From contig NZ_JARHTQ010000023.1 in the NCBI RefSeq assembly GCF_029223525.1, forward strand, positions 1 to 64,000: a stretch of 64,000 bases of DNA. The letters run 5' to 3'. The position numbers and the translations under genes are program-made. Positions 1 through 64,000 of the stretch are shown piece by piece. The notes beneath the pieces are model-generated. The model was not told the DNA's origin, searched no databases, and worked only from the letters and a program-made list of their open reading frames with translations. How positions within the stretch are numbered: position 1 is the stretch's first letter; every line of letters starts with the position of its first letter. The DNA comes from Streptantibioticus ferralitis. GTDB taxonomy: Bacteria; Actinomycetota; Actinomycetes; Streptomycetales; Streptomycetaceae.

Positions 1-220
1 GGGGGGAACACCACCCGGTCCATCGGCGGGTGGGTCTGGGGGGGGGGGGGGGGGGGTGGGGGGCGTGGGGCCGCGGGGGGGGGGTGGCGCGGGGGGGGGG
101 CGGTTTGTCGGGGGGGATTGCCCCCACTCCGCCCACTCTTTTCTGTAAGGGCCCCGGGGGGGGTGGGGTGTGGGGGGGATGGCCCCCGGCGCCCCCGGGG
201 GGGCGCGACGGCGAGTAGCC
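1..220. other. G-homopolymer-rich low-complexity edge
   Basis: Dominated by long G runs broken by occasional T, C or A (for example about positions 39-66 and 77-115). No ribosome-binding site, plausible start or recognisable protein is present, and the open frames here are compositional. The texture is unlike the rest of the window and resembles the low-quality end of a contig rather than biology. Confidence 0.6.
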
Positions 221-266
221 ACACACAGTGGTGGACACCGGCGGTGTGCCGAACCGGCCGCAACCC

Positions 267-292
267 GCCTGGGGCCCTGCCGGGCCCCAGGC
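267..292 (-). terminator. Hairpin after permease gene
   Basis: Perfect 11-bp inverted repeat (267-277 and 282-292) with a 4-nt loop, directly beyond the permease stop codon. It has no T-tract, as is usual in Streptomyces. Confidence 0.7.
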
Positions 293-295
293 CTG

Positions 296-2275
296 TCAGG
301 GCGCGGGCGGGCGCCCGGCCTCCAGCATCTCCACCGCCCGTTCGACATCGAACGGCAGGACCGTCACCGCGACGTTCGGCAGGTCCTCGACCGCCTTGGC
401 GATCGCGTCGCCGGTGCCGCGGTGCAGGATCTTGCCGATCACCGGCGCGTACGTACGCCGTGGCAGCAGCAGCGTCAGCGCGGTCTGGCCGTCGCTGGTG
501 GTGCGGGCGGCCAACTCCACCACCGCGCGGCGCAGTCGCCGGTCCGGGCATTCGACGACTTCCAGCGGCACCGTGGTCCCCGCGGTGTCCTCCCAGTTGT
601 CCATCAGCTGCCGGGCGTGCTTGTCGTCGACCATGAAGTGCACGGCCCGGACCTCGTCCGGGCGCAGCCGGTGCGCGTACCGCAGCGCCTTGAGCGTGGC
701 CAGGTCGAGGCTGTCCACCAGTACGTAGACGATGTGCCGCCGCCAGGTGGGCCGGTCGGCGCCGGGCACCGGCATGGTCTCCATGGCCGCGGCCTCGGCG
801 CGGTACTGCCGGTTGATGCGGATCAGCGCCCACACACCGAGCGGGAAGAGCACCACCACCAGCCAGGCGCCCTCGGTGAACTTGGTGATCGCGAAGATCA
901 CCACCACCAGTGCCGAGGCGATGGCCGCCGCGAGGTTGACCGCCAACTTCCAGGTGCGGCCTGACTCCTGGCGCCTGAGGTGGTAGGCGAACAGGCCGGA
1001 CGCCGCCATGGTGAAGCCGGTGAACACACCGATCGCGTACAGCGCCACCAGCCGGTCGACGTTGCCACCGGTGACGATCAGCAGCGCCAGCGCCAGTGCG
1101 GTGAGCACCACGATCCCGTTGGAGAACGCCAGCCGGTGCCCGCGCCGCATGAACTGGCGGGGCAGGAAGCTGTCTTCGGCCACGAAGCTGGCCAGGAAGG
1201 GGAAGCCGGTGTACGGGGTGTTGGCGCCGGTGTAGAGGATCAGCGCGGTGGCCAACTGCACGTAGACCAGGCCGACGGTGCCGATCCAGCCGTTGCCGAA
1301 CAGCAGATTTGCTTCCTGGGCGATGACGGTCGGGTTGCCGTCGGTGTAGGGAATCGCATGGGTGTAGTAGGCGAGCGTGGAGACCCCGAAGACCATGATG
1401 GCCAGCGCGATGCTCATCGCGACCAGCGTGCGGCGGGCGTTGACACCCTGCGGCTCCCTGAAGGCCGACACACCGTTGGAGATCGCCTCAAGACCGGTCA
1501 GCGAGGAACCGCCGTTGGCGAACGCCCGCAGCACGATGAACAACGTCGCGCCGTACAGCAGACCGTGGCCCGCGCTGCCGAGGTGCAGGGCGCCCGAGGC
1601 GTGCAGGTTGGCGTGCGGCAGGTGGCCGTACACCATGAACCGGATCAGTCCCACCACCAGCATGATGGCGACCGCGAACATGAACATGTAGGCGGGCGCG
1701 GCGAACGCCCGGCCCGCCTCCCGGATGCCGCGCAGGTTCCCGAACATCAGGATGAGGACCACGATCACGCTGATCGGCGTCTTGTAGTTGTCAAGGCCGG
1801 TGTAGCCCTTGCCGACGAGATGGGCCAGCGAGATGATCGCGTCGGTTCCGGCCGCGGTCTGCACGGCGACCGTGACGATGTAGTCGATCAGCAGGGCGAC
1901 GGCGGCGATCTGCGCGACGTTCGGCCCGAAGTTCTCCCGGGCGACGACGTAGGAGCCGCCCGCCCGGGTGTAGACCGTGACGACATCGCGGTAGGAGAGG
2001 GTCAGCAACAGCAGGACGAAGATGATGACGCCGGTGAGCGGCATCAGCAGGGAGAACGCGGCGACTCCGATCACCGGGACCAGGATGCGCAGCATCTCCT
2101 CGGAACCGTAGGCGGTGGAGGACATGCAGTCCGAGGCGAGCACCCCGAGCGCGATCGGGTTGGAGAGCTTCTCCTCTGACAACTGCTCAGTGATCAGCGG
2201 CGGCCCGAGAAGTAGCCGTTTGATGCGATAGCTGACCTTGTCACGGGGTGCGGTGGTCTCGGTAGTGGTGGCCAT
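296..2275 (-). CDS. KimA-like APC-superfamily permease
   Basis: Multi-pass membrane transporter of the amino acid-polyamine-organocation superfamily. The N-terminal block LASDCMSSTAYGSEE resembles the first helix region of KimA/YdaO potassium importers, and about 12 hydrophobic segments are followed by a ~150-residue hydrophilic C-terminal domain, as in that family. The substrate (potassium or amino acid) is inferred from family only. The start is uncertain: the frame opens at a GTG at 2332, inside a terminator-like hairpin, and three in-frame ATGs follow at 2287, 2281 and 2275. I chose 2275 (MATTTETTAP), giving 659 aa, although no strong ribosome-binding site precedes any of them. It lies downstream of korB on the same strand but is separated from it by that hairpin. 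Confidence 0.75.
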   Translation of the reverse strand: MATTTETTAPRDKVSYRIKRLLLGPPLITEQLSEEKLSNPIALGVLASDCMSSTAYGSEEMLRILVPVIGVAAFSLLMPLTGVIIFVLLLLTLSYRDVVTVYTRAGGSYVVARENFGPNVAQIAAVALLIDYIVTVAVQTAAGTDAIISLAHLVGKGYTGLDNYKTPISVIVVLILMFGNLRGIREAGRAFAAPAYMFMFAVAIMLVVGLIRFMVYGHLPHANLHASGALHLGSAGHGLLYGATLFIVLRAFANGGSSLTGLEAISNGVSAFREPQGVNARRTLVAMSIALAIMVFGVSTLAYYTHAIPYTDGNPTVIAQEANLLFGNGWIGTVGLVYVQLATALILYTGANTPYTGFPFLASFVAEDSFLPRQFMRRGHRLAFSNGIVVLTALALALLIVTGGNVDRLVALYAIGVFTGFTMAASGLFAYHLRRQESGRTWKLAVNLAAAIASALVVVIFAITKFTEGAWLVVVLFPLGVWALIRINRQYRAEAAAMETMPVPGADRPTWRRHIVYVLVDSLDLATLKALRYAHRLRPDEVRAVHFMVDDKHARQLMDNWEDTAGTTVPLEVVECPDRRLRRAVVELAARTTSDGQTALTLLLPRRTYAPVIGKILHRGTGDAIAKAVEDLPNVAVTVLPFDVERAVEMLEAGRPPAP

Positions 2276-2293
2276 AGACATAGACATACGGCT

Positions 2294-2330
2294 GCCCGGC
2301 CGCCGTGTCTTGTAGACGCGGCGACCGGGC
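2294..2330 (-). terminator. Hairpin between korB and permease
   Basis: Arms 2294-2305 and 2319-2330 pair over 12 bp with one mismatch and a 13-nt loop. It lies just after the korB stop, so korAB transcription probably ends or is attenuated here. Confidence 0.65.
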
Positions 2331-2355
2331 ACTCGTGCGGCGCGTGATCCCGGTC

Positions 2356-3397
<1,042 letters not shown>

Positions 3398-3408
<11 letters not shown>

Positions 3409-5344
3409 CGGCGGCCTCCTTCGTAAGGCCCTGTGCCACGGCCTCCTGGAGGCGGGCGGCGAGCTGTTCGGCCTTGAACGGAAGGCCGGTGACCTGCGTG
3501 TGGGAGGCGGCGTCGACCAGGTACCTGGCGCGCAGCAGCTGCGCGAGCTGGCCGAGGTTCATCTCCGGGACGATGACGTTGCGGTAGGCGGCCAGGACCT
3601 CGCCGAGGTTGGCGGGGAACGGGTTGAGATGGCGCAGATGGGCCTGGGCGATCTCGCCGCCGGCCTGCCGGGTGCGGCGCACGGCCGCGGTGATCGGGCC
3701 GTAGGTCGAGCCCCAGCCGATGACCAGGGTCCTGGCGGCGCCGGTCGGGTCGTCCACGGTGACGTCGGGTACCTCGATGCCGTCCACCTTCGCCTGGCGG
3801 GTGCGGACCATCAGATCGTGGTTGCCCGGGTCGTACGAGATGTTGCCGGTGCCGTCCTGTTTCTCGATGCCGCCGATGCGGTGCTCCAGGCCGGGGGTGC
3901 CGGGCAGCGCCCATGGCCGGGCCAGCGTCTGCGGATCGCGCAGGTACGGCCAGAAGTGCTCTTGGCCGTCCGCGTCCGTGTGGTTCCGTGTGGTGGCGAA
4001 CTGCACGCGCAGATCGGGCAGTTCACCGGTGTCCGGGATGCGCCATGGCTCGGACCCGTTGGCCAGATAGCCGTCGGAGAGCAGGAAGACCGGGGTCCGG
4101 TAGGTGAGCGCGATCCGCGCGGCCTCCAGCGCGGCGTTGAAGCAGTCACCGGGAGTGGCGGGCGCGATGATCGGCACTGGGGCCTCGCCGTTGCGCCCGT
4201 ACATGGCCTGCAGCAGGTCGGCCTGCTCGGTCTTGGTCGGCAGACCGGTGGACGGGCCGCCGCGCTGGATGTCGATGACCAGCAGCGGCAGCTCAAGGGA
4301 GACGGCAAGCCCGATGGTCTCGGACTTCAGCGCCACACCGGGGCCCGAGGTGGTGGTGACCGCCAGTGATCCGCCGAAGGCGGCGCCGAGGGCCGCGCCG
4401 ATGCCCGCGATCTCGTCTTCCGCCTGGAAGGTGCGCACGCCGAAGTTCTTGTGCTTGGACAGCTCGTGCAGGATGTCGCTGGCCGGGGTGATCGGGTACG
4501 AGCCGAGGAACAGCGGCAGGTCCGCCTGGGCCGAGGCGGCGACCAGGCCGTAGGCCAGCGCCAGGTTGCCGGAGATGTTGCGGTACGTACCCGGCGGGAA
4601 CGCGGCCTGGGCGGGCGCCACCTCGTAGGTGACCGCGAAGTCCTCGGTGGTTTCGCCGAAGTTCCAGCCCGCGCGGAACGCGGTGATGTTCGCCTCGGCC
4701 AGCTCCGGCTTTTTGGCGAATTTCGATCGCAGGAACGTCTCGGTTCCGGCCGTCGGCCGGTGGTACATCCACGACAGCAGCCCGAGGGCGAACATGTTCT
4801 TGCTGCGCTCGGCCTCCTTGCGGGAGAGCCCGAAGTCCTTCAGCGCCTCCACCGTCATGCTGGTCAGCGGCACCGGATGGACGTTGTAGGCCTCCAGCGC
4901 GCCGTCCTCCAGCGGAGAGGTGGCATAGCCGACCTTCGCCATCGCGCGCTTGGTGAACTCGTCGGTGTTGACGATGATCTCCGCGCCGCGCGGCAGGTCC
5001 CCGACGTTGGCCTTCAACGCCGCGGGGTTCATCGCGACCAGCACGTCGGGACGGTCGCCGGGGGTCAGGATGTCGTGGTCGGCGAAGTGCACCTGGAACG
5101 AGGAGACGCCGGGCAGGGTCCCGGCGGGCGCCCGGATCTCGGCCGGGAAGTTGGGCAGCGTGGACAGGTCGTTGCCGAATGAAGCGGTCTCGGAGGTAAA
5201 CCGGTCTCCGGTCAGCTGCATGCCGTCTCCGGAGTCGCCCGCGAACCGGACGATCACCCGGTCCAGGCGCCTGATCTCCTTGCCTGGCTTGCGCTGCTCA
5301 CCGAGCACAGGCGGCTCGGCCGGGCTACTGACCTGGCTGGTCAC
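3398..5344 (-). CDS. korA: 2-oxoacid:ferredoxin oxidoreductase, alpha subunit
   Basis: 648-aa fused gamma/alpha subunit. Residues ~28-200 form the gamma domain (VRFAGDSGDGMQLTG opening). The rest is the alpha pyrimidine-binding region, with the GSYPITPASDILHEL motif near residue 280 and the C-terminal transketolase-like domain. Start GTG at 5344 is preceded by AAGGAGG at good spacing. It is the first gene of korAB and reads away from the response regulator gene, with ~250 bp upstream available for a promoter. The length and fusion order match actinobacterial KorA, which is typical of the oxygen-tolerant form with KorB. Confidence 0.92.
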
Positions 5345-5577
5345 TGAACTGGACCTCCTTCGAGGCGGCGGCTCGCGGACGACGCATCACTGCCTTACCG
5401 CCGGTACCGCGGCCAATGGTACGTCGGTAAGGGTGACCTTCCTGGCGCATTTCGCATCCTGGACGCCATGTCAGTAGAACGCTGTCGCGCCATCCTTTAG
5501 TCCCGGTTTCCGGATCTCCATCGAATCGAAATCCGGCCATATCCGGTGGCTGTCGAGCCCGGTGCCCACAGTCCGTG

Positions 5578-5590
5578 TGACACCGTGTCA
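5578..5590. promoter_or_regulatory. 13-bp palindrome upstream of korAB
   Basis: TGACACCGTGTCA is a perfect palindrome with one central base, between the response-regulator stop and korA. It could be an operator for korAB. This is an inference from symmetry only. Confidence 0.3.
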
Positions 5591-5594
5591 GGCC

Positions 5595-6266
5595 TCAGGA
5601 GTTCAGATAGGTGAGAACGGCCAGAACGCGACGGTGATCCCCGTCACTAGGTGCCAGTCCCAGCTTCAGGAAGATGTTGCTCACGTGCTTCTCCACGGCG
5701 CCGTCGGAGACCACCAGCTGCTTGGCGATCGCCGAGTTCGTCCGCCCTTCCGCCATCAGCCCCAGCACCTCGCGCTCGCGCGGCGTCAGCCCGGCCAGTA
5801 CGTCCTGCTTGCGGCTGCGGCCCAGCAGCTGGGCGACCACCTCGGGGTCGAGCGCGGTGCCGCCCTCGGCCACCCGTACCACCGCGTCCACGAACTCGCG
5901 GACCTCGGCCACCCGGTCCTTGAGCAGGTAGCCCACCCCACGGCTCGATCCGGCCAGCAACTCGGTCGCGTACTGCTCCTCCACGTACTGCGACAGCACC
6001 AGCACGCCCACCGACGGATGGTCGCGGCGCAGCCGCACGGCCGCCCTGACCCCCTCGTCGGTGTGGGTGGGCGGCATCCGTACGTCCGCCACCACCACGT
6101 CCGGCAGGGCGCCCTCGTCCGCCAGCTCGCCGATCACCTTGATCAGCGCCTCCGCGTCACCGACGCCCGCGACCACATCGTGCCCCCGGTCGGTCAGCAG
6201 CCGGGTCAGGCCCTCCCGAAGCAGTACCGAATCCTCGGCGATGACCACCCGTACTCTGTCCACCAC
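5595..6266 (-). CDS. NarL/LuxR-family response regulator
   Basis: Two-component DNA-binding regulator of about 223 aa. The receiver domain starts RVVIAEDSVLLREGLTRLL, with the likely phospho-acceptor aspartate in VVVADVRMPP. The LuxR-type helix-turn-helix is LTPREREVLGLMAEGRTNSAIA followed by VEKHVSNIF, ending VLAVLTYLNS. The frame stays open far upstream, but the domain and a GGGGGA ribosome-binding site 8 nt before GTG at 6266 fix the start (6263 is the alternative). It is encoded just downstream of two sensor kinases and is presumably their common partner. It matches a widespread Streptomyces regulator whose target is not evident from sequence. Confidence 0.88.
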   Translation of the reverse strand: MVDRVRVVIAEDSVLLREGLTRLLTDRGHDVVAGVGDAEALIKVIGELADEGALPDVVVADVRMPPTHTDEGVRAAVRLRRDHPSVGVLVLSQYVEEQYATELLAGSSRGVGYLLKDRVAEVREFVDAVVRVAEGGTALDPEVVAQLLGRSRKQDVLAGLTPREREVLGLMAEGRTNSAIAKQLVVSDGAVEKHVSNIFLKLGLAPSDGDHRRVLAVLTYLNS

Positions 6267-6345
6267 GACTCGCTTCCCCCACGTCCTGTGTTGCTGCCGG
6301 TCGGCCTTCGCCGTCCAGCATCCCAGGGTCCGCGGGGAAGCGCGT

Positions 6346-6370
6346 CCCCAAGGCGCCCCGGGCCTTGGGG
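6346..6370 (-). terminator. Hairpin between kinase 1 and response regulator
   Basis: Arms 6346-6353 (CCCCAAGG) and 6363-6370 (CCTTGGGG), extendable by one pair, with a short GC-rich loop. It lies in the 238-bp gap between the kinase stop and the regulator start, so the regulator may be attenuated or have its own promoter. Confidence 0.5.
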
Positions 6371-6504
6371 AGTGGGCGGGCTCCTTCGCTGGTTGCGGTC
6401 CTTCGATATCGCCGGTCCGCGCCGCCGCGACGGCGAGTGGTCCGCCGGCGCGGTCCGGCGGCGTCGAACCAGCCGCAACCCGGGCGAAACACCGCCGGGA
6501 GGGC

Positions 6505-7848
6505 CTACGCGCGCCAGGGCAGCTCGGCGGTGATCCGGGTCGGGCCGCCGGCCGGGGAGTCGACCACCAGCAGGCCGTCGACCGCGTCCAACCGCTCGGC
6601 CAGGCCCGCCAGGCCGCTACCCGCCTCGGCGGAGGCGCCGCCGCGCCCGTCGTCGGACACCTGGAGCAGCATCCGGTCCTCGGTCTGCCAGATGTCGACG
6701 GTCGCCCGGCTCGCGCCGCTGTGCTTGCTGATGTTGGTGAGCAGTTCGGAGACGGTGAAGTAGGCGATGCCCTCGATCGCCGGCACCGGGCGGGCCGGAA
6801 GGTCCACCGCGACGGCAACCGGCACCGTGCAGCGGGCCGCCACCGCGGACAGCGCCGGGCCGAGGCCGCGGTCGGTGAGGATCGCCGGGTGGATGCCGCG
6901 GGCCAGGTCCCGTAGCTCCTGGAGCGCGGTCTTCACCTCGCCGTGCGCCTCGTCCACCATCTTGGCGGCGGCCTCCGGGTCCTCCGCCAGCTTCTCCTTG
7001 GCCAGGCCGAGGTCCATGGCGAGGGCGACCAGCCGGGCCTGGGCGCCGTCGTGCAGGTCGCGCTCGATGCGGCGCAGATCGGCGGCGGCGGTGTCGACGA
7101 CCGTGCCGCGGTCCGTCTCCAGCTCATGGACCCGGGTGGCGAGCCGGGACGGGCCGAGCAGGCCGCCGACCATCAGCCGGTCGACGCCGGCCAGACCGCG
7201 GATGACCCACGGAGTGGCGAGGACGAGCAGCAGTCCGACGAGCACGGTGAGCGTGATCTTGAACGGCCCGTCGAGGTAGAGCGAGTAGTCGCCGTTGCTG
7301 AACACCTGCAGCCCGGGCCGGTGGACGTACGCCGGGAAGACCCACTGCCACAGCGGGTAGGTCAGCGCCGCCCAGCCGTACGTCCAGAGCACCACGGCGA
7401 CCACGAAGGTGAACACGCCCCAGGGGAACAGCAGGAACGCGTACAGCACGTGCCGCCAGGAGGTGCCCGACCTGAACAGGCCGCCCACCCAGGCCATCAG
7501 CCCGCTGCCCCGCTGCCGGATCGGCTCGGGCTCCGCGACGTCCATCCGCAGCAGCGCCCGGGCCCGCCCCCGCTCGATGCGGCCGAGGCCGCGGCAGCCC
7601 GCCAGCATCGCGGCGAGCACCGGCACCCCGAGGAAGGTGATCAGCAGCCCGGCTCCGCAGGACAGCATCGTCACGGCGTAGACGAAGCCGATGATGCCCA
7701 TCGGCAGGTTCAGTATCAGGTAGAGGAACTCGCGCCAGGTGCGGCCCGCCACCGGGGCACGCAGCGCGGCGGGCACCCGGTGGCGGGTGTCGTCGGGGTA
7801 GCGCGTTTCGGGATAGCCGGTCGCCATGGTCGTGTCCGTCCTAGTCAC
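6505..7848 (-). CDS. Sensor histidine kinase, copy 1 (HisKA_3 type)
   Basis: 447-aa membrane sensor kinase. The N-terminal half (~30-220) carries hydrophobic segments in two similar pairs, resembling the 'putative sensor' domain found with this kinase class. It is followed by a HisKA_3 dimerisation/phospho-acceptor helix with RDLHDGAQARLVALAM (His in LHDG) and a C-terminal ATPase with SELLTNISKHSGA (N box), DDGRGGA and GSGLAGLAERL. The region around the phospho-acceptor is identical to the neighbouring kinase for ~39 residues, so the two arose by tandem duplication. Start ATG at 7848 or the internal one at residue 8. Likely phosphorylates the adjacent LuxR-type regulator. The signal sensed is unknown. 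Confidence 0.87.
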   Translation of the reverse strand: MTRTDTTMATGYPETRYPDDTRHRVPAALRAPVAGRTWREFLYLILNLPMGIIGFVYAVTMLSCGAGLLITFLGVPVLAAMLAGCRGLGRIERGRARALLRMDVAEPEPIRQRGSGLMAWVGGLFRSGTSWRHVLYAFLLFPWGVFTFVVAVVLWTYGWAALTYPLWQWVFPAYVHRPGLQVFSNGDYSLYLDGPFKITLTVLVGLLLVLATPWVIRGLAGVDRLMVGGLLGPSRLATRVHELETDRGTVVDTAAADLRRIERDLHDGAQARLVALAMDLGLAKEKLAEDPEAAAKMVDEAHGEVKTALQELRDLARGIHPAILTDRGLGPALSAVAARCTVPVAVAVDLPARPVPAIEGIAYFTVSELLTNISKHSGASRATVDIWQTEDRMLLQVSDDGRGGASAEAGSGLAGLAERLDAVDGLLVVDSPAGGPTRITAELPWRA

Positions 7849-7921
7849 TGTCGTTCGGGGTGCTTCCAGCGTCGTGGAACGCGCGGCTCGCGCCCATGGT
7901 GCGGATCGGCGTGTTCGAGCG

Positions 7922-7936
7922 GGGGATATCCCTACC
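7922..7936 (-). promoter_or_regulatory. Operator-like motif upstream of kinase 1
   Basis: Reads GGTAGGGATATCCCC on the minus strand, with palindromic core GGGATATCCC, about 75-90 bp upstream of the kinase 1 start. A near copy lies at the equivalent place upstream of kinase 2. It is probably a binding site for the linked regulator or a shared promoter element. Confidence 0.5.
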
Positions 7937-7948
7937 TTGGCGCCCGCG

Positions 7949-9157
7949 CTACCGCGCGGCCCTGGCGTCCTCGCGGTCCCGCCAGGGCAGTTCGGCCGTG
8001 ATGGTCGTCGGGCCGCCGGCCGGGGAGTGGACCACCAGCAGGCCGTCGACCGCGCCCAGCCGCTCGGCCAGGCCCGCCAGGCCGCTGCCCGCCTCGGCGG
8101 AGGCGCCGCCCCGGCCGTCGTCCCGTACCTGGATCAGCAGCCGGTCGTCGGAGCGCCACACATCCACGGAACCGCTCCTTGCGCCGCTGTGCTTGCTGAT
8201 GTTGGTGAGCAGTTCGGAGACGGTGAAGTACGCGATGCCTTCGATCGCGGCGGCGGGCCGGGCGGGGAGGTCCGCGCTGACCCGCACCGGGACCGTGCAG
8301 CGGGCCGCCACCGAGGACAGCGCCGCGTCCAGGCCGCGGTCGGTGAGCACCGCCGGGTGGATGCCGCGGGCCAGGTCACGCAGCTCCTGCAGGGCCAGCT
8401 TCACTTCTCCGTGCGCCTCGCCGACCATCTTCGCCGCCGCGTCCGGGTCCTCCAGCAGCTTCTCCTTGGCCAGGCCTAGGTCCATGGCGAGGGCGACCAG
8501 CCGGGCCTGGGCGCCGTCGTGCAGGTCGCGCTCGATGCGGCGCAGATCGGCGGCGGCGGTGTCCACCACCGTCCCGCGGTCCGACTCCAACTCCGCGATC
8601 CGCCGCTCCAGTTCGTCCGACGGCGACAGCAGCGCGCGGGCCATCGCCCGGTCGGCGTTGGCCAGACCGCGGGCGGCCCACGGCAGTACCGGCCAGCCGA
8701 GGAACAGCATCACGACCGTCAACGTGAACGTCAGCACGCCCCAGGGCAGCCTGATGAAGAAGTACAGCGCGTGCCGCCAGGCCACCGGGTCCTTGATCGT
8801 GGTCCACAGCCGGCCCAGGACGCCGGTCTCGCGGGCCCGCAGCCGCCGCGGCTCCTCGATCGACACCCCCAGCAGTCCGCGCACCCGCGCCCGCTCCATC
8901 CGGCCCAGCAGACGGCAGCCCAGCAGCCCGCCCGCGAGCAGCGGCAGACCGATGACCGTCACCGAAAGACCGAGGCCGAGGGTGAGCATGATCACTACGA
9001 AGGCGAAGGCGAGCAGGTCGACCGGCAGGTTCAGCAGGAGATGGGAGATCTCCTTCCACGTCGCCGCTCCGAACGCCAGCCGCGCCGGCGGCAACGACCG
9101 GGACTCGCCGTCCTCGGCGCTCTCGTGGGCCGTCTCGTTCCGGGCACGGGTGTTCAT
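7949..9157 (-). CDS. Sensor histidine kinase, copy 2 (HisKA_3 type)
   Basis: 402-aa paralogue of the preceding kinase with the same architecture: paired hydrophobic sensor segments in residues ~30-190, HisKA_3 helix RDLHDGAQARLVALAM, and ATPase motifs SELLTNISKHSGA and DDGRGGA. The frame is open upstream of 9157, but ATG 9157 (MNTRARNETA) is the first start next to recognisable domain sequence; earlier starts would cross the intergenic region. C-terminal halves of the two kinases are near-identical while sensor halves diverge, implying conserved output and different inputs. Divergently oriented to nuoA, with ~255 bp between, so the regulator may also act on the nuo promoter (inference). Confidence 0.87.
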   Translation of the reverse strand: MNTRARNETAHESAEDGESRSLPPARLAFGAATWKEISHLLLNLPVDLLAFAFVVIMLTLGLGLSVTVIGLPLLAGGLLGCRLLGRMERARVRGLLGVSIEEPRRLRARETGVLGRLWTTIKDPVAWRHALYFFIRLPWGVLTFTLTVVMLFLGWPVLPWAARGLANADRAMARALLSPSDELERRIAELESDRGTVVDTAAADLRRIERDLHDGAQARLVALAMDLGLAKEKLLEDPDAAAKMVGEAHGEVKLALQELRDLARGIHPAVLTDRGLDAALSSVAARCTVPVRVSADLPARPAAAIEGIAYFTVSELLTNISKHSGARSGSVDVWRSDDRLLIQVRDDGRGGASAEAGSGLAGLAERLGAVDGLLVVHSPAGGPTTITAELPWRDREDARAAR

Positions 9158-9217
9158 GATGTAAGACTGCCCGGCTCCGCGGGCAGCGCGCCATGGGGTG
9201 CGTAGGGGGGACAAGGT

Positions 9218-9232
9218 GGGGTTTTCCCTACC
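9218..9232 (-). promoter_or_regulatory. Operator-like motif upstream of kinase 2 and nuoA
   Basis: Reads GGTAGGGAAAACCCC on the minus strand, matching 13 of 15 positions of the site before kinase 1. It lies 61-75 bp upstream of the kinase 2 start and ~180 bp from nuoA, within the divergent intergenic region (9158-9412). That region also holds an AT-rich patch (9320-9340) flanked by GACGT and ACGTC. Confidence 0.5.
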
Positions 9233-9412
9233 AGTGGGTGTACCAGTGAGGTACGTATCCGCGTCCCTCGTCGGCCCACCGACCGGGGCAGGCCATAGAC
9301 TCGCGTGCGTAAAGACGTCTAGAGAATTTAAAGAAACGTCCCGGGCATCGTCCCAGACGCTGGACGGCGTGCTGGACGGAAAGCCGGGACGGAAAAGGAA
9401 CGAGGGGCGGAC

Positions 9413-9862
9413 GTGCCGGAGGCGACCGTGGCCACCGTGGCGAGCGCCGACGCCGTGGGCGGTGTCAGGGGCACGACTGACGTGCACCTGGCAGCGGGGT
9501 ACTTCCACGCCTACACGGTCGTCGGCCTGGTAGCCGTCGTCGGCGTACTCTTCGTCGCCGTGGCCTTCGCGGCCGGACATCTGCTCCGGCCGGTGGTGCC
9601 GACGCGCGAGAAGATGCTGACGTACGAGTGCGGTGTCGACCCGGTCGGCGAGGGCTGGGCGCAGACCCAGATCCGCTACTACGTCTACTCCTTCCTGTAC
9701 GTGATCTTCGCCGTGGACGCGATCTACCTGTTCCCGTGGGCGACGGTCTTCGCCGCGCCCGGGTTCGGCGGCACCACGCTGGTGGAGATGTTCATCTTCA
9801 TCGGCTTCCTCGCCGTCGGCCTGCTGTACGCATGGAAGAAGGGCGTCCTGGAATGGACGTGA
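9413..9862 (+). CDS. nuoA: NADH-quinone oxidoreductase subunit A (second copy)
   Basis: 149-aa small membrane subunit of complex I with three predicted transmembrane helices and the conserved loop [15 protein letters not shown] followed by [15 protein letters not shown], the NuoA signature. GTG start at 9413 is preceded by an AGGAACGAGG region. First gene of a ten-gene nuo operon whose members overlap by 1-10 bp; it overlaps nuoB by 10 bp. An N-terminal ~25-residue extension precedes the first helix. Streptomyces normally also carry a complete 14-gene nuo operon elsewhere, so this is probably the second, partial set. Confidence 0.93.
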
Positions 9863-10515
9863 CGCCGCAGCCCCAGCTGCTCCCCGAGCCGAGGCGGCTC
9901 GGCACCTTGGCGCGCCTGGCCCCGGAACCGATGAAGGTGGTCCTCAACTGGGGCCGCCGATACAGCCTGTGGGTCTTCAACTTCGGCCTGGCCTGCTGTG
10001 CGATCGAGTTCATCGCCGCGTCGATGGCCCGGCACGACTTCATCCGGCTCGGTGTCATCCCGTTCGCGCCGGGGCCCCGGCAGGCGGACCTGATGATCGT
10101 CTCCGGCACCGTGACGGACAAGATGGCCCCGGCGGTCAAGCGGCTCTACGAGCAGATGCCGGAGCCGAAGTACGTCATCTCCTTCGGCGCGTGCTCCAAC
10201 TGCGGCGGCCCTTACTGGGACTCGTACTCCGTCACCAAGGGCGTCGACCAGATCATCCCGGTCGATGTCTACGTACCCGGCTGCCCGCCCCGCCCGGAAG
10301 CGCTGCTCCAGGGCATCCTCAAGCTGCAGGAGAAGATCGCCCGCGAGTCGCTCGGCGAGCGGTACGCGGACGGCTCCGGCGCGGCGGGCGGCAACGGTGC
10401 GGGACCGCATCCGTCGCCCGCCGCACTGACCAGCGCACTGGTGACCCCGCCGCCCGCGCCCGCGGCCGACGCGGGTCCGGCGGACGCCTCGGCGCCAGGG
10501 GAGGGCGGCAGATGA
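9853..10515 (+). CDS. nuoB: NADH-quinone oxidoreductase subunit B (second copy)
   Basis: 220-aa peripheral subunit carrying the terminal N2 [4Fe-4S] cluster. The ligands are visible as the vicinal pair in GLACCAIEF, then [11 protein letters not shown] and VPGCPPRPE. The start is ATG 9853 inside the end of nuoA (10-bp overlap), well downstream of the open frame's first ATG. The last ~45 residues are an Ala/Pro/Gly-rich tail not needed for the NuoB fold. All cluster cysteines are intact, so the electron-transfer role appears preserved. Its ATGA junction with nuoC indicates translational coupling. Confidence 0.94.
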
Positions 10516-11588
10516 CCGAGTTCGACCGGCTGCCGGAGGCCGCCGCCGAGATCTTCGGCGCGGAGGCGACGGCGGAGCAGGCGTACGACCTGCTCACCGT
10601 CGACGTCCCCGCCGCCGCGTGGATCTCCGCGCTGGAGACCGCCCGTGACCGGCTGGGCTGCGGCTACTTCGACTGGCTGAGCGCGGTCGACGAGCCCGGC
10701 ATCGGCTTCCGCGTCTGTGCGCATGTGGCCGACCCCGGGCCGGGCAGCGTGCGGCACCTCGTGCTGCGCACCACCGTTCCGCACGATGCGCCCGAACTCC
10801 CCACCGCCACCGGCGTTTACGCCGGTGCGGCCTGGCACGAGCGGGAGACGCACGAGATGTTCGGCGTCGACTTCACCGGTCACCCGCACCTGGTTCCGCT
10901 GCTGCTCCCGGAGGGCTTCGAAGGACATCCGCTGCGCAAGGACTTCGTCCTGGCCGCGCGGGTCGCCAAGTCCTGGCCGGGCGCCAAGGAGCCGGGGGAA
11001 TCCGATCACGGCGGGCCGAAGCGCCGCCAGATGCTGCCGCCGGGTGTGCCCGACCCCAACGAATGGGGCCCGCTCAAGGGACAACTGCCGCCCGCTCCGG
11101 CCCGCGCCGCCCGTACTCCGCGCGCCGCGGGTGCGGGTGCGGCGGCAGGCGAACGCCCGGTCCGGCGTGCCCGCAGCGTCACCGAGGGCTCCGCGAGCCA
11201 GCAGGCCGAAGCCGCGGCAACGCCCGCCCCGCGCCGTACCCGCAGCGTGAGCCAGGGCTCGGCCAGCCAGCGCGCCGCCGCGGAAGCGCGGCCGGAGGCC
11301 ACCGAGCCCGGCGCCGAGCGCCCGGCCCCGCGCAGGCGCACCTCCGACGCCCCCTGGAACCAGCCCCGACAGACGGCACCCGCGGGTGAGGACGAAGCGG
11401 CGAAGCCGGATGCGGCCGAGCCGGAGGCGGCTCAGCAGCCGTCGGAGGCGGAGGCGGAGGCGGCTCAGGCGAAGCCGGATGCGGCTCAGGCGCGGCCGGA
11501 GCCGGATGCCGCTCAGCCGGAGCCGGGCGCGGCCGAAAACCCGGACACGGCCGACGACAAGGGGACCGAAGGAGGCGAGGCGCAGTGA
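10512..11588 (+). CDS. nuoC: NADH-quinone oxidoreductase subunit C with long disordered tail
   Basis: 358 aa. Residues ~20-165 are the 30-kDa NuoC domain with the signature [19 protein letters not shown] and EGHPLRKDF. Residues ~190-358 are low complexity, rich in Ala, Glu, Pro and Arg, with repeated units such as [16 protein letters not shown] and [16 protein letters not shown]. The family is normally under ~250 aa, so the tail is unusual. It is not a NuoCD fusion: no NuoD sequence follows, and nuoH starts immediately (GTGA overlap). ATG 10512 overlaps the nuoB stop. The tail could contact another subunit or simply be repeat-driven expansion. Confidence 0.9.
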
Positions 11589-12547
11589 ACGGCACTCTTG
11601 ATGTCATCCTGCGGCTGGTCGCCGTCCTGGTGGTCTTCCTGGTGCTGCCGCTGGTCGTCGGTCAGACCGAGCACAAGGTCATGGCCCATATGCAGGGCCG
11701 ACTCGGCCCGATGTACGCCGGTGGCTTCCACGGCTGGGCGCAACTGGTAGCGGACGGTGTGAAGTTCGCGCAGAAGGAAGACGTGGTTCCGGAAGGCGCA
11801 GACCGGCGTATCTTCCAACTGGCACCGGTCGTCTCCCTGTTGCCGTACCTCCTGGTGATGATCGCCATCCCGGTCGGTCCGCACGGCTTCGTCGGGCAGT
11901 CCATAGACGCCGGGTTGTTCTTCGTGCTCGCCGTGATGGGCGTCGGTGTGCTCGGCTCGCTCATGGCGGGCTGGGCCTCGGCCAACAAGTTCTCCCTCCT
12001 GGGCGGTTTGCGTACCGCCGCCCAACTCATGGCGTACGAGCTGCCGATGCTGCTCGCCGGAGCCTCGGTCGCCATGGCCGCGGGGACCCTCTCGCTGCCC
12101 GGGATCGTCCAGGCGTTCCACTGGTGGTGGATCCCGTGGCAGATCGTGGGCGGGGTGGTGTTCTTCACCGCGGGCCTCGCGGAACTCCAGCGTCCGCCGT
12201 TCGACATGCCGGTCGCCGACTCCGAGATCATCTTCGGCGCGTACACCGAGTACACGGGGCTGCGCTTCGCGATGTTCCTGCTCGCCGAGTTCGCGGGCAT
12301 CGTCGTGCTGTGCGCGCTGACCAGCGTGCTGTTCCTCGGCGGCTGGCACGGGCCGTGGTCCGGCAGCCTCGGCTGGCTGTGGACCCTGGTGAAGACCGGG
12401 CTGCTCGCCTTCGTCGTCATCTGGCTGCGGGTCACCTACCCGCGGCTGCGCGAGGACCAGTTGCAGAAGCTCGCCTGGACCGTGCTGATCCCGCTCGCCC
12501 TTGCCCAGATCGCGCTCACCGGCATCGTGAAGGTGGTGACCTCATGA
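11585..12547 (+). CDS. nuoH: NADH-quinone oxidoreductase subunit H (second copy)
   Basis: 320-aa membrane subunit at the junction of the peripheral and membrane arms, forming part of the quinone chamber. About eight hydrophobic helices are visible, with conserved segments [34 protein letters not shown] and [16 protein letters not shown]. In the canonical motif family members have ERK-type first loops; here it is EHKVMAHMQ. Starts GTG at 11585, overlapping the nuoC stop. Its stop overlaps the ATG of a 35-codon linker ORF rather than nuoI itself. Confidence 0.94.
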
Positions 12548-12651
12548 GCGAGCGAAGCTGGGGGGCAGCCCCGGCCGAAGGCTGGGGGAGAACCATGGGA
12601 ACGTGCGTCCTGGGCGGATGCCGCATCGAGCGAAGCGAGGTGCTCGCATGA
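12544..12651 (+). CDS. 35-aa linker ORF coupling nuoH to nuoI
   Basis: ATG at 12544 overlaps the nuoH TGA, and its own TGA (12649-12651) overlaps the nuoI ATG at 12648, so both junctions are ATGA. The encoded peptide begins [15 protein letters not shown] and ends IERSEVLA. The DNA contains GAGCGAAGCTGGGG, an imperfect G/C hairpin, and GAGCGAAGCGAGG, which resemble dispersed intergenic repeats of Streptomyces. Most likely a repeat inserted between nuoH and nuoI and was kept in frame so that ribosomes pass through and re-initiate. A functional peptide is possible but not supported by any recognisable domain. Confidence 0.5.
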
Positions 12652-13217
12652 GCCCTGTCCCCGGCCATGGCCTGGCCAAGGGGCTTGCCGTCACCCTCCG
12701 GACGATGACCCGTCGCTCGGTCACCCACCAGTACCCGGACGCGGCTCCGCACCTGCCGCCGCGCAGCCGTGGGGTCATCGCGCTGTTCGAGGAGAACTGC
12801 ACGGTCTGCATGCTGTGCGCCCGCGAGTGCCCCGACTGGTGCATCTACATCGACTCCCACAAGGAGACGGTGCCGCCCGCCGCGCCCGGCGGACGTGAGC
12901 GCAGCCGCAACGTGCTGGACCGCTTCGCCATCGACTTCGCACTGTGCATGTACTGCGGTATCTGCATCGAGGTGTGTCCTTTCGACGCGCTGTTCTGGTC
13001 GCCGGAGTTCGAGTACGCCGAGACCGACATCCGGGAGCTGACCCACGAGCGGGACAAGCTCCGCGAGTGGATGTGGACGGTGCCGACTCCGCCCGCCCTC
13101 GACCCGGGTGCCGAGGAGCCGAAGGAGATCGCCGCCGCCCGTAAGACGGCGGAGAAGCTGGCCGCCGCCCAGGAGACGGCAGCGCAGCAGACGGAGACGC
13201 CGGAGGGCGGCGCATGA
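12648..13217 (+). CDS. nuoI: NADH-quinone oxidoreductase subunit I (second copy)
   Basis: 189-aa ferredoxin-like subunit holding two [4Fe-4S] clusters that pass electrons to NuoB. Both binding motifs are complete: [15 protein letters not shown] and [16 protein letters not shown]. Start chosen at ATG 12648 ([15 protein letters not shown]) because it is preceded by GCGAGG and overlaps the linker ORF stop; the frame continues upstream without support. The last ~45 residues are an Ala/Glu/Lys-rich tail. ATGA overlap with nuoJ. Confidence 0.94.
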
Positions 13218-13831
13218 CCCTCGCCGCAGGCCACCCCGGCTTCATGTCGCCGACCGGCGTCGAGATCGCCTTTGTGCTCGTCGGCATCGCCACGCTCGGC
13301 GCGGCCCTGGTCACCGTGACCACCAAGCAACTGGTGCACGCGGCGCTGTGGTTGGTGGTCGCGCTGGGCGGGTTTGCCGTCGAGTACCTCCTGCTGACCG
13401 CGGAGTTCATCGCCTGGGTGCAGGTGCTGATCTACGTCGGTTCCGTGGTGGTCCTCCTTCTGTTCGGGCTGATGCTCACCAAGGCCCCCATCGGCCGTTC
13501 CCCGGACGCCGATTCCGGCAACGGCTGGGTGGCGCTCGTCGTGGCCGTGGCCGCGGCGGCCACGCTGGTGTGGGTGGTCGTGGACGCGTTCCGCTCGACC
13601 TGGGTCGACCTGGGTGGCGCCGCCCAGGGGTCGGCCAAGGTGACCGGCGCGATCCTCTTCCGGCACTGGGTGCTGCCGTTCGAAGCGCTGTCCGTGCTGC
13701 TGCTCGCCGCACTGGTCGGCGCCATCGTGCTGTCCAAGCGCGGCGCTCCGGCCAGGCGCAGCCTGCTGTCCAAGAGCGAAGCGCTGCCCATGCGCGGTGT
13801 GCCGTCCGAGCGGAAGGCCAGGGAGAGCTGA
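13214..13831 (+). CDS. nuoJ: NADH-quinone oxidoreductase subunit J (second copy)
   Basis: 205-aa membrane subunit with five predicted helices. The conserved region containing [19 protein letters not shown] is the NuoJ helix-3 signature, important for coupling quinone chemistry to proton pumping. A polar loop (residues ~95-110) and a short charged C-terminus follow. Its stop shares the final A with the nuoK ATG (TGATG), a typical coupled junction. Confidence 0.93.
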
Positions 13832-14241
13832 TGCACCTCGCCTACCCGGCGGTCCTCGCCGTCCTCCTCTTCTGCGTCGGCCTGTACGGAGTCCTCGCCC
13901 GGCGCAACGCGATCCTCGTCCTGATGTCCGTCGAGCTGATGCTCAACGCCGTCAACCTCAACCTCGTCGCCTTCGACGTCTGGCTCCGCGACACCCTGCA
14001 CGCGGGCCAGGCGCTCACACTGTTCACCATCACCGTCGCCGCTGCCGAGATCGGCATCGGCCTGGCGATCGTGCTGCTCGTCTACCGCAACCGGGGCACC
14101 TCGGACGTGGACAAGCTCACCGATCTGGCCGACACCGGGACCCTCCCCGACTCTGGCTCGGCCAGCATCGCACCCGCCACTGACAATCCCGCCGACACCG
14201 CCGCTGAGCAGGCACTTCGCGCCAGGGAGCAGACCGCGTGA
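13831..14241 (+). CDS. nuoK: NADH-quinone oxidoreductase subunit K (second copy)
   Basis: 136-aa three-helix membrane subunit. Conserved features are [27 protein letters not shown], with the proton-channel glutamate in SVELMLN, and [15 protein letters not shown] with the second conserved glutamate. Start ATG 13831 is embedded in the nuoJ stop. A ~35-residue polar C-terminal tail is longer than in minimal NuoK (~100 aa). GTGA overlap with nuoL. Confidence 0.93.
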
Positions 14242-16214
14242 CCCTGACGAACCTCGCCGTCCTCGTCCCCCTCCTGCCCTTCCTGGGCGCCGTCGCCGGC
14301 CTGCTGCTGGGGCGGCGCGCGCCCGGCTTCGTACGGCCGCTGGCGGTGCTGCCGACCTTCGCCGCGTTCGTGCTGGCCGTCCTCGTGGCCGCCCGCCAGG
14401 GCACCGGCGCGCCGACCGACGCGGGCACCCGGCTCACCCCGACCGGCTCGGTGCCCATCGACCTCGCCCTGCACCTCGACGGCTTCGCGGTCCTGATCGC
14501 CGTCCTCGTCGGGCTGGTCGCCACCTGCGTACAGCTCTACTCCACCGGCTACCTGCGCGACGACCCGCGCTACCCGTCGTACGCGGCGCTGGTCTCGCTG
14601 TTCACGGCGGCGATGCTGCTGGTCGTCTACTCGGGCGACCTGATGGTGCTGCTGGTCGGCTGGGAGGTCATGGGCATCTGCTCGTACTTCCTGGTCGGGC
14701 ACTACTGGGAGACACCGCAGGCCCGGTCGGCGTCGATCAAGGCGTTCCTGGTCACCAAGCTCGGCGATGTACCGTTCCTGATCGGCATCTTCGCGCTGGC
14801 CGCGGACGCCGGAACCTTCCGGATCAACGGCATCCTGACCGCTGCCGCCAGCGGGGGGCTGCACCACCCCACGCTGATCGCGCTGCTGCTGCTGGGCGGC
14901 GTGGCGGGCAAGTCCGCGCAGTTCCCGCTGCACACCTGGCTGCCGGACGCCATGGCGGGCCCCACCCCGGTCTCCGCGCTCATCCACGCGGCCACCATGG
15001 TCGCGGCCGGTGTCTACTTCGTCGCCCGCCTGCTGCCGGTCTTCGCGCTCTCCGCCGCCGCGCTGGCAGTGCTGGCCGTGATGGCCGCGATCACCATGAT
15101 CGGCTCGGCGCTCGCCGCGCTCGCCCAGGACGACATCAAGCGCGTCCTGGCGTACTCCACCATCGGCCAACTCGGCTATATGACCGGCGCGCTGGCCGTC
15201 GGCGACCGCAGCGCCGCCGTCTTCCACCTGCTCAGCCACGGTGCCTTCAAGGCCCTGCTGTTCCTCGGCGCGGGCGTGGTCATCCACGCCGCGGGCACCA
15301 ACTCACTCGCCGCCATGTCCCGGATGGGCGATCTGCGCAGCCGGGTGCCGGACGCGATGTGGACGTTCACCATCGCGCTGGCAGCGCTGGCCGCGCTGCC
15401 GCCGTTCTCCGGGTTCTTCTCCAAGGAGTCCGTGCTCCGCGCGGCCGAACACGCCGCGGGCGGCCACCAGCCGCACGTACCGACGGCGGTCGGGTGGACC
15501 GTGCTCGCCGCGGGCCTGCTCACCGCGCTGCTCACCGCCGCGTACGCCACCCGGCTGTACCTGCTGGTGTTCCGCGGCAGCGGTGGGCAGGCCCCGGAGG
15601 CGCACCGGCAGCCCGTGGTGATGAACGCCGTGCTCTGGGTCCTGGCCATCCCCGCGCTCGCCCTCGGGGTGAGCGCGGGCGTGCTGCCGAAGTGGTTCGA
15701 CGGCACGCCGCTCACCCCGACCCTGACCACGTCGATCGTCGGCGTCGGCCTGGCCCTGGTCGGCGTGGCCGTCACCAGCGCGGCATGGCGGGTCACCGCC
15801 GCGCGCCGGGTTCCGCTCGGCGCCGTGGTGACCGATGTGGAGGCCGAACCCGGCGCCACCGAGGCCGCCGCCATCGCCACCCACGAGCAGGCCTACGGTG
15901 ACATCGCCGCCGCCCCCGACCCCGCCGACCCGGGCCGTCTGCTCCTCGGTCCGCTGCACCGGCACGCGGCGCACGGCTTCCACCTCGACGCCGTGTACTC
16001 GGCGCTGTTCGTCCGCCCTGTGCTCGCCGCGGCGAGCCTCGTACGCTTCCTCGACCGTGAGGTCGTCGAGACGTACGTACAGGGCGCCGGAGCCACCCCC
16101 CGGCTGCTGGGCGCGGTGGTCCGCCGCGTGCAGACCGGCAATGTGCAGACCTACCTCAGCGCACTGCTCGCCGGCGCCGTCGTCCTCGCCGTCCTCGTCG
16201 CCACCGGAGCCTGA
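14238..16214 (+). CDS. nuoL: NADH-quinone oxidoreductase subunit L (second copy)
   Basis: 658-aa antiporter-like proton-pumping subunit at the distal end of the membrane arm. Recognisable NuoL motifs are [50 protein letters not shown] and [16 protein letters not shown], containing the channel lysines and glutamate. The C-terminal region carries the long lateral-helix portion and an extra helix. GTG start at 14238 overlaps nuoK. The length is within the usual range. Confidence 0.95.
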
Positions 16215-16217
16215 GCC

Positions 16218-17776
<1,559 letters not shown>

Positions 17777-17777
<1 letters not shown>

Positions 17778-19285
17778 TGACCGACCTCGCCGGAGGGCTG
17801 GTCCAGTCCATCGACTGGCTTGCTGTCGCCCCTCCCACGATTCTCGCGGTCGTCGCGCTGGCCGTACTCGTCGCCGACCTGTTCGTCGACGAGGCGCGCA
17901 GGCCCCTGCTCGGCTGGGCCGCCGTGGGCGGTCTCGTGCTCGCCGGTCTGTCCCTGCTGCCGTTGCTGAACGGCGCCCGGACCACCTTCTGCCTCACCAC
18001 CGGTGCGCACAACTGCAGTTACGTGGCAGACCACTTCACGCTCGCCATCCAACTCCTGGTGATCGGCGGCGCACTTCTGACCGCGCTGCTCTCGCTGCAC
18101 AACCAGGACCGGCTGCCGACCGGGGAGTTCTGGTTCCTGCTGCTCTCCTCGGCGGCGGGCGCCGCGCTGCTGCCCGCCTCCCGTGACCTGGCGACCCTGG
18201 TCGTGGCCCTCGAAGTCGTCTCGCTGCCGTCGTTCGCGCTGGTGGGACTGCGCCGCTCGGACCGCCTGTCCAGCGAGGCCGCGCTGAAGTTCTTCCTGTC
18301 GTCGGTCACCGCGACGGCCGTGATGCTGCTCGGCGTGAGCTTCGTCTACGCGGCCACCGGCACCCTGCACCTGGGTGCGCTGTCCGACGGGCTCACCCAC
18401 GCTCCCGCACAACTGGTCACCCTGGCCAAGACCGGTGCGGTGCTCACTCTTGTCGGCTTCGCCTTCAAACTCGGTGTGGCGCCTTTTCACTTCTGGGTGC
18501 CGGACACCTACGCGGGAGCGCCGCTGCCGGTCGCGGCGTACCTGTCGGTGGTGGGGAAGGCCGCGGGCTTCTCCGGTCTGATCCTGGTGACGGTGATCGC
18601 CTTCAAGCCGTACGGGGACGTGTGGGGTCCGGCGCTGGCCGTGCTCGCCGCGCTCACCATGACCGTCGGGAACGTCGCCGCACTCCGGCAGCGCCCCGAA
18701 CACCCGCGCAGCGCGGTGCGGCTGCTGGCCTGGTCCTCCATCGGCCAGGCGGGCTATCTGCTGGTCCCGCTGGCCGCGGCGGGCTACGTCGCCGATCCGC
18801 GCCACCAGATCGGTGCGACGGTCTCGTACGCGCTGATGTACACGGTGGTGAACCTCGGCGCGTTCGGCGTCGCCGCGCTGGTGCTGCGCTCCGACGCGCT
18901 GAACCGGATCACCGACTACCGCGGCCTGTACGCCAGGCGACCGCTCGCCGCCCTCGCGCTGGCGTTCTTCCTGCTGTGCCTGGCCGGTCTGCCGCCGGGG
19001 ATCATCGGGCTGTTCGCGAAGGTCGTGGTCTTCTCCTCCGCGGTCGACGCCGGTCTCGGCTGGCTGGCGGTCATCATGGCGGTGAACGTGGTGATCGCGC
19101 TCTACTACTACCTGCGGTGGACGGCGCTGCTGTTCGTACGGCCCGAGCCGGTTCCCGGGGAGGCGGCGGCGGTGCGGACCCCGGCCTCCCTCACGGCCGC
19201 GATCGCCGCGGCGGCCGTGGTGGGCATCGCCCTGTCCGGCGCTCCCCAGCTTGTGCTGCGCTTCGCCTCGGGCTCGCTCTTCTGA
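17777..19285 (+). CDS. nuoN: NADH-quinone oxidoreductase subunit N (second copy)
   Basis: 502-aa antiporter-like subunit. Visible features are LEVVSLPSFALVGLRRSDRLS, AFKLGVAPFHFWVPDTYAGAPLPVAAYLS and LLAWSSIGQAGYLLVPLAA, typical of NuoN. ATG 17777 sits in the nuoM TGA. Last gene of the nuo cluster: no D, E, F or G gene lies on either side. Its stop codon falls within a short duplicated sequence. Confidence 0.94.
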
Positions 19286-19358
19286 GCGGTTCGCCTGCTG
19301 AGTGCTTCGGCTGCCCAGCGGCCTGTCTTCCCAGCGGCCTGTCTTCTGAGCGGTTCGC
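19278..19358. repeat. Short direct duplications at nuoN 3' end
   Basis: A 17-bp sequence TCTTCTGAGCGGTTCGC containing the nuoN stop occurs at 19278-19294 and again at 19342-19358. Between them CCAGCGGCCTGTCTTC is tandemly repeated at 19315-19330 and 19331-19346. This looks like local slippage or duplication of the gene end; the rest of the 208-bp gap to htpX holds nothing else evident. Confidence 0.8.
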
Positions 19359-19493
19359 GCGGTTCACTCCCACGAGCGGCGCGGGCGGGCACTGGCGGGG
19401 AACCGGCGGCTCCCGCGTGGCGTTGACCAGTACGGGAGGGTCCACTGGAGGGTGGAAGGAGAGTTCCCCACCGCACGTCTTGGAGGGCTGACC

Positions 19494-20354
19494 GTGCACC
19501 GCCGGCACAACGGGCTGAAGACCGCCGTACTCCTCGGGGGACTGTCCGCGCTCATCATCATCGTGGGCAGCTTCTTCGGGCGAGGGGGCCTGATCATCGC
19601 GGTACTCGTCGCGCTGGGCACCAACGCGTACGCGTACTGGAACAGCGACAAGCTCGCCCTGCGCTCGATGCGGGCCCGCCCGGTCAGTGAGTTCGAGGCC
19701 CCTGCCCTGTACCGCATCGTCCGCGAGCTGTCGACGGCCGCGCGGCAGCCCATGCCCCGGCTCTACATCTCCCCGACCGAGGCCCCCAACGCCTTCGCCA
19801 CCGGCCGCAATCCGCGCCACGCCGCCGTCTGCTGCACCGAGGGCATCCTGCGGATCCTGGACGAGCGCGAGCTGCGCGGCGTCATCGGACATGAGCTCAG
19901 CCATGTCTACAACCGCGACATCCTCATCTCGTCGGTCGCCGGTGCCCTCGCCTCGGTGGTGATGTTCCTGGTGAACTTCGCCTGGCTGATTCCGATCGGC
20001 CGTTCCGAGGACGACGAGGGACCCGGCATCATCGGCATGATCCTGATGCTGATCCTGGGTCCGCTCGCGGCCTCGCTGATCCAGCTCGCCGTCAGCCGCT
20101 CCCGTGAGTATGAGGCGGACGCGTCGGGCGCCCGCATCACCGGCGACCCGCTCGCCCTCGCCTCCGCGTTGCGCAAGCTGGAGATCGGTACGCAGCAGCT
20201 GCCGCTGCCGCCGGAACCGCGGCTGGAGACGACCAGCCACATGATGATCGCCAACCCGTTCCGTGCCGGGGACGCGTCCAAACTCTTCTCCACCCACCCG
20301 CCGATGGCGGAGCGCATCGCCCGCCTGGAGGAAATGGCCGGAGGCCGCCGATGA
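19494..20354 (+). CDS. htpX: HtpX-type membrane zinc metalloprotease
   Basis: 286-aa M48-family integral membrane protease that degrades misfolded membrane proteins. Two N-terminal helices (~10-50) precede the zinc motif HELSH at about residues 133-137. A pair of helices follows (~150-200), then [11 protein letters not shown], with the third zinc ligand glutamate, and C-terminal [14 protein letters not shown]. Start GTG 19494 has GGAGGG 6 nt upstream; the frame extends 14 codons further but lacks this support. Overlaps the next gene by ATGA, so the two are co-translated. Confidence 0.92.
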
Positions 20355-20743
20355 AGACCATCCTGAACGTCATCTGGCTGCTGCTGTGCGGCATCTGGAT
20401 GGCCATCGGCTACGCGGTGGCGGGAATCGTGATGTTCGTCCTGATCATCACGATCCCCTGGGGCATCGCCGCGTTCCGCATCGCGGGATTCGCGCTGTGG
20501 CCCTTCGGCCGAACGACGGTGGTACGGCGTGACGCGGGCGTCGGCTCGTTCCTCGGCAACCTGGTGTGGCTGATCCTCGCCGGAATCTGGCTGGCCATCG
20601 GCCATATCGTCACCGGCATCGCGCTCTGCCTCACCATCATCGGAATCCCGCTGGGCATCGCCAACTTCAAACTGATCCCGATCTCCCTGACACCGCTCGG
20701 CCGGGAGATCGTGCCCACCGACCGCCCGTTCGCCGCGCGGTGA
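20351..20743 (+). CDS. yccF: YccF-family small membrane protein
   Basis: 130-aa protein with two homologous halves, each a pair of hydrophobic helices ending in a polar motif. The first contains [19 protein letters not shown] and the second [21 protein letters not shown], the double YccF (DUF307) domain. Function of the family is unknown. Start ATG 20351 overlaps the htpX stop, suggesting a shared membrane-quality role, though that is only contextual. Confidence 0.85.
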
Positions 20744-20783
20744 GGCCCCACCGCGAACGCGGTGAGGCCTCTTCGGGTTCGGA

Positions 20784-20850
20784 TCAGCGGTCGTCGACTC
20801 AGCGGTCGTCGACTCAGCGGTCGTCGACTCAGCGGTCGTCGACTCAGCGG
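20784..20850. repeat. 15-bp tandem repeat, about 4.5 copies
   Basis: Unit TCAGCGGTCGTCGAC begins at 20784, 20799, 20814 and 20829, with a final half unit at 20844-20850. The half unit contains the yajQ stop codon, so on the minus strand each unit repeats CGCTGA, the last codon plus stop. It is between the convergent yccF-like and yajQ genes. Confidence 0.95.
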
Positions 20851-21332
20851 TAGTTGACGAACTGCAGCGCGAAGTCCAGGTCCTTGCCCTTGAGTAGCGC
20901 GATGACGGTCTGCAGGTCATCGCGGCTCTTGGAGCTGACGCGCAGTTCGTCGCCCTGGACCTGCGCCTTGACGCCCTTCGGGCCCTCATCGCGGATGATC
21001 TTCGCGACCTTCTTGGCGTTGTCCTGCGAGATCCCCTCCTCCAGGGAGGCGGTGATCTTGTACACCTTGCCGGAGGCCTGCGGCTCGCCCGCGTCCAGCG
21101 CCTTCAGCGAGATTCCGCGCTTGACCAGCTTGGACTGGAAGATGTCGAGGACCGCCTTGACCCGCTCCTCGCCGTTGGCGCGCATCTCGATCTTGTCGCC
21201 CGACCATGCGATCGAGGCGTCTACGCCCTTGAAGTCGTAGCGTTGCGAGATCTCCTTGGCGGCCTGGTTGAGGGCGTTGTCGACCTCCTGCCGCTCGACC
21301 TTCGAGACGATGTCGAAACTGGAGTCGGCCAT
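20844..21332 (-). CDS. YajQ-family nucleotide-binding protein
   Basis: 162-aa cytosolic protein of the YajQ/UPF0234 family (members bind c-di-GMP or nucleotides in some bacteria). It opens [24 protein letters not shown] and ends [12 protein letters not shown], both diagnostic. ATG 21332 is preceded by AAGGAG; the frame is open upstream to 21473 without support. Length matches the family. It is convergent with the yccF-like gene and lies just before tRNA-Tyr. Physiological role in Streptomyces is not established here. Confidence 0.92.
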
Positions 21333-21562
21333 GTTCAGTTGGCTCCTTGCGTCGGATGCTCGGGGGAGCGGACCGGGGACGAGCGGGCGCACACCACTGG
21401 TGCGGACCTCACGCCGCGAGCCCGGGCCGTACCCGCAAGCGTAGCCACCGCCACCCCCTGCGGCGCTGATCAACCAGGTGGCGGACCACCCCCCGTCATC
21501 AGGTATCGTTTACGTCGTTGCCACGGAGCTCAGCGAGAGCGGGCCCGAGCAGCACTTTTCCT

Positions 21563-21645
21563 GGCGGTGTGCCCGAGCGGCCAAAGGGAGCAGACTGTAA
21601 ATCTGTCGGCTTACGCCTACGCAGGTTCGAACCCTGCCGCCGCCA
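21563..21645 (+). tRNA. tRNA-Tyr (GTA)
   Basis: 83-nt type II tRNA with long variable arm. Acceptor arms GGCGGTG (21563-21569) and CGCCGCC (21638-21644) pair with one G-T; anticodon stem GCAGA/TCTGT encloses CTGTAAA (anticodon GTA); T arm GCAGG-TTCGAAC-CCTGC. CCA is not encoded. A tRNA-Tyr gene is the chromosomal integration site of SLP1 in S. coelicolor. Confidence 0.97.
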
Positions 21646-21694
21646 CATGGAAGAATCGGCCCCTGGCCTGCGGAAACGCGGGCTGGGGGCCGTT
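21633..21694. repeat. Left copy of tRNA 3'-end/terminator direct repeat
   Basis: The last 13 nt of tRNA-Tyr plus the following hairpin region, including CGGCCCC and GGGGGCCG arms. It aligns at roughly three quarters identity with 26321-26382, both beginning CCTGCCGCC and both containing GGAAACGC. Consistent with an old attachment-site duplication. Confidence 0.55.
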
Positions 21695-22010
21695 GCGTTG
21701 CTGATCCGTGGGTGACCGCTGGTGGCCATGATCATCCGTCCTGGCTGGCGCATTCCTGGCACGGTGAACTCCGAGCTTCCTGCCTCTCTCGATCTTGGCG
21801 AGGCAGGCGTGTGATGTGGGGAAGCCCCGGGTGCCGTCACGGGGGAGGCGGACGGCCCGGGCGGCTCTCGGACAGCCAGCCGAACGGCAGCGCCTTCGTC
21901 TAACTGGCCTGCATCCTTTCGAGGCCCGAAATCGCCCGGCGGGCGACAGCCCTCGCCCTAGACTCTGTGGCTTCCCGTTCCACCAGACCCGGCGAATGGA
22001 TTGCTCCCGC

Positions 22011-22694
22011 ATGGCTCAGGTCACTCGGCAAGGCGGCAGGGTCGCACGCATCAAGATCCCCACTGCTCCGAAGCTGCTGCCCTCTCTGCGGTCCGCTGAG
22101 ACGCCGAGGGATGATCTTGAAGACGACGCGATCATTAAGGGAGTCAGGTACAGCGGTACCGTCTTCGCGGGGGTAGCCGCCGAAGCTGTCGAGATCGAGG
22201 GGTGCCAGTTCGATGGCACGCGCCTCACCGGCATCGAACTGCGAGGAAGCCAGATCAGCGACTCGGTATTCGACACCTGCGACTTCGCTCAGGCGAGCAT
22301 GCACGATGTGTCCCTGATCCGGTGCAAGGTAAACGGCAGTCGCATCACCGGCTCTTCCTGGAAATCAGCGATGTTCCGCGACGTGCGCTTCCAGGCATGC
22401 CCCAGCGGCCCCGCAATGTACCGAGACTCGAAGCTGTACTCCGTCGTCTTCACCGACTGCAAGATGCATGGGGCGGACTTCCAGCGAGCCTCTATGCACA
22501 ACGTGCGCTTCGAGAACTGCGACCTCACAGGGGCCCAATTCGCCAACGCCGACATGGGCGTCGTCCGATTCGATGGCTGCACGCTCATTGACGTGGGTGG
22601 AGCCGCGAGCCTCAGGGGCGCAACAGTGCAAGGCCCAGGGTCGATGGAGCTGGCCCTGAGCCTGGCACGTGAAGCGGGAATCCTGTTCGAGTAG
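22011..22694 (+). CDS. Pentapeptide-repeat protein
   Basis: About 227 aa. Residues ~45-205 form a quadrilateral beta-helix of loosely conserved A(D/N)LXX-type repeats, seen as successive phrases such as IEGCQFDGTRLTGIELRGSQ, MHGADFQRASMHNVRFENCD and LTGAQFANADMGVVRFDGC. There is no signal peptide or transmembrane segment, so it is presumably cytosolic. Start is uncertain: ATG 22011 (MAQVTRQGG) and ATG 21996 are both in frame with weak ribosome-binding sites; I chose the former. Pentapeptide proteins can mimic DNA (gyrase protection) or act as scaffolds; nothing here decides. First gene of the island, tail-to-tail with the HExxH gene 9 bp away. Confidence 0.8.
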   Translation: MAQVTRQGGRVARIKIPTAPKLLPSLRSAETPRDDLEDDAIIKGVRYSGTVFAGVAAEAVEIEGCQFDGTRLTGIELRGSQISDSVFDTCDFAQASMHDVSLIRCKVNGSRITGSSWKSAMFRDVRFQACPSGPAMYRDSKLYSVVFTDCKMHGADFQRASMHNVRFENCDLTGAQFANADMGVVRFDGCTLIDVGGAASLRGATVQGPGSMELALSLAREAGILFE

Positions 22695-22703
22695 TCAGCC
22701 GCG

Positions 22704-23567
22704 TCAGACGGCGACGGCTGGCTTGTAGCCCGCGTACTCCGGACTGGAGATCGTCTGGGCGAGGTGATCAAAGTCGATGCTCTCGGCGAAACAGCACAGC
22801 TCGTCCAAGAGCATCTGACCGTAGTCGGTGAAGAGCGGGAGCTGCTTCTTGAGGTCTGCGCAGGCGTCCCGCAGCGACTCGGCGTAGAGGTCCACCAGGG
22901 TCTTCACGCCTCGGAAGTGCTGCATGTACATCAGCGGAACCGTGACGATCGCGGCGTGGAATGCCTTGTCGAGCGGCCTCTTCTGGCCGATCTTGACGGC
23001 GGACAGTGCCCGGTACTCGTCCCTCTCCAGTTCGCGGGACGGCAGGGTGAACGTGCCGTACACCATATCGGCGACGAATAGGTTGAGGTGCATGGCCTCA
23101 TGGACCAGGCACTCAGCGAGGTGGGGCACCTGCCAGTCCTCGCCGGGGCTCGTGACCACCAAGCCGGGGATCTGCGATGCGGAGCCGCCCCCGTCTGCTC
23201 CACTGTTGCGGAACACGATGTCGGTGACCAGTAGATCGACCATGCGGCGCAGGTCGGGGCTGAGGCTGTGGATGTGATCCAGGGCTTCGATGGCCTGCCG
23301 GTCCCAGCCCGTTCGCGTCGGCTCGTCAGAGTGACAGGCGCCCGCGAAGATGTGCTCGAAGATGCCCTTGTCCATGCAGTGCTTGGCCCACGCTCCGTCT
23401 TCGTACGAGATGGAAATCCCGTCTCCCTCAACCGGCATGGGGCGGAGCTTCGAGGCGGTCTCCCGGTAGGCCGTGCGCAGGCCGTCAGCATCCGGGTATG
23501 TGCCGGTCACTGCGCGGACCAGCCTCGCGGTGGTCTCGTAGGTGTGGCCGATGTTCATGAGGTGCAC
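22704..23567 (-). CDS. HExxH protein, alpha-KG peptide beta-hydroxylase-like
   Basis: 287-aa soluble protein with metal motif HEAMH at residues 156-160, followed ~37 residues later by RPLDKAFHAAI (RP at 197-198, His 204). That spacing and the RP...H segment recall the HExxH family first noted with FxSxx-COOH peptides, members of which are iron/alpha-ketoglutarate peptide beta-hydroxylases. It has no signal peptide, so a secreted protease is less likely. GTG 23567 has GAAGGAG 9 nt upstream; an ATG at 23558 is the alternative. It lies directly downstream of a 58-aa peptide gene, separated by a strong hairpin, which suggests the peptide is its substrate. Enzymatic class is inferred; a metalloprotease remains possible. 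Confidence 0.65.
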   Translation of the reverse strand: MHLMNIGHTYETTARLVRAVTGTYPDADGLRTAYRETASKLRPMPVEGDGISISYEDGAWAKHCMDKGIFEHIFAGACHSDEPTRTGWDRQAIEALDHIHSLSPDLRRMVDLLVTDIVFRNSGADGGGSASQIPGLVVTSPGEDWQVPHLAECLVHEAMHLNLFVADMVYGTFTLPSRELERDEYRALSAVKIGQKRPLDKAFHAAIVTVPLMYMQHFRGVKTLVDLYAESLRDACADLKKQLPLFTDYGQMLLDELCCFAESIDFDHLAQTISSPEYAGYKPAVAV

Positions 23568-23597
23568 GAGGGATCGCTCCTTCGGTGACGTATCGGC

Positions 23598-23631
23598 GTG
23601 CGCCCGGAACGGAAGCCCGCTCCGGGCGCAC
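23598..23631 (-). terminator. Attenuator hairpin between peptide and HExxH genes
   Basis: Perfect 11-bp stem: GTGCGCCCGGA at 23598-23608 and TCCGGGCGCAC at 23621-23631, with a 12-nt loop. It sits in the 92-bp gap after the peptide stop. Such an element would let the peptide be expressed in excess of the enzyme, a common arrangement in RiPP operons. Confidence 0.75.
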
Positions 23632-23659
23632 TCAGGACATCAGCGCGTCATGCCGCTGG

Positions 23660-23836
23660 TCAGGCGGTCCAGCCGCCCATCATGCAGACGTTGTCGGCCT
23701 CCTGGGACCGCTGCACCCGTGCCTGGACGATGGTCGGCAGTCCTTGCGGGTCCTCCTGGACGGCCGCGACGAGGGTGCTGAGGACGTCGCGGGGCATGGC
23801 CGCCGTCGCGGCTGGCGGGTTCATCGTCGGGTTCAT
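23660..23836 (-). CDS. 58-aa precursor-like peptide
   Basis: Short gene with a very strong ribosome-binding site (AAGGAGG, about 6 nt before ATG 23836). The protein starts MNPTMNPPAATAAMPRDVLS. Its middle (~15-48) is predicted helical and moderately charged, like a leader, and it ends in a distinctive tail DNVCMMGGWTA containing the only Cys and Trp. There is no signal peptide or transmembrane helix. Position immediately upstream of the HExxH gene, hairpin in between, and leader/core-like asymmetry suggest a ribosomally made, post-translationally modified peptide. I do not recognise the family; a small regulatory protein is the alternative. Confidence 0.7.
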   Translation of the reverse strand: MNPTMNPPAATAAMPRDVLSTLVAAVQEDPQGLPTIVQARVQRSQEADNVCMMGGWTA

Positions 23837-24016
23837 CGTGCTCCTCCTTGAGTGGATGAGACGTTCACTGCACTTGCGACCGGTCCCGGCCGATCGACCT
23901 GCCCTTCTTCACGGGGTTGGCAGCTTGGCCGGGACGGGGGCTTGGACCTGCCTCCGGGAGGGTGACCCTTCCGCACGGGGGGAGCCGCGATGAGATCCGC
24001 TCTGGGAGGCAGGGGA
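23837..24016 (-). other. Intergenic region upstream of peptide gene
   Basis: 180 bp between the three-gene operon and the peptide gene, containing the peptide's ribosome-binding site. I see no strong hairpin and no clear -35/-10 pair, so read-through from the operon and an independent promoter both remain possible. Confidence 0.4.
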
Positions 24017-24271
24017 CTAGGCACGGTCTTTAGCCGTGACGTACCGCCAGACCATGTGATCAAGTTCGGCAATGCACTGCGCGCAGCCGAACAGGGGCGC
24101 TGCCATGCCGGAGGAGTGGACTGGACCTAACCAGATGACCGGGATGCCGTTTCGTCGGCAGTACAACCAGCACATGCCAGTCACCCACTGGCGTCCGTCC
24201 CCAGGCTGGGTAGGCAGGGGGCGAGCAGTCGCGGGGTAATGCGTCGCCCCGTTGGTCATTCGTTCAGTCAC
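24017..24271 (-). CDS. Small cysteine-containing protein of unknown function
   Basis: 84 aa from GTG 24271, which overlaps the stop of the gene upstream (GTGA), or 80 aa from ATG 24259. Contains a CWLYC pair and a GCAQC pair about 28 residues apart, suggesting a small metal-binding domain, then a helical end with AELDHMVWRY. I do not recognise a named family, although similar small Cys-pair proteins occur in actinobacterial accessory regions. Third gene of a coupled three-gene operon running toward the peptide and HExxH genes. Confidence 0.65.
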   Translation of the reverse strand: MTERMTNGATHYPATARPLPTQPGDGRQWVTGMCWLYCRRNGIPVIWLGPVHSSGMAAPLFGCAQCIAELDHMVWRYVTAKDRA

Positions 24272-24471
24272 GAGACGTTTGCGTGTCGTGAGCGGCGGCA
24301 CCGCTTGCACTCGCAAAGCGGGTAGCTTATGGGGTTGGCTGCGACTTCGGCATCTAGGCACCCGTCCGTGGATACAAGGGCCTTGATCTTGCTTACCGTC
24401 CCCGCACGATTCACCGAGTAGACGCGCATCGACATGCGACCGTCGGACACGTCGGGGACCGCGGCACTCAT
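24268..24471 (-). CDS. Small basic protein with C-terminal cysteine cluster
   Basis: 67 aa. ATG 24471 overlaps the upstream stop (ATGA), and its own stop overlaps the next GTG, so it is sandwiched by coupled junctions. The C-terminus reads LCECKRCRRSRHANVS, with three clustered cysteines among basic residues, consistent with metal or nucleic-acid binding. The N-terminal part has no recognisable feature. No function assigned. Confidence 0.65.
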   Translation of the reverse strand: MSAAVPDVSDGRMSMRVYSVNRAGTVSKIKALVSTDGCLDAEVAANPISYPLCECKRCRRSRHANVS

Positions 24472-24680
24472 GCCCGCTCCTGAAGCCACTCCGCGAGGCG
24501 GGTCACCAGGTCGGCTGGCGCGTTGCCCATACTGACCATCGCCTTGCCCAGGACGGGGTACGCACCCCTTACCGTGGGCAGGGTGAAGCCCGCATCCCGC
24601 AACGCGGCGTTGAGCTTGTCGGCCGCAACCTGACCGTGGCTCAGGCCCGTCTCCGTGTTGTCTGATGCCTTTCGCAACAC
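24468..24680 (-). CDS. Small helical protein, first gene of three-gene operon
   Basis: 70 aa from GTG 24680, preceded by AAGGAGG 6 nt away, one of the best ribosome-binding sites in the window. The sequence (SHGQVAADKLNAALRDAGF, ADLVTRLAEWLQERA) is amphipathic and helical with no cysteine. I looked for the DUF397 signature that commonly accompanies HTH regulators in Streptomyces and did not find it. Divergent from the HTH-TPR regulator with a 141-bp shared intergenic region, so it is probably that regulator's target. Confidence 0.65.
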   Translation of the reverse strand: MLRKASDNTETGLSHGQVAADKLNAALRDAGFTLPTVRGAYPVLGKAMVSMGNAPADLVTRLAEWLQERA

Positions 24681-24711
24681 TGGCCCTCCTTGGGGTGGTT
24701 CGCTGTCTGTA

Positions 24712-24747
24712 ATCAGTCAACTGCGGAAGACCAAGATCAGTTAACAC
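24712..24747. promoter_or_regulatory. Repeated operator-like motif in divergent promoter
   Basis: ATCAGTCAACTG (24712-24723) and ATCAGTTAACAC (24736-24747) are direct repeats 24 bp apart; the first includes the palindrome CAGTCAACTG. A third related sequence on the other strand (CTCAGTTGTG) lies near 24756-24765. They are placed to control both the three-gene operon and the HTH-TPR gene. Confidence 0.45.
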
Positions 24748-24821
24748 AGCACTTGCACAACTGAGGTCACTCAAAGCTTGGTTGACGGGTAGTGAGGCCC
24801 TTCCCATGGAAGAGTGATGTC

Positions 24822-26000
24822 ATGGAGAGCACACCCGCCGCAGGCGAGAACATCGCCGTCCTGCGCAAGGCCCGGGGGATGGGCCAGGCCAAGCTTGCTC
24901 GGGAAGCAGGGATCTCGCTGTCCTACCTGAGCAAGATTGAGGTGGGGACCAGGCCCGCCACCCCACCGGTAGTAGCGGCCATCGCCAAGGCGCTGCACGT
25001 GACTACGGCCCGGATCTACGGACAGCCGTTCATGGGTCCGTCCGAGCAGGCCGACTTGCTCAACGAGCTGCGGAGCGCGGTGCGGCGTAACACTCTGCCT
25101 CGAGAGAACCAGCCTGCCCCGGATGCGCTGGCAGCCTCTCTTCGTAAGGCGGCCGAGCTGCGGGCAGAGACCCGGTACCTGGAGCTGCTGAGGGTGCTGC
25201 CGAAGCTCCTGGGCGAGGTCATCGCAGACGCCATGGCCTCTGATGGGGACGCAACCGCTTGGGGGCAGGTGGCGGACGTATACGGGTGCGCCTATGCCGT
25301 TGCTCACCGGCTTGGACAGCCTGATCTTGCGGACATGATCGTGTCCCGGCAAGTCTGGGCTGCACAACAGACCTGGAACCCGCAGGCCGAGGCTGCGGCA
25401 GCGTGGAACGAGGCCGGGACCTATCAGAGCGCAGGGCAGTACGAAGACGGCTTGGCGATCGTTGAGCGGGCCATCGTGAAGTTCGAGCAAGCGCCGACTG
25501 AGGGCCTAGCCAAGCTCGTCCCTCTGGGTTCTCTCCACCTCCGGGGCGTGGTCCTGGCCTCTCGGAACAAGGACGCGCGTGCCACCGAAGACCACCTCCG
25601 GCGTGCCCGGATCCTGGCGGACCAAATGACCAGAGACGTACTTCAGCACAACCTGACTTTCGGGGCCGGAAACACGGCCCTGTACGAGCTGGCGGCCCAC
25701 GTCGAGCTGGGCAAGCCGGACAAAGCTGCCCAGATGTCCGCCCCTCTGATCACTGAAGCGCCAGCGGGACTCAAGCCGAACCGTATCGGTCGGCTTTACA
25801 TCGACGTTGCCCGAGCCCGCCTGGCCGTCAAGGACTTGACCGGGGCCGAGGAGGCGCTGAAAGCGGCTTTCGCCGTAGCTCCACAGATGACAGAGATCCA
25901 CCCGATGAGCCGGGAAGTGCTCAGGGTCCTATTCGTGCTCCACCAGAGGACCCGACCTGATCTCATGTGGATGGCCAAGCGTTCCGGACTGGTCTCCTAG
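24822..26000 (+). CDS. XRE-family regulator with C-terminal TPR domain
   Basis: 392 aa. Residues ~8-62 form a Cro/C1-type helix-turn-helix (GQAKLAREAGISLSYLSKIE). From ~130 onward alternating helices such as AAAWNEAGTYQSAGQYEDGL and NLTFGAGNTALYELAAHVEL resemble tetratricopeptide repeats. This layout resembles RRNPP-type peptide-responsive regulators and the many Streptomyces HTH-TPR proteins. Start ATG 24822 has GGAAGAG upstream; an in-frame start at 24792 lacks support. Divergent from the three-gene operon, with repeated motifs between. Sensing the linked peptide is an attractive but untested idea. Confidence 0.8.
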   Translation: MESTPAAGENIAVLRKARGMGQAKLAREAGISLSYLSKIEVGTRPATPPVVAAIAKALHVTTARIYGQPFMGPSEQADLLNELRSAVRRNTLPRENQPAPDALAASLRKAAELRAETRYLELLRVLPKLLGEVIADAMASDGDATAWGQVADVYGCAYAVAHRLGQPDLADMIVSRQVWAAQQTWNPQAEAAAAWNEAGTYQSAGQYEDGLAIVERAIVKFEQAPTEGLAKLVPLGSLHLRGVVLASRNKDARATEDHLRRARILADQMTRDVLQHNLTFGAGNTALYELAAHVELGKPDKAAQMSAPLITEAPAGLKPNRIGRLYIDVARARLAVKDLTGAEEALKAAFAVAPQMTEIHPMSREVLRVLFVLHQRTRPDLMWMAKRSGLVS

Positions 26001-26094
26001 GTACAGGCGGGCGGCTCCCGGGTACGTGTGAGGTAGATCGGGCTCGACCCGGGCCCGGCTCCCGGCCATTACGGTGGGACGGAGGCTCTTGGCT

Positions 26095-26166
26095 ATGTCC
26101 AAACGCACACGTAAGCGGCACATGCGGCGCAAGCACAAGGCGAACCACCGTCATCACCCCGCGTGA
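26095..26166 (+). CDS. Ribosomal protein bL37, 23 aa
   Basis: Tiny, extremely basic protein starting MSKRTRKRHMRRKHKANH, with a proline near the end. It fits the actinobacterial large-subunit protein bL37, about 24 aa, known from mycobacterial ribosome structures with the pattern M-x-K-R-x-R-K...K-x-K-A-N-H. ATG 26095 has GGAGG 9 nt upstream. Not covered by longer frames. The ~95 bp before it and ~290 bp after it contain no other supported gene. Confidence 0.75.
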   Translation: MSKRTRKRHMRRKHKANHRHHPA

Positions 26167-26320
26167 GACGGTGACAGCCGCCGGGTGGCCCGAGGCCGGG
26201 GCCGGTCCCGGGGCCCTCGCCGTGGCGGAGGACGGCCGCATCGTCTGCAACGAGGCGGCGTCCGACGGCGGTTTCCGCGGTCGGCAGGAGCGCGGCGTCG
26301 GATTCGAGTGAGCCGGCCAT

Positions 26321-26382
26321 CCTGCCGCCACCACACCGAAAACGGCCCTTGAGCCGTGGAAACGCAGGCCTGGGCCGTTCCG
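26321..26382. repeat. Right copy of tRNA 3'-end/terminator direct repeat
   Basis: Starts CCTGCCGCCACCACA and contains AACGGCCC...GGGCCGTT arms around GGAAACGC, paralleling the sequence after tRNA-Tyr. It is the better hairpin of the two and could be the ancestral tRNA terminator displaced by an insertion. It has no T-arm match, so it is not a clean att site. Confidence 0.5.
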
Positions 26383-26457
26383 CTCGGCGGCAGGTCATCA
26401 GCACATCTGAAGGACACCTGCTGGGGGCGGTGTGGCGGCCGAGGACGGCGGAGCGCC

Positions 26458-27246
26458 ATGGCGAAGCGGTACGAAGTGATCGCTGACGCCCTGCGCGATG
26501 AGATCCGCGCGGGGCGGCTCGGGCCGGGAGAACGCCTGCCCGCGAAGACGGCGCTGGCGGAGCGGTACCGGGTGAGTCCGCCGACGGTCCGGCAGGCACT
26601 CGGTGTGCTGCGGGCCGAGGGGCTGGTCGAGGAGCGGCACGGCCGAGGCGACTTCGTCCGTGCGCCGCGCCGGAAGGTGCTGCGCTCCAATGACCGGCAC
26701 CAATGGGAGAAGGACCGGGCCCGTGCCCCGCGCGAGGAGCGCGAGGCAACCGGAGCGACGGAGTACGACACCGGGCTGACCGTCTCCGACCTGGTCTTCG
26801 GCGTGGAATACCGGGAGGCGAAGGCGGACGGGGAGCTCGCCGCCGCGCTGGGGGTGCCCACCGGGACCCGGGTGCTCAAGCGGATCTACCGCACCCGCTG
26901 CCGCGAGGAGCACGCGCCGTTCGGCGTCGCCCGCTCATACCTCGTGTACGACCTGGTGGCGGCCAACCCGGACCTGCTCGATGCGGCGAACGAGCCGTGG
27001 CCGGGCGGTACGCACAGCCAGCTGTGCACCGTCGGCATCGAGGTCGACCGTGTCGTCGAGCAGGTGACCGCGCGCCCGCCGACGGCCGAGGAGGCGGCGG
27101 AGCTCGGCCTCACGGCCGGCGTCTCGGTCATGGTGCTGCGAAAGCTGTCCATCGACACCATGGGCCGGGTGGTGGACGTGACCGAGGTGACGCTGCCCGG
27201 CGACCGTACGGAACTCGTCTTCACCACGGCCCTGGCCGGCTGGTGA
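26458..27246 (+). CDS. GntR-family regulator with UTRA domain
   Basis: 262 aa. Residues ~1-70 form the GntR winged helix (YEVIADALRDEIRAGRLGPGERLPAKTALAERY, then VSPPTVRQALGVL). Residues ~95-255 form a UTRA/HutC effector domain (FGVARSYLVYDLV, ending DRTELVFTTALAGW). Start ATG 26458 with GGCGGAG upstream. No operon partner: the next gene is separate and the previous is bL37. HutC-type regulators in Streptomyces control sugar uptake or, as KorSA/KorA, plasmid transfer genes. Its position beside a tRNA-linked island makes the latter worth considering. Confidence 0.87.
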   Translation: MAKRYEVIADALRDEIRAGRLGPGERLPAKTALAERYRVSPPTVRQALGVLRAEGLVEERHGRGDFVRAPRRKVLRSNDRHQWEKDRARAPREEREATGATEYDTGLTVSDLVFGVEYREAKADGELAAALGVPTGTRVLKRIYRTRCREEHAPFGVARSYLVYDLVAANPDLLDAANEPWPGGTHSQLCTVGIEVDRVVEQVTARPPTAEEAAELGLTAGVSVMVLRKLSIDTMGRVVDVTEVTLPGDRTELVFTTALAGW

Positions 27247-27406
27247 CCGTGACCAGGCAGAACTGCGTGATCGCGGGCGCGGGCGTGGTGCGCGCCCGCT
27301 CGTCGTACTGCCGCAACGGGCCTGCGACCCTTCCAATCTGACGGTTCGTCAGGTAAGTGATGGGGGCTCGATGGGACATCGTATTTGCCGGTTGGAGGGC
27401 GAACTC

Positions 27407-27880
27407 ATGGAAGCAGCACCACGAATGCCAGCACCTCCCGAAGGGAAACCGCGGTTCATCGCGGCCTTCCACCGGCCGGCATCCGGATGGACGGTCGCCG
27501 CGGAGTCGACCACACGGGAACCGGTGGACCACGCGGTCGCCGCGATGATCCAGACCGTACGGGCGCGCGGCCAGGCTCCACACGTGGAGATCTGGGGCCC
27601 CTCCGAGGACGGCCGTGCCTGGCGGCAGCTGGAAACCATCCGTGCCCGGTCGGGGAGCTCCGCGCCGCGCGTCGCGCCCGCGCAGCCGCAGGCCCAGCGC
27701 AGCGCCCGTGAGGAACGGCTGCGGGACCGTCGGCACCAGGTGGTTACCGCCGCGCTGGCCGCGGCCGGTCTGACCGAGCTGGATCCCGCCGATGACTCGG
27801 CGATCATTCGGCTCGTCGACGCCCTCGACGAGGAGTCCGTACGGCGAATCGCGCACTGGCTTTCCGTCGCCAACCGGTAG
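27407..27880 (+). CDS. Hypothetical protein, two-part soluble
   Basis: 157 aa from ATG 27407, which has GGAGGG 8 nt upstream (an in-frame ATG at 27371 lacks one). The first ~75 residues look like a compact alpha/beta fold (FIAAFHRPASGWTVAAEST, HVEIWGPSEDGRAW). An Ala/Pro/Gln linker follows, then a helical C-terminal domain (QVVTAALAAAGLTELDPADD and VDALDEESVRRIAHWL). No membrane segment or known motif; I do not recognise a named family. Convergent with the large STAND-WD40 gene, 37 bp away. Confidence 0.7.
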   Translation: MEAAPRMPAPPEGKPRFIAAFHRPASGWTVAAESTTREPVDHAVAAMIQTVRARGQAPHVEIWGPSEDGRAWRQLETIRARSGSSAPRVAPAQPQAQRSAREERLRDRRHQVVTAALAAAGLTELDPADDSAIIRLVDALDEESVRRIAHWLSVANR

Positions 27881-27917
27881 GGGCGACAGGCAGCAGAGGA
27901 CCGGTAGCGAAGGACGC

Positions 27918-30900
27918 TCACTGGCCGCATGGCGGCTCGTACTGCAGATTGGGCAGGTACTGGTGCCATACCTCCGGCGTCAGGACGCCCCCGGTGACCG
28001 AGCAGATGTGACTGGTCGCCTGGTCGATGTCCAGGTTCCACAGCCGCACGGTGTCGGCACCGCTCGACACCCCGAGCAGATTGCCCTTGGGGCTGAACGA
28101 CAGGAAATGGCCGATCTTGGCGTTGGGGCTGATCGACTGGCCGATGGCCCCGGCCTCGGACGGATGCGAGACGTTCCAGAGCTGGACCGTGTCATCGTTG
28201 CCTCCGCTGGCCAGCGTGCGGCCGTCCGGACTGTACGTCAGCGACGCCACCGATTCGGTGCGGCCGGTGAGCGGGCTGCCCAGCGGGGTCGCCCGTTGCG
28301 GCTGGGTGACGTCCCACAGCCGGATGGTGTCGTCGGAACTGCCGCTGGCCAGCGTGTGGCCGTCCGGGCTGTACGCGAGCGTGTCGACCGAGCCCGTGTG
28401 ACCGGTGAGCGGTGCGCCGAGCGGGGTGGCCCGTTGCGGCTGGGTGACGTTCCACAGCCGGATGGTGTCGTCGGAGCTGCCGCTGGCCAGGGTGCGGCCG
28501 TCCGGGCTGAAGACCAGGACGTCGATGTACCCCGTGTGACCGGTGAGCGGTGCGCCGAGTGGTGCCGGGTGGGCCGGGTCGGCGATGTTCCACAACTGGA
28601 TCGTGCGGTCGTCGTGCCCGGTCGCCAGAACGCGCCCGTCGGGGCTGAAGGCCATCGCGTACGAGCCCGCGTAGCGGGTTTGCAGCGTGAGTGGCGGCCC
28701 GTAGGGGGCGGGGCGGGTCGGGTCGGTGACGTTCCACAGCCGGATCGTGTTGCTTCCGGTCCGTATCGCGAGCGTGCGGCCGTCGGGTGAGAACAGCAAC
28801 GGCCACTCCCGCGGGCCGGGCACCCCGGCCGGGAACGGCCTGCCGAGCGGTGCGGGTACGGACGGCCGGGTCACGTCCCACAGCTGGACGGTGTTGTCCC
28901 TCGCGGTCGTCGCCAGAACGCGCCCGTCGGGGCGGAACGCGCCGAGCTCACCGAGCACGTCGGACGTCGGTATCGACCACAGCCGGACCTTGCTGTCACC
29001 GCTTCCGGTGGCGAGCGTGTGCCCGTCGGGGCGGAAGCCCACGGCATAGACCTCACCGCTGCTGCCCGCGAGCGGCTGGCCGACCTCTGCCGCGTCGGCC
29101 GGATGGCTGACGTTCCAAAGGCTGGCCGTGCTGTCCGCGCTCCCGGCGGCGAGCATCGCTCCGTCGGGGCTGAAGGCCACCGACCACACGGGACCGGTGT
29201 GGCCGATGAGCGGTGCGCCGATCGGCGTCGCGTGACTCGGGGTGGCCACGTTCCACAGCCGGATGGTGTCGTCCGCGCTGCCGCTGGCGAGGGTCTGGCC
29301 ACTGGGGCTGAAGGCCACGGAGTGCACCGTGTGGGTGTGGCCGGCCAGTGGTTCGCCCAGCGGCTCCGGGTGAGCCGGGTCCGCGACGTTCCACAGCATG
29401 ATCGTGTTGTCGTCACCACCCGCCGCGAGGGTTCGCCCGTCCGGGCTGAACGCAACGGAGCGGACGGCCGCGGTGTGCCCGGTCAGCGCGCCGAGCGACT
29501 GCGGTCGCCGTGGATCGCGGACGTCCCACAGGCGGACGGTGTGGTCTTCCTGGGCGGCCGCCAGGGTGTGGCCGTCCGGGCTGAACGCGACGAGGTAGAT
29601 GGTGCCGCCGTGTGCGGTCAGCGGCGCCCCCGGTGACAGCGGGTGGCCGGGGTCCGTCACGTCCCACAGCCGGATGGTCCCGTCGTCCGAAGCGCTGGCC
29701 AGGGTGCGGCCGTTCGGGCTGAAGACCGAGGAGCTCACCCAACTGCTGTGCCCGGTGAGCGGCTTGCCCAGCGGTATGGGTCGGCCGGGGTCCGTCACGT
29801 CCCACAGCCGGACGGTCCGGTCGTAGCTGGCGGTGGCCAGGGTGCGTCCGTCGGGGCTGAACGAGGTGAGGTACACGGCGCCGGTGTGGCCGACGAGTGG
29901 CGTCGCCAGGGGCGCGCTCTCGGTTGATATCAGGCGGTTGTTGACGCTCTCGTCGTCGGGCCTCAGCCGGTGCGCCACCATGTCGAGTTGGGCCGACAGC
30001 GATGGATCCGTGTACTGCACACGATCGGCTTCGGCGACGACCTGCCCGAACACGGCCTCGTCCCGCTGCTGGCCCGCGATCACCGCCGACACGACGGCGA
30101 GCACCGCGAAGACCACCAGCGCTGACACCGCGGCCCGGGCGAGCCACACGGTCCGCCTGCGCAGTCGGGCGGAAGCGGCCAGGAACTCCGCCACCCCGCG
30201 GGTCAGGAAGGAGCCCCCGACGGATTCCGCCCAGTTGTGGGCCGCGTCCAGACGGCTGCCCCGGTACAGCAACGACGCGTCGCGGCCGGAGCCGTCCCAG
30301 GCCCTGCTGTCCTCTTCCAACTGCTGCCGCAGCAGATTGCCGTTGCGGTCCTCGTCGAGCCAGTCGCGCAGCCGCGGCCAGGCGTGCAGCAGCGCCTCAT
30401 GGGTGATCTCCACCGATTCCGCGTCCAACGTGACCAACCGGGCGCGGACCAGAGCTTCGAGGGATTCGTCCGTCTTGCCGGGATCGCTTGACTCGGCGGC
30501 CAGTTGGCGCCGGGTGCCCCGCCGGCGGGTGGCCTGGGTGTCCTCGCCCAGCCGGACCAGCCTGAGCAGCAGCAGCCTCGCCGCGGTGCGTCCGGCCGGA
30601 TCGAGCCCGGACCAGGCCCGCTCGGCGGTCGCCGCCACGGCTCCCTGGATCCCGCCGGCGGCGCGGTAACCGGACAGCGTCAGCCTGCCTGCCTTGCGCC
30701 GCTGCCAGGTGGCGAGCAGGGCGTGCGAGAGAAGCGGCAGCACCCCGGCGTCGTGCGCGCCTCGGGGCCCTTCGAACCGCACCCGTCCGTCAGCGCTCAC
30801 CTCCCTGACGATCAGCTCGGCCAGCCCGGGCTCCAACTCCAGTCCGACGGCCTTGGCCGGGCCGGTCACCGCTTCCCGTAGCTCCGCGGTGGTCAGCGGC

Positions 30901-31955
30901 CCGAGCACCATGTGCCGGTGCTGCAACGCGTCGGCCAGCTCCGGATAGCCGAGACACCGTTCGTAGAAGTCGGCGCGTATCCCCAGGACGACCAGCACGG
31001 GGGCGATCTCGTCGGGATGTTCCGGCGAACACGCCGCATGGAGCAGTTGGATGAACGTCTGCCTGCTCGGCTCGTCACGGCAGAGAGTGAACGTTTCCTC
31101 GAACTGATCCACGATGAGGACCGGTCGGGACCCCGAAGACGTCTCGCGCCGCGCCCACGCCGTGACCGACTCCTTCACCCGGTGTGCGAACCGCGCGGTG
31201 TCCGGCTCCGCCGCCTGCGATTGCCGCAGGGTCGCCACGGCGTCGGCCAGGTCCGGGATCCGGCCGGTCAACTCCGCCACGGGGTCGCCGCCCGGCACCA
31301 TCAGCAGCACCGGACCCGTCGCGTGACCCTCGTCGTTCAGCGCTCCGTTGTGCAACGCCGGGATCAGCCCGGCCTTCAGCAGGGAGGACTTTCCGGCTCC
31401 GGACGCGCCCACGAGCATCACCAGGCCGCCGGTTTCCCGGGACGCGCGCAACTGCGTCACGAAGGAGTCCGTGCTGCGTTCCCGGCCGAAGAACCACCTC
31501 GCGTCCTCCTCGCGGAACGAGGCGAGTCCCCGGTACGGGCAAACGCTCACGTCGGGCGGCAGTTGGGCGGGGGTGCGGTCTTCCTCGGCGGTGACCGTCG
31601 CGGCGCGGTCGCCGACCGGGTTGGCAACCGCCAGCTCCCACAGGCTCTGCCACTGGGCCAGGTCGTACAGGCCCGCGCTGACGGACGTGGGCCGCTCGCG
31701 CCGGGCCATCGGTATGAGGACCTGCAGCACGGCCGCCAGGGCGGCGAACTGGGCGGGCACGTTCCTGGCCCGCCGCCAGTCGCTGATCCGCTGGGCGGAC
31801 ACCTGGACGGGCCGCCCTCGTTCGTCGATCCGCTGAAGCCGGCCGACCGCCTCCGCCACCCGCTTCAACGGTGGGTTTCCGGCCTCCTTGTACAGCAGCG
31901 CGAGCTGTTCCGCGAAGGCCGTGCGTGGTTCCGAACCGGGACCAAAGCTTTCCAC
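27918..31955 (-). CDS. HTH-STAND NTPase with 14 WD40 repeats
   Basis: 1345 aa. Residues ~10-80 form an N-terminal HTH-like domain (VSAQRISDWRRARNVPAQF). A STAND/AAA NTPase follows, with P-loop GASGAGKSS at ~183-191 and Walker B VLIVDQFEE at ~275. One transmembrane helix lies near 610-635 (VSALVVFAVLAVVSAVIAG). After it come 14 WD40 repeats, each ending in LWDV/LWNV-type motifs, fitting two seven-blade propellers. A Cys-containing tail ends PPCGQ. GTG start with GGAAGG upstream. The architecture matches nSTAND1-type conflict or signalling proteins. Several adjacent blades are nearly identical in DNA, indicating recent blade duplication. Confidence 0.9.
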   Translation of the reverse strand: MESFGPGSEPRTAFAEQLALLYKEAGNPPLKRVAEAVGRLQRIDERGRPVQVSAQRISDWRRARNVPAQFAALAAVLQVLIPMARRERPTSVSAGLYDLAQWQSLWELAVANPVGDRAATVTAEEDRTPAQLPPDVSVCPYRGLASFREEDARWFFGRERSTDSFVTQLRASRETGGLVMLVGASGAGKSSLLKAGLIPALHNGALNDEGHATGPVLLMVPGGDPVAELTGRIPDLADAVATLRQSQAAEPDTARFAHRVKESVTAWARRETSSGSRPVLIVDQFEETFTLCRDEPSRQTFIQLLHAACSPEHPDEIAPVLVVLGIRADFYERCLGYPELADALQHRHMVLGPLTTAELREAVTGPAKAVGLELEPGLAELIVREVSADGRVRFEGPRGAHDAGVLPLLSHALLATWQRRKAGRLTLSGYRAAGGIQGAVAATAERAWSGLDPAGRTAARLLLLRLVRLGEDTQATRRRGTRRQLAAESSDPGKTDESLEALVRARLVTLDAESVEITHEALLHAWPRLRDWLDEDRNGNLLRQQLEEDSRAWDGSGRDASLLYRGSRLDAAHNWAESVGGSFLTRGVAEFLAASARLRRRTVWLARAAVSALVVFAVLAVVSAVIAGQQRDEAVFGQVVAEADRVQYTDPSLSAQLDMVAHRLRPDDESVNNRLISTESAPLATPLVGHTGAVYLTSFSPDGRTLATASYDRTVRLWDVTDPGRPIPLGKPLTGHSSWVSSSVFSPNGRTLASASDDGTIRLWDVTDPGHPLSPGAPLTAHGGTIYLVAFSPDGHTLAAAQEDHTVRLWDVRDPRRPQSLGALTGHTAAVRSVAFSPDGRTLAAGGDDNTIMLWNVADPAHPEPLGEPLAGHTHTVHSVAFSPSGQTLASGSADDTIRLWNVATPSHATPIGAPLIGHTGPVWSVAFSPDGAMLAAGSADSTASLWNVSHPADAAEVGQPLAGSSGEVYAVGFRPDGHTLATGSGDSKVRLWSIPTSDVLGELGAFRPDGRVLATTARDNTVQLWDVTRPSVPAPLGRPFPAGVPGPREWPLLFSPDGRTLAIRTGSNTIRLWNVTDPTRPAPYGPPLTLQTRYAGSYAMAFSPDGRVLATGHDDRTIQLWNIADPAHPAPLGAPLTGHTGYIDVLVFSPDGRTLASGSSDDTIRLWNVTQPQRATPLGAPLTGHTGSVDTLAYSPDGHTLASGSSDDTIRLWDVTQPQRATPLGSPLTGRTESVASLTYSPDGRTLASGGNDDTVQLWNVSHPSEAGAIGQSISPNAKIGHFLSFSPKGNLLGVSSGADTVRLWNLDIDQATSHICSVTGGVLTPEVWHQYLPNLQYEPPCGQ

Positions 31956-31973
31956 CCGTCACCTTCCGCGCTG

Positions 31974-31985
31974 CCGGACGTCCGG
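31974..31985. promoter_or_regulatory. 12-bp palindrome before STAND-WD40 gene
   Basis: CCGGACGTCCGG lies 19-30 bp upstream of the start codon, between it and a possible -10 (TAGAGT on the minus strand). Could be an operator; no other evidence. Confidence 0.3.
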
Positions 31986-32509
31986 ACCGGAAAACCGACT
32001 CTACTCCAGTGACCTGCGGCTATGCCGTCCGGCGGATGGCGAGGCCTCTGCGGCACGGGACTTTGCTGGCAGGATCACGGCGCAACGGCGTAACGGGGCG
32101 CGGCCGGGCCGAACGGCCCATGGCGCGCGGCGAGAACCCGACTACGTCGTTCGGCCCCGGTCCCCGCGAGGGGAGGGACCGGTGTCGAACGGCGTGTGAC
32201 CGGTCGGGGAGATGTGGAGATGCCGCCCACTGCGATTCATGGGTTCCGCGGTGGGCGGCCCCGTGCGGGCGACGGCGCTCTGGCGGACTGGCAACCGGCG
32301 GAGTTGATCCGGCGTGGCACGGGAGCGGGTTCAGCCACGTACGGGTGAACGTGGTCGGTTCCTGATGTGCCGGCGGCGGGTGGCGGGGAGATCTCGACGG
32401 CAGAGACTCTGAGCACGGACACGGCCTTTCACCGGATGTGTGGCGTTATGCGCGCACCGGTCCTGGTCGGCGTCGTTGTCAGGCCCACCCCCCATCTGGA
32501 GGTCCTGAG
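31986..32509. other. Divergent intergenic region, no gene supported
   Basis: 524 bp between the STAND-WD40 gene and the secreted protease. It must contain both promoters, and the protease ribosome-binding site GGAGG is at 32498-32502. Open frames here lack ribosome-binding sites and recognisable sequence. Confidence 0.5.
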
Positions 32510-33586
32510 TTGAAGAACCGTCGGATGCCCGTGCGGCGCGCAGCCCTGTTCGGCGCGGCCGCCACCGCCCTGATGGCCGCGACGCTCGCTCCGCAGCCCG
32601 CCAGCGCCTCACCCACCCGGGCCCCCAACCCCGTCTCCGCAGCCGAGGCCGCCCATCTGGCCTCGGCGCTCTCCGCGAAGCTGAAGGGCGCCGCCGCCGG
32701 TTCGTACTACGACGCCCAGACGAGGCGGCTCGTGGTCAACGTCCTCGACAACGGCTCCGCGAACACCGTGCGCGGCGCCGGTGCCGAACCGAAACTGGTA
32801 CACAATTCTCAAGCCCGCCTGGACGCGGACCGCAAGGCGCTGAGCACCCGGGCCGCCATCCCCGGCACCGCGTGGGTCGAGGATCCGAGAGTCAACCAGC
32901 TGGTGGTGACCGCCGACCGCACGGTCTCGGACGAGAACCTGGTGAAGCTCACCGAGATCGCCAGATCACTCGGCGACGGGGTGACGGTGCGCAGAACCGC
33001 GGCGGAGTTCAGACCGCTGATCGCGGGTGGCGACGCCATCTGGGGCAGCTCCGCGCGCTGCTCGCTCGGGTTCAACGTCCTCAAGGGCGGCCAACCGTAC
33101 TTCCTGACCGCCGGACACTGCGGCAACGCCGTCACCAGTTGGTCCGACGTCCAGGGCGGCGAGCAGATCGCGACCACCGCGGCAGCGACCTTCCCCGCCC
33201 ACGACTACGCGTTGGTGCAGTACACCGCCAACGTGCCCCACCCCAGCGCGGTGGACCTCTACGGGGCCGGGACGCGGCCCATCACCGCGGCCGCCGACGC
33301 GATCACCGGAGAGGCGGTCCAGCGCAGCGGCTCCACCACCGGTGTGCACTCCGGCCATGTCACCGGCCTGAACGCCACGGTCAACTACTCGGAGGGCAGT
33401 GTCGACGGCATGATCCAGACCGACGTGTGCGCCGAGCCCGGTGACTCCGGCGGTCCGCTCTTCGACGGAGCCACCGCACTGGGCCTTACTTCGGGCGGCA
33501 GCGGCGACTGCTTCATGGGCGGCCAGACCTTCTTCCAGCCGGTGCCGCAGGCCCTTCAGGCCTACGGGGCGCAGATCGGCGGCTGA
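32510..33586 (+). CDS. Secreted S1-family serine protease (streptogrisin-like)
   Basis: 358-aa prepro-enzyme. The N-terminus is a Sec-type signal (basic start, hydrophobic core ALFGAAATALMAATLA, then ASA-type cleavage near 35). A pro-region (~40-175) resembles alpha-lytic-protease prosegments. The catalytic domain has His 203 in TAGHC, Asp 232 in HDYALV and Ser 313 in GDSGGPL, with disulfide cysteines RCS/HC and VC/DC. TTG 32510 is used because GGAGG sits 7 nt upstream; ATG at 32525 is the alternative. Monocistronic by orientation. Substrate specificity not determinable here, though the family includes chymotrypsin-like and glutamyl enzymes. Confidence 0.92.
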   Translation: MKNRRMPVRRAALFGAAATALMAATLAPQPASASPTRAPNPVSAAEAAHLASALSAKLKGAAAGSYYDAQTRRLVVNVLDNGSANTVRGAGAEPKLVHNSQARLDADRKALSTRAAIPGTAWVEDPRVNQLVVTADRTVSDENLVKLTEIARSLGDGVTVRRTAAEFRPLIAGGDAIWGSSARCSLGFNVLKGGQPYFLTAGHCGNAVTSWSDVQGGEQIATTAAATFPAHDYALVQYTANVPHPSAVDLYGAGTRPITAAADAITGEAVQRSGSTTGVHSGHVTGLNATVNYSEGSVDGMIQTDVCAEPGDSGGPLFDGATALGLTSGGSGDCFMGGQTFFQPVPQALQAYGAQIGG

Positions 33587-33666
33587 CGCCGCGTGCGGGC
33601 CTGGTGAGCCACGGCTGCGGCCCGCCGGCCCGCGCGGCGCGATCGAAGGCGGCCGGGTGCGCCCGG

Positions 33667-35247
33667 CTACCCGCCGGCCGGTGTCCGGTGCGGTAGGCGA
33701 GCCGCCGGATCGGGTGGCGCGGTGCGCCAACCGCCGTCCGCACGCCGGTCCGCCGTGCGGCGGCGGTACCAACCGGTGAGTTCCTGGACGCCCGCGGCGC
33801 TGGTCACCGCCGCCAGCAGCAGGTAGAAGACGGCCAGTTTGTGCAGGTCGTCGAGGAAGTACCAGGTGGCCGCGGTAGCGCTGAACCAGAAGGCGACCAC
33901 CGCGAAGGGGCCGCCGTCGCGGTTGCGGGCCGCGCTGACGAAGCAGACGGCGGCGGCCATCGCGAGCATCAGGGCGATGCTGACGTACGAACTGTCCCAC
34001 CCGGTGTTCGCACGCCGTAGTTCGGAGTTGACCGAGACCGCCTCCGCCACCGGTCCCCAGGCGACGACGCAGGAGAGCCGGGGAGACACCGGCAGCGTGA
34101 CCAGGCCCAACAGCCCGGCGAAGATGGCGACTTGACCGAAATGGTCGGTTTGCACAGCCGCGCCGCGGGCGCACAGGAAGGACAGCACACACCCCGCCAG
34201 CGCCAACGCCGCCGCGGTGGAGGGGCGTAGAGCCGCCCTGAGGCGGTGTCCGGCAGCGGCGGCCCGGGGTCGCACCTCGGCCGAGGCAGCCGGGACGGCC
34301 TCAGCGGCCGGGGGAGCCTGGACTGCCGAGGCGGCCGGGGCGTCCGAGGCGTCCAAGGCGTCCGAGGCGGCCGGGGCGGGCTGCGGCGGCGCGGCCGTTG
34401 CAGGTACGGGTGCCGCGGTGAGGGTGTCGGCCAGCGCGGCGCGCATGGCCGCCGCATCGGCGAAACGGTCCGCCGGGTCCTTGCACAGCGCGCGGGTGAT
34501 CACCGCTTCCACCGCGGGAGGTATTTCGGCGCGCACCTGCGAAACGGGTACCGGCTCGGCGAACACATGCTGGTGCATCACGGCGAACGGCGAGTCCGCC
34601 CGGAACGGCGGTGCCCCGGTGAGCAGTTCGTACAGCAGGCACCCCATGGCGTACAGATCCGCCCGGTGATCGATCTCCGTCCCGCTGATCTGCTCGGGCG
34701 AGAGGTAGGCGGGTGTGCCGGGAGCGGCTCCACTGCCGGTGAGCCGGGTGGCGGCTTCGGTGAGCGCCTTGGCGATGCCGAAGTCGAGGACCTTCACCGC
34801 CGTCGGACCGGTGAGCATGATGTTCGACGGCTTGATGTCCCGGTGCACGATCCCGTGCTGATGGCTGTGCTGCAAGGCGTCCAGCACCTCGCACGCCAGG
34901 GTGATCGCCCGGGTGACCGGGAGCGGGCCGTCGCGCAGCGCCTCGGCCAGCGTGCTGCCCGCCACGTACTCCATGACCAGGAACGGCCGTGGGCCCTCCG
35001 CGTCCGGTTCCTCTCCGACGTCGTGGATGGTGGCCACCGCCGGATGGTTCAGCGCCGCCACCGCGTGCGCCTCGCGCTGGAACCGGGCGCGCGACTCGGC
35101 ATGGTGCGCCAGCTCCGCGGACATCAGCTTGATGGCCACCGTGCGTCGCAGCCGGTGGTCCACCGCACGGTGGACCGAGCCCATGCCCCCGTGCCCCAGC
35201 CGCTCGACGAGCTCGTAGCGATCGCCGAGCATCGCGTCCCGCCCCAC
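33667..35247 (-). CDS. Membrane-anchored Ser/Thr protein kinase
   Basis: 526 aa. Hanks-type kinase domain at ~10-275: glycine loop GHGGMGSVH, catalytic lysine VAIK (~40), HRDIKPSN (Asp ~137), DFG (~155-157) and GTPAYLSPEQ. An Ala/Pro/Asp-rich linker (~280-345) leads to a C-terminal domain with about five transmembrane segments and the polar loop WYFLDDLHKL. It has no PASTA or other known extracellular sensor; the multi-pass end may itself be the sensor. All catalytic residues are intact. Start GTG/ATG alternatives lie within six residues (MGRDAMLGDRYEL). Confidence 0.9.
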   Translation of the reverse strand: MGRDAMLGDRYELVERLGHGGMGSVHRAVDHRLRRTVAIKLMSAELAHHAESRARFQREAHAVAALNHPAVATIHDVGEEPDAEGPRPFLVMEYVAGSTLAEALRDGPLPVTRAITLACEVLDALQHSHQHGIVHRDIKPSNIMLTGPTAVKVLDFGIAKALTEAATRLTGSGAAPGTPAYLSPEQISGTEIDHRADLYAMGCLLYELLTGAPPFRADSPFAVMHQHVFAEPVPVSQVRAEIPPAVEAVITRALCKDPADRFADAAAMRAALADTLTAAPVPATAAPPQPAPAASDALDASDAPAASAVQAPPAAEAVPAASAEVRPRAAAAGHRLRAALRPSTAAALALAGCVLSFLCARGAAVQTDHFGQVAIFAGLLGLVTLPVSPRLSCVVAWGPVAEAVSVNSELRRANTGWDSSYVSIALMLAMAAAVCFVSAARNRDGGPFAVVAFWFSATAATWYFLDDLHKLAVFYLLLAAVTSAAGVQELTGWYRRRTADRRADGGWRTAPPDPAARLPHRTPAGG

Positions 35248-35442
35248 TTCGCCCCTCCTCGAACCGGCCGCTTTGCACGAAGCTTACGTTGCGCCTCGAA
35301 CAGCACCCGCGGCTCGGGCACCGGTCCGGTGCGGACCGGACGCGATCGGGGCGGCGGCAGTCCGGTGGACGGTACGAAGACGGCACCGCCCCCGACCGGC
35401 GAAGCCGCGGTCGGGGGCGGTGGGTGGCCGCGGACGGCCGAG

Positions 35443-37839
35443 TCAACGGCGCGGGGTGCACTGGTAGAGCGTCTGCGCCGCGCCGGCCCCCTCCGCGCCG
35501 GGGCCGGGGAAGCCGGTGGTCGCGGACGCGGAGGACTGCGTGCCGCCGTAGGCCGAGGCCGGTACGGAGGTGCAGGCGGACTTGACCCAGTTGGTTATCC
35601 GGGTGGTGCTTGTCGCTGCGGCGTCGCCGTTGCCGAACATGGCGCCGATGCCCCGGCCGCCGCCCAGCAGCACGTACCGCAGCTTGCCGGAGTTCACCAG
35701 CTGCTGGAACTGGGTCGTGGTGGGGAACGGGACCTGCCCGGTGAAGCCGCCCAGCGGGAGTACGTCAACGCCCTTGGCGAGGATGTACGGCGACGCGTTG
35801 TTCCAGCTGGTGGTGGCGAACACGTACTGCGCCGAGCCCTGGTGCGCGGTCGTGTAGGCCAGCAACTTCTGCTGGTCCGAGGTCAGTTGGCCGTCTCCGA
35901 AGCCGCCCATGCCGCCGCCGCGCGTGCCGCCCTTGCCATGTGCGCCGCCCGCCGCGCCCCCGCCCGGCAGTTGACCCGTCCGGCCGGCCGTCAGCTTCGG
36001 CTGGCCGTGGCCGCCGCCGCGGTTCGTACCGGACGGACCGACCGCGCCCATACCGGAGCTGCCGTACGACGGGTTGAAGACCTGCATCGCCCAGGCACTC
36101 GGCGCGATCAGCACCGCGGCCAGCGACGCGGCCAGCCCCGCGAGGGCGAGCCGTCCGCCGGACCGGGCGCGGCCGGGGTGGGCCAGCGCCAGCACTACGA
36201 CGGCGGCCACCCCGAGCACCCCCACCGCGGGCGCCAGCCAGGGCAGGAAGGTCGGGAACTGACTGGCGATGTACGCACCCCACGCGGCCGTCGCCGCGAC
36301 CGCGCCGGGCAGCACCCACGCCCGACGGCCACCGGCGCGGTACGCGCGCCACAACAGGGTGATCCCGCCCCCGGCCAGCGCCGCGAGCGGCACCGCGATG
36401 ACGCCCATGTAGTAGGTGTGGCCGCCGACACTGCCCGCGCTGAACACCAGGAAGTACGTGGTCAGCCAGGTGCCCCACAGGACGAACCCGATCCGGATCC
36501 TGTCCGTACGCGGCTTGCCCCGGCGCCACAGCAGGCCGCAGACGATGGCGATGGCGGCAAGCGGGTAGAGCCAGCCGGTCTGCGAGGCCAGCGACGAGCC
36601 GAACATCTTCGACCAGCCGTTCTGGTCGCCGCCGCCCCAGCCGCCGCCTGCGCGGGCCTGCTGGCTCCCGTGCCCGGCGGCCGACTGCTGCCCGGCGGCC
36701 TGCTGCGCGGAGCCGTAGGCACCGCCGTAGCCGCTCTGCGCGCCGTCCGTGCCGCCCTGGCGGTGGTGGGCTCCGGAGCCGTAGTGGCCCGCGCCCGCGT
36801 GCTTGCCGGTGTCCGTGTGCTGGCCGGTGCCGGATGCGCCCGGACCGGCCAGGCCGGGCGCGGTCGCACCGGACCCGCCGCCCGCGTTCTGGCCCGCGCC
36901 GGGGGCGTCGGACGCGGAGTGCTGGCCGCCGCCATGGCCTCCGCCGCCCTGTGTGGCGCTGATGCTTCCGGTGGCGGCGGCGCTGATGCCCAGCGACGAG
37001 AAGCGGTTCAGGAAGTTGTAGCCGACGACCATGCTGAACGCGGAGTTGTTCGTGGTGCCGTCCACGTAGGGCCGGTCCTTGGCCGGGGTGAGCGTGACGG
37101 CGAGCATCCAGGAGGCGGAGACGGCGGCCATCACCACCGCGGAGAGCCCGATGTGCGCCAGCCGCTTGCGCAGCGTGATCGGCGCCGAGATCAGATAGAC
37201 CAGCGCGAGGGCGGGCAGCACCGCCCACGCCTCCAGCATCTTGGACTGGAAGCCGATGCCGACCCAGACCCCCGCCATCACCAGCGGGCGCAACCGGCCC
37301 GACTCCGCGGCGCGCTGGGTGGCCTCCGCCGCGAGCAGCACGCAGAGCGTGAACAGCGGGTCCTCCACCGCGGTACGGAACAGGCCCACCGCGACCGGCG
37401 TCAGCAGGAACGCCGCGCCGGCGATCAGCGCCGCGTTGACCCCCGCCCAGCGGCGGACCACCCGGTAAAGGACCAGGAGGCTCGCCACTCCCTCAATTAC
37501 CTGAGGAAGAGTCAGCGCCCAGGGGTGAAATCCGAAGATGCGGGCCGAAATCGCTTGCGGCCACAGGAAGCCCGGCAATTTATCCAGTGTGATGGAATTC
37601 GCTGGGTCGAAGGAACCGTAGAAGAACGCCTTCCAGCTCTCGGTCATGCTGCGTGCGGCGTTCGCGTAGAACGTGTGGTACTGGCTGTGATCGATCCCCC
37701 ACGCGTAGAGCACGGCGGCGAGCACGGTGATGACCAGCAGGGCCGGCCGCGCGTACGCGGGTTGGTCCACCGGCGATCTCCAGGGCGCGCGCCGGGCCGC
37801 GGCGGTGGGGACGGTCGGGTCGAGGACTGTTGTAGCCAT
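35443..37839 (-). CDS. GT39-type membrane glycosyltransferase
   Basis: 798 aa. Resembles ArnT/YkcB-like C-type glycosyltransferases that move a sugar from a polyprenyl-phosphate donor. Typical segments: AARSMTESWKAFFYGSFDP, LDKLPGFLWPQAISARIFG, RTAVEDPLFTL and QSKMLEAWAV, with ~11-12 helices. An external loop of ~110 residues (about 285-395) is extremely rich in Gly, His, Ala and Gln. The C-terminal ~180 residues are an extracytoplasmic domain including YVFATTSWNNASPYI and VLPLGGFTGQVPFP. Start ATG 37839. Acceptor unknown; cell-wall or glycoprotein mannosylation are possibilities. Confidence 0.85.
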   Translation of the reverse strand: MATTVLDPTVPTAAARRAPWRSPVDQPAYARPALLVITVLAAVLYAWGIDHSQYHTFYANAARSMTESWKAFFYGSFDPANSITLDKLPGFLWPQAISARIFGFHPWALTLPQVIEGVASLLVLYRVVRRWAGVNAALIAGAAFLLTPVAVGLFRTAVEDPLFTLCVLLAAEATQRAAESGRLRPLVMAGVWVGIGFQSKMLEAWAVLPALALVYLISAPITLRKRLAHIGLSAVVMAAVSASWMLAVTLTPAKDRPYVDGTTNNSAFSMVVGYNFLNRFSSLGISAAATGSISATQGGGGHGGGQHSASDAPGAGQNAGGGSGATAPGLAGPGASGTGQHTDTGKHAGAGHYGSGAHHRQGGTDGAQSGYGGAYGSAQQAAGQQSAAGHGSQQARAGGGWGGGDQNGWSKMFGSSLASQTGWLYPLAAIAIVCGLLWRRGKPRTDRIRIGFVLWGTWLTTYFLVFSAGSVGGHTYYMGVIAVPLAALAGGGITLLWRAYRAGGRRAWVLPGAVAATAAWGAYIASQFPTFLPWLAPAVGVLGVAAVVVLALAHPGRARSGGRLALAGLAASLAAVLIAPSAWAMQVFNPSYGSSGMGAVGPSGTNRGGGHGQPKLTAGRTGQLPGGGAAGGAHGKGGTRGGGMGGFGDGQLTSDQQKLLAYTTAHQGSAQYVFATTSWNNASPYILAKGVDVLPLGGFTGQVPFPTTTQFQQLVNSGKLRYVLLGGGRGIGAMFGNGDAAATSTTRITNWVKSACTSVPASAYGGTQSSASATTGFPGPGAEGAGAAQTLYQCTPRR

Positions 37840-38038
37840 GCGCCGCAGTCTTCGTCACCCGCGAGGGCCCCCCATACCAAAGCGGGCTCGTTCAAGGAAC
37901 TTCTCATCAGCCCCAGGGCAAGCCTTTAACGGACCCGGTCCTTTCTTTAATCGGCGCGGTGCCGTTCATTACCCGCGCCGGGCGTTTGGGCGCGCCAAGG
38001 ATATGCACAGCTCACACACAGGGAATTCATGGAACGGG
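37840..38038. other. Upstream region of GT39 gene
   Basis: 199 bp with unusually AT-rich patches (CCTTTCTTTAATCGG, GTTCATTACCC) that probably contain the promoter of the minus-strand glycosyltransferase gene. No ORF supported. Confidence 0.4.
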
Positions 38039-38701
38039 TCAGCGTGCGGCCGCCGCCTTCACGGCCTCGTCGATCGGCACCGGGCCCTCTATCAGCTCCA
38101 GGGTCCGGCCCGCGGTGCCCGGTTCGTTGAGCAGGGCGGCCAGCACCGCCGCCACGTCGTCCCTCGGCACCGAGCCGTGTCCGGTCCGCTCGGCGAGCGT
38201 GACATGGCCGGTCCCCGGCTGGTCGGTGAGCGTTCCCGGGCGCAGCACCGTCCAGTCCAGGCCGGGCCGGGACCGTATGTCGTCGTCCGCGGCCGCCTTG
38301 GCCCGCAGGTACTCGGCGAAGACCGGGTCGGTGCCCGGTGGCGGCTCGCCGGTGGCGCCCATCGAGGAGACGATCAGGAAGCGGTGTACCCCGGCCCGCT
38401 CCGCCGCGTCGGCGAACAGCACGGCCGCCGCGCGGTCCACGGTCCGCTTGCGGGCCGCGCCGCTGCCCGGCCCGGCGCCCGCGGCGAAGACCGCGGCGTC
38501 GGCCCCGCGCAGATGGTTGGCCACCTCGTCGACCGTGGCCTTCTCCAGGTCGCAGACGATCGTATCGGCGCCGTTCGCGCGCAGGTCCTCGGCCTGGTCG
38601 GGATTGCGGATGATCCCGGCCGCGCTGTCCCCACGCGCGGCCAGCAGCCGCTCCAACCGCTGCGCGATCTTTCCGTGTCCACCCGCGATCACAATGCGCA
38701 T
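38039..38701 (-). CDS. NAD(P)-binding NmrA/SDR-like oxidoreductase
   Basis: 220 aa. Rossmann motif near the N-terminus (MRIVIAGGHGKIAQRLERLL), then GADAAVFAAGAGPGSG, the SSMG motif after FLIVS, and a downstream LDWTVLRPGTLTD block, as in atypical short-chain dehydrogenases of the YwnB/YtfG type. The usual Tyr-xxx-Lys pair is replaced by Y...RAKAAAD, which may still serve. Start ATG 38701 (MRIVIAG) selected over upstream 38731 because the Rossmann strand begins there. Reaction unknown. It is separated by 68 bp from the amidohydrolase on the same strand. Confidence 0.82.
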   Translation of the reverse strand: MRIVIAGGHGKIAQRLERLLAARGDSAAGIIRNPDQAEDLRANGADTIVCDLEKATVDEVANHLRGADAAVFAAGAGPGSGAARKRTVDRAAAVLFADAAERAGVHRFLIVSSMGATGEPPPGTDPVFAEYLRAKAAADDDIRSRPGLDWTVLRPGTLTDQPGTGHVTLAERTGHGSVPRDDVAAVLAALLNEPGTAGRTLELIEGPVPIDEAVKAAAAR

Positions 38702-38769
38702 ACTGCCGACCGTACGCCGGGCCACTGACACTCGCCGCCGGAGCGGAAAACCGTACGCGGCGGCCCAGT

Positions 38770-40068
38770 TCAGGCCGGGGCGCCGCCGCTGCGCGACTGC
38801 CTGGGCAGGTCGAGCGCCGCGGTGGCCGCGCAGTCCGCGTACTCGCGAACGGCGCTGGTGCGCGAGACCACCCGGCCCCGGTGGATGACGATCCTGCTGT
38901 ACCCGAGCGACAGCACCGCGTCGATCCGCTGCCCGCGCACCGCCAGCAACTCCGCCGGGAACCCCGCCTCCACCCGTACCTCGGGCAGCCCCAGTACCTC
39001 ACGCGCCCGCCCGCTCACCGCGTCGTACCCCGCCTGCGCCGCGCACTCGCCGTACGAGGCGAGCAGGAACGCGGACTCCAGCGGATCGCCGCGGCCGACC
39101 GGATTGGCCGCGTCCCGCAACGCCCCGCTGCCCGCCGTGACCCGCACGCCCGCCGTACGCAACAGGTGCGCGACCCCCGGCGCGTAGCCGCCGGGCGCGC
39201 TGCCGCCGAGCGCCCCGCAACCGCCCTGCGGCAGGCAGGCCACCGCGACCCCGGCGGCGGCGAGCCGGGCCGCGGCCCGCTCGGCCGCCTCGCGGGGCAG
39301 TCCGGCGAGCCCGGTGCACGGTCCGATGGTCACCCCGGGCCGCAGCCCGCCCGCCATCGCCGCCAGTCGGGCCAGCCGGGCCGGATCGCCGCCCTCGGTG
39401 TGCAGATCGACCGGACAGCCGAACTCGGCGGCGACCCCGAGCACCGCCTCCACGTATCCGGTCGGATCCGGGTCCAGGTCCGGGCAGCCGCCGACCACGG
39501 CCGCGCCGGTCTTCACCGCGTCCCGCAGCACCGCGAGCCCGTCCGCGCCCGCCGCGCCGGTCAGCACCCGGGGCATCGCCACCGCGGTGAGCTCCACCAG
39601 GCCGCGCAGCGAGCGCCGGGCCGCCAGGACCGCCTCCAGGGCGCCCAGCCCGCGCAGATCGCCGATCCGTACATGGGTGCGCAGCGCGGTGGCGCCATGG
39701 CCGAGTTGCAGCAGCGCGGCCTCGGTGACCCGGCGCTGTACGTCCTCGAGTGCCTCGCTCGGCGGCCCCGGGCAGTCGGCGGTGAGGGCCGAGTCCAGAT
39801 GTGCGTGCGGTTCGGCCGGGGCGGGGAGCAGCAGATAGCCGGCGAGGTCGACCCTGGCCCCGCCGGAGGTGTCGGGCGCGGCCAGGCTGCCCGCGGTACC
39901 GACGGCCTCGATCCGGCCGCCGCTCAGCCGTACGTCCACCACCCGCCCGTCGCCCAGCCGGGCGCCGCTCAGCAGCAGTGCGGGGGCGACGTCCACCGGA
40001 GCGTCGCCGAGGTCCGGCCTTCCCTGGTGCTGGGGTTGGTGTGGCTGCGACGGCACGCTTTCGGTCAT
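38770..40068 (-). CDS. Amidohydrolase, cytosine deaminase-like
   Basis: 432-aa metal-dependent hydrolase. The HxH metal site is in PAPAEPHAHLDSAL; further ligands are expected at DLHTEGG (His) and near ACLPQ/AGSGALRDAANP (Asp). Overall layout follows cytosine deaminase/AtzF-type amidohydrolases: a small beta domain split around a TIM barrel. Substrate is not fixed by sequence. In place of the canonical GSDN motif near the C-terminal metal ligand it has GSGALRD, a deviation that may mean a different substrate. Start ATG 40068 (MTESVPSQP) follows a region with AGGAGCGCG. Confidence 0.78.
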   Translation of the reverse strand: MTESVPSQPHQPQHQGRPDLGDAPVDVAPALLLSGARLGDGRVVDVRLSGGRIEAVGTAGSLAAPDTSGGARVDLAGYLLLPAPAEPHAHLDSALTADCPGPPSEALEDVQRRVTEAALLQLGHGATALRTHVRIGDLRGLGALEAVLAARRSLRGLVELTAVAMPRVLTGAAGADGLAVLRDAVKTGAAVVGGCPDLDPDPTGYVEAVLGVAAEFGCPVDLHTEGGDPARLARLAAMAGGLRPGVTIGPCTGLAGLPREAAERAAARLAAAGVAVACLPQGGCGALGGSAPGGYAPGVAHLLRTAGVRVTAGSGALRDAANPVGRGDPLESAFLLASYGECAAQAGYDAVSGRAREVLGLPEVRVEAGFPAELLAVRGQRIDAVLSLGYSRIVIHRGRVVSRTSAVREYADCAATAALDLPRQSRSGGAPA

Positions 40069-40352
40069 CGCGCTCCTCGGTCCGGGGCGGCGGCGGGTCG
40101 GTACGCAAGATCACGCGGAGTAACTGCGCAAGATCGCGCAGCATGAGCCTATGGTCCGGGGCGCGACCGATCGCGCAGGAGAGGAATAGTCGTACCGGCG
40201 CTGTCGTACACATACGAGGTGCGTACGGGTACGGCGCTGGTGAGCGGGGTGCGGACGCCGTTCACCCGTGGGGCGTCCGTGTGCTCGCGGGACGTCGGTG
40301 ACGGGGCGGGGACGGGCAGGCGGACGGCGGGTTGTGCGGGCTCGATACGGAT
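40069..40352. other. Intergenic region before tRNA-Thr
   Basis: 284 bp, no gene supported. Contains the near-repeat GATCGCGCAG twice (around 40133 and 40169) and an inverted pair TGCGC/GCGCA near 40126-40141, possibly regulatory for the minus-strand amidohydrolase. Confidence 0.4.
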
Positions 40353-40381
40353 TTCACGTATGGCGGCGGAGCGTGTAATGT
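40353..40381 (+). promoter_or_regulatory. Promoter of tRNA-Thr (sigma-70-type)
   Basis: TTCACG (40353-40358), 17-bp spacer, TAATGT (40376-40381). The expected transcription start near 40388 lies ~5 nt before the mature tRNA. Confidence 0.7.
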
Positions 40382-40392
40382 CTTCCTCGCTC

Positions 40393-40465
40393 GCCCCAAT
40401 AGCTCAGTCGGCAGAGCGTCTCCATGGTAAGGAGAAGGTCTACGGTTCGATTCCGTATTGGGGCT
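40393..40465 (+). tRNA. tRNA-Thr (GGT)
   Basis: 73 nt. Acceptor GCCCCAA/TTGGGGC; anticodon stem TCTCC/GGAGA with loop ATGGTAA (anticodon GGT); T arm TACGG-TTCGATT-CCGTA. CCA not encoded. Confidence 0.96.
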
Positions 40466-40514
40466 CTGATGTGATGGTTTTCCTCGCCTTCGGGCGAGGG
40501 GAACCGATCATCAC

Positions 40515-40587
40515 AGCGGCGTAGCTCAGTCGGTAGAGCAAGCGGCTCATAATCGCTGTGTCACCGGTTCAAGTCCGGTCGCCGCTA
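40515..40587 (+). tRNA. tRNA-Met (CAT), elongator type
   Basis: 73 nt. Acceptor AGCGGCG/CGCCGCT with a normal first pair, unlike the mismatch of initiator tRNA; loop CTCATAA (anticodon CAT); T arm ACCGG-TTCAAGT-CCGGT. Lies 49 bp after tRNA-Thr, probably co-transcribed. Confidence 0.95.
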
Positions 40588-40595
40588 CTCCGTGT

Positions 40596-40627
40596 AGCCG
40601 ATTGTGGGATCGGTCCTTCAATCGGCT
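40596..40627 (+). terminator. Hairpin between tRNA-Met and rpmG
   Basis: AGCCGATTG (40596-40604) pairs perfectly with CAATCGGCT (40619-40627), 14-nt loop. Could end the tRNA transcript or be a leader structure/operator for rpmG. Confidence 0.5.
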
Positions 40628-40670
40628 ACTCTTGCTGCGTTCATCCGTCTGTCCGTCAAGGAGCACTCAC

Positions 40671-40835
40671 GTGGCTGCCACCGACGTCCGCCCGAAGATC
40701 ACGCTGGCCTGCGTGGAGTGCAAGGAGCGGAACTACATCACCAAGAAGAACCGGCGTAACGACCCGGACCGTCTTGAGATGAAGAAGCACTGCCCGCGCT
40801 GCAACGCGCACACCGCGCACCGCGAGACGCGCTGA
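40671..40835 (+). CDS. rpmG: 50S ribosomal protein bL33 (zinc-ribbon form)
   Basis: 54 aa with two CxxC pairs, CVECK and CPRCN, so this is the zinc-binding (C+) paralogue. GTG 40671 is preceded by AAGGAG, and residues match bL33 ([21 protein letters not shown]). The longer upstream frame is unsupported. Follows two tRNAs and precedes a strong terminator. Confidence 0.96.
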
Positions 40836-40847
40836 TCAAGACACCAC

Positions 40848-40884
40848 CGTAAGGCCGCCCCCATCCCAGGGGGGCGGCCTTACG
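40848..40884 (+). terminator. rpmG terminator
   Basis: Perfect 15-bp stem (40848-40862 with 40870-40884), 7-nt loop. Confidence 0.9.
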
Positions 40885-40956
40885 GCGTTGGGCCGGTCCC
40901 GTATATTTCGCGCCGCCGGCCACGCCGGACCGCACACCGGAGCACTGGAGGTGCCG

Positions 40957-41433
40957 ATGCCGCTCGACCCGTCCTTCGTCGGGCGTACGTACCCGCCCAC
41001 CGAGTCCTACGAGGTGGGCCGGGAGAAGATCCGCGAGTTCGCCGACGCGGTGGGCGACGCCAACCCGGCGTACCACGACCCCGAGGCGGCCAAGGCGCTC
41101 GGGCACCCCGATGTGATCGCGCCGCCGACCTTCCCGTTCGCGCTCACTTACCGGGCCGCCGCCCAGGTGGTCAAGGACCCCGATCTCGGGTTGGACTTCA
41201 GCCGGGTCGTGCACGGCGACCAGAAGTTCGCCTACACCCGCCCGGTCCGGGCCGGCGACCGGCTCTCGGTGACCGTGACCATCGAAGCGATCAAGTCGAT
41301 GGCGGGCAACGACTTCCTGACGGTGCGCGGCGAGGTGTACGCCGCGGACGGCGAGCACGTGGTGACGTCGCTGATGATGCTGGTCGTGCGGGCGGTCGAG
41401 GCGGAGTCCGATGCGGCGAAGGTGGGAGGCTGA
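40957..41433 (+). CDS. MaoC-like/FAS1-type hotdog dehydratase, subunit A
   Basis: 158-aa single hotdog domain of the family including mycobacterial HadA/HadC, subunits of (3R)-hydroxyacyl-ACP dehydratases. Features: REKIREFADAVGDANPAYHD, VIAPPTFPFALTY and VVHGDQKFAYTRPVRAGD. It lacks a clear catalytic DxxxxH hydratase motif of its own, as expected for the stabilising partner. ATG 40957 has GGAGG 5 nt upstream. Paired with the following gene across 1 bp. Confidence 0.85.
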   Translation: MPLDPSFVGRTYPPTESYEVGREKIREFADAVGDANPAYHDPEAAKALGHPDVIAPPTFPFALTYRAAAQVVKDPDLGLDFSRVVHGDQKFAYTRPVRAGDRLSVTVTIEAIKSMAGNDFLTVRGEVYAADGEHVVTSLMMLVVRAVEAESDAAKVGG

Positions 41434-41434
41434 C

Positions 41435-41869
41435 GTGGTCGCGAGGGTGAACTACGACGAGGTCGAGGCCGGAACCGAACTGCCGCCGCTGACCATCCCG
41501 GTGACGCGCGGGACGCTGGTGCAGTACGCGGGCGCGTCCGGCGACTTCAACCCGATCCACTGGAACGAGAAGTTCGCCAAGGAGGTCGGGCTGCCGGACG
41601 TGATCGCGCACGGCATGTTCACCATGGCGTCGGCGGTCCGGGTGGTCACCGACTGGGTGGGCGACCCGGGTGCGCTGGTCGAGTACGGCGTGCGGTTCAC
41701 CAAGCCGGTCGTGGTGCCGAACGATGACAAGGGCGCGCTGATCGAGGTCTCCGGCAAGGTCGCGGCCAAGCTGGACGACGCGGCGCGTACCGTGCGCGTC
41801 GATCTGACGGTGACCTCGGCGGGGCAGAAGGTGCTGGGGCAGTCGCGGGCCGTGGTGCGGCTCGCCTGA
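41435..41869 (+). CDS. MaoC-like hotdog dehydratase, subunit B
   Basis: 144-aa MaoC domain with the hydratase motif YAGASGDFNPIHWN (Asp and His catalytic pair) and DVIAHGMFTMA. HadB-like; together with the preceding subunit it would dehydrate 3-hydroxyacyl thioesters. GTG 41435 is 1 bp after the upstream stop, preceded by GGGAGG inside that gene, so the two are coupled. The pair sits between rpmG and murB, the place it also occupies in other Streptomyces as I recall. Confidence 0.87.
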   Translation: MVARVNYDEVEAGTELPPLTIPVTRGTLVQYAGASGDFNPIHWNEKFAKEVGLPDVIAHGMFTMASAVRVVTDWVGDPGALVEYGVRFTKPVVVPNDDKGALIEVSGKVAAKLDDAARTVRVDLTVTSAGQKVLGQSRAVVRLA

Positions 41870-41916
41870 GCGGCGGGCCTGGTGCGGGGAGGGGCTGGGC
41901 CCTCCCCCGTGTCCGC

Positions 41917-41948
41917 TTGACGCGGTAGTTATTGATTACTAACTTAGT
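41917..41948 (+). promoter_or_regulatory. tetR promoter and overlapping operator
   Basis: TTGACG (41917-41922), 17-bp spacer, TAACTT (41940-41945). Overlapping the -10 is the perfect palindrome ACTAACTTAGT (41938-41948), whose arms recur upstream of the MFS gene. The predicted start (~41952) nearly coincides with ATG 41953. Confidence 0.65.
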
Positions 41949-41952
41949 GGGT

Positions 41953-42534
41953 ATGGTGGGCTCAGGAATCAGGATGTCGGCGCAGGAGCGGCGTGAGAGC
42001 GTCATCCGTGCTGCCGTCGTCGAGTTCGGGCGCACCGGCTACCACGGCACTTCGACCGAGGCGATCGCCCGCCGGGTGGGCGTCTCGCAGCCGTATCTGT
42101 TCCGTCTCTTCCCGGGAAAGCAGGCGCTGTTCCGGGCCGCGGCGGAGCGGTGCTTCGAGCGCATCGAGGCCGCCTTCGAGCGGGCGGCGGAGGGGCTCGA
42201 AGGGGAAGCCGTACTGGATGCGACGGGCAAGGTGTACGCCGAGCTCATCCGCGACCGCGATGTGCTGCTGCTGCAGATGCAGTTGTACGTGGTCGCGGCA
42301 TCCGGCGAGGACCCGGAGCTGACCGCGTTCATCCAGCAGCGCTGGGTCGCGCTGTGGGACCTGGTCCGCGCCCGCGCCGGAGCGACCGGCGCGCAGATGG
42401 CGCACTGCTTCGGCCACGGCATGCTCATCAACACGCTCGTGTCGCTCGGCCTGCCCGCCGATCATCGCTGTTGGGACGGGCAGCTCGACGAGTGCAAGGT
42501 CGCTGCCGCTGAGCCCGTTGTGCGGGCCGGCTGA
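41953..42534 (+). CDS. TetR-family transcriptional repressor
   Basis: 193 aa. N-terminal TetR helix-turn-helix (RESVIRAAVVEFGRTGYHGTSTEAIARRVGVSQPYLFRLFPGK), then a helical ligand-binding domain. ATG 41953 falls at the predicted transcription start, implying a leaderless message; ATG 41974 (MSAQERRES) with a weak GGAATC is the alternative. Adjacent to an MFS exporter in the same orientation, separated by a terminator and an operator-like site, so it probably represses both itself and the exporter until a drug ligand binds. Confidence 0.88.
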   Translation: MVGSGIRMSAQERRESVIRAAVVEFGRTGYHGTSTEAIARRVGVSQPYLFRLFPGKQALFRAAAERCFERIEAAFERAAEGLEGEAVLDATGKVYAELIRDRDVLLLQMQLYVVAASGEDPELTAFIQQRWVALWDLVRARAGATGAQMAHCFGHGMLINTLVSLGLPADHRCWDGQLDECKVAAAEPVVRAG

Positions 42535-42545
42535 CGGCGAACCGC

Positions 42546-42565
42546 GCCCTCCCTGCGGGGAGGGC
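42546..42565 (+). terminator. tetR terminator
   Basis: GCCCTCCC (42546-42553) and GGGAGGGC (42558-42565), 4-nt loop, followed by TTTCTT: a classical intrinsic terminator. Confidence 0.8.
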
Positions 42566-42584
42566 TTTCTTGTAGGGCACAAAC

Positions 42585-42602
42585 TTAGTGACCAATTACT
42601 AA
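42585..42602 (+). promoter_or_regulatory. Operator-like inverted repeat before MFS gene
   Basis: TTAGTGACCAATTACTAA has arms TTAGT/ACTAA, the same half-sites as in the tetR promoter. Lies 17 bp before the MFS start codon. Confidence 0.6.
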
Positions 42603-42618
42603 ACATCAGGGGGAACCC

Positions 42619-44064
42619 ATGGAACAAACCGAACGCCCGACCAGAGCAACCGCCATCTGGGCGCTGATCGTCACCAGCGTCGCCGGATTCATGGCCGCGC
42701 TCGACAATCTCGTGGTCACCACGGCGCTGCCGTCCATCCGCAAGGATCTCGGCGGTGGGCTCAGCGACCTGGAGTGGACGGTGAGCGCCTACACGCTCAC
42801 CTTCGCCGTGCTGCTGATGTTCGGCGCGGCGCTCGGCGACCGCTTCGGCCGCCGGCGAATGTTCGCCATCGGCCTCGGGGTGTTCACGGCCGCCTCCGCC
42901 GGGGCCGCGCTCGCGCCCGGCATGGCGGAGCTGATCGCGGCCCGGGCCGTGCAGGGCGTCGGCGCGGCGATGCTTCTGCCGCTCACCCTCACCCTGCTCT
43001 CGGCGGCCGTTCCGGCCGAGCGGCGCGGTACCGCCTTCGGCATCTGGGGCGCGGTCAACGGCCTCGCCGTGGCGACCGGCCCGCTGATCGGCGGCACCCT
43101 CACCGAGCACTTCTCCTGGCAGTGGATCTTCTGGCTGAATGTTCCGATCGGTCTGCTGTTGCTGCCGCTGGCCCTGCTGCGGCTGAACGAGAGCCGGGGG
43201 CCCAACCCGCGCCTCGACCTCCCCGGTACGGCGCTCGCCAGCGCGGGGCTGTTCGGCATCGTCTACGGGCTGGTGCGGAGTCAGCCTGACGGCTGGACCA
43301 GTGCGCCGGTTCTGACCGGTCTGATCGCCGGGCCGCTCGTGCTGGCCGCGTTCGTCTGGTACGAACTGCGGGCCGCGAACCCCATGCTGCCGATGCGGCT
43401 GTTCCGCAGCCGCGCTTTCAGCACCATCAACGTGGCGAGCCTGCTGATGTTCGTCGGGATGTTCGGATCGATCTTCCTGCTCAGCCAGTTCCTGCAGGGT
43501 GTGCAGGGGTACTCGCCGGTCGAGGCGGGCGTACGGATGCTGCCGTGGACCGGTATGCCGATGATCGTGGCGCCGCTTGCGGGGTTCGTCTCCGACCGGA
43601 TCGGCGGACGGCCCGTCGTCGCCGTCGGACTGGCCCTGCAGGCCATCGGGTTGGCGCTGTTCGCGCTGGCCGCCGCCACGCATGTGTCGTACGCCACGTT
43701 GATACCGGCGCTTGTGGTGAGCGGTACGGGGATGGCGTTGTACTTCGCGCCGAGTTCCAACCTGGTGATGAGTAGTGTCCGGCCGGAGGAGCAGGGGATT
43801 GCCTCTGGGGCGAACAACGCGATGCGGGAGGTCGGCGGGTCGCTCGGGGTGGCGGTGCTGTCGTCGGTGTTCTCGGGGTGGGGTGGGTACGGGTCGGCGC
43901 AGGCGTTTGTGGACGGCCTGACGCCGGCGCTCTGGGTTGGGGCGGGGGCGGTTGCGGTGGCGGCGGTAGTCGTCGGGCTTCCGGCGCGCTTCGGGGGGCG
44001 TTCGGGGCGCTTGCCTTCCCGCCTGCCCGTTGCGGAGTTCGCTCGCGCTGGCGGTTCCGAGTAA
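42619..44064 (+). CDS. MFS drug exporter, DHA2 (EmrB/QacA) type
   Basis: 481 aa, about 14 transmembrane helices, the DHA2 layout. Helix 1 LDNLVVTTALPSIRKDL and motif A GDRFGRRRMF are visible; helix 5 has WGAVNGLAVATGPLIGGTL (motif C-like, typical of antiporters). ATG 42619 has a GGGGGAA site upstream. Drug:proton antiport is the family role, substrate unknown. Control by the linked TetR is inferred from shared half-sites. Confidence 0.9.
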   Translation: MEQTERPTRATAIWALIVTSVAGFMAALDNLVVTTALPSIRKDLGGGLSDLEWTVSAYTLTFAVLLMFGAALGDRFGRRRMFAIGLGVFTAASAGAALAPGMAELIAARAVQGVGAAMLLPLTLTLLSAAVPAERRGTAFGIWGAVNGLAVATGPLIGGTLTEHFSWQWIFWLNVPIGLLLLPLALLRLNESRGPNPRLDLPGTALASAGLFGIVYGLVRSQPDGWTSAPVLTGLIAGPLVLAAFVWYELRAANPMLPMRLFRSRAFSTINVASLLMFVGMFGSIFLLSQFLQGVQGYSPVEAGVRMLPWTGMPMIVAPLAGFVSDRIGGRPVVAVGLALQAIGLALFALAAATHVSYATLIPALVVSGTGMALYFAPSSNLVMSSVRPEEQGIASGANNAMREVGGSLGVAVLSSVFSGWGGYGSAQAFVDGLTPALWVGAGAVAVAAVVVGLPARFGGRSGRLPSRLPVAEFARAGGSE

Positions 44065-44442
44065 GGCCTCGCCCCCGCTGCGGGCCGGTGGCCATCACGA
44101 TTCGCAGGGGGTGCGATTCCTTTGGCCCTCTTCCCCCTCGGGTTCGTATCCCCACCCACTCAGCCGCAAGCGCAGTCGACGGCGGAAGGGGGCGGGCCGG
44201 GGTGTCCCCGCAGCGACCCCGCGACGCACCGCAACTGTGCAGTGATAGCCGGAGTGAGGAGACACCCCGGACCGCCCCCGCCCCCATGGCCGCCGCGCGC
44301 AACGGCAAGATGCGGGCACCGGCAATGGGGGGTGGGTGGGAAATCTCCGTGCCCGGAACCGCAACCGGGCCGGAGGCCGCCTCGCGCAGCGGCGAGATTG
44401 CGGGCACCGGCAATGGGGGGAAGGCCAGGAAGACCGACCCCC
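44065..44442. other. Intergenic region before murB
   Basis: 378 bp without a supported gene. Several GC-rich inverted segments occur. A 22-bp sequence beginning TGCGGGCACCGG is perfectly repeated at 44311-44332 and 44399-44420, with weaker similarity extending ~20 bp upstream of each copy. Confidence 0.6.
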
Positions 44443-44448
44443 TAGTGT
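44443..44448 (+). promoter_or_regulatory. Likely murB -10 box (leaderless)
   Basis: TAGTGT, 7 nt before the GTG start at 44455, so transcription should begin at the start codon. No ribosome-binding site is present, in line with a leaderless transcript. Confidence 0.5.
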
Positions 44449-44454
44449 GGGGGG

Positions 44455-45510
44455 GTGCAGGAAACCCATGACGCCCCCCTGGCCCCCCTCACCACGTTCC
44501 GGCTCGGCGGCCCCGCCGCCCGCCTGGTGACGGCAACCACCGACGAAGAGGTCATCGAGACGGTCCGCGCAGCGGACGACTCCGGGACGCCGTTGCTGCT
44601 GATCGGCGGCGGCAGCAACCTCGTCATCGGCGACGGCGGCTTCGACGGCGTCGCCCTGCGCATCGCCACCCGGGGCCTGGCCCTGAGCGGCGTGGAGCTC
44701 GAACTCGCCGCGGGCGAGAACTGGTCCGACGCGGTGGCCCGCACCGTCGAGGCGGGCCTCGCCGGTGTCGAGTGTCTGACCGGGATCCCCGGCTCCGCGG
44801 GTGCCACGCCCATCCAGAACGTCGGCGCGTACGGCCAGGAGGTCTCCTCGACGATCACCGAGGTGATCGCGTATGACCGGACCGCTCGGGAGACCGTGAC
44901 CCTGGCCAACGAGGACTGCGGCTTCGGCTACCGGTACAGCCGTTTCAAGGCCGACCCGCAGCGCTACGTCGTGCTGCGGGTGCGCTACCGGCTGGAGGAC
45001 GCGGGCGGCCTGTCCGCGCCGATCCGGTACGCCGAGGTGGCCGGCGACCTCGGGGTCGCCCAGGGCGAGCGGGCCGCCGTGGAGGCGGCCCGCGACGTGG
45101 TGCTGAAGCTGCGCACGGGCAAGGGCATGGTGCTGGACCCGGAGGACCACGACACATGGTCGGCCGGGTCGTTCTTCACCAATCCGATCCTTGACCAGGC
45201 ACAGTACGAGGAGTTCGTCGACCGGGTCCGCGCCCGCCTCGGTGACGGTGTGCAGGCGCCCGCCTACCGTGACGGCGACGGCAGAACGAAGACCTCGGCC
45301 GCCTGGCTGATCGACAAGGCCGGGTTCACCAAGGGATACGGCACCGGACCGGCCCGTATCTCCAGCAAGCACACGCTCGCGCTCACCAACCGCGGAACCG
45401 CCAGCACCGAGGACCTGATGGCGCTGGCTCGTGAGGTCAGGGACGGGGTGCACACCGCGTTCGGTGTGACGCTCGTCAATGAACCCGTTATGGTCGGCGT
45501 CCGTCTTTAG
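44455..45510 (+). CDS. murB: UDP-N-acetylenolpyruvoylglucosamine reductase
   Basis: 351-aa flavoprotein making UDP-MurNAc for peptidoglycan. Motifs: TTFRLGGPAARLV, FAD-binding GGGSNLVIGDGGFDG, GIPGSAGATPIQNVGAYGQE, YRYSRFK, and the catalytic region SAGSFFTNP (Ser) with C-terminal NEPVMVGVRL. Type I-like architecture. GTG 44455 lacks a ribosome-binding site but follows a -10 box at 7 nt, supporting leaderless translation. Confidence 0.94.
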   Translation: MQETHDAPLAPLTTFRLGGPAARLVTATTDEEVIETVRAADDSGTPLLLIGGGSNLVIGDGGFDGVALRIATRGLALSGVELELAAGENWSDAVARTVEAGLAGVECLTGIPGSAGATPIQNVGAYGQEVSSTITEVIAYDRTARETVTLANEDCGFGYRYSRFKADPQRYVVLRVRYRLEDAGGLSAPIRYAEVAGDLGVAQGERAAVEAARDVVLKLRTGKGMVLDPEDHDTWSAGSFFTNPILDQAQYEEFVDRVRARLGDGVQAPAYRDGDGRTKTSAAWLIDKAGFTKGYGTGPARISSKHTLALTNRGTASTEDLMALAREVRDGVHTAFGVTLVNEPVMVGVRL

Positions 45511-45624
45511 ATGTCGGGCGGCTATCGGCAGCCCGCCGGAGAATGCCCCGGTAACCGTAAGCGGAACGCTCATGAGATTCTCATCGCAACGCCAGCAGGC
45601 GGGCAGATGGGGAGGACGAGACAC

Positions 45625-46857
45625 GTGCGGAACGCGGGTACGGCCGCCAGCGCGGCCCAGGACGCGGCACATATCGGCCGGATCGGCCTCGGGCCGGTGC
45701 GGTGGCACCACATACTGTTGACGCTGTGGACGGCGTGTTGGTTCTTCGTGGCCAGCCGCCATGGCGGAGTTTCCTGGCACTACCTGAAGACCGGTGAGGA
45801 ACTGCTCTTCGGCCAGATCGGCGGTGGCGGCCTCGCGCTGTACGCCAACCATCCGGATCTGCAGATCGGTCCGGTCAGCTTCCTGGTCGCCGGGCTGTTC
45901 TCACCGTTCCCGCCCGGAGTGGGCGAGAAGCTCGCCGAGGCCGCCATGTCCGGGCTCGGCCTGTGGATGCTGGTTCTCATAGGTCGCGCCGCCGCCGACC
46001 ACTACCTGGGTACCGGAACCAACCACAAGCGCCTGCAGCAGCGCGTGCTGATCGCCGGGGCCGCGTTCATCCCGATGTGGGTCGAGGTCTCGGTGCGCTT
46101 CGCCCATCTCGACGACGTGATGGCGCTGTTCTTCACCACGCTCGCGGTGCGTGCCCTGGTGCGTGGCCAGGCCACCATGACGGGTGTCTTCCTCGCCCTC
46201 GCCTGTGACTCCAAGCCCTGGGCGGTGGCGTTCCTGCCGCTGCTGCTGGCGCTGCCGAAGAACGCCCGGCTGCGCTCGGCCCTCTGGACGGTCGGGCTGG
46301 TGGCGGTCGCCTGGCTGCCGTTCTACCTCGGCAACATGCACACGTTGGCCGCCGCGCACTTCACCATCCCCAACCAGCCCGCCTCGTCGCTGCGCTGGTT
46401 CGGCGCCAACGATCCGGTCACCCCGTGGTGGGACCGGCCCGCGCAGATGGCGCTGGGCCTCGGGCTGGGCGCGCTGGCGGTGCGCAGGGGGCGCTGGACC
46501 GCCGTGGTGCTGCTGGCGGCCGACGCGCGGATCGTGCTCGACCCGAGCGTGTACACGTACTACAACGCCTCGGTGCTGCTCGGCACGCTCATCTGGGACG
46601 CCATCGGCCAGCGCCGCCTGGTGCCGTGGGTGAGCTGGATCGCGCTGATCTCGCTGTACGGCAGCGTGCTGATCGTGCCGTCGGACTCCACACGGGGGCT
46701 GATCAGGCTCGCCTTCGCGGTCGGCTCGGCGGCGTACGTGCTGTTCTGGCCGATGCGCGGCCCCCGGAACCGGCGCGGCGCCAGAGTCCGGGAGGCCACC
46801 GTGCCGCAGCAGCGCGGCCCCGTCGACGACCCGTTGTACGCCAACCCGGCGGGCTAG
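45625..46857 (+). CDS. Polytopic membrane protein, possible glycosyltransferase
   Basis: About 410 aa with ~9-10 hydrophobic segments. A short external loop after the first helix contains WHYLKTGEELLFG, followed by YANHPDLQIGPVSFLVAG and the charged SVRFAHLDDVMALFF, resembling the acidic-loop layout of GT-C (DUF2029/GT87-like) enzymes. GTG 45625 is chosen for its GGAGG site 9 nt upstream; the frame is open back to ATG 45511 immediately after murB. Substrate and reaction unknown. Its stop overlaps that of the convergent adenosine deaminase gene. Confidence 0.7.
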   Translation: MRNAGTAASAAQDAAHIGRIGLGPVRWHHILLTLWTACWFFVASRHGGVSWHYLKTGEELLFGQIGGGGLALYANHPDLQIGPVSFLVAGLFSPFPPGVGEKLAEAAMSGLGLWMLVLIGRAAADHYLGTGTNHKRLQQRVLIAGAAFIPMWVEVSVRFAHLDDVMALFFTTLAVRALVRGQATMTGVFLALACDSKPWAVAFLPLLLALPKNARLRSALWTVGLVAVAWLPFYLGNMHTLAAAHFTIPNQPASSLRWFGANDPVTPWWDRPAQMALGLGLGALAVRRGRWTAVVLLAADARIVLDPSVYTYYNASVLLGTLIWDAIGQRRLVPWVSWIALISLYGSVLIVPSDSTRGLIRLAFAVGSAAYVLFWPMRGPRNRRGARVREATVPQQRGPVDDPLYANPAG

Positions 46858-47867
46858 GACGCCAGCCACTCCTTGATCCCGGCCAGCAGCCGTTCCTGTG
46901 TCTGCCGCGGCGCCCGCGAGCCGCGTACCGACTGGCTCGCCAGGTCTGCCAGTTCCTCGTCGGTGAAGCCGTGTACGTCGCGGGCGAGTTGGTACTGGGC
47001 GGCCAGCCGGGAGCCGAACAGCAGTGGGTCGTCCGCGCCCAGCGCCAGCGGCACTCCGGCCTCGTACAGCGTCCGCAGCGGTACGTCCTGCGGCTTCTCG
47101 TAGACGCCCAGGGCCACGTTGGACGAAGGGCACACCTCGCAGGTGACCTGCCGTTCGGCCAGTTTCGCCAGCAGCCGGGGATCCTCGGCCGCCCGCACAC
47201 CGTGGCCGATCCGCTCGGCGCGCAGGTCGTCCAGGCAGTCCCGCACGCTGTGCGGCCCGGACAACTCGCCGCCGTGCGGCGCCGCCAGCAGCCCGCCGTC
47301 CCGTGCGATGGCGAAGGCGCGGTCGAAGTCCCTTGCCAGGCCGCGCCGTTCGTCGTTGGACAACCCGAAGCCCACCACTCCGCGGTCCGCGTACCGCACG
47401 GCGAGACGGGCCAGCGTGCGGGCGTCCAGCGGGTGCTTCGTACGGTTGGCGGCGACCAGTACCGCGATGCCCAGCCCGGTCTCGCGCGAGGCGGTCTCCA
47501 CCGCGTCCAAGATGACCTCCAGCGCGGGGATCAGACCGCCGAGGCGGGGGGCGTACGAGGTGGGGTCGACCTGGATCTCCAGCCAACCGGAGCCGTCCCG
47601 TACGTCCTCTTCCGCGGTCTCGCGGACCAGCCGCTGGATGTCCTCGGGGCTGCGCAGCACCGACCGCGCGATGTCGTACAGCCGCTGGAAGCGGAACCAG
47701 CCGCGCTCGTCGGTGGCGTGCAGCCGGGGCGGCTCCGCCGAGGTCAGCGCCTCCGGGAGGTGGACTCCGTACTTGTCGGCGAGCTCCAGCAGGGTGCTCG
47801 GCCGCATCGAGCCGGTGAAGTGCAGGTGCAGGTGTGCTTTGGGGAGCTGTTTTACGTCGCGCGCCAT
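46854..47867 (-). CDS. add: Adenosine deaminase
   Basis: 337-aa zinc hydrolase of purine salvage (adenosine to inosine). Metal and catalytic motifs: KAHLHLHFTGSM (HxH), APHGGE (His plus substrate-binding), ERIGHGVRA, VCPSSNVALG and LGADDPLLFGS (Asp). A variant with FGLSNDERRG in place of the usual GLSGDE. ATG 47867. Convergent with the membrane protein, overlapping by 4 bp at the stop codons. Streptomyces often carry several add-type paralogues, so adenine or other substrates cannot be excluded. Confidence 0.87.
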   Translation of the reverse strand: MARDVKQLPKAHLHLHFTGSMRPSTLLELADKYGVHLPEALTSAEPPRLHATDERGWFRFQRLYDIARSVLRSPEDIQRLVRETAEEDVRDGSGWLEIQVDPTSYAPRLGGLIPALEVILDAVETASRETGLGIAVLVAANRTKHPLDARTLARLAVRYADRGVVGFGLSNDERRGLARDFDRAFAIARDGGLLAAPHGGELSGPHSVRDCLDDLRAERIGHGVRAAEDPRLLAKLAERQVTCEVCPSSNVALGVYEKPQDVPLRTLYEAGVPLALGADDPLLFGSRLAAQYQLARDVHGFTDEELADLASQSVRGSRAPRQTQERLLAGIKEWLAS

Positions 47868-48018
47868 CCCAAGATCCTGCCGTAACGGCTCCCCCCAGGG
47901 GAACGGTTTCAGCGATTTCGGGGGCTTCGCCCCTGCCCCCCTTGGGCTTCGCTCCTGACTCTCATGGGCTTGGCCTGGACCGCTTTGGCGGTTCGCCCCG
48001 GGGCCGTGACGTGCGAAA

Positions 48019-48046
48019 CGGGCCCCCGGGTCTTCCCGGGGGCCCG
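48019..48046 (-). terminator. aspC terminator
   Basis: CGGGCCCCCGGG (48019-48030), loop TCTT, CCCGGGGGCCCG (48035-48046): perfect 12-bp stem just after the aspC stop. The rest of the 192-bp gap (47868-48018) has GCTTCGCCCC-type Streptomyces intergenic sequence and no gene. Confidence 0.88.
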
Positions 48047-48059
48047 CTCGTCGGGGGGG

Positions 48060-49298
48060 TCAGTCGCGGGCTTCGCCCAGCAGCTTCTGCATGCGGGAGA
48101 CGCCCTCGGCCAGGTCCTCGTCGCCCAGGGCGTAGGACAGCCGCAGGTAGCCGGGGGTGCCGAAGGCCTCGCCGGGGACCACGGCGACCTCGGCCTCGTC
48201 CAGGATCAGCGCGGCCAGCTCCACCGAGGTCTGCGGGCGCTTGCCGCGGATCTCCTTGCCGAGCAGCGCCTTGACCGACGGGTACGCGTAGAAGGCGCCC
48301 TCCGGCTCGGGGCAGACGACGCCGTTGATCTCGTTGAGCATCCGCACCATGGTGCGGCGGCGGCGGTCGAACGCCTCGCGCATCATCGCGACCGCTTCCA
48401 GGTCGCCGGAGACCGCGGCCAGCGCCGCGACCTGTGCGACGTTGGACACGTTCGAGGTGGCGTGCGACTGCAGGTTGGTCGCCGCCTTGACGACGTCCTT
48501 CGGGCCGACGAGCCAGCCGACCCGCCAGCCGGTCATCGCGTAGGTCTTGGCGACACCGTTGACCACGATGCACTTGTCCCGCAGCTCGGGGACGACCACC
48601 GGGAGCGACGAGAACTGCGCGTCCCCGTACACCAGGTGCTCGTAGATCTCGTCGGTCAGGACCCACAGGCCCTTCTCCGCGGCCCAGCGGCCGATCTCCT
48701 CGACCTGCTCGCGGGGGTAGACCGCGCCGGTCGGGTTCGACGGCGAGACGAAGAGCAGCACCTTGGTGTTGGGCGTCAGGGCCGCTTCGAGCTGCTCGAC
48801 GGAGACGCGGTAGCCGGTGGTCTCGTCGGCCACGACCTCCACCGGCACGCCACCGGCCAGCCGGATCGACTCGGGGTAGGTGGTCCAGTACGGCGCCGGG
48901 ACGATCACCTCGTCGCCCGGGTCGAGGATCGCGGCGAAGGCCTCGTAGATCGCCTGCTTGCCGCCGTTGGTCACCAGCACCTGGGAGGCGTCGACCTCGT
49001 AGCCGGAGTCGCGCAGGGTCTTGGCGGCGATGGCCTGCTTGAGCTCGGGGAGCCCGCCGGCCGGGCTGTAGCGGTGGTACTTGGGGTCGTGGCAGGCCTT
49101 GGCCGCCGCCTCGACGATGTAGTCGGGCGTCGGAAAGTCCGGCTCGCCCGCGCCGAAGCCGATGACCGGGCGTCCGGCGGCCTTGAGCGCCTTCGCCTTG
49201 GCGTCCACGGCGAGGGTCGCGGACTCGGAGATCGCGCCGATGCGGGCCGAGACCCGTCGGTCGGTGGGAGACGTTTCGGGGGAGGTAGCTGCGGTCAT
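48060..49298 (-). CDS. aspC: Aspartate/aromatic aminotransferase (class I, PLP)
   Basis: 412 aa, fold-type I aminotransferase of subgroup 1-gamma. Landmarks: [46 protein letters not shown] and the PLP lysine in [16 protein letters not shown], with the C-terminal carboxylate-binding RLSYAL. Aspartate/glutamate transamination is the family role, with possible action on prephenate. Start ATG 49298 ([10 protein letters not shown]) or 49307; no strong ribosome-binding site separates them. Divergent from tRNA-Trp. Confidence 0.92.
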
Positions 49299-49523
49299 GA
49301 CTGCCATCGTCGCAGACCGGCCCACGGGGTGGCACGGTGGTTTCGGATGGCCTCGTCAACTCGAGTGCCACTGGTGCCGCCGGCGGCCGGAACGACCCGC
49401 TCGGCCTTGCTCGTTCGACGGCTGGGCCTTGAACACGTACACTCATGCCTCGTGGCCTTCGGCGACAGCCCCGGACTGCGCACTCTGTGCGGCGGTTCGG
49501 GTGCGGTACGTTGGGGGAACCAA

Positions 49524-49596
49524 AGGGTCGTAGCTCAATTGGTAGAGCACTGGTCTCCAAAACCAGCGGTTGGGGGTTCAAGTCCCTCCGGCCCTG
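49524..49596 (+). tRNA. tRNA-Trp (CCA)
   Basis: 73 nt. Acceptor AGGGTCG/CGGCCCT (one T-G pair); anticodon stem CTGGT/ACCAG with loop CTCCAAA (anticodon CCA). Precedes secE as in other Streptomyces. The 225-bp region before it has TACACT near 49437 as a possible -10. Confidence 0.97.
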
Positions 49597-49700
49597 CTAC
49601 ACGCATCACCACCAGGGTGCGTGCACACGTACGTACGTAATAACGCACCTGGCCGGGCCGGACGCGGCACCGGCCATGACCCGGATTCAGGTGAGGACGA

Positions 49701-50006
49701 GTGACGGAAGCCATTGGCTCCACCGCGACGCCTGAAAGTGGTCGCCCTGCGGACGCCACAGAAGGCGCTCTGGACTCGCAGACCAAGAAGAAGCGTGGCG
49801 GCAAGCGCGGCAAGAAGGGTCCCTTCGCGCGCATGGGCCTGTTCTACCGCCAGGTGATCGCCGAACTACGCAAGGTCGTCTGGCCCAATCGCAGTGACCT
49901 GATGTCGTACACCACCGTGGTGATCGTCTTCGTTGCTGTGATGATCGGCATCGTGACTGTGATTGACTGGGGATTTACCGAGCTCGTGAAGTACGTCTTC
50001 GGTTAA
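49701..50006 (+). CDS. secE: Preprotein translocase subunit SecE
   Basis: 101 aa. A lysine-rich N-terminus (QTKKKRGGKRGKKG) is followed by the conserved amphipathic FYRQVIAELRKVVWPNRSD and a single transmembrane helix (VVIVFVAVMIGIVTVIDW), the minimal SecE form. GTG 49701 is preceded by GAGGACGA. It is a component of the SecYEG channel. Followed by nusG in the conserved secE-nusG-rplKA order. Confidence 0.96.
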   Translation: MTEAIGSTATPESGRPADATEGALDSQTKKKRGGKRGKKGPFARMGLFYRQVIAELRKVVWPNRSDLMSYTTVVIVFVAVMIGIVTVIDWGFTELVKYVFG

Positions 50007-50019
50007 CAACCCCCGCGGA

Positions 50020-50040
50020 GGGCGCCCGAGCGGGGCGCCC
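50020..50040 (+). terminator. Hairpin between secE and nusG
   Basis: GGGCGCCC at 50020-50027 and again (self-complementary) at 50033-50040. May attenuate or process the secE-nusG transcript. Confidence 0.4.
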
Positions 50041-50083
50041 GTTCGCATGTTCAACCCCTTGAAGTCAGGAAGAAGCAGCCATC

Positions 50084-50941
50084 GTGTCTGACCCGAACCT
50101 GTACGACGCCGATGAGACCGCAGCGGCGGCGAAGGCCGACGTTGACGCTGCCGTTTCGGCCGAGGTCGAGGGCGACGACACCGAACGCGAGATCGTCGAG
50201 GCGGTCGACGAGACCGACGAGCTCGACGCCGAGGACGCGGAAGCCGGTGTGCCCGCCGAAGAGGCCGCGCTGCGCGAGGTAGCTGACGAGGAGCTCTCCG
50301 AAGCGGCGTCCGAGACCGCCGAGGAGCCGGTCGACCCGGTCGCCGCGTTCCGTGAGGAGCTCCGCAGCCAGCCCGGCGAGTGGTACGTGATCCACACCTA
50401 CGCCGGCTACGAGAACCGCGTGAAGTCCAACCTGGAGCAGCGCGCAGTCTCGCTGAACGTTGAGGACTACATCTACCAGGCCGAGGTGCCGCAGGAAGAG
50501 GTCGTCCAGATCAAGAACGGCGACCGCCGTACCGTGAAGCAGAACAAGCTCCCCGGTTACGTGCTGGTCCGCATGGATCTGACCAACGAGTCCTGGGGCG
50601 TCGTCCGCAACACTCCCGGTGTCACCGGCTTCGTCGGCAACGCCTACGACCCGTACCCGCTGACCCTGGACGAGGTCGTCAAGATGCTCGCGCCGGAGGT
50701 CGAGGAGCAGGCGGCCGCGACCGCCGAGGGCGGCGAGGCCGTGCCGAGGAAGAAGGTCGAGGTCCAGGTGCTGGACTTCGAGGTCGGCGACTCGGTGACG
50801 GTGACCGACGGTCCGTTCGCGACCCTGCAGGCGACGATCAACGAGATCAACGCCGACTCGAAGAAGGTCAAGGGCCTGGTCGAGATCTTCGGGCGGGAGA
50901 CCCCGGTCGAGCTGTCCTTCGACCAGATCCAGAAGAACTGA
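50084..50941 (+). CDS. nusG: Transcription elongation/antitermination factor NusG
   Basis: 285 aa. The first ~95 residues are an acidic extension (clusters such as [13 protein letters not shown]) absent from short NusG proteins. The NGN domain starts ~98 with [19 protein letters not shown] and includes GYVLVRMDL and [11 protein letters not shown]; the C-terminal KOW domain has [18 protein letters not shown]. Binds RNA polymerase and couples with Rho and ribosomes. GTG start 50084. Acidic extensions are usual in actinobacterial NusG. Confidence 0.96.
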
Positions 50942-50947
50942 GGGAAG

Positions 50948-50973
50948 GTGTGCCGGGGGTTCGGCCCCCACAC
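50948..50973 (+). terminator. Hairpin after nusG
   Basis: GGGGG/CCCCC core around TTCGG, flanked by complementary GTGTG/CACAC ends. It separates nusG from rplK, which therefore probably has its own promoter in 50974-51096. Confidence 0.55.
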
Positions 50974-51096
50974 TCCTTGGGGCCCGGGGCTTAGCCCAGG
51001 GCCCCAATTTTCTGTTTTGCCGCGCTACCCGTTATCGTGGGTCGGTATGCCTGCCAGCAGGCAGAAATACTCTCGACTCAGGACCCGGAGAGAGCA

Positions 51097-51531
51097 ATGC
51101 CTCCCAAGAAGAAGAAGGTCACGGGCCTTATCAAGCTCCAGATCCAGGCTGGTGCCGCCAACCCGGCTCCGCCGGTCGGCCCGGCGCTGGGTCAGCACGG
51201 CGTCAACATCATGGAGTTCTGCAAGGCCTACAACGCCGCGACCGAGTCGCAGCGTGGCATGGTCGTGCCGGTGGAGATCACGGTCTACGAGGACCGTTCC
51301 TTCACCTTCGTCACCAAGACCCCGCCGGCCGCCAAGCTGATCCTGAAGGCCGCGGGCGTGGAGAAGGGCTCCGGCGAGCCGCACAAGACCAAGGTCGCGA
51401 AGATCACCCGCGCCCAGGTCCGCGACATCGCCACCACCAAGATGCCCGACCTGAACGCCAACGACCTGGACGCCGCCGAGAAGATCATCGCCGGCACCGC
51501 CCGTTCGATGGGCGTGACGGTCGAGGGCTGA
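51097..51531 (+). CDS. rplK: 50S ribosomal protein uL11
   Basis: 144 aa, complete. [19 protein letters not shown] start, [20 protein letters not shown], and C-terminal RNA-binding [15 protein letters not shown] and [12 protein letters not shown]. Part of the GTPase-associated centre and the thiostrepton-binding site. ATG 51097 with GAGAGAG upstream; the longer frame from 51037 is not supported. Confidence 0.97.
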
Positions 51532-51612
51532 CCTCGGTCTTCGTAGCACCACGTGGGAGGGCCACGCGCTGGCCCATGACCACGACTCCAAATCTTTCAC
51601 GTAGGAGCAGCA

Positions 51613-52335
51613 GTGAAGCGCAGCAAGAACCTCCGCGCTGCGGACGCCAAGATCGACCGGGAGCGGCTGTACGCCCCGCTTGAGGCCGTCCGTCTCGCCA
51701 AGGAGACCTCCGCCACCAAGTTCGACTCGACCGTCGAGGTCGCCATGCGTCTGGGCGTTGACCCGCGCAAGGCCGACCAGATGGTCCGCGGCACCGTGAA
51801 CCTTCCGCACGGCACCGGTAAGACCGCCCGGGTCCTGGTCTTCGCGACCGGTGACCGTGCTGCGGCCGCGGAAGCCGCTGGCGCCGACATCGTCGGCTCC
51901 GACGAACTGATCGACGAGGTCGCCAAGGGTCGCCTGGACTTCGACGCCGTCGTCGCCACTCCGGACCTGATGGGCAAGGTCGGCCGCCTGGGCCGGGTGC
52001 TCGGTCCGCGTGGTCTGATGCCGAACCCGAAGACCGGCACCGTGACGCCGGACGTGGCCAAGGCCGTGACCGACATCAAGGGCGGAAAGATCGAGTTCCG
52101 CGTCGACAAGCACTCGAACCTGCACTTCATCATCGGCAAGTCGTCGTTCGGTGAGCAGCAGCTGGTCGAGAACTACGCGGCGGCGCTGGAGGAGATCCTC
52201 CGTCTGAAGCCGTCGGCCGCCAAGGGTCGTTACATCAAGAAGGCCGCCATCAGCACCACGATGGGCCCCGGTGTTCCGGTCGACCCGAACCGCACCCGTA
52301 ACCTCCTCGTCGAGGAGGACCCGGCCGCCGTCTGA
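51613..52335 (+). CDS. rplA: 50S ribosomal protein uL1
   Basis: 240 aa, full length. Motifs: [63 protein letters not shown]. Binds 23S rRNA at the L1 stalk and may autoregulate rplKA translation. GTG 51613 follows AGGAGCAGCA. Ends at a very strong terminator. Confidence 0.97.
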
Positions 52336-52351
52336 TCAACGGCTGGCCGTT

Positions 52352-52397
52352 CCGGGCCCCCGGTCTCCCGCTTCGCCGCGGGAGACCGGGGGCCCGG
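52352..52397 (+). terminator. rplKA terminator
   Basis: Perfect 20-bp stem (52352-52371 with 52378-52397) around TTCGCC, the longest perfect hairpin noted in the window. Confidence 0.95.
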
Positions 52398-52459
52398 CCG
52401 CGTTGTCAGGTGCATGCGTTGGCGTTCTTCCCTCACATCGATCATGGGGGAGCACCGGC

Positions 52460-53347
52460 ATGACGAACACCCGATTCCGTAGGGCCGCGGCGGCAGTTGC
52501 CGTCATCGCGGCGCTGGGAGCGGTCTCCGCGTGCGGCGGCGGCAAGTCCGCGAACGCGCAGCAGTCCGGCGCACCGTCGGGCGGCCGGCAGCCGGTGGTG
52601 GCCTCGGCCATCAGCGAACTGCTGAAGGTCAGGAGCAGCACCGACCAGGCGAAGTCCGCCAAGGTGGAAGAGGACGGCACCATGGGCGCCATGGGCGCGT
52701 CCCACGAGTCGGGGGCGCTGGACTGGTCGAACGGCCTCCAGGGCGATCTGACGGTCACCTCCTCCGGCAAGTCGCTGACCGGCGCCATGGGCATCTCCGA
52801 GTTCCGGTACACCAAGGACGCGATGTACTCGCACTTCGGTGACCAGATGGCGCAGAGCCTCGGCGGCAAGCACTGGATGAAGTACAGCTACGACCAGCTG
52901 GACAAGCAGGGCCCCGCCGGCAGGGCGATGCACCAGCAGATCCAGAACGGCAACCCCAACCAGTCGGTGCTGATGCTGATCGCCAGCGGCGACGTGAAGG
53001 TCGTCGGCAAGGAGAACGTGCGCGGGGTCGACGCCACGCACTACTCGGGCACCGTGGACGTCGCCAAGCTCACCGAGCAGCAGACCCCCGGGATGACCAA
53101 GGCCGACCAGGAGCAGATCAAGCAGCAGCTGAGCCAGGCCGGGATCACCACCGACAAGATCGACATCTGGGTCAACAGCGGCAACCTGATGGTGAAGAAG
53201 ACCGAGCTGATGCACGCCGCCAAGGGCGACATCAACCAGACGTGCTACTACTCGGACTACGGGACCCCGGTGTCCGTCACCGCGCCCGCGGCCTCGGACA
53301 CCGTCGACTCCGCCGCGATGGCGGGCGGGCTCCCGAAGCAGGCGTAG
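52460..53347 (+). CDS. Secreted lipoprotein, LppX/LprG-like
   Basis: 295 aa. N-terminal signal with lipobox LGAVSAC (cysteine ~27), then a Gly/Ser/Gln linker and a domain of alternating strands (SGALDWSNGLQGDLTV, GVDATHYSGTVDVAKL, KIDIWVNSGNLMVKKTEL) resembling the mycobacterial LppX_LprAFG fold, which binds lipids. ATG 52460 is the start nearest the signal; the frame is open upstream through the rplA terminator and is not credible there. Inserted between rplA and rplJ with its own terminators, as in other Streptomyces as I recall. Confidence 0.82.
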   Translation: MTNTRFRRAAAAVAVIAALGAVSACGGGKSANAQQSGAPSGGRQPVVASAISELLKVRSSTDQAKSAKVEEDGTMGAMGASHESGALDWSNGLQGDLTVTSSGKSLTGAMGISEFRYTKDAMYSHFGDQMAQSLGGKHWMKYSYDQLDKQGPAGRAMHQQIQNGNPNQSVLMLIASGDVKVVGKENVRGVDATHYSGTVDVAKLTEQQTPGMTKADQEQIKQQLSQAGITTDKIDIWVNSGNLMVKKTELMHAAKGDINQTCYYSDYGTPVSVTAPAASDTVDSAAMAGGLPKQA

Positions 53348-53367
53348 GACACGGCGGAGCGACGCGG

Positions 53368-53418
53368 GCGCCCTCGCCGGGATGCGCCGTACAGGCGATT
53401 TGCCTCCCGGCGAGGCGC
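53368..53418 (+). terminator. Lipoprotein gene terminator
   Basis: 53368-53382 pairs with 53405-53418 with one bulged base; 22-nt loop region. Confidence 0.65.
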
Positions 53419-53489
53419 TCGCGTAATCTCATGCGGAAGCCAGAGACCGCTGGTTGCTGCTGTGCCCATATCCGGGTGTGGCGGCCGAA

Positions 53490-53600
53490 GGATCCGCATG
53501 ATGCGGACGGCCCGCGCAGGTGTGTTGAGGACAAGCTCCCGGATTCCGTCCGGTTGAGCTACGCCCCGTGCGCCTGCGCCGGGGCGTTTCGTACGTTCGC
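53490..53600 (+). ncRNA. Ribosomal protein L10 leader
   Basis: Structured 5' leader before rplJ. Features resembling the L10 leader are the GCGCAGGTGTGTTGAGGAC stretch (53511 onward) and a closing helix ACGCCCC (53561-53567)/GGGGCGT (53581-53587). L10(L12) binds such leaders to repress rplJL translation. Boundaries are approximate. Confidence 0.55.
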
Positions 53601-53647
53601 AGCCCCTTCCGTGCGGTCCGCAATTACCCGGAAGGAGGCCGAGGCTC

Positions 53648-54214
53648 ATGGCGAGGCCCGACAAGTCCGCCGCGGTTACCGAGCTGACGGACAAGTTCCG
53701 CAGCTCGAACGCCGCTGTGGTCACGGCGTACACCGGTCTGAGCGTGGCGCAGCTCAAGCAGCTGCGTCGTTCTCTCGGGGAGAACGCCCAGTACCGCGTG
53801 GCGAAGAACACGCTGACCAAGATCGCGGCCAACGAGGCCGGGATCAACACGATCGACGACCTGTTCACCGGGTCGACGGCGATCACCTTCGTCACCGGCG
53901 ACCCGGTGACGTCGGCGAAGGCGCTGCGCGACTTCGCCAAGGACAACCCCGCTCTCGTCATCAAGGGCGGTGTCCTTGAGGGCAAGGCGCTGTCCGCCGA
54001 TGAGATCAAGAAGCTCGCGGACCTCGAGTCCCGCGAGGTGCTGCTCGCCAAGCTGGCCGGTGCGATGAAGGGCAAGCAGTCCCAGGCTGCCGCGCTCTTC
54101 CAGGCCCTGCCGTCGAAGTTCGTCCGCACCGCGGAGGCGCTTCGGGTCAAGGTCGAGCAGGGCGGTGCCGGTACGCCGGCTCCCGCCGCCGAGGACGCTC
54201 CGGCCGCCGAGTAA
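53648..54214 (+). CDS. rplJ: 50S ribosomal protein uL10
   Basis: 188 aa. [20 protein letters not shown] start, [29 protein letters not shown], and the Ala/Pro/Glu-rich C-terminal end after the L12-binding helix. Anchors the L7/L12 stalk. ATG 53648 with GGAGG ~12 nt upstream. Likely autoregulated through the leader. Operon with rplL, 87 bp apart. Confidence 0.97.
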
Positions 54215-54301
54215 TCGGTTCTCGGAACCCTCGCAGCGGGCCCGTACGCCCGCCGACATGTACATCCCGGCACCAGCCGAATTAGTGGAAGGACCGCCAT
54301 C

Positions 54302-54688
54302 ATGGCGAAGCTCAGCCAGGAAGACCTGCTCGCGCAGTTCGAGGAGATGACCCTCATCGAGCTCTCCGAGTTCGTGAAGGCGTTCGAGGAGAAGTTCGAC
54401 GTCACCGCCGCCGCCCCGGCCGCGGTCGTCGCCGCCGGCGCCCCGGGTGCCCCGGCCGCCGAGGCCGTCGAGGAGAAGGACGAGTTCGACGTCATCCTCA
54501 CCGGCGCCGGCGAGAAGAAGATCCAGGTCATCAAGGTCGTGCGTGAGCTGACCTCGCTCGGCCTGAAGGAGGCCAAGGACCTGGTCGACGGCACCCCGAA
54601 GCCGGTCCTGGAGAAGGCCAACAAGGAGGCCGCGGAGAAGGCTGCCGAGGCCCTCAAGGCCGCTGGCGCCTCCGTCGAGGTCAAGTAA
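54302..54688 (+). CDS. rplL: 50S ribosomal protein bL12
   Basis: 128 aa. N-terminal dimerisation domain ([19 protein letters not shown]), Ala-rich hinge, and C-terminal factor-binding domain ([41 protein letters not shown]). ATG 54302 preceded by GGAAGGA. Its message ends at a strong hairpin, with rpoB having its own promoter. Confidence 0.97.
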
Positions 54689-54738
54689 GGCCCCGACACG
54701 GCCACAGCCGTGTGTGCCCCTTTCGAGGGGCTGATCAG

Positions 54739-54776
54739 CCGCAGGGCGGCCACCCTTTCGGGTGGCCGCCCTGCGG
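54739..54776 (+). terminator. rplJL terminator
   Basis: Perfect 17-bp stem (54739-54755, 54760-54776) with loop TTTC. A smaller hairpin (ACACGGC/GCCGTGT) precedes it near 54694. Confidence 0.92.
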
Positions 54777-55331
54777 TGTTCCGGTCCACGGGCACCCGGT
54801 TCCGCGCCGTTGTCGGTGGACCCGGGTATGGTGATCTTCGCCGGTTCGCCGAGTCCCGCCGCGAGGGTCCGTCGTGAGGTCCGATGTGAGGATCTCCGAG
54901 GGGCGGGGGCCTTGACGAACCGGACGCAGCGCGCAATTCTCAGGACGCGTCGTGATGTCGGTCCGGGTGTCGAGGCATGGATCGCGGGCGATGCGGGAAT
55001 GACTGAGGTCGAGCGAGCGCAGCACCCAGTAGGACCCAAGCAGGATCCAAGCGAGCGGGATCCAAAGGCGTAGAGCCCGGCCGAGGCCGGGCCTACCGGA
55101 TGACGAGGGGGAGAAGATTCGGTCTCCGAATCTCTGCTCTGGACATCAGTGTGCCGAGTGGCTACACTGACCCTTTGCGCTGCCTGTTAGCTGCCGCCTG
55201 GCCCGTCACCAGCGGCAAGCCCACGTCTGAGCACCGAAAAATGGAGATGTCCACGACCAGGATGTCACCTGCGTGCCCAGGGGCGGACCGGTACGCGCGT
55301 AGTGAGTCCGAGCCCTCGGAAGGACCCCCTC
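54777..55331 (+). promoter_or_regulatory. rpoB upstream region and promoter
   Basis: 555 bp without a supported gene. A clear promoter is TGGACA (55140-55145), 17-bp spacer, TACACT (55163-55168), giving a start near 55175 and a ~155-nt leader. GGAAGGA just before the TTG start is the rpoB ribosome-binding site. Confidence 0.75.
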
Positions 55332-58817
<3,486 letters not shown>

Positions 58818-58914
58818 CGGGTTGGCCGGGGGCCTCACCACAAGGCCCCCGGCTCTCCCCGGACCCGTTCAGACCATGTTTGACACTCGACCCCGAAAGA
58901 GGGATTGACGACCA

Positions 58915-62814
<3,900 letters not shown>

Positions 62815-62840
62815 CGTCGCCTCCCGGCGAGCGCACCGTA

Positions 62841-62878
62841 AGGGCGGCTGCCCCCTCTTCGGAGGGGGCAGCCGCCCT
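62841..62878 (+). terminator. rpoBC terminator
   Basis: Perfect 17-bp stem (62841-62857, 62862-62878) with loop TTCG. Confidence 0.93.
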
Positions 62879-62943
62879 GCTTGTTGCCGTGGGTGCGAAG
62901 TGGCCGGCGCCGGGGTGACCGCGCTGCGGGCGCGGCGGGTTGC

Positions 62944-63756
62944 TCAGCCCTTGCGGCGCAGCCAGCGCCGACCGCGTTCGGGCCGGATCGGATCTCCGGC
63001 GGCGGTGGCGGTGCCGTTGGGGTGGATGATCAACGGCCAGACGGTGCCGTCGGGGTCGGTCGCGTTGGCGCGAACCGGACGGGCGAGGCCGAGCTTGCCG
63101 ATATGGCCGGCCGCGGCGGCAACGGCTGCCGCGCGGGGGTCGGTCCCTGGCGCCTGTGGGACGGGCGCCTCGTTGATCAAGGCCGTCCCCTCCGCGGTGA
63201 GGGTGATGTTGATCAGGGGCCAGGCGGGCACGTTGTCGGGATCAACATCCTGCGGCGGTATCGGTTCCTCGCCGGATGTGTGGACCGGCTGCACACCGGC
63301 ATGGGCGGTGTGCGGCGGTGCTTGTCCACCGGTCGGGGCCGGTGCGGCAGGGGGCTCTGCGGCGGCGTACGACGTCGGCTCGGGCGCCTGGTCGGCGGGA
63401 ACCGATGGCGATGCCGGCACGGGGGGCTCTGAGCCTGGCGCGGACGCCGACTCCACCGGGTCGGAAGGGATGTCCGGAGCGTCACGTCGACTCAGTGGCC
63501 GCTCCCCTTGGAAGACTCCGCCCTCCGGCGTGATGATCATCGGCCAGCGCTGGCCGTCCGCTTCGCGCAGCACGGCGCTCACGACATGGCCGAGCTGTTG
63601 GGCGCGGGCGGCTGCAGCCTTGCAGACGGCTACCCGGGGGTCGGTGCCGTCGGGTACCTCGACGGGGGTGCCGTCGAGGTACGCCTGATGGTCCGCCGTG
63701 ACGATCAGGGACAGGCGGGGGTGGCGAGGTACGTCCTCGAAGCGGGGTCTAGTCAT
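62944..63756 (-). CDS. Two-domain repeat protein of unknown function
   Basis: 270 aa from ATG 63756 (MTRPRFEDVPRHPRLSL); an earlier in-frame start at 63912 overlaps the next gene. Residues ~10-85 and ~190-262 are homologous copies of one ~75-residue module: each has a strand with TAxxxA, a PxGTDPR motif (VPDGTDPRVAV, QAPGTDPRAAA), an Ala-rich helix, and a WPxII strand (RWPMIITPEGG, VWPLIIHPNG). A ~100-residue Pro/Ala/Glu linker joins them. No signal or membrane segment. I recognise no named family. Likely co-transcribed with the partial gene upstream. Confidence 0.7.
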   Translation of the reverse strand: MTRPRFEDVPRHPRLSLIVTADHQAYLDGTPVEVPDGTDPRVAVCKAAAARAQQLGHVVSAVLREADGQRWPMIITPEGGVFQGERPLSRRDAPDIPSDPVESASAPGSEPPVPASPSVPADQAPEPTSYAAAEPPAAPAPTGGQAPPHTAHAGVQPVHTSGEEPIPPQDVDPDNVPAWPLINITLTAEGTALINEAPVPQAPGTDPRAAAVAAAAGHIGKLGLARPVRANATDPDGTVWPLIIHPNGTATAAGDPIRPERGRRWLRRKG

Positions 63757-63776
63757 GGTGGCGTCGCGGGCTCGGG

Positions 63777-64000
63777 TCAGGAGGAGACGTTGACCGCGGA
63801 GACAAGCCAAGGGGATTTGGCGCCGACGCGGCTCATGGTTACGAACACGGTCGCAGTCGTCGGACGTCCGGTCCAGCCGTCGCGACCGTGCGGGGTAACG
63901 ATAATGCCCCACTGGCGACGCGCGAGAGTGGCTGAGTCGGCGGGTTGGTCGTCGTGCTCCGCGCGCGCGGTCACGGTGGTGTAGGCGCGGTGGCGGGCCC
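63777..64000 (-). CDS. 3' end of a gene cut by the window edge
   Basis: The frame is open from the edge to a stop at 63777, 20 bp before the two-domain gene. The visible ~74 residues end VFVTMSRVGAKSPWLVSAVNVSS-like, with strands RAYTTVTARAEH and RQWGIIVTPHGRD. The W-x-V strand at the end resembles NTF2-like/TcpC-type accessory domains of secretion or conjugation systems, but this is weak. An internal GTG at 63974 would give 65 aa; continuity to the edge favours a truncated longer gene. Confidence 0.5.
   Translation of the reverse strand, partial: ARHRAYTTVTARAEHDDQPADSATLARRQWGIIVTPHGRDGWTGRPTTATVFVTMSRVGAKSPWLVSAVNVSS

Follow-up and report, generated by a model that had tools for sequence, protein, structure and literature searches.

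Enzymes of the aKG-HExxH family hydroxylate His, Asp, Phe, Gln and Pro (PMC13060819; this and the other papers cited by PMC number were available in part and are quoted to that extent). BipH/BpmH of biphenomycin and PesO of nitrilobacillin are likewise aKG-HExxH hydroxylases acting on a RiPP, each supplying one step of a longer pathway (PMC12707348, PMC12257519, PMC13060819). PflC and PosC, stand-alone enzymes of the Pseudomonas pfl and pos clusters, also perform an oxidative backbone cleavage ahead of the C-terminal sequence ARMD, in which Gly partly replaces Ala (PMC12636437). ChlBH, the radical-SAM-fused representative (8s5f), acts on a precursor composed of leader and core (PMC12636437). 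The locus described here lies in the window, a stretch of 64,000 nucleotides, and comprises the genes of a 58-aa peptide, an HExxH enzyme and a pentapeptide-repeat protein (PRP).

McbG is the PRP immunity protein of microcin B17, whose azole chemistry is carried out by other enzymes and which, unlike the present cassette, has dedicated export. Sublancin, encoded on prophage SPbeta, resembles the proposed cassette in placing a RiPP and its immunity gene on a temperate phage, but it is an S-glycosylated glycocin made by other enzymes. In joining a RiPP gyrase poison (PMC10886550) to a PRP immunity protein, microcin B17 with McbG is likened by description, not by sequence, to the reading proposed for our locus. 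AlbG confers self-resistance to the gyrase poison albicidin, and AlbG, EfsQnr, MfpA and QnrB1 share with the modelled PRP a beta-helix with a C-terminal helix (PMC8145042); the PRP nevertheless forms a subfamily of its own, 14–21% identical in the fold alignments and far below the Qnr cut-off.

With ChlBH the locus has in common the predicted enzyme family and fold and a leader–core precursor, but the enzyme stands alone, the cassette contains no radical SAM gene and the core is unrelated. As in PflC and PosC, the enzyme is a stand-alone protein and a small residue (Ala, Gly) opens the C-terminal tetrapeptide, which is ARMD in those systems and GWT followed by Ala, Ser or Asn in most of ours; as far as the pfl and pos clusters are described in the available text, the cassette differs from them in having no recurring MNIO-nitroreductase, GNAT or transporter and no Gln run, and in the added PRP (PMC12636437). 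In contrast to the biphenomycin and nitrilobacillin pathways, as described in the available text, the hydroxylase is here the sole recurring enzyme. With one precursor, one oxygenase and one PRP, the cassette is a putative RiPP system of a new type that belongs to the established aKG-HExxH group. In the literature searched, which mostly lacks subscription papers, neither the string MMGGW nor the combination of HExxH, pentapeptide repeat and precursor peptide was found in any paper.

Organisation of the locus

The features of the window are as follows.

21563–21646, + strand: tRNA-Tyr gene adjoining the cassette; possible old integration site
22011–22694, + strand: 227-aa PRP, convergent with the enzyme; proposed immunity protein
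22704–23567, − strand: gene of the predicted stand-alone 287-aa aKG-HExxH peptide hydroxylase, GTG start; HEAMH at 23088–23102
23598–23631, − strand: hairpin between the precursor and enzyme genes
23660–23836, − strand: precursor gene, 58 aa (leader about 1–48, core about 49–58)
23666–23683, − strand: constant core motif MMGGWT (ATGATGGGCGGCTGGACC)
23843–23849, − strand: RBS AAGGAGG, 6 nt ahead of the precursor ATG (direct sequence reading)

The PRP and enzyme genes face each other, with stop codons 9 bp apart. A sequence-only reading of this DNA had described a 58-aa ORF with AAGGAGG and a DNVCMMGGWTA end, followed by a hairpin and then the HExxH gene, and the coordinates confirm all of these elements. 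The span that it gave to the peptide (23598–23836) takes in the hairpin as well, the ORF itself occupying 23660–23836. It had read the locus as a RiPP precursor with its modifying enzyme; this is supported, and the third constant gene, that of the convergent PRP, was missed.

The start region of the precursor is doubled by a 12-bp tandem repeat (23816–23839), giving MNPTMNP with two in-frame ATGs (Met1 and Met5). In several loci (among them the window, L010, L013, L014 and L067; by eye) a second in-frame TGA lies four codons past the precursor stop; L071 is without it and has an open tail ending in TDAAPAAE instead. About 1 kb upstream of the precursor, a divergent gene (24792–26000) encodes an XRE-type helix-turn-helix regulator with weak TPR matches; HTH_31 proteins also occur beside other copies, making up 4 of the 57 flank proteins scanned. 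Further genes flanking the cassette in the window encode a GntR regulator, a protease, a kinase and a 1345-aa nSTAND1 NTPase with WD40 repeats (27918–31955), possibly a defence or signalling protein. A promoter scan found nothing, and the tRNA was the sole match in an Rfam scan.

The hairpin has 15-nt arms that are 93% complementary. The perfect 11-bp stem noted earlier forms its base, but the stem is longer, all 15 positions pairing in the fold with one G-U. It is present in all 18 intact Streptomycetaceae cassettes, in Nocardia and in the six viral loci with MMGGWT (6/6), is missing in G004 and G018, and has a shorter stem in Streptomyces sp. NBC_00690. In an alignment of 18 sequences, with L046 outside it, 12 of the 15 consensus pairs have at least one change on both sides; to judge by these sequences, compensatory change maintains the hairpin. 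There is no T-run at the hairpin, which may act as an attenuator or as an mRNA-stabilising stem.

The precursor peptide

Homologues of the 58-aa peptide (E ≤ 0.001; 42–55% identity) occur in 7 of 393 other sampled genomes of the family, or 8 of 394 with its own, and the HExxH gene lies directly downstream in 8/8. The proposal of a precursor beside its modifying enzyme, to which homologues mostly without an HExxH gene had been named as the contrary outcome, is supported by this count and by the profile and fold of the enzyme. When named genomes were scanned for CMMGGWT, 10 loci came up, in Streptomyces, Actinacidiphila and one Streptomycetaceae MAG, five of them judged to lie on contigs already among other matches. 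The Nocardia precursor, searched against plasmids, matched nothing but the record from which it came. Over the phylum sample the precursor profile matches 21 of 396 genomes at E ≤ 0.1; besides the window, the one match inspected (L017, in G063) is a true relative, and the rest, weaker than E 1e-4, were taken as chance. An enzyme search over 394 class genomes found only G000 and G063. The genome searches scored limited candidates per genome (e.g. 6 or 7), and their negative results extend no further than these candidates.

All of 19 loci preserve the reading frame, the RBS and the core, with peptide lengths of 44–58 aa. The short precursor gene adjoins that of the predicted modifying enzyme, as is expected of a RiPP, in 25/25 intact MMGGWT loci. 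The Ka/Ks check proposed in the sequence-only reading came out divided: of 20 pairs, 16 have pN/pS below 1, but in one close group each of the three pairs exceeds 1, so that this coding test is weak by itself.

MMGGWT is invariant in the 26 collected precursors (26/26), a count that is partly by construction, since the string itself served to collect them and one scan demanded CMMGGWT. Asn is found at position −3 in 22/26, and MM is preceded by C, S, V, A or Q. A fairer count comes from loci found from the enzyme alone, of which 12/15 have MMGGWT. These are six family genomes (G004, G018, G116, G136, G198 and G204; five with MMGGWT), which neither the precursor search nor the precursor profile had matched, seven viral contigs (six with MMGGWT) and two plasmid-collection records (one with MMGGWT). 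Left out of the 15 are G063 (first found with the precursor profile; has MMGGWT), G026 (enzyme remnants only), G238 (63 bits, another HExxH family), four plasmid-collection matches at 26–34% identity and a match in phage SPbetaL1.

The leaders have a median identity of 27% over 30 residues beside the constant core. In G004 the enzyme is intact and the leader can be recognised (E 1.6e-4), but the core is a different one, and the prophage-type contig L121 keeps enzyme, PRP and leader with the core lost; leader and core evolve separately, as they do in RiPPs. In Streptomyces sp. NBC_00690 both the HExxH motif (RQAVH) and the core are lost. The idea that the C-terminal ~11 residues vary independently of the leader was rejected: the leaders have diverged, and the C-terminus, with its constant MMGGWT, is the most conserved part. 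The same reading had set the locus apart from the FxSxx-COOH systems, and rightly so. An FxSxx-COOH/FxsB system was rejected, the precursor tails being GWTA/S/N and others with no FxSxx among them, and the enzyme having no fused radical SAM domain.

In some loci with an intact enzyme, Asn −3 is replaced by Glu or His, and the modified residue is therefore expected inside MMGGWT. The beta-carbon of Trp is our slightly preferred candidate and the alpha-carbon of a Gly a nearly equal second, neither of the two being more likely than not. Both core Gly codons are GGC in 19/19 loci, compared with 63% GGC in the invariant Gly columns of the enzyme and 41% in those of the PRP; in the enlarged set the second is GGC in 26/26 loci and the first in 24/26. 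A fixed DNA or RNA element at the core codons (window 23666–23683) is not claimed, the idea having been weakened by viral loci with GGT and ACG.

The HExxH enzyme

The enzyme scores 75.2 bits against TIGR04267 (aKG-HExxH peptide beta-hydroxylase; cut-off 40) and is the only protein of its genome to match. Over its 287 residues it matches only the HExxH model, with no Pfam domain and no fused radical SAM. H156, E157 and H160 are invariant in 13/13 aligned enzymes. An AlphaFold model built with 13 sequences (pLDDT 90.2) has ChlB-HExxH (8s5f) as its nearest fold (Z 21.2, rmsd 2.9, 233 residues aligned), followed by SjiH (Z 19.2, rmsd 4.0, 240 aligned); the next match falls to Z 7.0, and LTA4-hydrolase and a fungal zinc peptidase reach Z 5.8 or less. 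By profile and fold the protein is predicted to be an aKG-HExxH peptide hydroxylase.

Two more distant loci were seen. On a plasmid of Streptomyces sp. NBC_00690 (L113, 4781–7142), an enzyme relative without HExxH and a decayed core are followed by a radical SAM gene; we propose that the relative is a pseudo-enzyme or a reused partner. The SPbeta-like Bacillus phage SPbetaL1 (L114, 3211–4295) carries a relative of the HExxH enzyme at 25.7% identity, immediately preceded by a 66-aa ORF; the two may be a further RiPP pair on a phage.

The pentapeptide-repeat protein

Within seven genes of the enzyme, the PRP is the sole neighbour common to every locus where the gene caller found the enzyme; in L012/L039, where the caller missed the enzyme, the PRP was found separately. 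It lies beside the enzyme and faces it in 25/25 intact MMGGWT cassettes, comprising 18/18 from Streptomycetaceae (stops −4 to 21 bp apart), one from Nocardia (N. farcinica) and six from viruses, and it faces the enzyme in 7/7 viral contigs. Enzyme and PRP distance matrices correlate with r 0.795, and 0/5000 permutations reach as high. Our confidence in the pairing within the cassette is very high.

A full-length PRP of the subfamily (> 340 bits) occurs in 19/394 family genomes, 13 of which have an intact enzyme with MMGGWT and six no intact enzyme; fragments are found in five more. Among the six, enzyme remnants persist in G026 and G130, none was found in G052, G200 and G196, and G035 lies at a contig edge, so that enzyme loss counts for five PRPs, not six. 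Conversely, an intact enzyme with MMGGWT and no PRP was found in 0 genomes of the 394. Retention of the PRP without the enzyme, with the reverse not seen, is the pattern predicted for an immunity gene, and the PRP is probably an immunity or antitoxin protein. A PRP of the subfamily is absent from the fetched 11–17 kb at three loci only: G018 (precursor, truncated enzyme), NBC_00690 (RQAVH) and G004 (other core). Distant PRPs are common (253/394 family genomes at E ≤ 1e-15), with a clear score gap between them and the subfamily, below which the next comparable-span match reaches 94 bits. A PRP search of a phage collection gave seven records, none of which exceeds about 24% identity.

The single-chain model of the PRP (pLDDT 82.5) is a right-handed beta-helix with a C-terminal helix at 211–221. 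Its nearest folds are EfsQnr (Z 26.1), PENT, a Clostridium PRP of unproven function (25.4), AlbG (22.3) and MfpA (21.3), with designed solenoids at about 20 and HetL at 19.7 below them; a profile search likewise ranked EfsQnr and AlbG first. As HetL and the designed solenoids score near MfpA, the fold is no proof of gyrase action, and the fold ranks give no clear separation of gyrase PRPs from HetL. Against the Qnr model NF033086 the protein scores 59.4 bits (cut-off 240) and is not a Qnr by NCBIfam. The net charge of 19 PRPs is −1 to −5; a stronger negative charge would be expected of a DNA mimic. That the PRP protects gyrase is a reasoned guess by analogy, to which we give even odds.

Distribution and phage carriage

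The enzyme occurs on seven IMG/VR contigs, with the full set or a decayed version of it. The cassette of L125 (= L118) has a terminase gene on one side and a portal gene on the other, that of L129 (= L122) precedes both of these genes, and in L130 (= L123) a portal gene is located about 6 kb away. L128 (= L121, core lost) has integrase and antirepressor genes; L127 (= L120) has genes for a phage-type DNA polymerase, thymidylate synthase and ribonucleotide reductase, and L124 (= L117) a weak primase match only. The scan for phage genes covered these six of the seven contigs, L126 (= L119) being the other. Because some of the viral contigs could be prophage predictions that include host sequence at their flanks, the firm cases are L125 and L129.

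Around 15 chromosomal loci (a set that does not include the window, L040 and L044), no terminase, portal or integrase is found among the families listed (101/119 listed flank proteins scanned; 25/30 families listed for a first set of loci, all 21 for a second). Phage-like matches in these flanks are an exonuclease and a tail fiber with two members each, several endolysin families with one each, a minor tail protein with lysin activity once in each set, and one anti-restriction protein. A Pfam scan of the first set only (57 proteins) gave one ABC transporter among the families listed, and the called neighbours of the enzyme include no recurrent gene for an exporter or a protease. Direct att repeats are not evident around the window copy. 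A tRNA-Ser gene adjoins the cassette of L011 (9426–9521), and a T-loop-like sequence lies upstream of four precursors (L011–L014); tRNA genes or T-loop-like remnants near five copies suggest past integration. The best reading is that the cassette was moved partly by phages.

Discussion

We read the locus as a minimal RiPP toxin–immunity cassette with one oxygenase and a Qnr/AlbG-like immunity protein, at a probability of about 0.6. The precursor would consist of a leader followed by a C-terminal core that is constant and based on MMGGWT. The aKG/Fe(II) HExxH oxygenase would bind the leader and oxidise the core, most likely by hydroxylating a constant residue, either at the Trp beta-carbon or at the Gly alpha-carbon with subsequent backbone cleavage to an amide. 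Trimming of the leader would fall to host peptidases, because the cassette has no recurrent companion gene for a protease or an exporter. The product would be a toxin whose likeliest target is DNA gyrase or topoisomerase IV, with an evenly balanced chance for gyrase, and the convergent PRP would protect the producer. The spacer hairpin would keep precursor mRNA above enzyme mRNA. Accessory regions and phages would carry the cassette from one member of the Streptomycetaceae (and Nocardia) to another. Several observations count against a toxin cassette. The missing recurrent exporter or protease is odd for a secreted bacteriocin, and a hardly varying core is unusual for bacteriocins. L121 keeps enzyme and PRP though its core is lost, the net charge of the PRP is weak for a DNA mimic and its score is far from the Qnr cut-off, the exceptions without a PRP are three loci only, and pN/pS is not uniformly low.

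As no exporter or protease recurs, we keep both a secreted bacteriocin and an intracellular role under consideration. The same three parts could form an addiction or abortive-infection module in which the unexported peptide hits gyrase and the PRP is the antitoxin, carried by prophages and islands for their own maintenance or to block competing phages; we think this unlikely. It agrees with the single ABC transporter among the Pfam families listed for the 57 flank proteins, with viral contigs carrying the cassette next to phage genes, with a PRP that is kept alone and never lost alone among intact MMGGWT cassettes, and with the closely spaced convergent stops. There is, however, no sign of an unstable antitoxin, the PRP and toxin genes are convergent and do not form an operon, and RiPP clusters without an exporter exist. 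As far as described in the available text, precedents for such a module are phage peptides that inhibit host gyrase (PMC10886550), one of which is about 50 aa long, and intracellular antiphage lanthipeptides from Actinomycetota (PMC12360287).

The three parts might also serve signalling or regulation, with a modified peptide whose core is kept fixed by the receptor that reads it and with the PRP as scaffold, receptor or regulator, which we consider improbable. The fold match of the PRP to HetL is of interest in this respect, as HetL, a PRP, acts in the PatS peptide morphogen system; PMC7476756 places HetL in one system with PatS and deals with immunity to self-inhibition. The core is identical in all collected precursors, with the reservation on their collection given above. 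Fixed cores are common among peptide signals, but orphan PRPs occur without enzyme or peptide, the spread is patchy, and the best PRP matches are mostly gyrase-linked. Very improbable is an HExxH protein that is a zinc metallopeptidase and does no more than cut the peptide (or the PRP). In its favour, zincins share the HExxH motif and PflC is able to hydrolyse a leaderless substrate (PMC12636437), but the TIGR04267 match, the ChlB-HExxH fold and the low scores of LTA4-hydrolase and the fungal zinc peptidase stand against it. A chance ORF beside a conserved RNA (hairpin or 5′ region) would accord with the nearly fixed core codons and the uneven pN/pS, but has next to no probability given that all collected loci preserve frame, RBS, leader pattern and stop, and that some of them have GGT and ACG/ACT variants.

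The aKG-HExxH family is young and few of its substrates are known; the pair described here offers one enzyme and one constant core and is suited to reconstitution. The PRP partner supplies a target hypothesis, gyrase, ahead of any chemistry, and carriage by phages raises the question of why viruses would move a modified-peptide toxin plus its antidote. If the toxin–immunity cassette is the true reading, it would link Qnr-like proteins to immunity against a ribosomal peptide. If instead the cassette is a phage-borne addiction or abortive-infection module, it would be a RiPP working as a toxin–antitoxin system, with a single iron oxygenase arming the MMGGWT warhead of an intracellular peptide, and would point to peptide toxins as the origin of some Qnr-like genes.
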